Assembly: GCA_018004935.1 (NCBI GenBank) | Contig: JAGNBF010000056.1 | Location: 1-43,922, forward strand | Reading direction: 5' to 3' | Origin: Chloroflexota bacterium | GTDB lineage: Bacteria > Chloroflexota > Anaerolineae > Promineifilales > Promineifilaceae | DNA: 43,922 nucleotides | Shown here: piece by piece, positions 1 through 43,922 of the stretch | Layout: each line of letters opens with the position of its first letter | Position numbering within the stretch: the first letter of the stretch is position 1 | Notes under the pieces: generated by a model | Told to the model about the DNA's origin: nothing | The model's database searches: none | What the model saw: the letters and a program-made list of their open reading frames with translations, nothing else | Translations under genes and position numbers: made by a program

Positions 1-337
1 ACAATTATTCATGATGACAGTTCTCCTTATGCAACTGTTTTGTTCGCACTTACATTTTTGCAGGGAAAGCTGTCATCGTCATCTTTTTATGACTTGTACC
101 CCTATTGGTACAAAATTTAGGTAGTTAGCAAGAAATATTAACCTCGCTTTTACCAGGCTTTAACCATGGTTACCCATTGGTTTAACTAACTGATGTTAAA
201 AACCCATGATGTCTGACTACTGCTGTTTAGGTTAAGGGCAAGCGTGAGCGGAGAATGAACTTCGTTTTCCGCTCGCCTCAGCCACTTATTCTGAGCGGAA
301 GTAATTTATCCACCCATATTGTTCAGGAGAGAAGAAG
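1..337. other. Leader region upstream of the ABC importer cassette
   Basis: No gene is visible here. The stretch holds several inverted repeats: GATGACAG (13-20) with CTGTCATC (70-77), a 20-bp palindrome at 94-113, a perfect 12-bp palindrome TAACCATGGTTA at 161-172, and GAGCGGA (246-252) with TCCGCTC (268-274). A Shine-Dalgarno AGGAGA lies at 325-330 before the ATG at 338. The density of palindromes suggests regulation of the importer, but no single known riboswitch class was recognised. Confidence 0.5.
94..113. promoter_or_regulatory. Candidate operator palindrome upstream of the importer
   Basis: TTGTACC at 94-100 and GGTACAA at 107-113 form a perfect 7-bp inverted repeat with a 6-base AT-rich spacer, about 225 bp before the binding-protein start. 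The size and symmetry fit a homodimeric repressor such as LacI or GntR. No such regulator is encoded in the window, so the identity of the binder is unknown. Confidence 0.35.
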
Positions 338-1443
338 ATGCAAAAACGTTTGACCCTATTGCTGTTGATTCTTGTTTTGATTTTAAGTGCTTGTGGTGGC
401 AATAATGGCGAAAACGCCACGAAGGGATGGATGCCCTGATTGCGGCCGCGCAAGCCGAAGGCATGTTGACTACCATCGCTTTACCCCATGATTGGTGTAA
501 CTACGGCGAAATGATCGAAACCTTCAAAACCAAATACGATATTGAAGTCAACGAACTCGATCCCGATGCCGGATCTGCCGATGAACTAGAAGCCATTAAA
601 GCCAATCAGGGTAATACCGGCCCCCAAGCCCCGGATGTCATTGACGTCGGGTTTGCCTTCGGTAGCCAGTCCAAAGATGAAAACCTTATCCAACCTTACA
701 AAGTCTCCACCTGGGACTCCATTCCAGCCGATGCCAAAGATGCTGATGGGTACTGGTATGGTGACTACTACGGTGTATTAGCCTTCGCCGTCAATACTGA
801 CATTGTTGACAATGTACCCCAGGACTGGCCCGATCTCCTCAAAGAAGAATACAAGGGTCAGGTAGCCATGGCGGGTGATCCACGTGCCTCAAACCAGGCC
901 ATTCAATCTGTTTTTGCCGCCGGTCTGTCCAATGGTGGTACGCTGGACAATGCCGAACCCGGTCTGCAATTCTTCCAACAGTTGAACGCGATGGGTAACT
1001 TCGTTCCGGTTATCGCTGAAACTGGTACGCTGGCTCAGGGGGAAACCCCCATCGTCATTCAGTGGGACTATAATGCCCTGGCCGCCCGTGATGGCCTCGA
1101 AGGTAACCCTCCCGTGGAAGTTGTTGTACCCTCTTCCGGTGTGTTCGCTGGCGTCTATGTGCAGGCCATCAGCGCCTACGCCCCTCATCCCAACGCCGCC
1201 AAACTGTGGATGGAATTCCTCTACTCCGATGAAGGTCAACTTATCTGGTTGAAAGGCTATTGCCATCCCATCCGCTTCAACGACATGGTTGAACGTGGTG
1301 TTGTCCCCCAAGATCTGTTGGATAAATTGCCCACACCCGAGCTGTACAACCAGGCCGTCTTCCCCACTCTCACGCAGTTGAATACCGCCAAAGAGCTGAT
1401 CACTACCCAATGGGATAGTGTTGTCGGGGCTGATGTGAAGTAA
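338..1443 (+). pseudogene. ABC substrate-binding lipoprotein, frameshifted near its N-terminus
   Basis: Extracellular solute-binding protein of the polyamine/iron/phosphonate-type importer class (SBP_bac_6-like). The ATG at 338 follows AGGAGA and encodes a lipoprotein signal with lipobox LSAC, the lipid Cys being residue 19. That frame hits TGA at 437-439. The long conserved body begins in another frame by 427 (MDALIAAAQAEG) and runs intact to TAA at 1441-1443, through a DWCNYGE segment. Joining the two needs a one-base insertion or two-base deletion around 410-435, so this is either a real frameshift or a sequence error. The body shows no other damage, which favours an error or a very recent mutation. 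Without the first frame the protein has no export signal. It is first in a cassette with two permeases and an ATPase. The ligand cannot be told from sequence alone. Confidence 0.75.
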
Positions 1444-1462
1444 TAAAAGCCTCTGTATGAAG

Positions 1463-1491
1463 GTGGCAGTCATGGGTTCCATGACTGCCAC
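1463..1491 (+). terminator. Intercistronic hairpin after the binding-protein gene
   Basis: A perfect 13-bp stem (1463-1475 pairing with 1479-1491) closes a 3-base loop and is followed by a T-rich run. It sits between the binding-protein gene and the first permease. Such hairpins commonly act as attenuators or 3' stabilisers, giving more binding protein than membrane components. That role is inferred here. Confidence 0.75.
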
Positions 1492-1509
1492 TGTTTCATT
1501 TTCATTTAT

Positions 1510-2415
1510 ATGACCACAAAATCTATTACGCTTCCCTATTCTCCCCCCACCCCTACCTGGCGTACTCGCCTGGCTCAATTAGCTCCCTGGCTCGGTGTTG
1601 TACCATTCTTTCTTTTTGCCCTGGCCTTCTTGCTGGCCCCGGCTTCATTCCTTTTCATCGGTAGTTTTCGTGATTTGGCAGGCAACTTCACCCTGGATAA
1701 CTATCGCAATTTAGGCCAGGAATTGGTCGTAGAAGCCTATACCCGTAGTATTCAGATTAGTGCAGTGACAGCATTAGGGGGTGGTTTTTTTGGTTTTTTG
1801 CTGGCTTATGCGGTTACGGTGGGGGGCTTGCCCCGTTTTGTGCGTTCCGCCTTGTTGACCTTTTCTGGTGTGGCTTCAAATTTTGCTGGTGTTCCCCTGG
1901 CCTTTGCCTTTATTGCCACCTTGGGGCGAATTGGGTTGGTAACAACCCTCTTAAAAACGGCTGGTATAGATATTTATGACAGTGGCTTCACCCTCTACAG
2001 TTTCCTGGGACTCAGCCTGACTTATATGTATTTCCAGTTTCCCTTGATGGTGTTGATTATCACACCCGCATTGGAAGGGTTAAAAGGGGAGTGGCGCGAG
2101 GCGGCAGAAAACCTGGGAGCGACTTCCTGGCAATATTGGCGTTATGTCGCCCTGCCGATTTTGTTACCATCAATTTTGGGAACAATGATTTTACTTTTTG
2201 CTAATGCCTTTGGGGCCCATGCCACTGCTTTTGCTTTGACCGGTGGCACCTATAACCTGGTAACGATTTTGATTGGGGCGCAAATGCGTGGTGATGTGTT
2301 GCGCGATCCCGGGCTGGGTTATGCTTTGGCGGTAGGGATGGTCATCATCATGACGGTTTCGATTGCAGGTTATACGCTCCTGCAACGACGGGCCGAACGG
2401 TGGTTAAAACGATGA
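1510..2415 (+). CDS. ABC importer permease, first subunit
   Basis: Inner-membrane permease of a binding-protein-dependent ABC importer (BPD_transp_1 fold, PotB/AfuB-like). Hydrophobic spans begin near residues 27-51 and recur to about 290. The cytoplasmic EAA loop, which contacts the ATPase, is at residues about 194-220 (EWREAAENLGA ... LP). The 301-residue length is usual for the family. The ATG at 1510 has no clear Shine-Dalgarno and lies just past the hairpin at 1463-1491. Its TGA overlaps the ATG of the next permease as ATGA, indicating translational coupling. It forms a heterodimeric channel with the product of 2412-3212. Confidence 0.9.
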   Translation: MTTKSITLPYSPPTPTWRTRLAQLAPWLGVVPFFLFALAFLLAPASFLFIGSFRDLAGNFTLDNYRNLGQELVVEAYTRSIQISAVTALGGGFFGFLLAYAVTVGGLPRFVRSALLTFSGVASNFAGVPLAFAFIATLGRIGLVTTLLKTAGIDIYDSGFTLYSFLGLSLTYMYFQFPLMVLIITPALEGLKGEWREAAENLGATSWQYWRYVALPILLPSILGTMILLFANAFGAHATAFALTGGTYNLVTILIGAQMRGDVLRDPGLGYALAVGMVIIMTVSIAGYTLLQRRAERWLKR

Positions 2416-3212
2416 AAACAAACCGGTTTTGGTCGTGGTTGTGGATTATTTTGGGAATACTTTATTTTTTCCTGCCGTTGCTGGCGACGGTAGAGTTTTC
2501 TTTAAAAGCCGAACGCGGCCGCTATACTTTCCGCGCTTACCAACTCGTACTGGAAGACCCACAGTTCATCCGTACCTTCATCTTTTCGGTAGAAATTGCC
2601 CTGCTGACCATTATCTTTAGCCTTTTACTTATTGTACCCACCGTCTACTGGGTTCATTTGCGTCTACCGCACGTGCGCCCCATTCTAGAATTTGTGGCCT
2701 TCTTGCCCTTTGTATTACCCGCCGTCGTTTTGGTCTTTGGTCTCATCCGCATCTACAGTGGCCCCCCTTTTTCTCTCACCAACCAGGTGTGGAGCACCAA
2801 CCTTTTGCTGGTAGGCGCATATATGGCCCTCTCCTTGCCCTATATGTACCGCTCCGTAGATACCGGCTTACGGGCTATTGATGTACGCACACTCACCGAG
2901 GCCGCCCAAAGTTTAGGGGCTAGTTGGCCTATTATTTTATGGCGCGTCATTTTTCCTAACTTGCGTACAGCCTTACTGAGTGGAGCGTTTCTCACCTTTG
3001 CCATTGTGATCGGTGAGTACACAATTGCCGCCTTCCTTGCCCGACCTACCTTTGGCCCTTATCTGGCCTCATTAGTTCGTAACAAAGCCTATGAACCGGC
3101 GGCGCTCTCCATTTTAAGCTTTGCTCTTACCTGGAGCATCATGGGGTTGATCCAATATGTCACCCATCGTGCCCCTGGGGGTAGCGCCCAGGTCGCGGCT
3201 GGCCCTCGTTAA
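2412..3212 (+). CDS. ABC importer permease, second subunit
   Basis: Second permease of the same importer (PotC/AfuB-C-like). I chose the ATG at 2412 rather than the in-frame GTG at 2400 because it overlaps the upstream stop as ATGA, a standard coupling arrangement; this gives 266 residues. About six hydrophobic spans are visible, and an EAA loop lies at residues about 161-186 (TLTEAAQSLGA ... PNLR). A GCGGCCGC octamer at 2515-2522 encodes Gly-Arg. The partner permease and ATPase are adjacent on the same strand, so the transporter is complete apart from the frameshift in the binding protein. Confidence 0.9.
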   Translation: MKTNRFWSWLWIILGILYFFLPLLATVEFSLKAERGRYTFRAYQLVLEDPQFIRTFIFSVEIALLTIIFSLLLIVPTVYWVHLRLPHVRPILEFVAFLPFVLPAVVLVFGLIRIYSGPPFSLTNQVWSTNLLLVGAYMALSLPYMYRSVDTGLRAIDVRTLTEAAQSLGASWPIILWRVIFPNLRTALLSGAFLTFAIVIGEYTIAAFLARPTFGPYLASLVRNKAYEPAALSILSFALTWSIMGLIQYVTHRAPGGSAQVAAGPR

Positions 3213-3275
3213 CTGCAACATCCACGCCCCTTTCTTCTCGCAAACTACGGGCTATTACTCATTGGAAATAACATT

Positions 3276-4337
3276 ATGGCATTTCTGGATATCGAACATT
3301 TACATAAACAATTTACGACGCTGACTGCGGTGGCCGATTTTAATTTACAGGTCAAAAAAGGTGAGTTTGTCTCACTTTTGGGATCGAGCGGCTGTGGTAA
3401 AACTACGGCCCTGCGTATGATCGCTGGGTTTGAGTCGCCAACAGGGGGTAAGATTCACCTGGATGGACAAGACATCAGTCGTAAGCCAGCTAACCAACGC
3501 AATATTGGTATGGTGTTTCAATCCTATGCCTTGTTCCCTAATATGACCATCGCTGACAACATCGGTTTTGGTCTGAAGATTAAGCGGCAACCCCAGTCCG
3601 ATGTAAATAAGCGGGTAGGTGAACTTCTGAATTTAATCCAACTGCCCGATAAGGGACGTTATTACCCTTATCAGCTTTCTGGGGGGCAACAACAGCGGGT
3701 AGCTCTGGCTCGTGCCCTGGCGATTGAACCGCAAGTGTTATTGCTAGATGAACCACTGTCTGCGCTGGATGCCAAGACACGGGTGGAATTACGGCAGGAA
3801 ATTCGGCGTATTCAGCAACAATTGAATATAACGACAATTTATGTGACCCATGACCAAGAGGAAGCCTTGTCGTTGTCTGACCGGATTGTGGTGATGAATA
3901 AGGGGGTTATTGAGCAAGTGGGAACACCCTTTGCCATTTACAATTACCCAACCAGTTCGTTTACGGCCTCGTTTGTGGGTCAATTGAATGTGTTGCCAGT
4001 GACGGTCATTGATGGCGAGCAGGGCCAGTGCCAGTTTGGGGATCAGCACATAAAGTTGACAGAAGCAATCGCGGCCGCGCCCCATACCGCTGTTAATATT
4101 GCCCTGCGTCCCGAAGAGCTACGGTTAGGGGCCAATTCCGGGATGAATCAAATCACTGGTGCCGTTCTTAGTACCACCTTTCTAGGGGCTATTGTGCGTC
4201 TGCGCCTGCAAGTCGGCCCCACTGTCATTCTGGCGGATCTGTTTAATGAACGTCAGATGCAATTACCCAACGATGGCGAGACGGTTACTGTTAATTTCCC
4301 TTATCACGCCGGTTGGGTATTAGAACAAAGAGATTAA
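3276..4337 (+). CDS. ABC importer ATPase (PotA/CysA/FbpC-like, TOBE domain)
   Basis: Cytoplasmic ATPase that powers the importer. All nucleotide-binding motifs are present: Walker A GSSGCGKTT at residues 36-44, Q-loop Gln82, signature LSGGQ at 134-138, Walker B LLLDEP at 155-160 and H-loop His192. The region after about residue 240 fits a C-terminal TOBE regulatory domain, as in the MalK/PotA/CysA subfamily, and the total of 353 residues is typical. The ATG at 3276 lies 63 bp after the second permease, on the same strand. The family transports polyamines, Fe3+, sulfate, phosphonates or sugars. The neighbouring alpha-mannosidase hints at a glycan link but does not prove one. Confidence 0.93.
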   Translation: MAFLDIEHLHKQFTTLTAVADFNLQVKKGEFVSLLGSSGCGKTTALRMIAGFESPTGGKIHLDGQDISRKPANQRNIGMVFQSYALFPNMTIADNIGFGLKIKRQPQSDVNKRVGELLNLIQLPDKGRYYPYQLSGGQQQRVALARALAIEPQVLLLDEPLSALDAKTRVELRQEIRRIQQQLNITTIYVTHDQEEALSLSDRIVVMNKGVIEQVGTPFAIYNYPTSSFTASFVGQLNVLPVTVIDGEQGQCQFGDQHIKLTEAIAAAPHTAVNIALRPEELRLGANSGMNQITGAVLSTTFLGAIVRLRLQVGPTVILADLFNERQMQLPNDGETVTVNFPYHAGWVLEQRD

Positions 4338-4406
4338 AAAGGGACGCGCCGGAATGGGAATTGCAGGATTTCCAAAAACAGATCATCCCTTAATTCATAC
4401 CCCATC

Positions 4407-7400
4407 ATGATCCACAAACAACGCTGGACACTTGCTAAAATTAAGCAACGATTACAATTAATTGCCCCTCTGGTCTACCGTCAACGACATACTCTCCCCC
4501 CTTTCCGTTACCAGGGAGTCACCCAATGGGATCACACTCCCCCGGTTGCCCCCAATTGTCCTGATGACGATTGGCAAGTCATTCCCCCAGGCAGTTATTG
4601 GGGACGTTGGCGCACCGGGTTTGTCTTGCGCACTACCTTTCAAATTCCTTCAGATTGGGCTAACGTGGAGGCCATTGCTTTATACTTGCCCCTGGGAGAC
4701 GCTGGCGATTTTTGTCATCCAGAAGCATTGGTCTATTTAGACGGGCAACCGATTGCCGCCTGTGATCGGTATCACCAGGAAATCAGATTACCCAATCACG
4801 TACGCGATGGACAAACGCATCTCCTGGCTCTTCATGGATGGACTGGCCTGGGTGGCTCTATTGAAGTACCACGAGAGACACAATTGTGGATGAGCGTATG
4901 TGAGTTAGTTGTTCTTGAACTATCTACACGGAATTTTATAGCAGTCGCCCGCATTGCCCATCAGACCGCCACTGTACTGGCAGAAACAGATGTGGCCCGC
5001 GGCCGCATCCTCAATGCTCTTAATGACGCTTTCAACACGCTGGATACCCGTGAACCGTGGGGAGAGAGGTTTTATGAGAGCATCGCGGCCGCAATGCAAA
5101 CTTTGCATACGGGACTGGAACAAGCAAGCCCCCCGCTTGATGTAGACATCATCGCCGCCGGTCATGCCCACATAGATGTAGCCTGGCTCTGGACACTCGA
5201 CCAAACCCGGCAAAAAACCCGGCGCACCTTCCACACCGTCCTGCACCTGATGGAGCATTTCCCTGCCTACCAATTCACCCAAAGCCAACCACAACTCTAC
5301 GCCTGGTTACAAGAAGATGATCCCGCCCTGTTTGCTCGTATTCGGGAGCGTATAGCCGAAGGGCGCTGGGAAGCCATTGGTGGCATGTGGGTAGAAGCCG
5401 ATTGTAACCTGACCGGAGCTGAAGCCCTGGCCCGGCAATTTCTCCTGGGACGAACCTTTTTCCGGGAGCATTTTGGCCCCGAAGCTGAGTCCCCCATCCT
5501 TTGGTTACCCGATGTATTTGGTTATACCTGGAACCTGCCCCAATTGATCAAGCAGGCAGGATTAGATTATTTCTTCACCATCAAAATTGGCTGGAGCCAA
5601 TATAACCGGATGCCCTACGACGCTTTTTGGTGGCAGGGACTAGACGGGACACGTATTCTTACCCACTACAGCCCTACTCCCGAAGGGGGCAGTGCTTATG
5701 CCAGCACCTACAACGCCCAGGCAGTGCCTCAAGATACTCTGGGAACCTGGCACAATTTCCAACAAAAAGAGCAAGCAAAAACCTTGCTGATGGCCTTCGG
5801 CCACGGCGATGGCGGCGGCGGACCCACCCAGGAAATGATCGAAAATATAGCTACCATGGGGCACTTTCCTGGCTTACCCAAAATTCGCCCTGGTAAAGCC
5901 ATTGATTTCTTCCGCCAACTTGAGGCCGAAGCTGGCACCATTTTGCCCGTATGGAAAGGGGAACTCTACCTGGAATACCATCGGGGAACCTACACTACAC
6001 AAGGAAGAAACAAACGCGCAAATCGGAAGGCGGAGTTTTTATTGCATGATGCGGACTTTTTACTGGCTGTTGCCTTTATACAGACCCAGCAGGTGGACGG
6101 TGATCCCACACCCCTGCTTATCCTGCAAAACCAACTGCGCCACGCCTGGGAATTGGTTTGCCTTAACCAATTTCATGACATCATTCCCGGAAGTAGCATT
6201 GGCGAGGTTTATGAGCAATCGCAGAAGCAATACCGAGAAATTATGACTCTGGGAGAGCACGTAAAAGACGTGGCATTGCAAACAATCGCGGCCGCGACCA
6301 GCCACACCGCTTTCATCATCAACCCTACATCATTCACACAACACCAACTGCTACAAAAATCTAGCTTCACCCTCAAACAAGGCTTCACCGATACCGTAGA
6401 TCCCGGCCCCCTACCCCCATACAGCCTGACCCCTTTAGCTGAAGGATTTGTAGGTAATAGCAGTCATCTACTGGCTACGCGCAATTTATTAGAAAACAAT
6501 TTTGTCCGTGTAACCATCAACGAGGCAGGTGATATCACCCACCTGTACGACAAAATAAATAAACGCGAAATCATCTCCCCTGGATCAGTGGCTAATGAAT
6601 TTCAGGCCTTTGAAGACCGTCCCATGTACTGGGATGCCTGGGACATAGATATTTTTTATGATGATCGGCGTTGGTTGGCTGAACCAGCCACAAGTATCGA
6701 GGTTATTCAAAGTGGCCCCCACCAGGCAACCATAGAAATTCAGCGCCGTATTCTTCGCAGTCACTACACGCAACGCATCACACTCACACACCACAGCCCC
6801 CGGCTAGATATCCATACCCGCATTGACTGGCGCGAACGGCACATCTTACTCAAAGTAGCTTTCCCAGTGCATATATTCGCTCCCACAGCAACCTACGAGA
6901 CCCAATGGGGCAATGTGGAACGCTCTACCCACCGCAACACCAGTTGGGATTGGGCCAGATTTGAGGTATGTGCCCATAAATGGGTGGATGTAAGTGAAGG
7001 GGATTATGGCGTCAGTTTGCTTAATGACTGTAAATACGGCCACGACATCCAAGATAATACACCAGACGGAACGACCATACGCCTGAGCCTGCTCCGTTCG
7101 CCCACTATGCCTGACCCGGAGGCGGATCAGGGAGTTCACGAATTCAGTTATGCGCTTTTACCCCATTCAGGGCGCTGGGGAACTGATACAGTGCGTGAGG
7201 CTTATGCCCTAAACGATCCAATTTTCATTGGGGTAATGAACAATATATCTAGGCCAACGAACGTTCAGCCGCTAAAAACGGGCGGCTCTTTTATCGCGCT
7301 TAATAAGGAGCACGTTGTCATTGAAACGGTGAAGGTAGCTGAAGATGGGCAGGGTATTATCGTACGGCTCTATGAGTGCCAACGGCGACGTGGCCTAGTA

Positions 7401-7553
7401 ACGATGAAAACGAGTTTCCCACTCGCGGCCGCGTACCGCACCAATCTGCTTGAAGACAATGAGGAAAGTCTGCCCCATAGCCTTGACAGCGTACAACTCG
7501 CCATCAGACCTTATGAAATCATCACGTTGCGACTTGTTTATGATTCGTCATAA
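4407..7553 (+). CDS. Alpha-mannosidase, glycoside hydrolase family 38
   Basis: Hydrolyses alpha-mannosides with retention of configuration, using a zinc-assisted mechanism. An N-terminal beta-rich region (about 1-240) precedes the GH38 catalytic domain. Zinc ligands fit His253/His255/Asp257 in HAHID, Asp369 and the His590-Asp591 pair in NQFHD. Asp369 in LPDVFGY is the expected nucleophile. A Gly-rich loop FGHGDGGGGPT lies at 464-474. C-terminal beta-sandwich domains fill the remainder, and 1048 residues is usual for bacterial GH38. No signal peptide is seen, so it is probably cytoplasmic and would act on imported glycan fragments. It follows the ABC ATPase by 69 bp on the same strand, so co-transcription is likely. 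Five GCGGCCGC octamers lie in the gene, four of them read as Ala-Ala-Ala. Confidence 0.93.
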   Translation: MIHKQRWTLAKIKQRLQLIAPLVYRQRHTLPPFRYQGVTQWDHTPPVAPNCPDDDWQVIPPGSYWGRWRTGFVLRTTFQIPSDWANVEAIALYLPLGDAGDFCHPEALVYLDGQPIAACDRYHQEIRLPNHVRDGQTHLLALHGWTGLGGSIEVPRETQLWMSVCELVVLELSTRNFIAVARIAHQTATVLAETDVARGRILNALNDAFNTLDTREPWGERFYESIAAAMQTLHTGLEQASPPLDVDIIAAGHAHIDVAWLWTLDQTRQKTRRTFHTVLHLMEHFPAYQFTQSQPQLYAWLQEDDPALFARIRERIAEGRWEAIGGMWVEADCNLTGAEALARQFLLGRTFFREHFGPEAESPILWLPDVFGYTWNLPQLIKQAGLDYFFTIKIGWSQYNRMPYDAFWWQGLDGTRILTHYSPTPEGGSAYASTYNAQAVPQDTLGTWHNFQQKEQAKTLLMAFGHGDGGGGPTQEMIENIATMGHFPGLPKIRPGKAIDFFRQLEAEAGTILPVWKGELYLEYHRGTYTTQGRNKRANRKAEFLLHDADFLLAVAFIQTQQVDGDPTPLLILQNQLRHAWELVCLNQFHDIIPGSSIGEVYEQSQKQYREIMTLGEHVKDVALQTIAAATSHTAFIINPTSFTQHQLLQKSSFTLKQGFTDTVDPGPLPPYSLTPLAEGFVGNSSHLLATRNLLENNFVRVTINEAGDITHLYDKINKREIISPGSVANEFQAFEDRPMYWDAWDIDIFYDDRRWLAEPATSIEVIQSGPHQATIEIQRRILRSHYTQRITLTHHSPRLDIHTRIDWRERHILLKVAFPVHIFAPTATYETQWGNVERSTHRNTSWDWARFEVCAHKWVDVSEGDYGVSLLNDCKYGHDIQDNTPDGTTIRLSLLRSPTMPDPEADQGVHEFSYALLPHSGRWGTDTVREAYALNDPIFIGVMNNISRPTNVQPLKTGGSFIALNKEHVVIETVKVAEDGQGIIVRLYECQRRRGLVTMKTSFPLAAAYRTNLLEDNEESLPHSLDSVQLAIRPYEIITLRLVYDSS

Positions 7554-7577
7554 GCCTCTTACCTGGCCTCAGGCTTA

Positions 7578-7758
7578 ACTCCTACGAAAATGTAGGGCGA
7601 TTTTGTAAATCGCCCGGTGGACGATTTAAAAAATCGTCCTACAGATTTTCATCCCTCTTGGTGTGCCAAAGGCACATGGGAAACTCCTGTGAAAATGTGG
7701 GGCGATTTGGCAAATCGCCCGGACGATTTAAAAAATCGTCCTACAGATTTTCATTCCA
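7578..7758. repeat. Two tandem copies of palindromic repeat family A
   Basis: Two related units (about 7578-7660 and 7682-7758) each hold two adjacent hairpins, GGGCGATTT/AAATCGCCC and GACGATTT/AAATCGTC, bracketed by TGTAGG and CCTACA and followed by GATTTTCAT. The same unit recurs at 18608-18662, 18905-18945 and 18971-19050. Here they lie between two convergent genes and could terminate transcription from both sides. I take them for small non-autonomous palindromic elements (REP/MITE-like). Confidence 0.85.
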
Positions 7759-7790
7759 CTGAGTAAACACCCAATCAGAGGCACTCTTGC

Positions 7791-8264
7791 CTAATAGGCA
7801 AAAGCAATTTGATTGGTCAAGGTATCAACGAACTCTTCTAATTGCTCACCCATTTGCGGGCGATAAGTTGGACGGGCTGTAATAATCTGAGCCACATCAG
7901 TCACCAGATTACCCCCACTTTCCGTGACGACCACGCGGCCGCGGCCCCGGTTCACATTTTCCAACAGAGATTTAATACGGGCATCATGGCGTAAAACTTC
8001 AGCATTGCGGCCGCGGCTGGGCAAAATCAGTACATACTCATCCGCAGGATCAAATGGCCGATCCGCCAACGCATAATCTGTTTTGAGCGCCACACCCTGG
8101 CAACTGGTTACCAATTTATTAAACAGACTGATGCTCTTAATAGATAAACCGGCCAGACGAAATTTATGCAAAAAATACACAACCTCCCATTCATCAAAAC
8201 CATCACCAATGAGGATGTAGGTGTGCGGCCGCTTCTTACGTCCATTACCATTCGTGGTTGCCAT
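7791..8264 (-). CDS. DJ-1/PfpI-like (class I amidotransferase fold) protein without the nucleophilic Cys
   Basis: A 157-residue protein starting at the ATG complementary to 8262-8264; GGAG and GAGG precede this ATG, whereas the longer frame back to 8354 has no such support. The pattern resembles the DJ-1/PfpI fold: a first strand YILIGDGFDEWE (about 16-27), a VALKTDYALAD segment, and EYVLILPSRGR. In DJ-1/PfpI proteins the nucleophile elbow carries Cys. Here the corresponding VVVTESGGNL (about 111-120) has Glu-Ser instead, so protease or glyoxalase activity is unlikely and a sensing or binding role is more plausible. The family call is a pattern match and moderately secure. Three GCGGCCGC octamers lie in it. 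The gene is followed downstream by the family A hairpins. Confidence 0.6.
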   Translation of the reverse strand: MATTNGNGRKKRPHTYILIGDGFDEWEVVYFLHKFRLAGLSIKSISLFNKLVTSCQGVALKTDYALADRPFDPADEYVLILPSRGRNAEVLRHDARIKSLLENVNRGRGRVVVTESGGNLVTDVAQIITARPTYRPQMGEQLEEFVDTLTNQIAFAY

Positions 8265-8388
8265 GTCCTCGTACTCCACATAAACTCTATATATACCGTT
8301 CACGGTTACTCGGTGCATCATTGACTGGGGCCGGACACCCCACCGAGACACCAATTGGAGACGGCATTGCGTGTTGTTGCTTCAACAA

Positions 8389-8607
8389 TTAATTACCACT
8401 ACATGTGCCACCAGCGATTTGACATCCACCCGCAATTGCTTGCGCCCAATCTACATCCCCTTGATCTCCATCCATGACCCAGGCCCCCAGGCGATTGTCT
8501 GCCCCATAATGGGTATCCACAGCCTCCACCAGAGCAAAGGTCGCTAAAGAAAACAGTAGCGCTAACAAAAGGGATACCCGAACGATTTGCAGTTTGACAG
8601 ATTTCAT
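8389..8607 (-). CDS. Small secreted Gly/Cys peptide
   Basis: A 72-residue ORF. The ATG complementary to 8605-8607 is chosen because GGAGG lies seven bases upstream. Basic residues and a hydrophobic core (about 11-28) form a Sec-type signal peptide, with possible cleavage after VEA at residue 29. The predicted mature peptide of about 43 residues is acidic, then ends in a Gly-rich tail with Cys62 and Cys69 inside two AGG-C/AGGTC-type units. No family was recognised. It is divergent from the NB-ARC gene. The intervening region carries five regularly spaced heptamers pointing at this gene, followed by a TTTAAT -10-like box (8687-8692, minus strand). It could be a signalling or surface peptide; no modification enzyme is nearby. 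Confidence 0.6.
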   Translation of the reverse strand: MKSVKLQIVRVSLLLALLFSLATFALVEAVDTHYGADNRLGAWVMDGDQGDVDWAQAIAGGCQIAGGTCSGN

Positions 8608-8701
8608 TTTCAGCCTCCATTTTCCTAATTTCACTTTTCACACTTTGTTGAGAGTACAAAGCGCCCGTGCTAACATTGGCACGCAGATTAAACTGTTTTG
8701 G

Positions 8702-8751
8702 CTGTAATGATCTGTAAACTGCCTTGAAAGTAACTTGAAAACACCTTGAAA
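8702..8751 (-). promoter_or_regulatory. Five-heptamer activator array (TTTCAAG-type) before the small peptide gene
   Basis: On the minus strand, reading toward the peptide gene, heptamers TTTCAAG, TTTCAAG, TTTCAAG, TTTACAG and ATTACAG start at 8751, 8740, 8729, 8718 and 8708, with spacings of 11, 11, 11 and 10 bp. A TTTAAT box follows nine bases later at 8692-8687. Direct heptamers with one-helical-turn periodicity are the usual sites of OmpR/PhoB/SARP winged-helix proteins. The distal heptamer overlaps the ATG of the divergent NB-ARC gene, so occupancy could also repress that gene. The same array occurs at 11809-11857. Confidence 0.7.
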
Positions 8752-10187
8752 TGAACCAAAATCAAGAATTTGTTAAGACCAATCAAGTCCAAGATGCCCT
8801 ACGCCTCTGGCATGGGGGTGAAGTAGAACATTGGCCGTTAGGTCATTTACGGTTGGGGTTGCGCTTGCGGCCGCATCAAGAAGATTACCGTTCCCTGGCT
8901 GAAAGCGGCCCGGCGGCACAAAACCGGGCTACACTAAACCACGCGCTAGAATTCCTGCGCGGAACCTCGCTAGAAGCTGAAGAATTACTGCGTAACCGGT
9001 ACGAACACCGTACAGATGTGATGTCCCTGGCCAACACCCTCAATCTGAGCGAAGATAGCATCTACTACCGTCAACGTCAGGCCATTCACCAACTAACCGA
9101 CATCATTAACCAGCTAGAACAAGAAGCCCGTTCATCCTGGCAAGAGCGAATGCTCAATCGCCTGGAATTACCAACCTACACCCACTTAGTGGGTATCGAA
9201 AAGGTGCAAAGTCAACTTCTTGAAGCCTTAAAAGAACAACAAGAATCGTTTATCATCTCCTTAGAAGGGTTAGGCGGGTTAGGCAAAACCACCCTGGCCG
9301 ATGCCACGGTGCGTCTCTTGATAGAACAACAAAAATTTGATGAATTTGCCTGGGTAACAGCCAAACAAACCCATCTTTCCATGTTGGGGCGACTACAGGT
9401 AGAAAGCGGCAAACCGGCCCTTACGTTTCCGATGCTTCTGAACAAAGTCTCTCATCAATTCGAGCTAGACGAATATAATCCACCGACACAATTGCAACGG
9501 CAACGCCTGGTGCAACAATTCCTGCGCGAACGCGAATGTCTGGTTATCATTGACAATTTGGAAACAGTCACAGATTATCGCACCCTACTCCCAGAATTAC
9601 GCAAATGGCAAAACCCCAGTAAGTTCATTCTCACCTCGCGCTATCGTCTACTGGATGAACCAGGGGTTTACTCAATCGCCTTACAAGAATTAACTCGTAC
9701 CGCCGCCTTTCAACTCATCCGGCACGAAGGCAAACGCACTGGTGTCAACGCCCTCGCTCAGGCTTCAGATGAGGAACTCGATCCTATTTATCATGTTGTA
9801 GGCGGTAATCCTATGGCGCTGAAACTCATTGTTGGACAACTACGTTTTCATTCCTTATCCCGTGTTCTCAATCGGTTCAGCCAACATCGAGATCCCCAAC
9901 AAAGCAATGACCTTTTTGATTACATCTATCAAGAAATATGGAATACCCTGTCCGATGACAGCAAAGTCATTTTGTTGGCTCTGTCCCAGGCGGGCGAATC
10001 AGGTTTCATCTTTGACCACCTGGTAGAGATTGCGGCGCTCTCCGAAACCATCATTGAGACAAACCTGGAACAACTCATCTTGCTTTCCCTGGTCGAGCCG
10101 GGGGGAACACTTCTCGAAAAACGGTACCGCCTGCACCGCCTCACCGATTCCTTTGTCCAACGACTCCTAGGAACTGTCCAAGAATAA
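8751..10187 (+). CDS. NB-ARC (STAND) ATPase with sigma-like HTH N-terminus
   Basis: Signal-transducing ATPase with numerous domains. Residues about 55-125 resemble a sigma-70 region 4-like helix-turn-helix (SLANTLNLSEDSIYYRQRQA), followed by an NB-ARC core: P-loop GLGGLGKTT at 173-181, Walker B LVIIDNLE at 264-271, RNBS-B-like ILTSRYRLL at 293-301 and a GLPL-type GNPMAL at 352-357. A winged-helix segment ends the protein (YRLHRLTDSFV). There is no C-terminal repeat sensor; a TPR protein that looks like the missing half is the next gene at 10480. The product is probably a switch that oligomerises and contacts DNA or RNA polymerase, but the output is unknown. The ATG at 8751 has no clear Shine-Dalgarno and overlaps the last heptamer of the operator array. 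Confidence 0.85.
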   Translation: MNQNQEFVKTNQVQDALRLWHGGEVEHWPLGHLRLGLRLRPHQEDYRSLAESGPAAQNRATLNHALEFLRGTSLEAEELLRNRYEHRTDVMSLANTLNLSEDSIYYRQRQAIHQLTDIINQLEQEARSSWQERMLNRLELPTYTHLVGIEKVQSQLLEALKEQQESFIISLEGLGGLGKTTLADATVRLLIEQQKFDEFAWVTAKQTHLSMLGRLQVESGKPALTFPMLLNKVSHQFELDEYNPPTQLQRQRLVQQFLRERECLVIIDNLETVTDYRTLLPELRKWQNPSKFILTSRYRLLDEPGVYSIALQELTRTAAFQLIRHEGKRTGVNALAQASDEELDPIYHVVGGNPMALKLIVGQLRFHSLSRVLNRFSQHRDPQQSNDLFDYIYQEIWNTLSDDSKVILLALSQAGESGFIFDHLVEIAALSETIIETNLEQLILLSLVEPGGTLLEKRYRLHRLTDSFVQRLLGTVQE

Positions 10188-10199
10188 CTTTCCGCGTTG

Positions 10200-10410
10200 T
10201 TTCTAGTAGTGCGACAGACAAGATTTGTCGGTTGGAAGGTGGTGGCACGGTCAGGAGACCGGCCACAGCTATTCGACGGAATAAGTTTGTTGAACTACTA
10301 GAGACTCACTTAGTAATCGTCCAAGAATAAGTTCCGCGCAGACCTGACAGGTTTCCGAAAACCTGTCAGGTCTAAACCGGGAAGTTATTTTTAGATGTTC
10401 ACTTAGGGGC
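10200..10410. repeat. Repeat families D and B between the NB-ARC and TPR genes
   Basis: The gap starts with an inverted pair CTAGTAG/CTACTAG (about 10202-10208 and 10296-10302) enclosing a family D unit (10241-10269, GGTGGCACGG...GGCCACAGC). Family B follows at about 10309-10406. Its core is a 15-bp stem, AGACCTGACAGGTTT at 10340-10354 pairing with 10359-10373, flanked by GTAATCGTCCAAGAATAAGTT and GGGAAGTTATTTTTAGATG. Family B recurs at 24847-24937 and 28327-28420; family D at 20092-20121, 28443-28473, 32076-32103 and 41600-41625. No coding capacity is seen. Confidence 0.85.
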
Positions 10411-10479
10411 AGTAAAAGATAAGTTCCGTCAAGACCCAAACGGTCAAGTTATTTAATTTCCATTCCTTAGGATGGTGAT

Positions 10480-11721
10480 ATGAGTACCGGGCACGAAACA
10501 AAGCCTGTCAAACAATGGCAAATGATTCTCAAGCGTCAGGCCACCGCCAATGTGCACCGCTGGCTCCATCTCCTAAATAGCAAAGAAGATCCAACCCTCT
10601 TTTTGGCGCAAAACTACGATAATATTCTGCGTTCTTTAGAAACAATCCTGCCCCATGAAGAGCAACTTAACCTCACTTTAGAACTCATCAAAGCTATCTC
10701 CCCCTTCATTTTTAACTTTGCGGACTGGGACCGGTGGCTGACTTATCTGGACAAAGCCCTTGCCCAAACGATTCATTGTCAACAAATTGAAGATCAGGCT
10801 TATCTTTTGATAGAAATGGGGGCAATTCACCAGGCCCGGGGCGAATGGCAAAAGGCGTTAGACCATTTTGAGCAATCTGAGAGGCTGTATCTGCAACTCA
10901 ACTTGTCGGTAAAGTATGCCAGGGCATTGAACCGTCGGGGTGTCATGTTATGTAGTCTAGGGCAAATAGGTGAGAGCCTGAAATTATGTCAACAGGCGCT
11001 AAGTCTGGCTGAAGAATTTAAAGCTGAGGATATTGTGGCCGAAGCCCGCTGGAATCTCACCGCCGTTTACCAAAAAGCCCATTTATGGGAGAAGGCCCTC
11101 TTAACAGCTCGCGAAGCGATTGTCCATTATCAACAAAATGCTTCTAATGCTTCACGGCATACATTACAGCGGCTCATCATCATTTCTTTAAGCAAATTGG
11201 GGCGCAGTGAGGAGACGGCCACACAAGCCCAACTATTGCTTGATGAATTAACACAGGCTGGTGAAATTCAAAAGTTGGCGGCATTGCAGGTAGATTTAGG
11301 GGTCATTGCTTTTGAGCAAAATAACTACCGCGTAGCCGAAAAACATTGGTACGAAGCCTTACAACTTTATTCGCAAATTCAAAACCCGCACGACCAGGCC
11401 GTTTTGCATAATAATTTAGGGTATCTCTATACTAAACTTGAAGAGTGGGAAACGGCTGAGGTCATGCTTTTGCAGGCGATACGTATCTATGCAGAATTGG
11501 GTGACACTTACAACCAGGTGGACACGATGGACAACCTGGCCGAGTTGTATGAGGCCCAAAATAAAGGGGAGGCCCGCGGCCGCGTTCTGGCACAAGCCAT
11601 CCATTTGCTAGAACAGGTGGATAGGTCGCCCACCCCCTATTACCAGGAATTATTTGCCAAATTTACAGGGCAATACCATCAATTGTGTGAAACCATAACT
11701 ACTAAACCTCTCGAGGGCTGA
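10480..11721 (+). CDS. TPR protein, probable detached sensor half of the NB-ARC protein
   Basis: A 413-residue soluble protein, nearly all helical tetratricopeptide repeats. Its start (AQNYDNILRSLETIL ... DWDRWLTYLDKAL) resembles the first repeats that follow the winged helix in full-length NB-ARC/SARP-type STAND proteins; repeats such as ALDHFEQSERLYLQL, ALNRRGVMLCSLGQ and VLHNNLGYLYTKLEEWETAEVML continue to about residue 375. The ATG at 10480 follows AGGATGG. The NB-ARC gene upstream lacks any repeat domain, so the two products may assemble into one switch, with this protein binding the ligand or partner. A 292-bp gap filled with palindromic repeats separates them. A GCGGCCGC octamer near the 3' end encodes Gly-Arg. 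Confidence 0.85.
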   Translation: MSTGHETKPVKQWQMILKRQATANVHRWLHLLNSKEDPTLFLAQNYDNILRSLETILPHEEQLNLTLELIKAISPFIFNFADWDRWLTYLDKALAQTIHCQQIEDQAYLLIEMGAIHQARGEWQKALDHFEQSERLYLQLNLSVKYARALNRRGVMLCSLGQIGESLKLCQQALSLAEEFKAEDIVAEARWNLTAVYQKAHLWEKALLTAREAIVHYQQNASNASRHTLQRLIIISLSKLGRSEETATQAQLLLDELTQAGEIQKLAALQVDLGVIAFEQNNYRVAEKHWYEALQLYSQIQNPHDQAVLHNNLGYLYTKLEEWETAEVMLLQAIRIYAELGDTYNQVDTMDNLAELYEAQNKGEARGRVLAQAIHLLEQVDRSPTPYYQELFAKFTGQYHQLCETITTKPLEG

Positions 11722-11757
11722 GCTTGTCGAAGCCCGTTTTGCCTTCGACAAGCTCAG
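11718..11757 (+). terminator. CTGAGCTTGTCGAAG hairpin after the TPR gene
   Basis: CTGAGCTTGTCGAAG (11718-11732) pairs perfectly with CTTCGACAAGCTCAG (11743-11757). The stem overlaps the TGA stop codon of the TPR gene. It has the form of the REP-like palindrome found after genes in many bacteria. A role in 3' end protection or termination is inferred. Confidence 0.75.
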
Positions 11758-11808
11758 GCAACAGGCTTAGCAGTTACGTGAAACCCATAAATAATCCCCC
11801 TCTATCCC

Positions 11809-11857
11809 TTTAAAGTTCGTTTCAAGGTAATTTAAAGGTTTTTCAAGGCCATTCAAG
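11809..11857 (+). promoter_or_regulatory. Five-heptamer activator array before the histidine kinase gene
   Basis: Heptamers TTTAAAG, TTTCAAG, TTTAAAG, TTTCAAG and ATTCAAG start at 11809, 11820, 11831, 11841 and 11851, with spacings of 11, 11, 10 and 10 bp. They match the array at 8702-8751 in sequence, number and spacing. A -10-like TATCAT lies at 11870-11875, seven bases before the ATG at 11882, so the transcript may be leaderless. The pattern fits an OmpR/PhoB/SARP-type activator shared by the two loci. Confidence 0.7.
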
Positions 11858-11881
11858 TTGGCTATATGCTATCATTTGCCC

Positions 11882-12634
11882 ATGATTCATTCACTTTCAA
11901 CGAACGGGCATAAAATGGAATCAGACGAGGTTTTTGATCTGTCAATCAGTACAATTATCCATGACCTAAATAATTTATTGACCACTGTTATTAGTCATGC
12001 TACCCTGGCTTTAGCCAAAACAGAAGATTGTCAGGAATCTCACCCCCATTTGGAACGAACCGTACAGGCGGCCAAATACGCGGCCGCGCTCTCCCGCCAG
12101 CTTAATCTCTACGCCAAAGAATCGCTCCACCAGGATGATAATACTGACCTCAATAACCTTGTCACCGAAATTACAGAACTACTTCGGCCCGTTTTTTTAC
12201 GGAATGTAACCGTACATTTAGACCTCGGTTACGGCCTGCCCTTTATTAAAGCCCCCAAACTCAAGATTCAACAAATTCTAATGAACCTGCTCATTAATGC
12301 GGCAGAGGCCATTCCCCCAGCCGGTGGGGCCATTACGCTCCAAACCGGGTGGGAAAAAATAAAAACACCCTTTAATAATGAAACGGGGTCCCGTTATCGT
12401 TTTGCACCGCAACCGGGTGAGTACCTCTTCTTACGGGTGGCAGACACGGGCGTAGGAATGAACGAAAATATTCTGGATGGTTTACTGATGCCCTATTTCA
12501 CCACCAAACCCCGCGGCCGCGGCCTGGGGCTGATAAGTGTTACAAAAACATTAGACGAATGGGGCGGCGGTCTCACCGTCACCAGTACGCCAGGCTTTGG
12601 CTCCGTCTTTACAATCTTTCTACCGATGGTTTAG
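11882..12634 (+). CDS. Sensorless histidine kinase (HisKA plus HATPase)
   Basis: Cytoplasmic sensor kinase of 250 residues made only of the catalytic core. The phosphoacceptor motif IIHDLNNLLT places the His at residue 27. The ATP-binding domain shows the N-box MNLLINAAEAI (Asn139), G1 box VADTGVGM (188-190 is DTG), F-box PYFTTKP and G2 box GRGLGL (212-217). There is no transmembrane or PAS domain, so input must come from a partner. No response regulator is nearby. The ATG at 11882 is preferred over TTG at 11858, which lies inside the heptamer array; ATG 11915 is also possible. The upstream heptamer array suggests control by an OmpR-like regulator. Confidence 0.9.
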   Translation: MIHSLSTNGHKMESDEVFDLSISTIIHDLNNLLTTVISHATLALAKTEDCQESHPHLERTVQAAKYAAALSRQLNLYAKESLHQDDNTDLNNLVTEITELLRPVFLRNVTVHLDLGYGLPFIKAPKLKIQQILMNLLINAAEAIPPAGGAITLQTGWEKIKTPFNNETGSRYRFAPQPGEYLFLRVADTGVGMNENILDGLLMPYFTTKPRGRGLGLISVTKTLDEWGGGLTVTSTPGFGSVFTIFLPMV

Positions 12635-12663
12635 ATTCATTAGATCAACTGTAACCGTTCATT

Positions 12664-12856
12664 TGTAGGACAATTTGGTGAAGGGTGTGTTTCATTTCGG
12701 TTGAGAGGAAGAAAATAATGAATCGGTGAATTTGTGAATTGTTGAATTGTTGAATGATTAACGAGGGAAGCGTCTACCGATTCATTAACCATTCAACAGT
12801 TCAACAATTAATTATTCAACTCATTTGAAACACACCCTTTACCAAATCGCCCTACA
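12664..12856. repeat. MITE-like element with long terminal inverted repeats
   Basis: The ends TGTAGGACAATTTGGTGAAG and CTTTACCAAATCGCCCTACA, extended by GGGTGTGTTTC/GAAACACACCC, form an imperfect inverted repeat of about 30 bp. The interior is a second inverted repeat built from GAATCGGTGAAT and GTTGAATTGTTGAATGATTAA matched by its complement near 12776-12825. Length is about 193 bp with no coding frame. The ends resemble family A, so it may be a longer member of that family. It lies in the 229-bp gap between the convergent kinase and cyclase genes. Confidence 0.8.
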
Positions 12857-12863
12857 TAAAAAG

Positions 12864-14720
12864 CTACAGTTTCGGGCGTGACCGTACACGCCACAGCATA
12901 AAACAATCTTCCGCAAACCCGCGAATACTTGTCTGGAATGATGTGATTTCTACCCCCTGACCTTGCTGAGTCAGATACATCTTGATTTCAGGATCCTGAT
13001 AAACCGCCTGCGAACAAATAATATCATCCCCCTCAGAAAGGCCCTGCAAACGAGCCGCTAAATTAACGGTGGAGCCAAAAAAATCTAACCGATCATTTAG
13101 CGTAACAGCAATACAGGGACCGGTGTGCAAGCCTATTTTTAAAGTCAAAGCATTAGGCCCTTGGGCCAACAACATCTGAGCCTGAAGCATGGCACGCAAC
13201 GCGGCCGCAGGCTGGCGAAATACCGCCATCACCGCATCCCCTATCGTCTTTACAATGGAACCCCCTTCAGCCACAATCGCCGCACGCAACACCTCAAAAT
13301 GATCCATGACGATGCCAAAAGCAGGGGCATCCCCAATCGTTCGGTACATTTGGGTCGAGCCACGCAAATCTGTAAAAACAATCGTCTGCGTCCCCACAAA
13401 TATCTGCTCTCCCGGTCGCAACGCTTCCTGCGAGAAAAGGTCACGAAACCGCTGTAATACAATCACTTCTGCCGCCGTTGTGGCATGATCAGACCAGCTT
13501 GTACGCTCCAAAAGGACAAGCTGCTCTTCCTGTGTCTGATTGATCAAATGGATAGTTGGTTGCAACGACACAACTGTCTCATCAGACCATCCAGCCTCAC
13601 TAATAGCGACTTGCAGTTCGGGCAGTCCGCCCGCGGCCGCATTCCAAATCTGCTCTCCGTCCAGGGCCAGCGTATGAATTTTGTAATGACCGGGCACCAA
13701 TTGCGGCCGCACCACGCGTGCCTCCCCTGGTTGCAATAATTGCTGTACCAAAACATGGGGCGCGGCCGCTGGGCCAGCATAACAAAACTCCAAAGCCGCC
13801 TCAATCAGGCGAATAGATGGGTTGGGCTGAAAAGTCAGTTCAACCGAACGTTCAAAATCGGCCCGGTAATCAATATTACAAGCTTCACAATGAACTTCTT
13901 TTGTCGTTTCGGCCAGCGAACGCACCTGAGCACGGGCGGAACGACACATGGGGCAAAGGAGTTCCCAGCGAAAATCAAGTAACCCTAAACGGGTCGCTTG
14001 TAATGCCAACTCCAACACTTGCCGACGAGGCACATTCCAGGCATCAGCCAGGGCATAAGGGCGAATCTTCTGCAACGTAAGATCGTCCCCCTCAGCCACC
14101 AGACGTATCAGCCGCTCTACCAATTCGGCTTTCCCTGTTTGCAAATGCAACTCGCGCTCAATTTCCGTCAATCGTTCACGACCACCAGAAGCCAAAGTAA
14201 TAGGTAACGGCATAGAAGCCAACATCAAATCCACTTCCGGGCGGTTATAAAATGTTTGCCCCTTCTGAGCCAACCCGTCATACTGGCGAAAAATACGGTC
14301 AAAATGACGCGCCAGGCTAAACCGAGTGAGTAAAGGAATACCCACCACACCGAGAAGGTTTCGCGGCCGCGCCCATACTTGATAGCTCAAATCAGTACCA
14401 CCCTGAGAATGCGGCCGCAATTCAACCAACACCCGCAATTCCGCCAATGGTCCCCACACAAAATGACGTACCACGCCAAAACGATGTGGGCTTATCCACT
14501 CAAACGGCTCCTGAACAAACTCTGTCGCCAATCCCCCTAACCTGACCCGCAACCGTCGGCGACCATTAGGCAAAATATCACCCGGCACGGCCACCACAGC
14601 AATCGGGTTCATACCCGTATCCTGGTCAAAATGATCCGTATCTGCCACCAACGGCCAGAGCGCTTCCGGATTCGCCGCCAATTGCCATTGCCAATGAAAA
14701 TAGTAATCACGCCAGAACAT
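12864..14720 (-). CDS. Class III adenylate cyclase with START-like and zinc-ribbon N-terminal segments
   Basis: Predicted to make cAMP from ATP. Residues 1 to about 160 look like a START/SRPBCC-type ligand-binding fold. A four-Cys zinc ribbon follows (Cys256, 259, 278, 281). Then comes a linker region resembling DUF5939, and the C-terminal class III cyclase domain from about 445. Metal-binding aspartates are Asp451 (FTDLRGST) and Asp495 (KTIGDAVMA). Lys491 and Asp546 at the base-selecting positions favour ATP over GTP, and transition-state Asn553 and Arg557 are present, so the enzyme looks active. The ATG at 14720 is preferred over the TTG two codons upstream. Six GCGGCCGC octamers lie in the gene. 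The combination suggests cAMP production gated by a hydrophobic ligand, which is inference. Confidence 0.88.
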   Translation of the reverse strand: MFWRDYYFHWQWQLAANPEALWPLVADTDHFDQDTGMNPIAVVAVPGDILPNGRRRLRVRLGGLATEFVQEPFEWISPHRFGVVRHFVWGPLAELRVLVELRPHSQGGTDLSYQVWARPRNLLGVVGIPLLTRFSLARHFDRIFRQYDGLAQKGQTFYNRPEVDLMLASMPLPITLASGGRERLTEIERELHLQTGKAELVERLIRLVAEGDDLTLQKIRPYALADAWNVPRRQVLELALQATRLGLLDFRWELLCPMCRSARAQVRSLAETTKEVHCEACNIDYRADFERSVELTFQPNPSIRLIEAALEFCYAGPAAAPHVLVQQLLQPGEARVVRPQLVPGHYKIHTLALDGEQIWNAAAGGLPELQVAISEAGWSDETVVSLQPTIHLINQTQEEQLVLLERTSWSDHATTAAEVIVLQRFRDLFSQEALRPGEQIFVGTQTIVFTDLRGSTQMYRTIGDAPAFGIVMDHFEVLRAAIVAEGGSIVKTIGDAVMAVFRQPAAALRAMLQAQMLLAQGPNALTLKIGLHTGPCIAVTLNDRLDFFGSTVNLAARLQGLSEGDDIICSQAVYQDPEIKMYLTQQGQGVEITSFQTSIRGFAEDCFMLWRVRSRPKL

Positions 14721-14957
14721 CCACAAAAAATACCATACCCTGGTTAAAATAACGATTACGAAATTATTGTCCGCCCTCTCATATGATATTCGTCCTGTTA
14801 AGACCTGCCTTACATCATTGATCTCCTCACGACAAACTAGATAAGATTGGCGCAGATTAAACGATTGGCCCTAAGCCATAACAGATATACTCGCACAGTC
14901 ATAAAATGACATTTTGTTTGACATCAATGGCTGGGCCAGGCCTAAATGGAGGCTGTT

Positions 14958-15419
14958 ATGTTCCAACACATTCTCATACCCCTTGATGGCTCCCCTCTAG
15001 CCGAAACGGCCCTGAAATCGGCCCTCACGCTGGCAGGTAAATTTAGTAGTGAACTCACTCTTTTGCGGGTTGTGGCTCAACCCTACCTTCCCACAGATGG
15101 TCTCAGCGCCAGCTATGCCGAACTGATCGCCGGTTTACGCGAACAAGCCCTCGCCGATGCCCGCGCTTATCTGGTTGCCCAACAAGGTTCACTCCAGCAA
15201 CAGGGGTTTCGAGTCCATGCCCTGGTCTCCGAACTCGAACCAGTTGCCGAAGCCATTCTGAACACGGCCGAAAGTGTCAAAGCCGACGCCATCGTCATGA
15301 GTACCCATGGGCGAGGTGGTCTGGCACGTTGGGTATATGGCAGTGTAGCAGATCGGGTTCTACGTCATGCTCATGTCCCCGTTTTATTGATACGCCCTGA
15401 AAACCAGGATTTTTCGTAA
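14958..15419 (+). CDS. Universal stress protein, UspA family
   Basis: A 153-residue single-domain UspA protein. It opens with the typical FQHILIPLDGSPLAE strand-loop, and ends with the nucleotide-binding motif STHGRGGLARWVYGSVAD followed by VPVLLIRP, as in ATP-binding members. The ATG at 14958 is preferred over the in-frame ATG at 14946 because GGAGG sits five bases before it. It is cytoplasmic and its role in stress adaptation is inferred from the family. It is divergent from the cyclase gene and ends at a strong terminator (15463-15500). Confidence 0.92.
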   Translation: MFQHILIPLDGSPLAETALKSALTLAGKFSSELTLLRVVAQPYLPTDGLSASYAELIAGLREQALADARAYLVAQQGSLQQQGFRVHALVSELEPVAEAILNTAESVKADAIVMSTHGRGGLARWVYGSVADRVLRHAHVPVLLIRPENQDFS

Positions 15420-15462
15420 ATCGTTTCGTGAACAATCTATTCTGTTCTTCTTTTTCTCCTGA

Positions 15463-15500
15463 AAAACATGGAACGAATGGTGAAATTCGTTCCATGTTTT
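15463..15500 (+). terminator. Rho-independent terminator after the UspA gene
   Basis: AAAACATGGAACGAAT (15463-15478) pairs perfectly with ATTCGTTCCATGTTTT (15485-15500) around a 6-base loop, followed by GTTTTGT. It lies 44 bases after the stop codon. Confidence 0.8.
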
Positions 15501-15555
15501 GTTTTGTCCTTGAGCAGGCGTAGGATGACATTTCGCCTTGTTTTTATGCAAACAC

Positions 15556-15671
15556 TATAATATAGCTTTTAAGAAAAAGATTTTGACTGTGCGGGTGTCA
15601 ACCCCCTGAATTCCCAAAGAACCACTCTTTTTCTTAAACGCTATAGCGATAAAAGACAAAGCTCTTTTATC
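15556..15671 (+). promoter_or_regulatory. Promoter-proximal inverted repeats before the haloperoxidase-like gene
   Basis: A TATAAT box at 15556-15561 leads into a long near-perfect inverted repeat: TATAGC plus TTTAAGAAAAAGA (15561-15580) pairing with TCTTTTTCTTAAA plus GCTATA (15626-15645), with a nested TTGAC/GTCAA pair. A second perfect hairpin, GATAAAAGA (15648-15656) with TCTTTTATC (15663-15671), stands directly before the GGAGAA Shine-Dalgarno at 15675. These could form an RNA switch or a cruciform binding site. No known riboswitch is recognised. Confidence 0.45.
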
Positions 15672-15686
15672 TACGGAGAAAGAACA

Positions 15687-17399
15687 ATGATTCGTCTTGT
15701 CATCCGTTTTCTTTCCCTACTGTTGCCACTATTTATTTTAGTGTCCTGCCGTACCCAGCCACAATCCCAACTACCGGCTTCGACTCCCCTGGATGTAGCC
15801 TCTGTCACCTGGCCAGCGCCCCCTACGCCTGATTCTGTGGTGCCACGCCCTACCGTACAAACCATTCCCGCTATAACGGTAGTCGTGCAATGGAACGATG
15901 CCCTGTTAGCGGCTGTTCGTTCCGGCAAACCTCAACCTACGGTGATTGCCCGTGCCATGTATATGGTTCATGCGGCTATGTATGATGCCTGGAGCCTGTA
16001 TGATGCTACAGCTATTCCCACGGTGCTGGATTCGACTCTGCGCCGCCCGGTGGAAGAGTTCACAATGGAAAACAAAGCGGCCGCAATCAGTTATGCCGCC
16101 TACCAGATGCTCATTACCCTCTTTCCCGAGTATGAAAGCCAATCGCGGGCCTTTAGTTCCTTACTCAGTAACCTGGGCTATCAGCCCATTCATGACAGTA
16201 GTGGCTCAACAGCGGCCACCATTGGCCTGATGGCGGCACAGTCCATTCTTGCGGATCGGGCCGATGATGGCGCTAATGCCAGCAATAATTACGTGGATAT
16301 GACTTCGGCTGTCTACCCTGAATTATATGCGCCCATTAACAGTGCCGACCCCAATGCGCCTAACTCCCTGGGCAAGGCAGAGTTTAATCTGGCCCATTGG
16401 CAACCCTTACGTGTACCCAATGGCACACTGTTAAGTGAAAACCTGCTTCCTGTCACCGATTTGAATAATCCGGCGTCTTATATAGAACAAGTTTTTCTGA
16501 CACCCCATTGGGGAGCCGTGCGCCCCTTTGCGCTGAGTGTAGGAAGCCAATTCCGACCCCCGGCACCGCCCCTCCCGGGGGTGTCAGAACCTTACACAGA
16601 TGCCTTGGGCCAAACGATGAGTCAGGATGAGTCATTCTCCCAACAAGTTAATCAACTTTTGACCATAAGTGCCGAGTTGACGGATGAACAGAAAGCAATA
16701 GCCGAATATTGGATGGATGGCCCTCATTCAGAGACACCACCAGGCCATTGGAATGTTTTGGCCCATGGGATTTCCTGGCGTGATCATCATACATTGGATG
16801 AGGATGTACGGTTTTATTTTGCTCTAAATGCGGCGTTATTTGATGCCAGCATTGCCGCCTGGGATAGCAAACGGGCCTATGATTGTGTGCGACCCATTAC
16901 GGCTATTCGTTATCTGTATGCTGGACAAGAGATCCAGGCATGGGGTGGCCCTAACCAGGGTACACAGACCATTTTGGGCGATAACTGGCTCCCGTATCAA
17001 TTTCTTACGTTTATGACGCCTCCCTTTGCAGAGTATGTATCAGGGCATAGTACCTTCAGCGCGGCCGCGGCCGAACTGTTTACACTCTTCACTGGTAGCA
17101 ATCAGTTCTATGATGGGTCTACCCTCATCCTGGAGGACCTCAACCAGGACGGTGTGCAGGACATGCTCGGCCAACATGTCGTTCTGGCCGGTAGCCACCA
17201 AATCGAGAATGGCCCGGTCCAACCCGTCGTATTACGCTGGGAAACCTTCCAGGATGCGGCCGATCAGGCGGGTCTATCCCGGCTTTATGGCGGCATTCAT
17301 TTTCAAGATGGTGATTTACGCGGCCGCGAAATGGGCCGACACATTGGGCAACAAACCTTCATGTTGGCCGAACAATATTGGACAGGCACATTACCTTGA
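15687..17399 (+). CDS. Lipoprotein of the vanadium haloperoxidase/PAP2 superfamily
   Basis: A 570-residue exported lipoprotein: signal peptide with lipobox LVSC, lipid Cys at residue 21, then a Pro/Thr-rich stretch. The helical body carries the three phosphate/vanadate-site motifs of the PAP2/VHPO fold: Lys395 with Arg402-Pro403 (WDSKRAYDCVRP), Ser452-Gly453-His454 (SGHSTFSAA), and Arg532 with His538 (SRLYGGIHF). The full set suggests an active haloperoxidase or acid phosphatase; sequence alone does not separate the two, although this length and layout fit the vanadium-dependent haloperoxidase-like group. The ATG at 15687 follows GGAGAA. An octamer in the SGH region encodes part of the Ala run just after the catalytic His. 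Confidence 0.85.
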   Translation: MIRLVIRFLSLLLPLFILVSCRTQPQSQLPASTPLDVASVTWPAPPTPDSVVPRPTVQTIPAITVVVQWNDALLAAVRSGKPQPTVIARAMYMVHAAMYDAWSLYDATAIPTVLDSTLRRPVEEFTMENKAAAISYAAYQMLITLFPEYESQSRAFSSLLSNLGYQPIHDSSGSTAATIGLMAAQSILADRADDGANASNNYVDMTSAVYPELYAPINSADPNAPNSLGKAEFNLAHWQPLRVPNGTLLSENLLPVTDLNNPASYIEQVFLTPHWGAVRPFALSVGSQFRPPAPPLPGVSEPYTDALGQTMSQDESFSQQVNQLLTISAELTDEQKAIAEYWMDGPHSETPPGHWNVLAHGISWRDHHTLDEDVRFYFALNAALFDASIAAWDSKRAYDCVRPITAIRYLYAGQEIQAWGGPNQGTQTILGDNWLPYQFLTFMTPPFAEYVSGHSTFSAAAAELFTLFTGSNQFYDGSTLILEDLNQDGVQDMLGQHVVLAGSHQIENGPVQPVVLRWETFQDAADQAGLSRLYGGIHFQDGDLRGREMGRHIGQQTFMLAEQYWTGTLP

Positions 17400-17767
17400 T
17401 AAGTGAAACAAAGGGAGTGCCTTGAGACCCCCACCCTCAGGGCGCATGGTGGGGAAAAATCCAGCAGGCAATCGTCCCAGGTACACCTGTATACTATGTG
17501 ACTTATCCATACGAAAAGAGGAAATTTTCTTACGTAATCTAATCGTTAAGGTAATTCTCTTAAAATTATTTACTATTGTTGCCCCTGGGCATTGATTAGG
17601 AAAACCACATCCTTTTCCATCCCAGCCCAAGTTTCAGCCCATCAATTCTGATAATTCCCTGCAGGTATCATGTCCGTTTTGTTACGTGGTATTTTGCCGA
17701 CCGATTCCCCGCTGTTTGGGAATTGTTTTGAGGAGAAGTGGTGTCCAATCACAGGAGGAGGTTCACG
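17400..17767. other. Gap before the sigma-like gene
   Basis: No gene is recognised. CCCCACC (17429-17435) pairs with GGTGGGG (17448-17454) shortly after the haloperoxidase-like stop. The rest is AT-richer sequence without a clear repeat family or promoter. A strong Shine-Dalgarno AGGAGG precedes the ATG at 17768. Confidence 0.5.
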
Positions 17768-18523
17768 ATGGATTGGAGCATCCCCGCATTACAGAAGCTA
17801 TTAGAAGTAGCCATACAAAAATTAGCTCAGGAGAGAGGCGAATCCTTTGCCAATGCTATCAGAGAGATTATCTGGTTAAACCTGGAACATGGTCGCGTAC
17901 AAAAATATCTGCAATACAATCCTGACCATACCACTGACGGTTATGTCAACCATGTCGTCGTTATTTTTGATAAGTTGGAGCCATATATCCGCTGTATGCG
18001 CGAAGGGGATGACACGATCTGGCTTGTGCTGTATCCCAAATTGCAACAGTGGGTTTATAACTACCTGGTGAAAAAGAAATTTCATCGGGGACACGACACT
18101 CAGGAACTAGCAACAACTTATGCTGGCGAACTTGCTTGTACTCTCATACAGGCTCATTATCCATATGATGTTGAAGAGTTTGATGCCTGGGCTTATCAAA
18201 CTCTTAAAAATGTCTGCTCCAAGAACATGCGGCACGCTACAAGGCACCGCCTTATTCCTGACAGCCAACTCGACCCCCTGGAAACACCAACCCACGAAGA
18301 AAATATTGCTCACTTAATGAAATTGCCAGGGCTAGAGGGTTTAATCGGTGAGCGTCTGGACTTTGAGCAAGCGTTGAATAAACTGAAGCCCAAAGAACGG
18401 CAGGTGATTATGGGTTTGCTCCAAGGGTTAACACCCCAAGAACTCGCAAAACTCCTTGGGACAACGGACGCGAATGTGTATAAAATTAAGCACGACGCAA
18501 TAAAAAAGTTGCGTAAACCATAA
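17768..18523 (+). CDS. Sigma-70-like (ECF-type) transcription factor
   Basis: A 251-residue cytoplasmic protein. The ATG at 17768 is chosen for the AGGAGG seven to twelve bases upstream; the longer frame from 17738 lacks one. The middle (about residues 130-175, DAWAYQTLKNVCSKNMRH) resembles sigma region 2, and the C-terminus (about 203-251, LNKLKPKERQVIMGLLQGLTP followed by an ELAKLLGTTDANVYKIKHDAI helix-turn-helix) is a clear region 4. The first 80 residues are unassigned and could be a regulatory domain. It probably directs RNA polymerase to a small set of promoters. No anti-sigma factor is evident, although the unknown gene at 19119 lies downstream on the same strand. Confidence 0.8.
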   Translation: MDWSIPALQKLLEVAIQKLAQERGESFANAIREIIWLNLEHGRVQKYLQYNPDHTTDGYVNHVVVIFDKLEPYIRCMREGDDTIWLVLYPKLQQWVYNYLVKKKFHRGHDTQELATTYAGELACTLIQAHYPYDVEEFDAWAYQTLKNVCSKNMRHATRHRLIPDSQLDPLETPTHEENIAHLMKLPGLEGLIGERLDFEQALNKLKPKERQVIMGLLQGLTPQELAKLLGTTDANVYKIKHDAIKKLRKP

Positions 18524-19118
18524 CCGTTCAGTCAAGAGGTTGTACTTTTCTTTGTAGGATGATTTTTTAGGCATGGTTCAAAAGTCCGCAAGCTGTGCTT
18601 AACACTTTGTAGGGCGATTTGGTAAATCGCCCACGAGACGATTTACCAAATCGTCCTACAAATTTGTAAAGCTGACCTGAACCATGCCATTTTTTAAATC
18701 GTCCACTTGTTCATTAAATTTTTAATCGGGTAACGCCTTCATTGACCCCATTCCCCCTGCCGATTCCCGAGGGAAGGGGGGAATTCCCATGGGGCATTTT
18801 TCGGGGCGAATGCCCCGAAAAATGCCCCTTAGAAAAGTTCCCCACCCCTGGGGGCGGGGTTAGGGGTGGGGGGGATTCCATTACCTGATTAATTTTTTAA
18901 ACGACAACTGGGCGATTTAAAAAATCGCCCTACAAATTTTCATTCCATTTGGTGAGCGCCCCGTTCATGGGGAACTCCTACGAAAATGTAGGGCGATTTG
19001 GCAAATCGCCCGGACGATTTATCAAATCGTCCTACAGATTTTCATTCCTCTTGGTGCGCGTCTCGCCCATGGGGAACTCCTGAGAAATTGAACACATGCC
19101 GTAAGATTTTAGGGCTGG
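18524..19118. repeat. 595-bp gap filled with repeat families A and C
   Basis: Family A units stand at 18608-18662, 18905-18945 and 18971-19050. Between them, 18740-18904 is family C: CCCC-rich flanks, then GGGGCATTTTTCGGGG (about 18792-18807) pairing with CCCCGAAAAATGCCCC, then GGGGGCGGGG and ATTCCATTACCTGATTAATTT. Family C occurs almost unchanged at 31858-32016, and a variant at 28615-28720. No coding frame is credible. An AACCGTTCAGT motif at the start of the gap (18527-18537) is also seen at the edge of the element at 40425-40562. Confidence 0.85.
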
Positions 19119-19982
19119 ATGGCTATAATAATGAGTAAACCTATTTTAACTTCTGCACTAGAGAGCTTGTCACAACAATGGGCCACCCTTTTGCAAAAAT
19201 GGCAACGGGAGAAAAAAATTCCCGTGGGTGCTGTCTCACTCCTCATAGAAATCTTTCATCACAAGCCTACTCCATTGCCTGTAACCGATGAGGATGCCGC
19301 CATGTTATCATTAGTAGTAAGTGAAGCTTTGCAAGGAATAAATATTGCCCAAAAATATCCAGGATTTTTTCTCCGTCTTATAGAAAACCAGACGCTCTTA
19401 GAAGATTTTTTAGATTCGTTTGACATACTGCTCCGCTCAAAGGAAGGGGCGCTAGAACCGTTACCATCTCCGGCCAGTCTGGATCTGAGCTTCTTACGCC
19501 AGCGCTCATCTCCGCCGCCTGTTGTTGAACGTGTCATTTGGGAAGGGTGGCGTGTAACCTGGCAACAAACGATTGAACAACTTCAGGCTTTTTTCTTTCC
19601 CCCGCCCATGTCTCTTAGTTCCGTCACGCGGCGTTTGGTCACTTTTCCGGTAGATGAAGATGACTGGTTTACTTTGTTTCGCCAGGAAACGAAGATAGGG
19701 GATACTTTTTGGACGGTTTTATTGGAAGGTACCCCCAATGATGATGTGGAAGTCGCTTTGAGCCTGCAAATAACGATCGTGCCTACTGGGAATCACCGGA
19801 TGCAAGTGCCGCTAAAGGCAACCTTGTCCTGGGGTGATTACCAGGCTCAGGTCATGGTTACGTCTGGGGGACGGGCAGAGTTTCCTCCTTTGTTGCTGAA
19901 TAAAGTACTGGATATGCGAGCAGAAACAGTAACGGCAGGTTTACAAGTCACAGTAGAGGCGATCAATTCGCAAACTCAGTAG
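19119..19982 (+). CDS. Protein of unknown function (287 aa)
   Basis: I do not recognise this protein. It has no signal peptide or membrane span. Residues 1 to about 110 are helical (LESLSQQWATLLQKWQREK), followed by a Ser/Pro-rich linker near 120-145, and a mixed alpha/beta C-terminal part with VEVALSLQITIVP and QAQVMVTSGGRAEFP strands. The frame is long, uses the same codon style as its neighbours, and starts at ATG 19119 after AGGG. It lies 595 bp after the sigma-like gene and before the DUF58 gene. A regulatory or adaptor role is possible but unsupported. Confidence 0.65.
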   Translation: MAIIMSKPILTSALESLSQQWATLLQKWQREKKIPVGAVSLLIEIFHHKPTPLPVTDEDAAMLSLVVSEALQGINIAQKYPGFFLRLIENQTLLEDFLDSFDILLRSKEGALEPLPSPASLDLSFLRQRSSPPPVVERVIWEGWRVTWQQTIEQLQAFFFPPPMSLSSVTRRLVTFPVDEDDWFTLFRQETKIGDTFWTVLLEGTPNDDVEVALSLQITIVPTGNHRMQVPLKATLSWGDYQAQVMVTSGGRAEFPPLLLNKVLDMRAETVTAGLQVTVEAINSQTQ

Positions 19983-20174
19983 TTTAAGACTTACGGGGGC
20001 ATGGGAGCCGGTCTCATGATCGTGCTCGTCGTGGCCCGGTGAGGACATCGGCACAGCATGTAAGTCGTAAGGGTTCGCTCAAAATTAACTTGGGTGGCAC
20101 GGTCAGGAGACTGGCCACAGCAAACTTAAAAGTTGTTTGCGAACGAACCCTAAGTTTTAAGGCACTATCAAACT
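19983..20174. repeat. Gap with a family D repeat before the DUF58 gene
   Basis: The gap contains an imperfect inverted repeat (GACTTAC near 19987 and GTAAGTC near 20060), then family D at 20092-20121 (GGGTGGCACGGTCAGGAGAC...). No coding frame of credible quality was found. Confidence 0.7.
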
Positions 20175-21467
20175 ATGCCTCAGGTAAGCGTGCATTTACG
20201 TTTGCGTTTGCCTTTGTTATGGTTGGCACTTTGTATAGGTCTGGCCTTGTTTGTGCCTGATCGGGTATGGGTTACATTGGGGGTGGGGTTAGGCGGGGTG
20301 TTCGCGGCCGCGTCACTCTGGTCACACTCCTTAGCGAAACATTTACGCGGTACCCGTCATCTCCATTTTGGTTGGGTAGGCGTAGGGGACCGCCTCAGTG
20401 AACAATTTACTCTCCACAACAACAGTCCCTTCCCCGCTCTGTGGGTAGAACTCCAAGACGAATCAAACGTACCCAATTATCAGGTGGGCGTTGTGCGTAG
20501 TATCACCGCGGCCGCAACCGAAACCTGGAAGCAATCTGCCATTTGCACGCGACGGGGTCAGTACCATCTTGGCCCCTGGACGCTCCGAGCCAGTGATCCC
20601 TTTGGCCTATTTCTGGTCCAAATTCATTATCCCCAACAAACCGAAATCATCATTCATCCCCCTGTAAACACCAATTTACCCATTCGGCTACCGGCGGGCG
20701 AAAGTAGCGGCCGCGAACGCTCACGGCAACGGGCCTGGCAGGCTACAGTTAATGCCGTGACAGTACGAGAATACCAACCCCATGATCCTTTACGTTTGAT
20801 GCACTGGAAAGCCACCGCCCGACATGGCGAACTGATGGTGCGTCAGTTTGATCTAGATGTCACTGGGGATATTTGGCTATTGCCTGATTTGGACGCCTCG
20901 GCCCAATTAGGCCATGAGGTGTCTGGTACAGAGGAACATTTGATTATTTTAGCCGCCTCGTTGGCCGGACAGGCGTTCCGCTTAAACCGCAAAGTGGGCG
21001 TAGCAACATATGGTTCGCGGCCGCAACTCCTTCATCCAGCCGCAAATCAGGGGCAACAGTGGAATATTCTTCATGCTCTGGCGTTAGCCCAGGCTGATGG
21101 TGAAGTCAGTATTGCGGCCGCATTACATGACCTGTCACGCATTATCCAACGGGGAGCGGCTTTGCTAGTGCTTACACCCAGCAGTCAGACTGATTGGCTA
21201 CCAGCTTTACTGCCACTGGCCCAAAAAGGGGTTCATACCCAGGTGGTTTTGCTGGATCGCCCCAGTTTTGGGGGGAGTGGACGTAGCCTCGGGTTACAAG
21301 AAGCCGTGCGGCAACTGGGTTTCCCTTGTGACATTTTGCACCAGGGTGAATTAGGCGATGCGGCCGCGGCCGCTGAACGTCAGGGGTACTGGGAATTTAA
21401 AGTTACTGCTACCGGCAAAGTCATTACCGTCCGTGACCCATTATCTATTTCCAAACAGCCAAAATAA
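20175..21467 (+). CDS. DUF58 membrane-associated protein
   Basis: A 430-residue protein. Two closely spaced hydrophobic segments near residues 11-50 anchor it, followed by a beta-rich region with the DUF58 signature: WTLRASDPFGLF (about 135-146) and VREYQPHDPLRLMHWKATAR (about 197-216), then a von Willebrand A-like alpha/beta domain (GDIWLLPDLDAS). DUF58 genes usually pair with a MoxR AAA ATPase and a TgpA-type transglutaminase; here the transglutaminase is two genes downstream (24987) and no MoxR is in the window. It carries seven GCGGCCGC octamers, two of them overlapping at 21360-21373 within a run of Ala codons. The molecular role of the family is still unclear. Confidence 0.9.
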   Translation: MPQVSVHLRLRLPLLWLALCIGLALFVPDRVWVTLGVGLGGVFAAASLWSHSLAKHLRGTRHLHFGWVGVGDRLSEQFTLHNNSPFPALWVELQDESNVPNYQVGVVRSITAAATETWKQSAICTRRGQYHLGPWTLRASDPFGLFLVQIHYPQQTEIIIHPPVNTNLPIRLPAGESSGRERSRQRAWQATVNAVTVREYQPHDPLRLMHWKATARHGELMVRQFDLDVTGDIWLLPDLDASAQLGHEVSGTEEHLIILAASLAGQAFRLNRKVGVATYGSRPQLLHPAANQGQQWNILHALALAQADGEVSIAAALHDLSRIIQRGAALLVLTPSSQTDWLPALLPLAQKGVHTQVVLLDRPSFGGSGRSLGLQEAVRQLGFPCDILHQGELGDAAAAAERQGYWEFKVTATGKVITVRDPLSISKQPK

Positions 21468-21547
21468 ATTATTGTTATAGAAAACATTTTGTTGGACTTT
21501 TATTTCCAGGGAAGTAGTTACCCCAATTTTTAAAATAGGAAAATACC

Positions 21548-24500
21548 ATGTCAAACAATTGGCGTTTGTTCTCACAACGTTTCTTTCTCCTGATCCCCCT
21601 CGCTCTTGCCCTCTTCTTTATCTTGCGCCGACCACCGACGTATTGTGATGTAGCTCAACCCACCGATATGGATGCGGCCGCGTACCGGGGACTTACCGCC
21701 GAGCAAATCCTGCAATTACACACCGGAATGGGTCTCACCAACCCTGAAATCTGCATCATGCCCGCTGACAAACTGGCTTATGCCCTCAATGAAGAAGGTA
21801 TCCCTAACCCCGATCACCCAGATGATGCCGTCGCCTTTCGCACTTTACAATTGCAGGATGAAAACGGATTAATCCCGGCCAATGCCTACACACAGGCCTG
21901 GCAACATGTCCAGCAAATGCGCCAGCAACAAAATAACCTCAACTCAGTACCCCTGGCCCCAGCCCCCATATCCGGCAGTGGAGCCTTGGAAGCCATCCCG
22001 GCGCTACCACGCGCCGAAACCACCACTACCAGTCTCATCCAGGGAGCAGGGCTGAGCTGGAGCCAATGGGAATGGCTGGGACCAGGAAATATAGGCGGCC
22101 GCGTACGCGCCATCCTCATCCACCCCACCGCCCCTCAAAACATGTGGGCCAGTAGCGTCTCTGGCGGCATCTGGCACTCATCCGATAGTGGAGCCACCTG
22201 GCAACCTGTAGATGATTTCATGACCAATCTGGCCGTTTCTACATTGATCATGGATCCCACGAATAGCAATGTGATGTACGCCGGTACTGGCGAAGGCTTC
22301 TACAACGTGGATGCGATTCGGGGTGCCGGTGTTTTTAAAAGCACCGATGGTGGTATTACCTGGGCACAATTGGCCCCTACGAACACCAGCGACTGGTATT
22401 CGGTCAACCGGCTGGCCATAGCCTATGATGGAAGCACCCTTCTGGCCGCCACAAGTTCTGGCATCTGGCGCAGTACCAACGGCGGCACCAGTTGGACCCG
22501 CACCAACACAGACACCTACGTCAAAGATGTGGATTTTCATCCCACCAGCAACAGTCTGGCCATAGCCAGTGGCTCTTATGGTCGCGCTTACTACTCTAAC
22601 AATGGCGGCCAGTCCTGGACAGCGGCCACGGGTCTTCCAACATTAGACTGGTTGGGGCGTGTTGAACTGGCTTATGCTCCCACCAGCCCTGGTATTGTTT
22701 ACGCCTCAGTAAGTCAGAACAATGGCCAATTATGGCAAAGCACCAATGGCGGCCAAAGCTATACGCTAATCAATACCGGCAACAATTATCTGGGAACCCA
22801 GGGTTGGTATGACAATATCGTTTGGGTAGACCCTACCAACCCCAACATAGTCATCGTGGGCGGAATTGACCTGTGGCGGAGCACCAATGGGGGCACCACT
22901 CTGACCAAAATCAGTGAATGGTGGCGTGCTCCCTCTTCCGCCCATGCGGACAACCATTTTATCGTGGCCCATCCCGGTTTTGATGGTTCTACAAACCGCA
23001 CCGTTTTTTTTGGCAATGATGGGGGAGTCTACAAAACAGATAACGTCTACACTGTCAGCACAGGTGCACCGCCCAATGGATGGCAGGAGCTAAACAATAA
23101 CCTGGGCATTACCCAGTTTTATGGTGCCGCCGGGAACGCCACAACGGGCGTTATTATTGGCGGCACTCAGGATAATGGCACACTCCGTTACAACGGCAAT
23201 ACTGAAACATGGTCTACGATGTATGGTGGTGATGGGGGTTTCAATGCCGCGGATCCCACCGATCCTAATTACTTTTATGGGGAGTATGTTTTTCTCCAGA
23301 TTCATCGCAGTACCAATGGTGGTAGCAGTTCAAGCGATATTACCAGTGGGCTGAGCGATGCAAACAGTTGCGCCAACTTTATCGCCCCCTTCATTTTGGA
23401 TCCTAATGATGCTAACCGAATCTTAGCAGGGGGGTGTATGCTATGGCGAAGTAACGATGTCAAAGCAACAACCCCTACCTGGAATTGGATTAAGAGTTCC
23501 GTCGGCTCTAACATCAGTGCTATAGCCGTTGCTGAGGGAAACCCGGCAATTATTTGGGTGGGACATAATAACGGCAATGTGTATCGCACCACCAATGGCA
23601 CATCGGCTTCCCCTACCTGGACACCAGTGGATACAACCTCACCGGCCTTGCCAAATCGGTATGTACACCGGATCACGATTAACCCAGATAATCATAATAT
23701 GGTGTATGTAAGTTTTGGCGGCTTTAACAGTGATAATCTCTGGCTCACTACCAATGGGGGGAGTAACTGGGTAGATGCAACAGGTGTGGGCGTGGCCAGC
23801 TTGCCCAGTGTACCTGTGCGGAGCCTGGTCATGCACCCGGCACAGGCGGGTTGGTTATATGCCGGTACCGAAGTAGGTATTTTTGCCAGTGAGGATTATG
23901 GATCTACCTGGACTATACCTCAGGATGGCCCAGCGAATGTCTCGGTGGATGAGTTATTCTGGCAAGGGTATGACCTGGTAGCGGCAACGCATGGGCGTGG
24001 CCTGTACCGTATTAACCTGGGTGTGAATCTGGTAAATGTGTGGACGGGGGATGGAAGTTGGCTCCCGAAGACAACTTTTAACCCTGGGGATCCCATTCAG
24101 TGGGTGATCAATGTGCAAAATTATACGGGTATTACCCAGACGGTGGAATTGATTTTTGACGCTCAGGGGCCAAATGGGGAACAGGTTGTCTATTGGCAAG
24201 GCACTGTCGCGGCCGCAGATGGGGTTTTCAGTTGGGGTCTGCCCGGCACCGTGCCAACGGGCATGGGCGGTACCCATACCTTTGCGGGCACGGTCAATTA
24301 CCTCATGGATTCCTTCAGTAGTAATACAACCTATTTTGTCACCGGGTCGGGTGGCACAGCCACACCCACACCTACGGCAACAGCCACCAGCACGCCCACA
24401 CCTAGCCGTACACCAACGCCAACCCGAACACCCACAGCCACCCCTACTTTTACGCCTACAGCAACATCTACCAGCACAGCCACCACAACACCAACGCCAA

Positions 24501-24670
24501 CCAACACCGCTACCCGAACACCCACGACCACAGCCACGCCCACTTTTACGGCTACAGCGACATCTACCAGCACGGCCACCGCAACACCAACGGCTACGGC
24601 TACAGCCACCTTTACCATGACGCCTATTCCCGAGTCACATCACATTTATATTCCTTTGGTTGTAAAATAG
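21548..24670 (+). CDS. Secreted Asp-box (sortilin/VPS10-like) beta-propeller with Thr/Pro stalk
   Basis: A 1040-residue exported protein. A hydrophobic N-terminal segment (about 9-26) is followed by a short domain, then a long beta-propeller with at least eight Asp-box motifs of the form S-T/S-D/N-x-G-x-T/S-W (for example [54 protein letters not shown]). Residues from about 940 are a roughly 90-residue Thr/Pro/Ala stalk of TPTPTAT-type repeats. The protein ends in [10 protein letters not shown], a short hydrophobic tail of the kind seen on other Chloroflexota secreted proteins and possibly a sorting signal. It lies between the DUF58 and transglutaminase genes on the same strand, an unusual insertion in that conserved pair. 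It could be an adhesin, a glycan-binding protein or a protease inhibitor; no catalytic residues were recognised. Confidence 0.85.
24360..24618 (+). repeat. Low-complexity Thr/Pro/Ala-coding repeat
   Basis: About 260 bp of irregular ACA/ACG/CCA/CCT/GCC codon repeats encode the stalk of the propeller protein. Longer internal duplications are visible, such as a segment encoding [15 protein letters not shown] that recurs later as [16 protein letters not shown]. Length variation between strains is likely. Confidence 0.8.
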
Positions 24671-24986
24671 TGAGCATATCACTTAGGGGTACGCGTTCAG
24701 TTATCCCGCCCGGTGGTCAAACCATCGGGCTAAATGTACCAGGCCCTACGGGCTAAAACCCCAGGCCAACAGCCTTTGTCATGATAGCCCGGTCGTTTTA
24801 CGGCCCGGCGGGTTTGGCGGATAAATTTATATGACTGAATGGTTACACTTAGGGTCTGTAAATGATTAAGCTCCGTCAGGACCTGACAGGTTTCCGAAAA
24901 CCTGTCAGGCCTAAACCGGGAAGTTATATTTTTACGAACCCTTATCATGGGTTACCCGTCAACTACCCCTGAAACAGCATTGAACA
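24671..24986. repeat. 316-bp gap with repeat families E and B
   Basis: A GC-rich segment built around the word GGGCTAAA and its complement (about 24720-24800, family E) shares sequence with 28770-28797 and 32023-32045. Family B follows at 24847-24937 with stem ACCTGACAGGTTT/AAACCTGTCAGG. No gene was recognised. The word CGTTCAGTTA near 24692 matches element edges elsewhere. Confidence 0.8.
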
Positions 24987-27248
24987 ATGGAATATTTGAT
25001 CTGGTTAGGTTTACGTCTGCGGCCGCGGCCCGGTTGGCTCCCTTTTATCCTGTTACTAACGATTCTGGGGACGCTGGTGGGGGCGGTCATGTCGGCCCGG
25101 TGGATACCGGAGATTGGCCTGATAGCCATGCTCGTTATCGTGGCCCTGATCTTGACCGTTGTTCTGGCGTTGCGGCCGCTCAAAGCAGTTTGGGCCTGGG
25201 CCTTGCTCCTGGCGTATGGGCTGATACTGACCTTCATAGAAGTGGGGCAGTTGCGGCCGCCATTGACTCTCTTATTCAAGGGGAGTGAAGCCACGGGTGA
25301 TTTCATTCAGCGGCAAACGTTGCTTCTACTGGTACGCATCTCTAGCTGGAGTGAGGCAGTGGCGGCGGGCAAAACCAGCCGCGAAACCGTCGTATTTGCC
25401 CTCATTGTCAGTTTCCTGGCCTGGATGCTAACCTGTTATGCCGCCTGGATGACCTTCCGCCAATACCAGCCGTTGCCCGGTCTGACACCCATTGGTGTGG
25501 CCCTGGCCGTTAACCATTATTTCAGCGATATTGAGATTTGGCCGGTGCTGATATTTATTCCACTGACGGCCTTACTCGCGGCCGCGATTCATTTTTACAC
25601 CCTGGAAACGGATTGGGAACGGCGAGGTGTAGACTTTTCCACCGAAATAAAAATGGACCTCCTCTTCAAGGCAACCTTAATCGCTGTTTTTCTTTTACCC
25701 TTCTCCTGGGTTGTGCCTTCCCTTCGCCCTTCAGTGCTGGCGGAGGTCTTCCAACACTCTTCGGTCATACAAGAAGCGGAAGCAGTCGCGGAGCGTGCCT
25801 TTGCCGGGGTGCGTCAGTCGCCACGAGACGATGAGGCGGCTCTGGTCGCTGACCTGGGTGATGGTGAGGTGTCTCAGGGCCTGCCCCGCGCTTTACTCAT
25901 GGGCAATCCCCCAGAACTTTTCACCACCCTGGTGATGACCGCAACCGTACAGATGACGGTTATCGCAGAAAATGCCGATGTGGCTGGGGGTAAGTGGCGC
26001 GGCTTAAGTTATGATGTTTACACCGGGCGAGGCTGGAGTGTAAGTCAATGGGACAACACCAGTACGGTTCCCGCTGACACGCCTATCCTTTCTCCAGATC
26101 CCTCGGCCAATGTCGTGACACAATCGGTGTATTGGCTTTTGGATGAGCGGCAGACACGGTATATGTTGGGCCATCCGGTGAATGTGAATCAGCCAGTTGT
26201 GGTAACCTGGCATGGAGAGAATGATCCGGCGCGGCTACAGGGAGAAGGCTGGCATTATGAGATAGTGACCGTTTTGCCCGCGGCCGCACCCGAAAATCTA
26301 CGCCAGAGTAACGCGGCCGCCATTCCTGCCTCTATCCAAGAACAATACACAGTTCTGCCTGATAGCCTGCCCTTACGGGTACGCCAGCTTGCCCGCCAGG
26401 TAACAAACGAGGCTCCCACAGCCTATGATCAGGCTATCGCCTTAGAAAAATTCTTGCGCCAGTACCCTTACACACTGAATGTAGAGCCACCCCCCACCCG
26501 CACGGATCTGGTGGATTATTTTCTCTTTGATTTGCAAAAGGGGTATTGTGATTATTTCGCTTCGGCGATGGTGGTGATGGCCCGGAGTCTGGATATTCCG
26601 GCGCGGCTGGTGGTGGGATATGCGGCCGCAACACCTGATGATAATGGTGTGCAAACAATTATGCAGGCCAATGCCCATTCCTGGCCTGAACTGTATTTTG
26701 GGGGTGTGGGTTGGGTGTCTTTTGAGCCAACGGCCGCTTATCCGGTTTGGGGGCCAACGGTACGACCAGAGGAGAACGCGGCCGCGCCACCCGATTTTAC
26801 TGCACTGCCTGCCGTTGCCTTACCCGCTCGTCAACCGGCCTTTGCGTTTCCCTGGTTAGCCATCTTAGGGCTGATTGCCGTTATCGGCGTGTGGCTGGAA
26901 TGGTGGCGCCGACAGGCCAAATTGTTACAAGAGGATGGGATTTTGTGGGCCTATGGGCGGTTACAACGACGAGCACGCCAGATTGATCAGCCCCTACGCA
27001 TAGGCGAAACACCGTATGAGTTCGCGGCCGCGTTGTCTAACACCTTACGCGCCTTCCCCGTTCGCTGGCAGACTCCCATTTGGCAACCTCTGAGCCAACT
27101 GATTGAGGCCTATGTATTGCACCGTTACAGCACGACCAAAACAATTGCCCCGGCAACCGGTTTCACATTATGGCACCAACTAGCGCGGCCGCTGTGGCTC
27201 ATCAGCCTCTGGCATCGGTTAAGGAAAACAGTGAAAAGTCAGCGGTAA
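24987..27248 (+). CDS. TgpA-like membrane transglutaminase/protease
   Basis: A 753-residue membrane protein with a DUF3488/TgpA-type N-terminus: about six hydrophobic spans within residues 15-250. An extracytoplasmic transglutaminase core follows, with catalytic Cys521 (KGYCDYFASAMV), His564 (AHSWPELYF) and an acidic third residue at Glu580 (GWVSFEPT), where Asp is more common in the family. A further membrane span lies near 620-640, and a C-terminal cytoplasmic DUF4129-like domain ends the protein. Nine GCGGCCGC octamers lie in it. The combination with DUF58 (20175) is a conserved gene pair in bacteria. The ATG at 24987 has no evident Shine-Dalgarno. Confidence 0.9.
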   Translation: MEYLIWLGLRLRPRPGWLPFILLLTILGTLVGAVMSARWIPEIGLIAMLVIVALILTVVLALRPLKAVWAWALLLAYGLILTFIEVGQLRPPLTLLFKGSEATGDFIQRQTLLLLVRISSWSEAVAAGKTSRETVVFALIVSFLAWMLTCYAAWMTFRQYQPLPGLTPIGVALAVNHYFSDIEIWPVLIFIPLTALLAAAIHFYTLETDWERRGVDFSTEIKMDLLFKATLIAVFLLPFSWVVPSLRPSVLAEVFQHSSVIQEAEAVAERAFAGVRQSPRDDEAALVADLGDGEVSQGLPRALLMGNPPELFTTLVMTATVQMTVIAENADVAGGKWRGLSYDVYTGRGWSVSQWDNTSTVPADTPILSPDPSANVVTQSVYWLLDERQTRYMLGHPVNVNQPVVVTWHGENDPARLQGEGWHYEIVTVLPAAAPENLRQSNAAAIPASIQEQYTVLPDSLPLRVRQLARQVTNEAPTAYDQAIALEKFLRQYPYTLNVEPPPTRTDLVDYFLFDLQKGYCDYFASAMVVMARSLDIPARLVVGYAAATPDDNGVQTIMQANAHSWPELYFGGVGWVSFEPTAAYPVWGPTVRPEENAAAPPDFTALPAVALPARQPAFAFPWLAILGLIAVIGVWLEWWRRQAKLLQEDGILWAYGRLQRRARQIDQPLRIGETPYEFAAALSNTLRAFPVRWQTPIWQPLSQLIEAYVLHRYSTTKTIAPATGFTLWHQLARPLWLISLWHRLRKTVKSQR

Positions 27249-27287
27249 CAACTAACCCTCTCGAGGCTGAGCTAGTGGGGGATGAAT

Positions 27288-27710
27288 TTACCCAACTGAA
27301 CGATTACGTTTTTCATAATACAGCGCCATACCCGTGGCAATTCCGCCGACAAGCTCCCAGATAGCAACCGCCAGAAAACGGGCTGGAGCCAACCCACTCA
27401 GAACACTCACGGTAAACACCGTAAACGTCAACGCCCGAAACGGAACCGTCCACCGGTAAAATTGGCGCACATCATTCAGGGCGGCCAGGACATAATAAAC
27501 GCCCATATTAAAGGACGCCATCGAGGATGCGGTGATAAAAACTAAGGTGTAATCGTGGCTGGCTCGTTGTGCTTTATCAACAACGGCAAAACCCAATTGC
27601 ATCAAGACAGTATTGGGGTTTAGAATGCCTAATAAACCTAACAAAAGGGCCATGACACCAAAAACGAAGATTGTCCAACCAGAAGGGGTTTGTATTTTGA
27701 ATCGGGACAC
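27288..27710 (-). CDS. Small four-helix membrane protein of unknown function
   Basis: A 140-residue integral membrane protein, if started at the GTG complementary to 27708-27710, which has GAGG upstream. A TTG at 27797 overlapping the upstream stop would add 29 residues. Four hydrophobic segments are visible: WTIFVFGVMALLLGLLGIL, ASSMASFNMGVYYVLAAL, FRALTFTVFTVSVLSGL and IWELVGGIATGMALY. No family is recognised with confidence. It lies directly downstream of the STAS-like gene, on the same strand and probably co-transcribed. Confidence 0.6.
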   Translation of the reverse strand: MSRFKIQTPSGWTIFVFGVMALLLGLLGILNPNTVLMQLGFAVVDKAQRASHDYTLVFITASSMASFNMGVYYVLAALNDVRQFYRWTVPFRALTFTVFTVSVLSGLAPARFLAVAIWELVGGIATGMALYYEKRNRSVG

Positions 27711-27793
27711 AGTTTGGACCTCGTTGAGCAAGGATGAAGGATAGACAAATGCGAGAGCCAGGCACCAGGATAGTGTGCTTCCTGGTCTGAAAA

Positions 27794-28165
27794 TCAATTA
27801 TTGGTTTGGATAAAGGTAAGGGCTTCTTCCATTGTGGGGAAAAGGTATAGCTTACGCCCCACTTTTGAAAAGATATTAAGTAGCATTTCGGCCAGGCCAC
27901 TGGCACCCACCACAATTTTGTTGCCAGAGTTGGCATGATTAGCGGCGGGCATGGAGAGAATACGGGGGACGCTACTCAGGAAGTTATTGGGGACACCTTG
28001 TATATCGCGCAGGTCAATGATGGTATGCACTATCCCCGAGGCCTGTTGTATGAGTTCCCCTTCCTGGGTAGTGATGTCCAGGGCTTCGTTCATAGTGGCA
28101 TTGCCTTTGATGGTCATTAATAACACACCTTCTAACCCCGGATACCAATCTACTGTTGATGTCAT
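27794..28165 (-). CDS. STAS/SpoIIAA-like small regulatory protein
   Basis: A 123-residue cytoplasmic protein with an alternating beta/alpha pattern: GVLLMTIKGNATMNEAL, IVHTIIDLRDIQGVP, NKIVVGASGLAEML and KLYLFPTMEEALTFI. This fits STAS or SpoIIAA-like domains. The Asp in the IIDLRD strand lies where anti-sigma antagonists have strand 3, but the phosphorylatable Ser of classical antagonists was not located with confidence. The ATG at 28165 has AAGGA upstream. The family call is tentative. Confidence 0.55.
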   Translation of the reverse strand: MTSTVDWYPGLEGVLLMTIKGNATMNEALDITTQEGELIQQASGIVHTIIDLRDIQGVPNNFLSSVPRILSMPAANHANSGNKIVVGASGLAEMLLNIFSKVGRKLYLFPTMEEALTFIQTNN

Positions 28166-28943
28166 AGAAGCTGTCCTTTAGGCAACAAAATGAAGGGGGG
28201 TCAGTGTAGTTTCCTTTAGTTTATTCCTCGTAACTACTAACTGGGGTTTAGAGCGAGAGGAGAGCGCGAGAGGAAATTACTCTGGAAAACCCTCTAGCTC
28301 TGGCTCTGAACTCTAAACTCAAGTACTAAGTAATCGTCCAAAAATAAGTTCCGCACAGACCTGACAGGTTTTCGGAAACCTGTCAGGTCTAAATCGGGAA
28401 GTTATTTTTAGATGTTCACTAAGTAATCGTCCAAAAATTGCCAGGGTGGCGCGGTCAGGAGACCGGCCACAGCAAATTGTTAAGTTAATTACGAACGATT
28501 ACTCATCGCACTTCTGTTTATGCCTGTTCTGGTTGCACTGGGGAAGAGATTATAACGCATTTTGCTATGGGGATAATAACGAGATGGGGGTTTGGGTTGG
28601 GCAATTTGCATAGCCGGGTTTTCCCCCACCCCTAGCCCCGCCCCCGGGGGCGGGGAACCTTGTAGGGGCTGTTTTTCGCGGGCAGACGCCCGCGAAAAAC
28701 AGCTCTGTTGATTTTTCCCATTTCCAGGAGAATTGTGGTTCATTGGGGAAAGTAGGTAATTGTCTTGTATCCGCCCTGCGGGCTAAAACGCCAGGCCGCA
28801 GATGAATTGATTCAACTGAAAATTACCTGTGCCATACCGGGTGTCTACCAAAGAGGCGCACCCCTTCCAGCCTCTGCTGTTCACTGTTCATGGATTAAGG
28901 GGTACAATGTAATGGTTAAAGCATGACACTCTACGAGGCTCCT
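28166..28943. repeat. Repeat-rich gap before the UPF0182 gene (families B, C, D, E)
   Basis: No gene is supported in this stretch. It carries family B (28327-28420, stem GACCTGACAGGTT/AACCTGTCAGGTC), family D (28443-28473), a family C variant in opposite orientation (28615-28720, with TTTTTCGCGGGC/GCCCGCGAAAAA) and a family E word (28770-28797). An 84-codon frame on the minus strand through the family C segment (28489-28743) is judged spurious. Confidence 0.8.
28880..28908 (+). promoter_or_regulatory. Candidate sigma-70-type promoter of the UPF0182 gene
   Basis: TTCACT at 28880-28885 and TACAAT at 28903-28908 are spaced 17 bases apart, about 36 bases before the chosen start at 28944. The -35 match is weak. 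Confidence 0.35.
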
Positions 28944-31856
28944 ATGTCAAATTATGATGATATTCCTGAAGTTTTTCGCCGGGCTATGGAAGAGATGGGG
29001 TGGGAAGCTGATGAGGAAGGGAAAGAAAAGAAAGAACAACCTCCTTCGTCACCACGCCCGCCACAACGTCCGCCGAGTTTTCCCCGTCCCACTTTCCGCC
29101 CTTTTTGGGCGAATCGCCGCTTCTGGCTTGTGATTTTGGGTCTGGTTATTTTGTTTAGTCTGGGTAGCCTTATCCGGGCTTATACAGATTGGCTGTGGTT
29201 TCGCAGTTTGGGCTATGGTCAGGTGTGGGTGACGCAGTGGGGTGTCAAGACAGCCACGTTACTGCTGTTTACGGGTATCGCGGCCGCAACCCTACTCCTC
29301 AATTGGTTGGTGGCTTTTCGCCGGGCCGGGGCTTCGGCGAGCACCGGGTTTAACCTGTTGCGCCTGCCGGGTTTACGCCCTCTGCTCATTGCCGCCGCGC
29401 TCTTCCTGGCTTATCTCTTCGGTGCGGCCGCAAGCAGTAACTGGGATCACTTTCTCCTCTACCTCAACCGCGTGCCCTTCAACATCACCGATCCCATCTT
29501 TCACCGGGACATCAGCTTTTACATGTTTGCCTTACCCGTCTTCCGTTTTTTGCAGGGGTGGATTATGCCCCTGTTCTTCATAGCCATATTGGGTGTGACG
29601 GGCCTGTATGCGCTGGGCAATTGGACTATTCTGCAACGCGGCCGCTGGCAACCTCAGGTTATCCCCGCCCTACGCCAACATCTAGCCCTGTTATTCATGT
29701 TTTTTGTGCTGGCCTGGGCCGCTGGCAACCTCATTGACATGGCAGATCTGGTCTATTCTTCGCGTGGGGTGGTGCGGGGCGTCAGCTACACCGACCTGCA
29801 CGCCACCCTGCCCGCCCTGCGCTGGCAAACCGCCCTCAGCGTTTTGTTCGCCTTAGCTATTGGTTACAACATCTTTCGCTTCGATTGGCGGCCGCTCCTT
29901 CTCACCGGTGGTTTATGGCTGGGTGTCGCTATTTTCGGCACCAACCTTTACCCCAGTTTACTCCAACGCTACGCCGTCGAACCGAATGAACTGGATCGAG
30001 AAAGTGAGTTCATTGATTACAACATTGAATTCACCCGCCTGGCTTTTAAACTAAATGACATCCAAATGATCCCCTTTGATCCCGGCAATGGCATTACGCG
30101 CCAGGATGTAAGCGACAACGCTGTCGCCCTAGACAATATTCGGGTATGGGATTACCGCCCCTTACAGACCACTTACAACCAGCTTCAATCTCTGCGCCCC
30201 TACTACCAGTTTGGGGAACTCGACATTGACCGTTATCTGGTGGACGGAGCGATTAGCCAGGTCATGCTGGGTGCTCGTGAATTGGATAAGAGCAAACTTT
30301 CCTCACCGACCTGGGTCAACCTGCATTTGGAATATACCCATGGGTACGGCATCGTCATGAACCCGGTTAACAAGATCACCCCTGATGGGCAACCGGCGTT
30401 TTATATAAGCAATTTGCCACCACAAAGCACCATTCCCCTGGAGATCACTCGCCCTGAGATTTATTTTGGTGAATTGATGGATGATGTGGTGTATGTGGGC
30501 AGTGGCCTGGAAGAGTTTGATTACCCATCAGGAAATGCTAATGTGTACAGCCAATATGGCGGCACCGGGGGTATCGAATTAAGCAATATCTTTCTCCGCC
30601 TGCTCTTTGCCATTCGCCTGGGTGATACCAATCTGCTCTTGAGCGACCGCATCACCAATGAAACGCGGGTTCTGCTTTACCGGGAAATTCGCCAGATGGT
30701 TGGGGAAATCAGCCCCTATCTGCGGATTGATGATGACCCTTACATCGTTTTGGCTGAAGGACGGTTATTCTGGATTATGGATGCGTACACAACCAGTACC
30801 CATTTTCCCTTTGCCACACCCTTAGATAATGGCCTTAACTATGTGCGGAATAGCGTAAAAATCGTTATTGATGCCTATAATGGCTCCATCACCTATTATC
30901 TGGCGGACCCGGATGACCCACTTATTCAAGCCTATAACCAGATTTTCCCTGACCTGTTGCTACCGCTGACAGAGATGCCTGACTATTTACAGGCGCATAT
31001 TCGTTACCCCGAAGATTGGTTTACCTGGCAGGCTCAGCAATATGCCAAGTACCATATGTTAGACACGCGTGTTTTCTACAATGAAGAAGATTTATGGCAG
31101 GTGCCCCAATTAGCGGCCGCGGCCAATCAAAATAAGGTAGTAATGGAGCCGTATTATGTGGTTTTCTCTTTACCCGACGAACCCAAAACGGAATATCTGC
31201 TGATTCAACCGTATACACCTAAGGGAAAGGACAATATGATTGCCTGGCTGGCCGCCCGCAATGACCCGCCCCATTATGGTGAACTAATCGTTTATGAGTT
31301 GCCTAAACAGGAATTGATTTTTGGCCCGATTCAGGTGCAGGCACGCATTGACCAGACACCAGAAATCTCCGAGCAGTTCACTTTATGGAATCAGAGTGGT
31401 TCACGGGTGACACGAGGTAATCTCATCGTTATCCCTATCAATGATTCGTTCCTGTATGTAGAGCCGGTCTATTTGCAGGCAGAAACGAGTGCGTTGCCGG
31501 AGTTGAAACGGGTCATTGTTGCCAGTGGCTCCCATATTGCCATGCGCGAAACATTAGCGGCCGCGCTTACCGCCCTGCTAGAGGATGAGCCGATTATTGT
31601 GGAAGCGCCTGTGGCGACGCCGGAACCAGCCGCTACACCTACGGCAGAAGCGGAGGTGATTGCTACACCGGTAACGTCGGTGATTGATTTGGAGACGGCA
31701 ACGATGGAAGAACTCATCGCGGCCGCGGATGCTCACTTTACCGCCGCCCAAACCGCCCAACAAAATGGCGACTGGGCCACCTATGGGGCTGAGTTAGCCC
31801 AATTGGAACTCGTTCTAAACCGACTTGTAACCTTATCAGAAAGTAGTGCTCCCTAA
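28944..31856 (+). CDS. UPF0182 (COG1615) family membrane protein
   Basis: A 970-residue member of UPF0182, a conserved family of unknown function. An acidic/Pro-rich cytoplasmic N-terminus is followed by about seven hydrophobic spans up to residue 330, then a large soluble region. Hallmarks of the family are visible: TDPIFHRDISFYMFALP and QRYAVEPNELDRESEFI. A Thr/Pro/Ala-rich stretch and a short helical tail follow from about residue 885. The ATG at 28944 is preferred over the ATG seven codons upstream because CGAGG lies six bases before it. Seven GCGGCCGC octamers lie in the gene. Function and partners are unknown. Confidence 0.9.
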   Translation: MSNYDDIPEVFRRAMEEMGWEADEEGKEKKEQPPSSPRPPQRPPSFPRPTFRPFWANRRFWLVILGLVILFSLGSLIRAYTDWLWFRSLGYGQVWVTQWGVKTATLLLFTGIAAATLLLNWLVAFRRAGASASTGFNLLRLPGLRPLLIAAALFLAYLFGAAASSNWDHFLLYLNRVPFNITDPIFHRDISFYMFALPVFRFLQGWIMPLFFIAILGVTGLYALGNWTILQRGRWQPQVIPALRQHLALLFMFFVLAWAAGNLIDMADLVYSSRGVVRGVSYTDLHATLPALRWQTALSVLFALAIGYNIFRFDWRPLLLTGGLWLGVAIFGTNLYPSLLQRYAVEPNELDRESEFIDYNIEFTRLAFKLNDIQMIPFDPGNGITRQDVSDNAVALDNIRVWDYRPLQTTYNQLQSLRPYYQFGELDIDRYLVDGAISQVMLGARELDKSKLSSPTWVNLHLEYTHGYGIVMNPVNKITPDGQPAFYISNLPPQSTIPLEITRPEIYFGELMDDVVYVGSGLEEFDYPSGNANVYSQYGGTGGIELSNIFLRLLFAIRLGDTNLLLSDRITNETRVLLYREIRQMVGEISPYLRIDDDPYIVLAEGRLFWIMDAYTTSTHFPFATPLDNGLNYVRNSVKIVIDAYNGSITYYLADPDDPLIQAYNQIFPDLLLPLTEMPDYLQAHIRYPEDWFTWQAQQYAKYHMLDTRVFYNEEDLWQVPQLAAAANQNKVVMEPYYVVFSLPDEPKTEYLLIQPYTPKGKDNMIAWLAARNDPPHYGELIVYELPKQELIFGPIQVQARIDQTPEISEQFTLWNQSGSRVTRGNLIVIPINDSFLYVEPVYLQAETSALPELKRVIVASGSHIAMRETLAAALTALLEDEPIIVEAPVATPEPAATPTAEAEVIATPVTSVIDLETATMEELIAAADAHFTAAQTAQQNGDWATYGAELAQLELVLNRLVTLSESSAP

Positions 31857-31857
31857 T

Positions 31858-32103
31858 CATTGACCCCATCCCCCCTGCCCCCGGGAAGGGGGGAATTCCA
31901 ATGGGGCATTTTTCGGGGCGAATGCCCCGAAAAATGCCCCTTAGAAAAGTTTCCCGCCCCTGGGGGCGGGGTTAGGGGTGGGGGGGATTCCATTACCTGA
32001 TTAATTTTTTGAACTACAATTGGCCTGGCGTTTTAGCCCATTTAGTAATTGTCCAAGAATAACTTCCCCATTGGCGGTGGCCGGTTTCCTGACCGTGCCA
32101 CCC
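31858..32103. repeat. Repeat families C, E and D before the decarboxylase-like gene
   Basis: Family C at 31858-32016 matches 18740-18904 over almost its whole length, starting two bases after the UPF0182 stop. A family E word (32023-32045) and an inverted family D unit (32076-32103, ...TTTCCTGACCGTGCCACCC) follow. The upstream extension of the decarboxylase-like frame from 32020 runs through these repeats and is rejected as coding. Confidence 0.85.
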
Positions 32104-32151
32104 ACCTTATTCCCAAACGATAACTTACAGTCAAAGGAGAGAAATCCGATT

Positions 32152-33345
32152 ATGCCGTTGGCACAGTGGTGGGAACGAAATGACCTGGCCTATCAGTCAG
32201 GTCGCTTGCATCTGGCAGGCAATGATCTACAGACTCTGGCGTGGAGCGCTGGTACGCCTACCTTTGTTTATAACGCTACCCGTGTAGGTGATAACCTGAA
32301 GCGCCTGGCAGAAGCCCTGACAATGCAGGCTGTTTCCCACAAAATTTTTTATGCTCTTAAGGCAAACCGCTTCTTACCCCTTGTTACTTACCTCAAGTTG
32401 CAGGGACGTTGTGGCCTGGATGTCTGTTCCCCCGGTGAGTTACGGCTGGCCCGGCAAATAGGCTTCGCCGAACAAGACATTACTTATACCAACACCTCAG
32501 TCTCAGATTATGATCTCGATGTGATTGCACGGCATCCCCAGGTGCATGTAAATTGTGACGCCCTCAGCACCATCCGCCGTCTGGGACAACGGTGCCCGGG
32601 GCGTACCATTGGGTTACGCATAGGGGCCGGGTATCATGCGGGGTTACATTATTCCGGGCAGAAGGCCACTAAATTTGGCTTATACCCGGATCGGTTTGCG
32701 GAAGCCCTGACACTGGCGCGTCAGTATGATCTGCAAATTAAGACACTACATTTTCACTTTGGGTCGGGCTATTTGACAGCGCAACTAGAGGCACTCGCGG
32801 CCGCGCTCCAGCACACTCACTGGTTTCTTGACCAATGCCCCACCATTGATACCCTGGACATTGGCGGTGGCCTGGGGCTACCCCTGGTTCCCGAACACCA
32901 ACCGTTGGACCTTAGCCTCTGGAGCCAACTGATTGCCCAACATGCCCAACAACGCAACCTGACCATCCATGTGGAACCCGGTGATTATCTGGTAAAAGAT
33001 GCAGGCGTGTTGCTGGTTCAGGTAAACTCAGTAGAAGAAAAAGGGGGCACGCTGTTTGTTGGGGTCAATGCGGGATTTAACCTGCAAAACCTGGCCGTTT
33101 ATTACCAGACTCCTTTTGTCGTGACGCCATTGTGTTGGGATGAAACGCGGCCGCAGACCCAACTCACCATCGCAGGCAACATCAACGAAGCCATTGACGT
33201 ATTAGCCACGGCTATTACCCTGCCCTTACCCGCCGAAGGGGATTATCTTGCCCTGCTGAATGTGGGGGGATATGGCGCATCTAGCAGTTCTAACCACTGT
33301 ATGCGTGGCGTTTATAGTGAATACCTCGTTACTGAGGGTGAATAG
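32152..33345 (+). CDS. PLP-dependent fold-III decarboxylase-like enzyme (LysA-related)
   Basis: A 397-residue protein of the diaminopimelate/ornithine decarboxylase family (alanine-racemase-type barrel plus beta domain). The PLP lysine fits YALKANRF near residue 68; HFHFGSGYL and DIGGGLGLP bind the cofactor phosphate region; GGYGASSSSNH is the C-terminal Tyr-containing motif. The usual Cys motif GPLCESxD is replaced by AGNINEAIDV, so the residue that completes the active site at the dimer interface is altered. Substrate is therefore uncertain: it may be a divergent LysA, a carboxynorspermidine-type enzyme or an amino-acid-modifying racemase-like protein. The ATG at 32152 follows GGAGAG; the longer frame from 32020 crosses repeats. 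Fumarylacetoacetase follows on the same strand. Confidence 0.75.
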   Translation: MPLAQWWERNDLAYQSGRLHLAGNDLQTLAWSAGTPTFVYNATRVGDNLKRLAEALTMQAVSHKIFYALKANRFLPLVTYLKLQGRCGLDVCSPGELRLARQIGFAEQDITYTNTSVSDYDLDVIARHPQVHVNCDALSTIRRLGQRCPGRTIGLRIGAGYHAGLHYSGQKATKFGLYPDRFAEALTLARQYDLQIKTLHFHFGSGYLTAQLEALAAALQHTHWFLDQCPTIDTLDIGGGLGLPLVPEHQPLDLSLWSQLIAQHAQQRNLTIHVEPGDYLVKDAGVLLVQVNSVEEKGGTLFVGVNAGFNLQNLAVYYQTPFVVTPLCWDETRPQTQLTIAGNINEAIDVLATAITLPLPAEGDYLALLNVGGYGASSSSNHCMRGVYSEYLVTEGE

Positions 33346-33378
33346 TTATAATAGACATTATCGGTAATAGCATTTGGA

Positions 33379-33435
33379 AACTTGCCGAAGGTTTGTGCCT
33401 TTGCGTAGTCAGTTGACATAAACCTTCGGCAAGTT
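33379..33435. repeat. 16-bp inverted repeat before the fumarylacetoacetase gene
   Basis: AACTTGCCGAAGGTTT (33379-33394) and AAACCTTCGGCAAGTT (33420-33435) form a perfect 16-bp stem with a 25-base loop, ending 16 bases before the ATG at 33451. It could terminate the upstream gene or act as an element; no T-run follows. Confidence 0.7.
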
Positions 33436-33450
33436 ATTAAGGTATAAGTA

Positions 33451-34719
33451 ATGACCCATCTCTCACCCTCATTCCTGTCCATCGCGCCTGATTCCCATTT
33501 CCCCATTCACAATCTGCCTTATGGCATCTTCTCCCGGCCTGGTGAGTTGCCCCGAGCCGGGGTTGCTATTGGCGAATGGGTTTTAGACCTGGCATTACTG
33601 GAATATGGCGGCTTCTTTGATCATCCCTTACTGCGGGGATTCACACCATTTTCGCAGGCCACGCTAAATGGCTTCATGGCTTTAGGCCGACCGGCCTGGC
33701 AAGTGGCTCGTCGGATTATTCAGAACATCCTCAGTGTGGATAACCCCACCTTACAGGATGATGCAGAACTGCGCGGCCGCGCCTTACATCCCCGCGCCCA
33801 GGTGCAAATGCACTTACCCGCCCACATTGGCGATTACACCGACTTTTACTCTTCCAAAGAACATGCGACCAATGTAGGGGTGATGTTTCGCGGCCGCGAT
33901 AATGCCCTCATGCCGAACTGGTTACACCTGCCTGTAGCTTATCACGGTCGCGCCAGCTCCATCATCCCCAGCGGCACTGACATTTACCGTCCCTACGGCC
34001 AGATCATCCTCAACGACAATACCACACCCACCTTTTCCCCCAGTCGCATGATGGATTTTGAGCTAGAGATGGGCTTCTTCATCGGGCCAGGCAACACCCT
34101 GGGCCGTCCCATCCCCATAGATACCGCGCCCGAACATATCTTTGGCCTCGTCCTCGTCAATGATTGGAGCGCCCGTGACATCCAAAGATGGGAGTATCAG
34201 CCGCTTGGCCCCTTTCTTTCCAAAAATCTGGCGACATCCATCTCGCCCTGGATTGTACCGCTGGAGGCTCTGGAGCCTTTCCGCACCACCGGCCCCACAC
34301 AAGACCCGCCCCCTCTACCCTATTTGCAAAGCATAGGCAATTGGGCCTATGACATTCAGTTAGAAGTACATCTGCAAAGCGAACAAATGGACAGCCCTAT
34401 CCCTATCTGCCGTTCCAACTTCCGCCATTTATATTGGAATATGCCCCAACAGATAGCTCACCACACCATCACGGGCTGTAATCTGCGCCCCGGCGATTTA
34501 CTGGCTTCCGGCACAATTAGCGGCCCAGAAGCGGGTAATTATGGCAGTCTGTTGGAGCTTACCTGGCGAGGGGAAAAGCCTATCTCCCTGCCTACGGGGG
34601 AACAACGCCGCTTTCTGATGGATGGCGACCGCGTCACCCTCACGGGTTGGTGCCAGGGGGATGGGTATCGGATTGGGTTTGGGGAAGTATCAGCCCGGCT
34701 GTTGCCACCGCCGGGTTAA
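33451..34719 (+). CDS. fahA: Fumarylacetoacetase
   Basis: Cleaves 4-fumarylacetoacetate into fumarate and acetoacetate, the last step of tyrosine and homogentisate breakdown. The 422-residue length and domain order match the eukaryote-like family: an N-terminal SH3-like domain, then the FAH catalytic domain. The segment DYTDFYSSKEHATN contains the metal Asp131 and the catalytic His138, and MFRGRDNALMPNWLHLP, FELEMGFFIGPGN and VNDWSARDIQRWEYQPLGPF follow in order. No other tyrosine-degradation gene is in the window. The ATG at 33451 has a weak GG-containing Shine-Dalgarno. Two GCGGCCGC octamers encode Gly-Arg. Confidence 0.95.
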   Translation: MTHLSPSFLSIAPDSHFPIHNLPYGIFSRPGELPRAGVAIGEWVLDLALLEYGGFFDHPLLRGFTPFSQATLNGFMALGRPAWQVARRIIQNILSVDNPTLQDDAELRGRALHPRAQVQMHLPAHIGDYTDFYSSKEHATNVGVMFRGRDNALMPNWLHLPVAYHGRASSIIPSGTDIYRPYGQIILNDNTTPTFSPSRMMDFELEMGFFIGPGNTLGRPIPIDTAPEHIFGLVLVNDWSARDIQRWEYQPLGPFLSKNLATSISPWIVPLEALEPFRTTGPTQDPPPLPYLQSIGNWAYDIQLEVHLQSEQMDSPIPICRSNFRHLYWNMPQQIAHHTITGCNLRPGDLLASGTISGPEAGNYGSLLELTWRGEKPISLPTGEQRRFLMDGDRVTLTGWCQGDGYRIGFGEVSARLLPPPG

Positions 34720-34773
34720 ACCATTAGTCGTTAGTAACGATACTGCCAAAGGGCATAATCTGACATTTTCCCA

Positions 34774-35385
34774 TTAGGGGCAGGGGGGTATTTCAAAATA
34801 ATTAATGCGTGAAGATTGTCCATCACCAGAATCTACACGGACACTACCAGGATTATCCCGGCAGACGGCCCATTCATAGGTAAAAACAGGTCCACTCTGA
34901 ATGAGATCATCATGATAATATGTGTAATGGCCATCACCACCTTGGGCGGTAATCGTAACCAAGGCAATGGCAATAAAAGGGTTTTCTGTGGATATAGTCC
35001 ATTCAAGTGAATAAGTGAACGAGAGGGAGCCAGATTGGGGTAAAGGTGTGAGAGTCTCAGAGGTGGCGGCACCAGGAATTGTTACGGTGGGAGCAGGGGT
35101 GAATCCGGCTAAGGTGGGTTGAGAAGGGGTAGTTCCACTCTCAACGATAGGGGTAAAGGTAGGTAAAGCGCCAGGATTAGGTGTGAGCAAAGGCAAGGTG
35201 CTGGCGGGCGTTAGCTCATTTGTGGGGAGTGTCGTGGCCTGTGAGGGGATCAGGGTAGGGCGTACCGGGATGGTTGATTGACCAACCGGGGCATTACAGG
35301 CCAGGGTAGTACACAGCCACAAGCATAGCGCCCAGGCCAGGGGAAGTTGACGGTTACTGATCTTCGGTCTCATTCGCATTTGCAT
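34774..35385 (-). CDS. Small lipoprotein with Thr/Pro-rich linker
   Basis: A 203-residue exported lipoprotein: signal with lipobox TLAC (lipid Cys30), a Thr/Pro linker of about 90 residues, then a beta-rich C-terminal domain (SFTYSLEWTIS ... FEIPPCP) with two Cys. It overlaps the end of the giant TPR/membrane gene by 32 bp on the same strand, so it is the third member of that apparent operon. Starts at 35385, 35379 or 35373 are all possible. No family is recognised; the C-terminal domain may be Ig-like. Confidence 0.7.
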   Translation of the reverse strand: MQMRMRPKISNRQLPLAWALCLWLCTTLACNAPVGQSTIPVRPTLIPSQATTLPTNELTPASTLPLLTPNPGALPTFTPIVESGTTPSQPTLAGFTPAPTVTIPGAATSETLTPLPQSGSLSFTYSLEWTISTENPFIAIALVTITAQGGDGHYTYYHDDLIQSGPVFTYEWAVCRDNPGSVRVDSGDGQSSRINYFEIPPCP

Positions 35386-38300
35386 TAGAAGCTGATTCCA
35401 ACAGCAGGATAAATGGCTGTGCCACTTGCGAAAGTTGGGGGTCTTTAATCAGAGCGGCCTGCAAAGCAGTACGGGCTACAGTGACGACGGTCGTATCTTC
35501 ACGTATCTGAGCCAATTGGATACCCTGGTTATAGAGAGTGCGTGCCCGTTCCAGTTCGTTGGCCTGGAGGGCTTCGAGAGCCAGTGTAAAGGCAAGTTGG
35601 TTGAGTTTTAATTGAGCTTCGGCCAGATCGGCGGCGGTTACGTCATTGTCAGCGGGGATGGTCGCGGCCGCGGTCTCATAATCTGCCAGGGCCTCACTCA
35701 ACTGCCCTGCGGCCGCATACGCATCTCCCCGCCGCAGGTAAAGCCAACCCCATGCCCCTTCACGGAAAAACTGATACCAGACATCATTCCGATTGGCTGT
35801 GGGATTGAGAGCATATGCCTTTTCAATATCTACTATTACCCCGGCCAAAGCGGTGCGAGCTTGGTCCTCATTTCCGGCGGCAAAGAGGTGGCGTACTACC
35901 ATAAAACCAAAACGCGCCCGATAATGCCAGAACCAGTCATTAGCCTGGAGATCTGGATTCCCTTGTAGAGCGGGTATATTTTGAAAGGCGGTGTAAAAAG
36001 CGGCCAGGTCAAGGTCTGGACGAGACTGCACCAGCGCATTAAACGCTTCCTGGGCGGCGGGCAGGTTCTTGGCATCCTGAGCCAGGGCCAGACGTTCCAA
36101 GGCCATATCATAAAACGCGGCCGCGTCCGTCAACTCACCCTCGGCCAAAGCCGCCAGCCCGGCCTGGAAAGCAACATCCAGATTCGCGGGTAGCAGGGGG
36201 GCCGCATAACCCAAATCATGGTACACCTGAGCATAATCAGGGGCATCAACACCCAGGGCCGCCTGACCCCTCTGGCGATGGAAATCAGGCCAGGCCTCAT
36301 CACCAGTGACACCTACGACAAAATCGTACCATGTTTTTGTCTGTTTATTGGGATCATCACTGCAATCAATGGCACAGGCCGCTTTGATATCGGTAATAGC
36401 CTGATCCAACACGGTGCGGGCTTCGGCATCATTTTGCGGGCCAGTCATAAATAACCCACGAGCCAACAAGTACCCGATGCGGCCGCGGAAAATCAAATAC
36501 AAATCATTTTCTGGTTCAAGGGCTACCGCCTGTGCATAAGAGTTAACCGATTCTCGTAGTTGGGTCACAGAGTCATAACCCTGGCTGGCACAGAAACTCA
36601 GGATAAATTCGATCTGAGCGCGGGTGCGGTAAGTAAAAGCACTATCGGGATTGAGCGTCAGCGCCAGGTTCAAATCCTCAATCGCCAGACGCAAATTTTC
36701 GGCCGAACGGGCCTTTTCTTCATCACTGGCACGACTACTACTACAAGAGGGCAATGTCCCGACTCGCCAATAACCGGTCCCGCGTGAAACAATCATTACC
36801 GGGTCTGTAGGGGCCAGGTCGGCCGCAAATTGCCAGGCCTGTAGAGCCGCCGGGTACTCTTCCAGGGCATAGTGGGCATAACCAATAGCCAGTTGGATAT
36901 TGGCCTGTTGGGGGTCACGAATGGCGGCCTGTTGAAAATAGAAAAGTGAGGCCTGATATTTGAGACCCGCATCCAGTTTGATCTCTTCTTGAACCGTACC
37001 CTCTGCGGCCGCTTCTATTTCTTTACGTAACCCCTCGGCTTCCTGGAAAAAGGCCCAGCCCAGCCCCAAAAGAGCATCTACATTGTCCGGGTTTTTGGCT
37101 AAAGCATTGGTATAACTGGTGATGGCCGCATCTAAATCCCCAGAAATATTATGATCGGCTACCCCCTGCCAGACATAAAATTCGCTGAGCCGCTCTGGAG
37201 GCAAATCATAACGAATAGCATTGTCTATGGCACTGGTAAAAGCGGCTTTCGCCTGCTCATAACGTTGGCTCGCTTCGGCAGTACGCCCTTCGTCTAATAA
37301 ACGGGCGGCCCAACTTTCATAAGCAATAGCCTGACTGGCATAATAAGGGGGGGTTAATTGAAGGGGTAGATAGTTGGTGATGACGCTGTAATCATCAGAC
37401 GCGGCCGCGAAGTCACCCAATTGGGCGTACAATGTGGCCCGGTTATTGTACACCTGCACCCAGGTAAATGTCTTAATATCGGGAATCCCCAAACGGGTAT
37501 AAAAGCGAGCCGGAGCCAGAGTAATGGCCCGGTTATAATTCTCAATGGCCTGCCAAAACGCGGCCTCTTTGGTCGTTGTCTCTACCATCAGGCCACGATC
37601 CCGGTGGCCGTTACCAATGATGAGAAAATGGCGGGAGAGGACATCCTTCCCACCCTGCAAGGCCATCAGCAAAATCATGAATGCGGCCGCGGTCATCACC
37701 CCTCTTCTGGCCCATAAGTCAAAAACAGGTTTCCCCGTGACCGATTTGGCTTCCCAGATTGCCCGCGCCGAAGCCCAAGCCAGGGCGATAATCAAAAGTT
37801 CCGGGTAAATATCCGGCACCGTCAGCAAAGGACGACGGTAAAAAAAGAAACGTAACAGCCCCAAAAAGATCGTTACTCCCAGGACGTACCAGGGTAAATT
37901 GTTGTGGACCTTGGCACGCATTTCAATACGGAGCGGCCCCAAAATGCCCCAAAATAATGGCCCCAAAAATAACCCCAGGTAAAACAACGGGTAAAGATCG
38001 GCAAAGCTATAGAAAGTAAAAGGAATGTAGGTAAAGAGGAGTTGGGGAGCAACTTTGACCAGAGCCGCAAAAATGAAGAGCAGAAGCAGGCTAAACAGAT
38101 AAGCCCAGGTGAGTCGCCCCCAACCCACATGATAACCGATGTCACTATGAGTCGCGGCCGCGGGTGCATAACGCTCAATCTGCCGGGATAACGATTCATA
38201 CCACGCCGTTGTCCCTCTTATGGCTACCCGCCGTGAAGGCGACTCTACCACCACCAACGAATGATCCTGCATCAATTGCCCCACCAAAAAAACATTCGCC

Positions 38301-40357
38301 TTGGTAATGTGATTAATTTCATGCCAGTTACAGCGCCGTTCACTTCCGCGATCATCCACCCCCACCGTAAACCCAGTCAAATCAGTTCGTACCGTTTCTG
38401 CTCGGGTAGCAGACTGCACCGCCCGCAAAGGTGTTCGCGCAATTACTAACAAACCAACAAGCGTGTACACCAGGAAATACACTATCAAAACCGCGGCCGC
38501 GATCCAGCCAAACACATTGGCATCCGTAGAGGGTTTCAATACCAACACAATCGCCTGACTCAATGTTGGCCCATAATTCAGCGTGTTAGCCGAAAGTTGG
38601 GCTTCCAAAAAGGGAAAGGCGAAGAAATTAATACTGGGTACCAAAGAAACAGCCGTATCCAGGTTAATAACCATTAAGGGAATGATAAAAAACACGACCG
38701 ACAGAGTCAGGTACATGACCCGTCTAAAAGCCACTAAAACAGGGTGCTCAAACCGAACCAGATATTGTCGCCGCGACATGGATGCAGTTGTCGTCGTCAC
38801 ATATTCCCGTTCCCTCTCATTGAGTCGTTTATCCGCCCCAAACAGATTCACCCGTTCAGCCACTTCGGTTGCCGCCACCACATCTCCCGCCTGCTGATAA
38901 AGGTGTAAGGCCCTGTCCAGCCGTTCCAGACCGGCCTGGCGTGCCCCCGTTTCCAGCAAAGCCTCACCCAGTAACGCCTGGGCACGGCCTTCCATTTCCT
39001 TATCATCATAAAGCTGAACAACGGGTAATGCCTGTTCTAAAACGGCAATAGCCTGGGCATCATGGCGCAAACGTACCATCGCCTGGCCCAAAGCTATCTG
39101 TATTGTGGCCTGACGATACGACCCTATGGGGGTCTCACCTCCAGCCAGAAGCTCCCCAAGAAGCGGTTCAGCCCGCCGAGCATCGCCCAGGGTAAGGTAC
39201 AAATTGGCCAGGTGCTCCTGCACACTTAATAAACCGCTCTTAAAACCGATTTTTTCGTAAAGATGTCGGGCCTGGGTATACCAATTGGTTCCTACGGCAA
39301 AAAGGCGGGCAATAATCCAATCCTGTCCCTTAAAAATGGCCCAGGAGCGTGGATACCATATCCAGATACCCAAATAGAGGCTTAAATAAAGCAAGAGAGG
39401 AAAGGGGGGATAATTGAACAAATCACGGAGGCGTTGCCATACGGTTTGATCCCGCCGGGGAATAAGTTCCCGATACCCTCTGGCTGAGGTAGCCAGGTCA
39501 ACATGGGCTTCCCCCAGAGCGAACATGGTGTAACCCTGCTCAATCTCACTGCCCGGTAAGGACTGAAAAATTGTCAGGGCCTTCATAAACTGCTCGATGG
39601 CCTCCACATAGCTACCCGTTTTTACCAAAGCTTCGCCATAAGCGCGTTGAACAAAGGGGTGTAAATCCGTAGGTATATTCGACTGATTGAGCAGATCACG
39701 AAATTCCGTCTGAATTTGTTCTCCTTCACCCCGGTATTGACGAAAACGCAAAGTCATATAACGAAGCCACATATCAAACTCGAGTAGATAAGGTGATTGT
39801 AAGGCTTCCAGGTAGGGACGAACCTCTTTAGCGGTAGTAATGAGGCGTTCGACCGCCGCAAAACGACGGTCATTGATGTAGGTGCGAAAAGCCGTTATAA
39901 AATCAAGGCGAGCGGTGGGGTAATCTACGATAAGTTGGTGGTAGAGAATGTGTTGCCACTGAACAAATTCATCAGGATCCGGATGAGCGTGATAATAAGT
40001 GAGGGCCAGTTGATGGGCATGAATAAAGGCATCACGGTCTGTGGCAATCCAGCGATGCTGTAACCAATTGCGTTCAGACTCGGTGATATTGTAAAAATCC
40101 TCAAAGCCTTCGCGCTCGGTGGCAATCACAAAAGAGAATTTCGTCAGGCGTTGAAGGAGTTTTTCATTTTGCTCGATGTTTTGCGGCCGCAAAAAATTAA
40201 ACTTCGCTAAGGTGTACGTATGCACCGTAGATGCGAGAAACAACGCATCGGCTACAACCGGATGAGCCTTCTCTAGAATCTGACTCATGATCAGCGTAAT
40301 CGCCGACTCATCCGCTGAGGCAACCGTCGTCTTATCCAGAACCAGATCCGTCGTCAT
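35354..40357 (-). CDS. Giant winged-helix/TPR membrane protein
   Basis: A 1667-residue protein. Residues about 20-110 (SQILEKAHPVVADALFLAST ... FSFVIATER) look like the winged-helix segment that normally follows a STAND ATPase domain. TPR-like helices fill about 120-500, then a membrane region with about eight spans between about 315 and 870 (for example VMYLTLSVVFFIIPLMVIN, WAYLFSLLLLFIFAALV), and a second TPR array from about 920 to the end (YNRAITLAPARFYTR, YTNALAKNPDNVDALLGLGWAF). The ATG at 40357 has AGGAAG upstream. A STAND-type ATPase gene lies just upstream on the same strand and lacks these domains, so the two look like one split switch whose output is at the membrane. It carries ten GCGGCCGC octamers. 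Confidence 0.85.
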   Translation of the reverse strand: MTTDLVLDKTTVASADESAITLIMSQILEKAHPVVADALFLASTVHTYTLAKFNFLRPQNIEQNEKLLQRLTKFSFVIATEREGFEDFYNITESERNWLQHRWIATDRDAFIHAHQLALTYYHAHPDPDEFVQWQHILYHQLIVDYPTARLDFITAFRTYINDRRFAAVERLITTAKEVRPYLEALQSPYLLEFDMWLRYMTLRFRQYRGEGEQIQTEFRDLLNQSNIPTDLHPFVQRAYGEALVKTGSYVEAIEQFMKALTIFQSLPGSEIEQGYTMFALGEAHVDLATSARGYRELIPRRDQTVWQRLRDLFNYPPFPLLLYLSLYLGIWIWYPRSWAIFKGQDWIIARLFAVGTNWYTQARHLYEKIGFKSGLLSVQEHLANLYLTLGDARRAEPLLGELLAGGETPIGSYRQATIQIALGQAMVRLRHDAQAIAVLEQALPVVQLYDDKEMEGRAQALLGEALLETGARQAGLERLDRALHLYQQAGDVVAATEVAERVNLFGADKRLNEREREYVTTTTASMSRRQYLVRFEHPVLVAFRRVMYLTLSVVFFIIPLMVINLDTAVSLVPSINFFAFPFLEAQLSANTLNYGPTLSQAIVLVLKPSTDANVFGWIAAAVLIVYFLVYTLVGLLVIARTPLRAVQSATRAETVRTDLTGFTVGVDDRGSERRCNWHEINHITKANVFLVGQLMQDHSLVVVESPSRRVAIRGTTAWYESLSRQIERYAPAAATHSDIGYHVGWGRLTWAYLFSLLLLFIFAALVKVAPQLLFTYIPFTFYSFADLYPLFYLGLFLGPLFWGILGPLRIEMRAKVHNNLPWYVLGVTIFLGLLRFFFYRRPLLTVPDIYPELLIIALAWASARAIWEAKSVTGKPVFDLWARRGVMTAAAFMILLMALQGGKDVLSRHFLIIGNGHRDRGLMVETTTKEAAFWQAIENYNRAITLAPARFYTRLGIPDIKTFTWVQVYNNRATLYAQLGDFAAASDDYSVITNYLPLQLTPPYYASQAIAYESWAARLLDEGRTAEASQRYEQAKAAFTSAIDNAIRYDLPPERLSEFYVWQGVADHNISGDLDAAITSYTNALAKNPDNVDALLGLGWAFFQEAEGLRKEIEAAAEGTVQEEIKLDAGLKYQASLFYFQQAAIRDPQQANIQLAIGYAHYALEEYPAALQAWQFAADLAPTDPVMIVSRGTGYWRVGTLPSCSSSRASDEEKARSAENLRLAIEDLNLALTLNPDSAFTYRTRAQIEFILSFCASQGYDSVTQLRESVNSYAQAVALEPENDLYLIFRGRIGYLLARGLFMTGPQNDAEARTVLDQAITDIKAACAIDCSDDPNKQTKTWYDFVVGVTGDEAWPDFHRQRGQAALGVDAPDYAQVYHDLGYAAPLLPANLDVAFQAGLAALAEGELTDAAAFYDMALERLALAQDAKNLPAAQEAFNALVQSRPDLDLAAFYTAFQNIPALQGNPDLQANDWFWHYRARFGFMVVRHLFAAGNEDQARTALAGVIVDIEKAYALNPTANRNDVWYQFFREGAWGWLYLRRGDAYAAAGQLSEALADYETAAATIPADNDVTAADLAEAQLKLNQLAFTLALEALQANELERARTLYNQGIQLAQIREDTTVVTVARTALQAALIKDPQLSQVAQPFILLLESASNANANETEDQ

Positions 40358-40424
40358 AACTTCCTGCTTAAATTGAGAGTACAGAAATAGGGTCAGAGAA
40401 ACTCACCTGACAGGCACACAACCT

Positions 40425-40562
40425 GGTAAGCGTTCAGTTGAGTTACTTCAACAGATTAAGAAATAAACGGATTTTCCAGAAGTCGTCTTTAATCCGTTCC
40501 TTTCTAAATCCGCTGAAGTAATCCCTAATGGCCTAAAATCGTCTCTGAACTGAACGGTTACC
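40425..40562. repeat. Nested-hairpin element between the ATPase and the TPR/membrane gene
   Basis: GGTAAGCGTTCAGTT (40425-40439) pairs with AACTGAACGGTTACC (40548-40562); inside, TTACTTCAACAGATT (40443-40457) pairs with AATCCGCTGAAGTAA (40507-40521), and ACGGATT (about 40467-40473) with AATCCGT (about 40491-40497). The 138-bp palindrome occupies most of the 210-bp gap. It looks like a small mobile palindromic element, and would form a long RNA hairpin if the genes are co-transcribed. Confidence 0.75.
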
Positions 40563-40567
40563 ACAAC

Positions 40568-41461
40568 CTATAACCAATCTTCATCTTCATCATCATCCAT
40601 CGCGGCCACATCCGCCATCTTAGCGAGTAACCCCGGATATCCACCCGATGTTTTGAAGATTGTCGCCAGATCCAAACCGGTCAACTTCCGTTTTGTCTGA
40701 ATATATTCCTTCACGTGATCTTCTGTGAACAGCGTCAGTCCCGTTTTTGCCACCAATTGCTTAATGTCATCCAGTTGTGGGACGGTGCGCCCAGCCACAA
40801 TGACAATCAACCGGCTCAATGAACCCTCAGCCAGGTGGGGCAACAAATAATCCCGGATCCATTGCTCCGCTTCTTTGGTCACATCTTCAAAAGAGTCATA
40901 CAGGAAAACAACCGGCTGTTTTTTGAGAACCTCAGCCAGACAAGAGAAAAAGGCATCATTGATCTGTATTTCGGCCGCCCGGCGGGCCACATCACTGTCT
41001 GCCTGAATGTAAAACTGATTATCACGGACAACGTTATCCTTGATAATGCTTCCCCCGGCCACCTCTTGTAAGGTGACATTGGCATTCCCCTGCGCATTAA
41101 GGTTCAGATCACCCACATTTACACCCCGGCTAGACCCTCCACCCAGGATGTTAATGTTGACGCTGGTAAAATTGTTGATAGTTTGAGTAAGGTGATTAAA
41201 GGCTTCCGCACCCAGTTGATCACGGGCTACTCGGACCAAAGAAAGGTAATCATGCGCCCGTCTGTCCCGAAAATTGACCCACACGGTAAGAATTTTTTGT
41301 TCCTCGCATAAATGACGCATCCGTTGGATCAGCCAGGTCTTGCCCATATCAGCCGGTGCTTCCACCAGCATGATAGAACGTGGCGTCTCTCCGGCTAACA
41401 TTTTCTGAAAGCCTTGGTATTGCTTTTCGCGGTTGACAAACCAGTCTACATAGTCAGGCAT
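40568..41461 (-). CDS. STAND-type ATPase
   Basis: A 297-residue cytoplasmic P-loop ATPase. Walker A is EAPADMGKTW (residues 34-43, with Ala in place of the first Gly), and Walker B VVFLYDSFED spans 184-193. The segment about 95-160 is an unusual Asn/Gly-rich insert (FTSVNINILGGGSS ... NLNAQGNANVTL) between the two motifs. A helical end with LDLATIFKTSGGYPGLLAKMAD resembles the GLPL/ARC region of STAND proteins, and the protein ends in an acidic tail DDDEDEDWL with no effector or repeat domain. The next gene on the same strand begins with a winged-helix and TPRs, so it is probably the other half. The start is ATG at 41461. Confidence 0.8.
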   Translation of the reverse strand: MPDYVDWFVNREKQYQGFQKMLAGETPRSIMLVEAPADMGKTWLIQRMRHLCEEQKILTVWVNFRDRRAHDYLSLVRVARDQLGAEAFNHLTQTINNFTSVNINILGGGSSRGVNVGDLNLNAQGNANVTLQEVAGGSIIKDNVVRDNQFYIQADSDVARRAAEIQINDAFFSCLAEVLKKQPVVFLYDSFEDVTKEAEQWIRDYLLPHLAEGSLSRLIVIVAGRTVPQLDDIKQLVAKTGLTLFTEDHVKEYIQTKRKLTGLDLATIFKTSGGYPGLLAKMADVAAMDDDEDEDWL

Positions 41462-41700
41462 AATGACTGCTTATAATTGACAATAGTACAGCAGTGCTAC
41501 TTTCTCACCCCACTTTAATAATAACGCCTACACGCAATGAGGGCAATAAGTTCTTGTAACAAGGGTGTTCGTCAAATCTGTGGATGACCAGAGAATTGCT
41601 TTGGCCGGTCTCCCGACCGTGCCATTTCGTATCCAGGGGACTGAAAAAATATTGGTTCATATGATAGGAAACAGGGGGTAGTTGTTGTTACAATTCCCTC
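41462..41700. other. Divergent gap with an inverted family D unit and a candidate leaderless promoter
   Basis: Between the ATPase (-) and the family 5 binding protein (+) lie a family D unit in reverse orientation (41600-41625) and a TACAAT box at 41689-41694. The box is six bases from the ATG at 41701, so transcription would start at or next to the ATG. No Shine-Dalgarno precedes that ATG. Confidence 0.5.
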
Positions 41701-43644
41701 ATGCCACAGAAGCACCAACAATTGATGTTTGCCCTTTGCCTGTTACTCCTCTTAACGGCCTGTTCATCCGAGCAGACAACTACTCCGCAAGTAATAACGG
41801 TCGTCATGACACGCCCTCCTCTGGAAGTAACCCAGGTTGTTACCCGCCAGGTAGAAGTGCCCGTCACTATCACCCCCTCGCCCCACTTCGTGCCAGAACC
41901 CGACAGCCCCAAACATCTGACAGTCTGTCAGATCACCGAACCCAAAAGCCTCTATTGGTATGACAATCCCCCCTTTGGCCCACTGGCTTTAGCCAAAGAA
42001 AACGTCAGCCATGCTCTTTATGAAAATCTGTACACCACACGTGCCTATGCATTTCAACCGCAAGGGCTGGTCAGTTTACCCAGCCTGGAAACAGGGGATG
42101 CCGAAATCATTGAAGTGACGGTCAATAGGGGTGATACGGTAATGGATAGTCAGGGTCGCTTAGTAACGATAGCGAATGGAACCCGGTTGCGTAATTTTGC
42201 CGGTGAGGAGCTGATTTTTTCGGGCGAGCCGGTTATTCTGCCGCAAATGGTGGTTCGTTTTACCTTTCAACCATTGGTCTGGTCTGATGGTCAGCCGGTC
42301 ACTGCCCAGGATTCGGTTTTTAGCTATAAGGTAGCGCGAGATCCCAGTACACCAGGTTCTAAGACGCAGACGGGGCGGACGGCCAGTTATATGGCGGTTG
42401 CGGAACGCATGGTGGAATGGCGGGGGGTAGCGGGCTGGTTGGATCCGCTGTATTTTACGAATGTCTGGATGCCTTTACCCGCGCACCAACTGGCTGGCCT
42501 CGCGGCCGCGGAACTACTCACCACCCCCCAAACCACCCACTTTCCCCTCAGTAGCGGCCCCTTTGTTGTGCAAGAATGGGTACAGGGCCACCATATTGCC
42601 CTCGCCCGCAATCCTTACTACTATCGCCAAAACGAAGGTTTACCCCGGCTTGATGGTCTAACCATCCGCTTCGTTACCAACCAGGATCAACTTATCGCTT
42701 TGCTCCTGGCAGGAGAATGCCACATAGCCACTCAGGATGGACTAAGCCTGGCCCAGGCCACCTTACTCCACAATGCCCAGAGTCAGGGCTTTCTCACCGT
42801 TTACTCCCAGACAACCGCTGTTTTTGAGCATCTGGATTTTGGCATTAACTCTGAACCTGTTTATGCCAGTAAACGCCCAGACTGGTTTGAAGATAGTCGT
42901 GTCAGGCAGGCTATTAGCCAATGTTTGGATCGTCAGGCAATGGCTGAGGTGATTCTTTACGGCACGGGCCAGGTATCGGATCTATTCGTGCCCCCCGATC
43001 ACCCCCTCATTACGGCAGATGTGCCCCATTGGCCCTTTGACCCTGCGGCCGCAAATATCCTGTTAGATGAACTGGGGTATCATGACTTCAACGGTGATGG
43101 CATACGCCAAAATCCCCTGGACAACAAACCATTTCGAGTGAATCTGGGCATCAGTCGCAACAATGCCACTCACCAGCAGTTAGCCACCATGCTGGTCACG
43201 AATCTGGCCCAATGTGGCATTGAGGTCAATATTATTATTTACGGGGCCAGCGAATGGTTTGCCCCAGGCGGCCCGCTCTTTGGCCGACGTTTTGATCTGG
43301 CTATTTTCCCCTGGATCACCCCCTTGTCAACGCCCTGCCATTTTTATACCACGACAGCTATTCCAGGCGAGGCCAATGATTGGCAAGGTAACAATGAAAT
43401 GGGCTGGAGCAATACGGCCTTTGACACGGCCTGCCAGAACGCCCACCAGGCATTTTGGGGGAGTGATTCGTTCGCGGCCGCGACCCAAAACACCTTTCGT
43501 CTCTTTGCCCAAGAACTACCCTCCCTTCCCCTCTTTCACTACCTCAAACTCTCCGCCACTCTCCCCACCGTCCAACATTTCCAACCTGACCCCACCCAGA
43601 GTTCGGAATTTTGGAATGTTTTCGAGTGGGACATTCAAGAGTAG
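41701..43644 (+). CDS. Family 5 (peptide/oligopeptide) ABC substrate-binding lipoprotein
   Basis: A 647-residue extracellular solute-binding protein of the DppA/OppA family (SBP_bac_5). A signal peptide with lipobox LLTAC sets the lipid Cys at residue 21, followed by a Thr/Val/Pro-rich linker to about residue 60. The body has the family's usual order: VSHALYENLYTT, then VRFTFQPLVWSDGQPVTAQD, then SGPFVVQEWVQGHHIALARNPYY, then RVRQAISQCLDRQAMAEV-like sequence. Members usually bind peptides, nickel or sugars; the ligand is unknown. No permease or ATPase follows before the window ends, so it is an orphan here or shares a transporter encoded elsewhere. It carries three GCGGCCGC octamers. Confidence 0.9.
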   Translation: MPQKHQQLMFALCLLLLLTACSSEQTTTPQVITVVMTRPPLEVTQVVTRQVEVPVTITPSPHFVPEPDSPKHLTVCQITEPKSLYWYDNPPFGPLALAKENVSHALYENLYTTRAYAFQPQGLVSLPSLETGDAEIIEVTVNRGDTVMDSQGRLVTIANGTRLRNFAGEELIFSGEPVILPQMVVRFTFQPLVWSDGQPVTAQDSVFSYKVARDPSTPGSKTQTGRTASYMAVAERMVEWRGVAGWLDPLYFTNVWMPLPAHQLAGLAAAELLTTPQTTHFPLSSGPFVVQEWVQGHHIALARNPYYYRQNEGLPRLDGLTIRFVTNQDQLIALLLAGECHIATQDGLSLAQATLLHNAQSQGFLTVYSQTTAVFEHLDFGINSEPVYASKRPDWFEDSRVRQAISQCLDRQAMAEVILYGTGQVSDLFVPPDHPLITADVPHWPFDPAAANILLDELGYHDFNGDGIRQNPLDNKPFRVNLGISRNNATHQQLATMLVTNLAQCGIEVNIIIYGASEWFAPGGPLFGRRFDLAIFPWITPLSTPCHFYTTTAIPGEANDWQGNNEMGWSNTAFDTACQNAHQAFWGSDSFAAATQNTFRLFAQELPSLPLFHYLKLSATLPTVQHFQPDPTQSSEFWNVFEWDIQE

Positions 43645-43739
43645 ACCACAGGCAAAATCCGAGTAGGCAATTGCCCTATTTGCCACCAGTAATTCTCAAT
43701 TTGGTTTGCTCCTGGCGTTTGCCGTTTTCTCGAGAGGGT

Positions 43740-43760
43740 GAACAGCCTGAAAGGCTGTTC
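43740..43760 (+). terminator. Hairpin downstream of the family 5 binding-protein gene
   Basis: GAACAGCCT (43740-43748) pairs perfectly with AGGCTGTTC (43752-43760) around a three-base loop. It lies about 95 bases after the stop and lacks a clear T-run, so the terminator call is tentative. Confidence 0.4.
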
Positions 43761-43820
43761 TACGGCTTGGCCATTTCTCGGGTACACTTTTGGCGGCCAA
43801 CGATTTTTGCGTTTTTCCGC

Positions 43821-43922
43821 AATCCACACCCTGGGCGGTCGCACCCCTTCCCAACAGACAGGGAGAAACCCCATAATCCACACCCTGGGCGGTCGCACCC
43901 CTTCCCAACAGACAGGGAGAAA
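43821..43922. repeat. 54-bp tandem repeat cut by the window edge
   Basis: A unit starting AATCCACACCCTGGGCGGTC at 43821 begins again at 43875 and is identical for the remaining 48 bases to the window end. The period of 54 bases equals 18 codons. Two copies without a variable spacer do not make a CRISPR array. The true copy number lies outside the window. Confidence 0.85.

Follow-up and report, generated by a model that had tools for sequence, protein, structure and literature searches.

A candidate peptide signalling cassette with a STAND ATPase, a separate TPR protein and heptamer promoter arrays in a Chloroflexota bacterium

Gene content of the locus

The window, meaning the whole stretch of DNA analysed, comprises 43,922 nt from a Chloroflexota bacterium (Promineifilaceae; assembly GCA_018004935.1, contig JAGNBF010000056.1, positions 1-43,922 of the forward strand). 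It contains a gene for an NB-ARC (STAND) ATPase lying divergent from a small peptide gene, with these features:

7791..8354 (-), DJ-1/PfpI-like protein, encoded second in the presumed peptide transcript (Pfam DJ-1_PfpI, E 7e-9)
8389..8607 (-), gene for the 72-aa peptide, with an N-terminus of hydrophobic export type and two Cys within the last 11 residues
8614-8618, ribosome site GGAGG of the peptide gene
8685..8690 (-), -10 box TAATCT of the peptide promoter, 21 bp past the last heptamer
8712..8751 (-), four-heptamer array of 11-bp period before the peptide gene, reaching the NB-ARC start codon
8751..10187 (+), NB-ARC (STAND) ATPase, 478 aa (Pfam NB-ARC PF00931, E 2e-16 over residues 151-382)
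9012..9125 (+), predicted helix-turn-helix, about residues 88-125 of the NB-ARC N-terminus (weak Pfam matches)
10188..10479 (+), NB-ARC/TPR spacer, 292 bp (derived)
10341-10372, REP-like palindrome in that spacer, one of 197 genomic copies
10480..11721 (+), TPR protein of 413 aa, the candidate sensor subunit (TPR_12, E 8e-24)
11809..11858 (+), second array of the same motif, before the kinase gene
11870..11875 (+), -10 box TATCAT of the kinase promoter, 21 bp past the last counted heptamer
11882..12634 (+), soluble histidine kinase (HK) with no recognised sensor domain (HATPase_c E 2.5e-15, HisKA weak)

The original prediction placed a two-Cys peptide of 72 residues divergent from the NB-ARC gene and one heptamer array at both the peptide promoter and the downstream kinase; both observations are confirmed at these positions. 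The peptide ends in ...IAGGCQIAGGTCSGN, and its array reads TTTCAAG-n4-TTTCAAG-n4-TTTCAAG-n4-TTTACAG. The probable homologous start of the DJ-1-like gene is the ATG at 8263, and earlier in-frame starts exist; no Cys occupies what we take to be the nucleophile elbow in the aligned DJ-1-like sequences. For the kinase, a start at 11915 is likelier than one at 11882 because of the promoter position.

The P-loop of the NB-ARC protein, GLGGLGK, is invariant across the five aligned sequences (the alignments for structure work held five sequences, the near-identical L092 being omitted), and the AlphaFold2 model of this protein is of low confidence (pLDDT 49). By Pfam the TPR protein consists of TPRs only. 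In its AlphaFold2 model (mean pLDDT 89) the predicted fold resembles those of LGN (Z 31), NprR (Z 24.6) and Rap (Z 23), all of them peptide-binding TPRs; a shared fold by itself shows no function. The TPR matches in NCBIfam (HaaT, FimS, AfsR) all fall below cut-off. Identity as a defence system is not supported, the PADLOC matches being weak (PbeC, E 0.002; a generic TPR model, E 2e-7), and a plasmid collection searched with the NB-ARC protein gave no match.

Conservation of the cassette and its arrays

Orthologues were collected as 24 NB-ARC loci from 12 genera of one uncultured Anaerolineae family; 32 loci with NB-ARC homologues at <=43% identity serve as a paralogue control and are kept out of all orthologue counts. 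BLAST with the 72-aa sequence returns nothing convincing as a homologue, so counterparts of the peptide must be found by synteny. Synteny finds a divergent ORF of 51-72 aa with a hydrophobic N-terminus at all 24 loci, and 23 of these encode exactly two Cys, both in the final 12 residues. The same definition is satisfied by 1 of the 32 paralogues, 36 of 2400 shuffles (1.5%) and 5 of 1111 random windows. Six close pairs pooled give pS 0.41 against pN 0.078 (p 1e-30), indicating purifying selection on the peptide; its conservation and coding status are established computationally. The tail is hypervariable and fast-evolving. The conserved feature is the C-terminal Cys pair, while the AGG-C units to which the original prediction assigned the two Cys are peculiar to the window's genome. 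Export is suggested by N-terminal hydrophobicity, and cyclisation by a disulfide is probable. The ring appears dispensable in one case, since the peptide of locus L077 (genome G013) contains no Cys despite perfect arrays. No shared cleavage motif has been established among the peptides.

The split between NB-ARC and TPR, also noted in the original prediction, is no lesion: all 23 readable orthologues encode the TPR in a gene of its own, mostly overlapping the NB-ARC gene by 1 or 4 bases, and the family is normally built this way. Syntenic loci lacking a peptide gene, or relatives carrying an intact fusion without one, had been named as evidence against a functional pairing. The orthologues are never fused and never without a peptide; a fused HTH-NB-ARC-TPR homologue lacking the peptide (42% identity) is a paralogue, and it also counts in favour of the circuit proposed below. 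The DJ-1-like gene follows the peptide directly on the same strand at 22 of the 24 loci. The kinase is missing at six loci, which keep the peptide and carry only a response regulator (REC); HK and REC are both missing at L075 and L082, where the contig continues, and the contig is cut at L085 and L123.

Arrays of the motif TTTRNAG, with a period of 11 bp, lie upstream of the peptide and HK/REC genes, and in 28 of 39 promoters a -10 box follows exactly 21 bp downstream. A strict three-unit pattern matches three times in the window, where shuffling predicts 0.00, and every match falls within the two cassette arrays. Throughout the 8.0-Mb genome, allowing <=3 mismatches, there are five matches, four of them at the two cassette arrays; the fifth falls within a coding frame on contig C69, where the control likewise yields 2. 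This genome shows no array outside the cassette. The 11-bp periodicity has a mean z of 4.1 upstream of the peptide (24 loci; other lags 0 to 0.9) and 4.8 upstream of HK (14 loci), with -0.25 for the NB-ARC coding control. The orthologous loci add up to 317 kb, and each of the 31 arrays in them sits at the peptide-side or the kinase-side position. Arrays are present in 16 of 17 cassette genomes versus 6 of 28 genomes without an NB-ARC orthologue; the latter yield seven matches (reversed-pattern control, 13), and their sole perfect array is a cut-off piece of the cassette. Array and promoter geometry, and the linkage of arrays to the cassette, are computational observations.

Arrays also precede RHS/SpvB genes in three genera. 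The window's own genome has no SpvB, so the RHS link comes from the relatives. Pfam scans covered 8 array-led ORFs, together with the second gene of 9 paralogue pairs and a single fused paralogue. Weaker sites with two mismatches in relatives, some of which may be chance, were excluded as targets; two such sites precede acyltransferase-type genes (G064/G065).

A proposed circuit and its alternatives

The candidate DNA-binding element is the helix-turn-helix at the NB-ARC N-terminus. In the alignment of N-termini, which takes in 12 of the 24 orthologues, it matches Sigma70_r4 in 8, DUF1492 in 9 and HTH_30 in 8, all below the Pfam cut-offs; a profile of the domain compared with solved structures finds none credible (best E 0.028). 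The recognition helix carries S-R in all six genomes whose array motif is TTTGNAC, and E at the same place in all 18 whose motif has G. The G/C change of the motif and the Glu/Arg change of the helix are confined to one clade and so probably represent one event. This sigma-r4-like domain is likely to be the array binder.

We put at about 0.5 the probability that the locus is a self-amplifying cassette, with a STAND activator that switches on a phosphorelay gene and its own peptide, the latter being its probable signal. The NB-ARC protein would be an ATP-switched transcription activator that contacts DNA through its helix-turn-helix and is gated by the TPR protein, a separate and usually translationally coupled subunit. 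Once active it would probably multimerise along the 11-bp-spaced arrays and recruit RNA polymerase to the -10 box 21 bp downstream, so that regulation would be positive in sign. Candidate targets are the divergent presumed operon of the small exported peptide and the DJ-1-like protein; the gene immediately downstream for a histidine kinase, a single-domain response regulator or both; and, in some genera, genes for secreted proteins, the RHS/SpvB giants among them. The peptide may be matured to a short hypervariable C-terminal piece, probably disulfide-closed, which would most likely be the ligand of the TPR subunit and close a peptide autoinduction loop. The fuller version, in which a disulfide-ringed, lineage-specific pheromone acts on the detached TPR sensor to release an NLR-like NB-ARC activator onto arrays driving pheromone, phosphorelay and, in some genera, RHS/SpvB, is offered more tentatively, at somewhat under even odds. 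Co-variation of peptide and TPR beyond NB-ARC distance is weak (partial Mantel r 0.24 for the variable middle of the TPR, 0.23 for its conserved ends), and these values are so alike that co-diversification is not used as proof. Because paralogue pairs are also split yet have no such peptide, the split alone is uninformative about peptide sensing.

The peptide could instead be an output, co-produced with the DJ-1-like protein as a secreted effector of antimicrobial, adhesive or surface type, while the switch senses something else. In relatives the same arrays lead PD40-like lipoproteins and peptidase-like genes as well as RHS/SpvB, so the array regulon resembles a secretion regulon, and hypervariable Cys-bearing tails would also fit antagonistic peptides. 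The RHS/SpvB targets differ among genera, however, while the peptide occurs at every one of the 24 loci and always adjoins the receptor genes; moreover, no immunity or dedicated maturation gene is recognised in the cassette. On balance an effector role is rather unlikely, if the most serious competitor to a signalling role.

The hydrophobic N-terminus raises another alternative, since it could be an anchor as well as a signal peptide: the small protein may stay in the membrane and there regulate or anchor one of its partners (the kinase, the DJ-1-like protein or the TPR), with nothing secreted. That a common cleavage motif is not established agrees with this, but a strongly diverse tail with a kept Cys pair would be unusual for an anchor, and the six loci without a kinase retain the peptide; we rate this the least probable reading. 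Only slightly better placed, and still improbable, is binding of the arrays by an unlinked OmpR/SARP-type regulator, with NB-ARC, TPR and peptide merely its targets or modulators. Heptamers that repeat every 11 bp and overlap the -35 region are a classical mark of SARP regulators (PMC10972967), and the NB-ARC N-terminus scores weakly as a helix-turn-helix. Against it, the arrays track the cassette across 45 genomes, the window's genome has them nowhere but at the cassette, and the motif changes in the same clade as the NB-ARC recognition helix.

Taken as a self-amplifying cassette, the locus looks like a peptide signalling circuit of a hitherto undescribed kind. Chloroflexota form filaments in activated sludge and anammox granules, and to our knowledge their cell-cell signalling is hardly charted; a limited literature search found no description of a peptide signalling system in the phylum. 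If the reading holds, the receptor complex for a self-made peptide would include an NLR-type bacterial STAND ATPase. The clear putative operator sites would make the circuit testable with reporters, and the 24 natural peptide/TPR pairs form a ready specificity panel.

Comparison with known systems

One close comparison is with split paralogues of the same family, which likewise have an NB-ARC gene of about 475 aa followed by a TPR gene of about 400 aa (TPR in 9 of 9 scanned). They differ in lacking the syntenic Cys-pair peptide (1 of 32 fits the definition), and their upstream regions on average show no 11-bp periodicity (mean z 0.6, with values above 2.5 in 5 of 32).

MalT is a STAND activator with a superhelical sensor and promoters bearing repeated sites, according to PMC4381067, and repeated sites are also described for SARP promoters in PMC10972967. 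The cassette shares with MalT and AfsR/SARP a P-loop STAND ATPase, here an NB-ARC module, a superhelical sensor, a DNA-binding end and repeated promoter sites, these being heptameric direct repeats of 11-bp period as at SARP targets. Unlike in those systems, its sensor is a separate gene and a divergent peptide gene lies under the same sites. Unlike in SARPs, the DNA-binding domain is not of the OmpR-like plus BTAD type: the matches listed for the 12 aligned N-termini include no Trans_reg_C, and BTAD appears in 1 of the 12 at E 0.015, below cut-off.

In RRNPPA systems, as described in PMC9765709, a small exported propeptide is encoded next to a TPR receptor, with the pheromone expected at its C-terminus. 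The cassette resembles these Bacillota systems (Rap, NprR, PlcR, Rgg, AimR) in its adjacent small propeptide gene at 24 of 24 loci, an expected C-terminal pheromone, fast-evolving peptides and a predicted TPR superhelix like that of NprR and Rap. It differs in its Chloroflexota host, in pairing a separate TPR chain with a STAND NB-ARC ATPase, and in its Cys-pair tails, DJ-1-like and HK/REC partners and 11-bp heptamer arrays. The N-terminal HTH or phosphatase-type domain expected on an RRNPPA TPR chain is absent from the TPR, the predicted HTH being on the NB-ARC chain, and RNPP_C (PF18768) has no match to the window's TPR at E<=1. (The TPR of one paralogue, L138, marginally reaches the RNPP_C cut-off.) The RRNPP-like sensing circuit hypothesised in the original prediction keeps its peptide/switch co-occurrence, and the predicted TPR fold is near NprR and Rap. 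It does not belong to RRNPP, since its DNA-binding domain sits apart from the TPR, on a STAND ATPase chain, and RNPP_C finds no match in the TPR. We suggest that the cassette, while not RRNPP by membership, may be RRNPP-like in its logic.

The cassette and its conserved peptide

The window's genome is an assembly of 8.0 Mb in 229 contigs, and its cassette is laid out as follows.

8389-8607, minus strand: gene for the 72-aa peptide
8712-8751, minus strand: heptamer array before the peptide gene
8751-10187, plus strand: NB-ARC gene, divergent from the peptide gene
10480-11721, plus strand: TPR gene, divergent from the peptide gene
11809-11858, plus strand: heptamer array before the kinase gene
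ending at 12634, plus strand: histidine kinase gene, divergent from the peptide gene

The peptide as a BLAST query yields no match at useful E-values. Of the 52 genomes searched from the same family, 23 besides the window's carry an NB-ARC orthologue (51-62% identity), and the DNA around each was taken, up to 15 kb as the contig permitted. A small divergent ORF with a strongly hydrophobic stretch occupies the same position in 24 of 24 loci, window included; the suggested check, whether a peptide gene co-occurs with the NB-ARC/TPR pair elsewhere, thus comes out positive. With starts chosen by ribosome site, these peptides are 51-72 aa long, and 23 of them have exactly two Cys, both within the last 12 residues and spaced C-x3-7-C (e.g. 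CSTTGCIG, CGSTCTI, CVSSGGVCTGV, CVNSFCAW); the sole exception, at locus L077, has no Cys. A mechanical definition (a length of 45-130 aa, a hydrophobic window and two Cys among the 12 C-terminal residues) picks out a peptide in 23/24 orthologous gaps on the peptide strand vs. 0/24 on the opposite strand. The controls score 1/32 (paralogous loci), 36/2400 (shuffles) and 5/1111 (random windows). Pooled substitutions from six independent close pairs give pS 0.41 and pN 0.078 (p 1e-30), with omega per pair of 0.05-0.22. The peptide is real and conserved, though hidden from BLAST.

A DJ-1-like gene follows 3' of the peptide on the same strand in 22/24 loci, 26-91 bp from the peptide stop in the measured loci (at L085 its start could not be set). 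The aligned proteins lack the usual nucleophile Cys at the position expected from DJ-1 anatomy. In the window, the gap before this gene (7590-7765) carries short inverted-repeat elements, GGCGATTT..AAATCGCC and GACGATTT..AAATCGTC.

A TPR half encoded separately, as originally noted for the window, is seen in all 23 loci with readable DNA, its gene as a rule sharing 1 or 4 bases with the end of NB-ARC. The split is normal for the orthologues, and the window's 292-bp gap is derived; it holds one copy (10341-10372) of a REP-like palindrome, GACCTGACAGGTTT..AAACCTGTCAGGTC, present 197 times in the genome and again at 28358-28389. Paralogous NB-ARC genes of the family have a TPR gene next in 9/9 scanned, and one single-chain HTH-NB-ARC-TPR homologue exists (42% identity); therefore the split pair is a broad type, and the peptide is confined to this branch. 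Such paralogous pairs are abundant (as many as 25 NB-ARC matches in a single genome, G031). Upstream of paralogous loci L086-L088 and L103-L138 it is a period of 10 bp rather than 11 bp that is in excess on average (mean z 1.9, n = 32 loci), possibly a second operator geometry.

Two other features of the window were recorded. The octamer GCGGCCGC, a highly iterated palindrome reminiscent of cyanobacterial HIP1, has 67 sites at 442-43481 (67 in 44 kb vs. 0.9 expected from shuffles); a literature search found no report of a highly iterated octamer palindrome in Chloroflexi. At 41701-43644, some 30 kb away from the gene for the peptide, lies a gene for a solute-binding protein of the oligopeptide type (SBP_bac_5, E 1.5e-52).

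Heptamer arrays and the genes they precede

The peptide promoter and the downstream kinase do each have an array of the same heptamer motif, as first noted. A three-unit pattern with at most 3 mismatches has five matches in the window's genome, four at these two arrays and the fifth inside a coding frame on another contig (C69); the reversed control has two. Between peptide and NB-ARC starts, a lag-11 repeat has mean z 4.1 (n = 24 loci, each at least 1.9), with other lags about 0 and lag 10 at 0.9; before the kinase, mean z is 4.8 (14 loci), and NB-ARC coding stretches, as control, give -0.25. A matrix scan of 317 kb finds 31 arrays, all at the peptide or kinase position. The consensus from 39 arrays at peptide and downstream promoters (seven further, weak regions, all downstream of TPR, are excluded) is TTTRNAG in 3-5 units, position 7 being C in one clade. 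A TANNNT box stands exactly 21 bp past the last unit in 28/39, the geometry of an activator-dependent promoter.

The gene 3' of TPR is a kinase in 14 loci, half of which (7/14) also have a single-domain response regulator, and a response regulator alone in 6. Arrays also precede giant secreted RHS/SpvB genes in three genera (G013, G032 and G014; loci L199, L203 and L212); across eight cassette genomes searched, the three strongest SpvB genes are exactly the array-led ones; two weaker matches, both in G032, have no known array in front of them, and SpvB gave no match in the window's genome. PD40-like lipoproteins and a nucleoside-hydrolase-like gene (names from reading translations) are array-led too, as are acyltransferase genes at 2 mismatches: loci L219 and L221, in G064 and G065, have such an array at similar distance 5' of a polyketide-type acyltransferase gene (Pfam on L219).

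Candidate binder and putative sensor

The arrays might alternatively be bound by an unlinked protein. Arrays (TTTGNAG, at most 2 mismatches) are found in 16/17 genomes with the NB-ARC orthologue and in 6/28 family genomes without it (Fisher 1.7e-6), the latter at background level (7 matches vs. 13 in the reversed control), and the six TTTGNAC-clade genomes, queried with their own motif, have arrays in 6/6. The sole perfect array of the NB-ARC-negative group (G063, between the TPR end and an HK-REC pair) is itself part of an incomplete copy of this cassette. Array presence follows the NB-ARC orthologue, and thus the binder should lie within the cassette. NB-ARC N-termini show a weak HTH in Pfam (Sigma70_r4 8/12, DUF1492 9/12, HTH_30 8/12 sequences), with all matches below cut-offs and the best at E about 0.002. 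The predicted recognition helix has S-R in 6/6 genomes with C-ending arrays, which form one clade, and E at the corresponding position in the remaining 18, with G-ending arrays; the window's genome, with units TTTCAAG, is alone in having S-E-D.

The TPR protein model is confident (pLDDT 89). The solved structures closest to it in fold are LGN/Pins (Z about 30), followed among other TPR proteins by NprR (Z 24.6) and Rap with pheromone (Z 23). LGN, NprR and Rap are peptide binders, and the modeled cassette TPR would share their fold. TPR evolves faster than NB-ARC: over 22 loci, pairwise identity averages 0.44 for TPR and 0.61 for NB-ARC. Residues 101-260 of TPR vary most, and three Asn in its C-terminal repeats are invariant.

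The most economical reading is peptide autoinduction through the TPR subunit: NB-ARC, as putative activator, would drive the peptide encoded beside it, and that peptide would be sensed via TPR. Two points favor it: the putative activator would drive the adjacent peptide, and within the set it is peptide and TPR that evolve fast. Co-variation of these two beyond common descent is weak and is not limited to the variable part of TPR. The peptide could alternatively be a secreted effector or a membrane regulator.

Within the portions of the literature covered, a search found no such autoinducing system in Chloroflexota. A likeness for the arrays is found in SARP systems, whose heptameric repeats, in classical 11-bp units as in the cassette arrays, usually overlap the -35 region (PMC10972967).

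Follow-up and report, generated by a model that had tools for sequence, protein, structure and literature searches.

Two matching arrays of direct heptamers stand before and after an NB-ARC gene and its TPR neighbour in a 43,922-nucleotide stretch of Chloroflexota DNA (the window; Table 1), which raises the question of which protein reads them and to what effect. A sequence-only reading had described five heptamers per array at 10-11 bp, and both arrays were confirmed at that spacing of one helical turn. Over 35 positions, array 1 has 5 and array 2 has 3 mismatches to TTTCAAG. When 60 Markov-shuffled windows were scanned, their best five-copy chains had 11-14 each; both arrays are far beyond chance. 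Base 8751 of the first array 1 heptamer is shared with the NB-ARC start codon, in which it forms the A. Both arrays end in ATTxxAG in the window, as had been pointed out, a feature that is not constant in relatives. The 8.0-Mb genome (96.6% complete) was searched with the degenerate trimer WTTNNAG-N3/4-WTTNNAG-N3/4-WTTNNAG, which matched inside array 1 and array 2 only, while a reversed control pattern gave one match. The pattern is confined to the two arrays and not strewn over the genome, and the earlier observation that the window holds no third array was upheld and, at the stringency of this trimer, extends to the rest of the genome.

Table 1. Features of the locus, with positions in the window.
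Feature	Position	Strand	Remarks
DJ-1/PfpI-like gene	7791..8264	minus	next after peptide gene
Small secreted/membrane peptide gene	8389..8607	minus	72 aa; GGAGG ribosome-binding site
-10-like box TAATCT	8690-8685	minus	11 bp past last heptamer of array 1
Operator array 1 (putative)	8702..8751	minus	five heptamers; conserved at same place in orthologous loci
Array 1 heptamers	8745-8751, 8734-8740, 8723-8729, 8712-8718, 8702-8708	minus	TTTCAAG-TTTCAAG-TTTCAAG-TTTACAG-ATTACAG (8751 to 8702); steps 11-11-11-10
NB-ARC (STAND/AP-ATPase) gene	8751..10187	plus	N-terminal sigma-region-4-like domain (predicted); proposed array reader
N-terminal part of predicted recognition helix, residues 101-112, EDSIYYRQRQAI	9051..9086	plus	E101 replaced by R in TTTNNAC genomes
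TPR protein gene	10480..11721	plus	TPR_12 7.8e-24; probable sensor half of STAND protein
Operator array 2 (putative)	11809..11857	plus	five heptamers
Array 2 heptamers	11809-11815, 11820-11826, 11831-11837, 11841-11847, 11851-11857	plus	TTTAAAG-TTTCAAG-TTTAAAG-TTTCAAG-ATTCAAG (11809 to 11857); steps 11-11-10-10
Extended -10 box TGCTATCAT	11867..11875	plus	its TATCAT 12 bp past array 2
Histidine kinase gene	11882..12634	plus	weak HisKA match; HATPase_c

A -10-like box follows each array, as the sequence-only reading had stated. The distance of 11 bp between array 1 and its box is also found in loci L077, L256, L257 and L259. Array 2 is followed by an extended -10 box at 21 or 10-12 bp in 18 of 21 loci and therefore, judging by this position, probably activates transcription. 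By chance, an extended -10 box at such a distance from array 2 would be expected in roughly 1% of loci, an approximate figure since the -10 search let heptamer chains vary in length. The heptamers nearest the promoter occupy the -35 position, where a good extended -10 box is paired with no obvious -35 element. The box downstream of array 2 predicts a transcription start near the ATG at 11882, i.e. a leaderless mRNA. The location of the arrays upstream of a -10 box is of the activator type.

In orthologous loci, each of the two arrays is found again at its own place and faces the same genes. Neither of the two conditions named beforehand as refuting the pattern, lack of conservation in relatives and random occurrence over the genome, was borne out. 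The conserved order comprises the small secreted peptide gene and the DJ-1-like gene, both transcribed away from array 1, and, in the opposite direction, the NB-ARC gene, the TPR gene, array 2 and a histidine kinase and/or CheY-like receiver gene. Strict arrays were found in 22 of 24 genomes with an NB-ARC ortholog (two had none) versus 8 of 28 without (Fisher p = 4e-6); in G324, one of these eight, the array precedes a histidine kinase gene at a broken contig. A four-heptamer pattern matched 10 genomes, with 0 control matches. Further, arrays 1 and 2 of one genome are closer to each other than arrays are between genomes (p = 0.0003, non-redundant), a likeness that persists without genus g10 (p = 0.005). 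Outside the family, a relaxed heptamer pattern applied to 298 genomes of the class gave mostly scattered chance matches, exemplified by the ATTGGAG tandem repeats of G213. Arrays in G113 and G207 (L092 and L093) were set aside because the stretch read held no NB-ARC, TPR or histidine kinase homolog. A de novo periodicity score misses weak ortholog arrays (L070, L073 and L082), and absence by this score is therefore not absence of an array.

The arrays face the secreted peptide gene and a histidine kinase gene whose product has no recognisable sensor domain, which supports the small regulon proposed earlier. The peptide carries an N-terminal hydrophobic segment and a C-terminal C-x6-C; in the ortholog loci examined, array 1 is followed by equivalent peptides of 51-69 aa, with a C-terminal cysteine pair in 14 of 15. 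In the DJ-1/PfpI-like protein the nucleophile cysteine is not conserved. Downstream of array 2, relatives carry a histidine kinase plus a CheY-like receiver, or just one of them; further target proteins were described from translations. Wherever the contig extends far enough, the orthologs examined all have TPR as a separate gene next to the NB-ARC gene.

The NB-ARC protein matches Pfam NB-ARC at 2.1e-16 (60.4 bits, cutoff 23.5), and its P-loop GLGGLGKTTL is conserved in orthologs. Its full-length model matches the NB-ARC domain of NRC1 (TM-score 0.71 by target length), CED-4, Apaf-1 and resistosomes. It thus carries the marks of a STAND protein, namely an NTPase domain with a P-loop and, as the neighbouring TPR gene, a repeat-type sensor. 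The N-terminal domain (about residues 54-123, model pLDDT 89) has a predicted fold like that of sigma region 4. The model matched sigma region 4 (3hug) with a TM-score of 0.77 by target length, an rmsd of 2.1 and a probability of 0.99, a match that is weak by other scores (Foldseek E 0.8, VIA Z 7.3), and it also matched phage Q21, a sigma4-like direct-repeat binder. Overall, Foldseek results for this model were weak (best E 0.21), VIA Z was about 8, a value that common helical arrangements also reach, and the sequence match to sigma70-ECF was likewise weak (E 0.015). Region 2 (Sigma70_r2) gave no match in the protein, where NB-ARC directly follows the HTH. The protein was rejected as a SARP, since Trans_reg_C matched neither the whole protein nor its first 146 residues, the BTAD match (15.2 bits, E 0.029) fell under the cutoff of 22.1, the model is sigma4-like and the distance to the -10 box differs. 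It was also rejected as a MalT/LAL regulator, the C-terminal LuxR-type HTH being absent (no GerE match in the NB-ARC or TPR protein), and as an OmpR/PhoB response regulator, as neither receiver nor winged helix of that type was found in it.

Heptamer and predicted recognition helix were found to change together. In genus g10, all six genomes have TTTNNAC arrays and lack trimer arrays of the TTTNNAG type, with the last heptamer of array 1 still being TTTCAAG in most of them. Residue 101, the first of the predicted recognition helix, is Glu in 18 of 18 TTTNNAG orthologs read and Arg in 6 of 6 TTTNNAC ones. It is among the 8 of 478 columns that are fixed and different between the two groups; residues 101 and 105 are the two of these eight inside the helix. 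A contact of residue 101 with the C on the opposite strand would be expected to couple Glu to Arg with G to C, as seen here. The switch represents a single evolutionary event and therefore further residues that became fixed on that branch could be relevant. Among NB-ARC paralogs, 17 of 53 had 10-11-bp arrays upstream (score 15 or more), i.e. a detectable array in only about a third, versus 10 of 119 intergenic controls (Mann-Whitney p = 2.5e-5 for the scores). These arrays are often built of other heptamers, and by assignment by eye on a tree-ordered table the motif tracks clade, with CGCAC/GCCC accompanying xDQVxRxQR helices and GATAG/GAGAG accompanying EPSIYRWQ-type helices. The sequence-only reading had named an OmpR/PhoB/SARP winged-helix protein as the array reader. 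This identity is probably wrong, given that no Trans_reg_C gene is present among the window genes scanned with Pfam, that the NB-ARC protein carries a domain predicted to be sigma-region-4-like and that its predicted recognition helix co-varies with the heptamer.

We consider it likely that both arrays serve as operators for the product of the intervening NB-ARC gene, a STAND activator that resembles AfsR and MalT and binds DNA through a sigma4-type domain. The arrays, their conservation and promoter register, the co-occurrence with NB-ARC, the joint change of both arrays and the co-variation of helix and heptamer, all taken from sequence, argue for this. The switch would consist of the sigma-region-4-like domain, an NTPase (NB-ARC together with its winged-helix part) and, from the adjacent gene, a putative TPR sensor. 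A signal reaching the TPR half would open the NB-ARC domains and let them oligomerise, and the oligomer would place several sigma4-like domains in a row directly on the heptamers, one per helical turn and on one DNA face. Since the promoter-proximal heptamers lie at the -35 site beside a good extended -10 box with no obvious -35 element, the bound oligomer may recruit or stabilise RNA polymerase. Targets would be the peptide and DJ-1-like operon for array 1 and the histidine kinase/receiver genes for array 2; their activation rather than repression is suggested by array position.

It is improbable that the arrays are bound by an unlinked SARP or response regulator of the OmpR/PhoB type, with the NB-ARC gene a mere neighbour or target. 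Such regulators are common in these genomes and one target is a sensor-poor histidine kinase, and direct heptamers at 11 bp before a -10 box are a known SARP footprint (AfsR, PMC10936776). However, no gene of this kind occurs among the window genes scanned, the class of heptamer tracks the recognition helix of the NB-ARC protein in orthologs and, by and large, also in paralogs, and the different arrays that paralogs have of their own would go unexplained. We regard it as rather unlikely that the NB-ARC protein binds the arrays yet represses, or only autoregulates, without activating targets. Array 1 touches its start codon, so that occupancy could silence its own gene, and paralog arrays sit in divergent promoter regions, but the fixed distance of array 2 to a strong extended -10 box (21 or 10-12 bp) with heptamers at -35 is activator-like, and array 2 does not adjoin the NB-ARC promoter. 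Almost no weight is left for chance or selfish repeats devoid of regulatory function. Short direct repeats are common and relaxed patterns match at scattered sites in unrelated genomes of the class, but for the orthologous loci this is refuted by conservation at two fixed places, the fixed -10 register, joint array change and the four-heptamer pattern with its 10 matching genomes and no control match.

The proposed STAND activator shares parts with several known systems. Tandem direct repeats at about 11 bp are bound by OmpR/PhoB response regulators, which resemble the locus in this respect and differ by the receiver and winged helix not found in the NB-ARC protein. MalT of E. coli has a C-terminal LuxR-type HTH within one polypeptide. 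Like the proposed activator, it is a STAND protein whose sensor is of the TPR type; it oligomerises and binds cooperatively to several sites in a promoter (PMC6468293, PMC10427625). The sequence and arrangement of its sites differ from the arrays. AfsR and other large SARPs of Streptomyces (SARP-NOD-TPR) combine an NB-ARC-type NOD, TPR and an N-terminal DNA-binding domain, and AfsR activates by overlapping the -35 region on direct repeats 11 bp (one turn) apart beside the -10 box (PMC10936776). The comparison is apt for mode of action because AfsR, too, is a STAND protein on 11-bp direct repeats, in agreement with the 10-11 bp of the locus. In contrast, AfsR uses an OmpR-like winged helix plus BTAD instead of a predicted sigma4-like domain, two repeats instead of five (fewer or more in relatives) and a 3' repeat 8 bp from the -10 box instead of 10-12 or 21 bp, while the TPR half of the locus is a separate gene, unlike in large SARPs. 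In structure, the DNA-binding domain is matched best by sigma region 4 and the phage 21 Q protein. Two copies of the sigma4-like Q21 occupy a site of direct repeats (PMC6606751), but its role is in antitermination and its site has two repeats of 6 bp; sigma factors possess the region 2 absent here, and both are without a STAND NTPase. Apaf-1, CED-4 and plant NLRs share the NB-ARC switch fold by full-length model match, with a death or resistosome domain where the window protein has a predicted DNA-binding output. In the literature searched we found neither a STAND/NB-ARC regulator with a sigma4 domain nor this Chloroflexota module, and an eLife 2020 survey of NTP-dependent conflict systems mentions neither sigma nor PfpI.

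More tentatively, the locus may form a self-contained cell-cell or envelope circuit, a doubtful but possible reading in which the array-driven two-cysteine peptide is secreted and has a signalling role, its level being sensed via the DJ-1-like and TPR proteins by an NLR-like switch binding the same array. If true, a bacterial relative of NLRs that reads DNA with a sigma4-type domain would run a peptide feedback loop here, and the locus would be one among many modules of this kind in Chloroflexota, each using an operator code of its own. Multicellular and filamentous bacteria have numerous NB-ARC/STAND proteins, many of which are discussed as proteins of immunity or cell death. Here, one branch can be linked to specific operators and target genes from sequence alone, in a phylum with few genetic tools. 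The link yields a prediction on a single residue and a single base, in which E101R goes with G to C at position 7 of the heptamer. That paralogs ordered by their tree carry differing heptamers suggests a family of regulators with an operator code that might be readable from genomes, and many Chloroflexota NB-ARC genes that are now unannotated would gain a function.

Both arrays of the sequence-only reading, each consisting of five TTTCAAG-type heptamers, were recovered with the coordinates (see table) and spacings claimed (11-11-11-10 and 11-11-10-10). Over five heptamers, array 1 and array 2 show 5 and 3 mismatches to the consensus TTTCAAG; in 60 Markov-shuffled windows, the best chain of five copies per window never had fewer than 11 (range 11-14). 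Random occurrence was also checked: across the whole 8.0-Mb genome, a loose trimer pattern matched inside the two arrays only.

Features of the window and their positions
Feature	Position	Strand	Remark
DJ-1-like gene	7791-8264	-	proposed array 1 target
Small peptide gene	8389-8607	-	proposed array 1 target
Array 1	8702-8751	-	five heptamers
NB-ARC gene	8751-10187	+	proposed reader
NB-ARC/TPR gap	10188-10479		contains GACCTGACAGGTTT...AAACCTGTCAGGTC-like inverted repeat
TPR gene	10480-11721	+	
Inverted repeat, TPR gene to array 2	11712-11766		GAGCTTGTCGAAG...CTTCGACAAGCTC; similar sequences in loci L076 and L124 of genome G316
Array 2	11809-11857	+	five heptamers
Histidine kinase gene	11882-12634	+	proposed array 2 target
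261-aa protein	17738-18523	+	C-terminal sigma-70 region 4 match, no region 2 match

Using the NB-ARC protein as query against 59 related genomes, clear orthologs were found at 52-62% identity; the named relatives are Chloroflexota MAGs, several labeled Ardenticatenaceae or Anaerolineae. The arrays proved conserved: the ortholog loci read keep both of them and one gene order (DJ-1/PfpI-like, small peptide, array 1, NB-ARC, TPR, array 2, histidine kinase), with array 1 facing the peptide and DJ-1/PfpI-like genes. Heptamers vary (TTTGCAG, TTTGTAG, TTTATAG, TTTAGAG, TTTCAAG), usually retaining WTT..AG at a step of 10-11 bp. A four-heptamer pattern matched 10 of 52 family genomes (reversed control: 0/52), and strict trimers occurred in 22 of the 24 genomes with an NB-ARC ortholog versus 8 of the 28 without (Fisher p = 4e-6); in one of these 8, G324, the array precedes a histidine kinase at a broken contig. 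The NB-ARC and TPR genes, 292 bp apart in the window, overlap or nearly so in most relatives.

In one genus (g10), TTTNNAG is replaced by TTTGNAC or TTTGGAC in the arrays of all six genomes, both arrays being changed where the contig reaches, and no TTTNNAG trimer was found in these genomes. In a non-redundant set, the two arrays are more alike within than between genomes (permutation p = 0.0003; p = 0.005 minus g10). Together with the joint change in g10, this likeness points to one reader common to both arrays. At g10 loci L083, L256, L258 and L259, the last heptamer of array 1 is still TTTCAAG while the others have become TTTGNAC; it may make another kind of contact close to the -35 position.

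In 10 of 21 loci, the distance from the last array 2 heptamer to a downstream extended -10 (TGnTAnnnT) is exactly 21 bp, and in another 8 it is 10-12 bp, registers expected by chance in about 1% per locus. The window distance is 12 bp, and since the predicted start coincides with the kinase ATG, the kinase mRNA may be leaderless. Array 1 lies 11 bp from a -10-like box in five loci, the window's among them, the remaining loci being less clear. That the heptamers occupy the -35 position ahead of a good extended -10 suggests that the reader acts as an activator.

The first proposed array 1 target is a peptide of 51-72 aa, hydrophobic at its N-terminus and belonging to a fast-evolving, putatively secreted or membrane family (equivalents in L069-L085 and L256-L259) without a Pfam or NCBIfam match. 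Two cysteines near its C-terminus are present in 14/15 aligned sequences; the G290 peptide (L077) has none. The DJ-1-like protein that follows lacks the catalytic cysteine. Such DJ-1/PfpI-like proteins without nucleophile cysteine recur divergent to NB-ARC genes in Chloroflexota (the window, L132, L060, L142 and other paralog loci) and may function in ligand binding or as partners. In several relatives, array 2 is followed by a kinase and a CheY-like receiver; in the window only the kinase follows it, and in g10 and G302 only a receiver. G301 carries an array upstream of a receiver on a different contig. In some genomes, additional arrays lie ahead of genes for large putative secreted proteins (G290: L086, L088; G167: L089, L090; G316: L125), which were characterized from translations only; these arrays suggest a wider regulon there.

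A structure model of NB-ARC protein residues 1-151, built with 49 relatives (pLDDT 89), contains a helix-turn-helix whose second helix begins at residue 101. Structures matching the model were those of sigma region 4 (3hug at a TM-score of 0.77 by target length; SigD4; SigD) and of phage Q21, a sigma4-like protein that occupies a direct-repeat site in two copies (PMC6606751). Because Foldseek E-values were weak, the prediction of a sigma region 4-like fold relies on the many sigma4 chains that agree, on a model of good confidence and on weak similarity in sequence (sigma70-ECF, E = 0.015). At residue 101, 18/18 TTTNNAG orthologs read have Glu and 6/6 TTTNNAC orthologs have Arg; the position is one of eight columns fixed differently between the groups, two of them in the predicted recognition helix. 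If residue 101 contacts C, then G, on the opposite strand, a change from Glu to Arg would be expected to accompany the change from G to C. As the switch occurred once, this co-change is suggestive, though not proof, of a tie between the NB-ARC protein and the arrays.

NB-ARC paralogs (30-36% identity) often stand divergent from a DJ-1-like gene. Periodic 10-11-bp arrays scoring at least 16 were found in 10 of 27 such gaps versus 16 of 201 controls, and arrays scoring at least 15 upstream of 17/53 paralogs versus 10/119 intergenic controls (Mann-Whitney p = 2.5e-5). In tree order, the heptamer motif (CGCAC/GCCC, GATAG/GAGAG, TTTRYAG, TTTGNAC) tracks clade and predicted recognition helix, as assigned by eye.

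The sequence-only reading had favored an OmpR-type or SARP activator. The proposed reader, the NB-ARC protein, is of another kind: with no Trans_reg_C match and BTAD below cutoff it is no SARP, and it is no OmpR-type regulator either. Nor is it a sigma factor, as it has no region 2. In its proposed mode of action it comes closest to AfsR (PMC10936776) and MalT (PMC6468293, PMC10427625), two STAND switches that have a TPR sensor and bind promoters at several sites; its predicted DNA-binding domain is unlike that of MalT. The proposed reader is classed among STAND/NB-ARC proteins, with a predicted DNA-binding part that, judging by the literature searched, is new to them.
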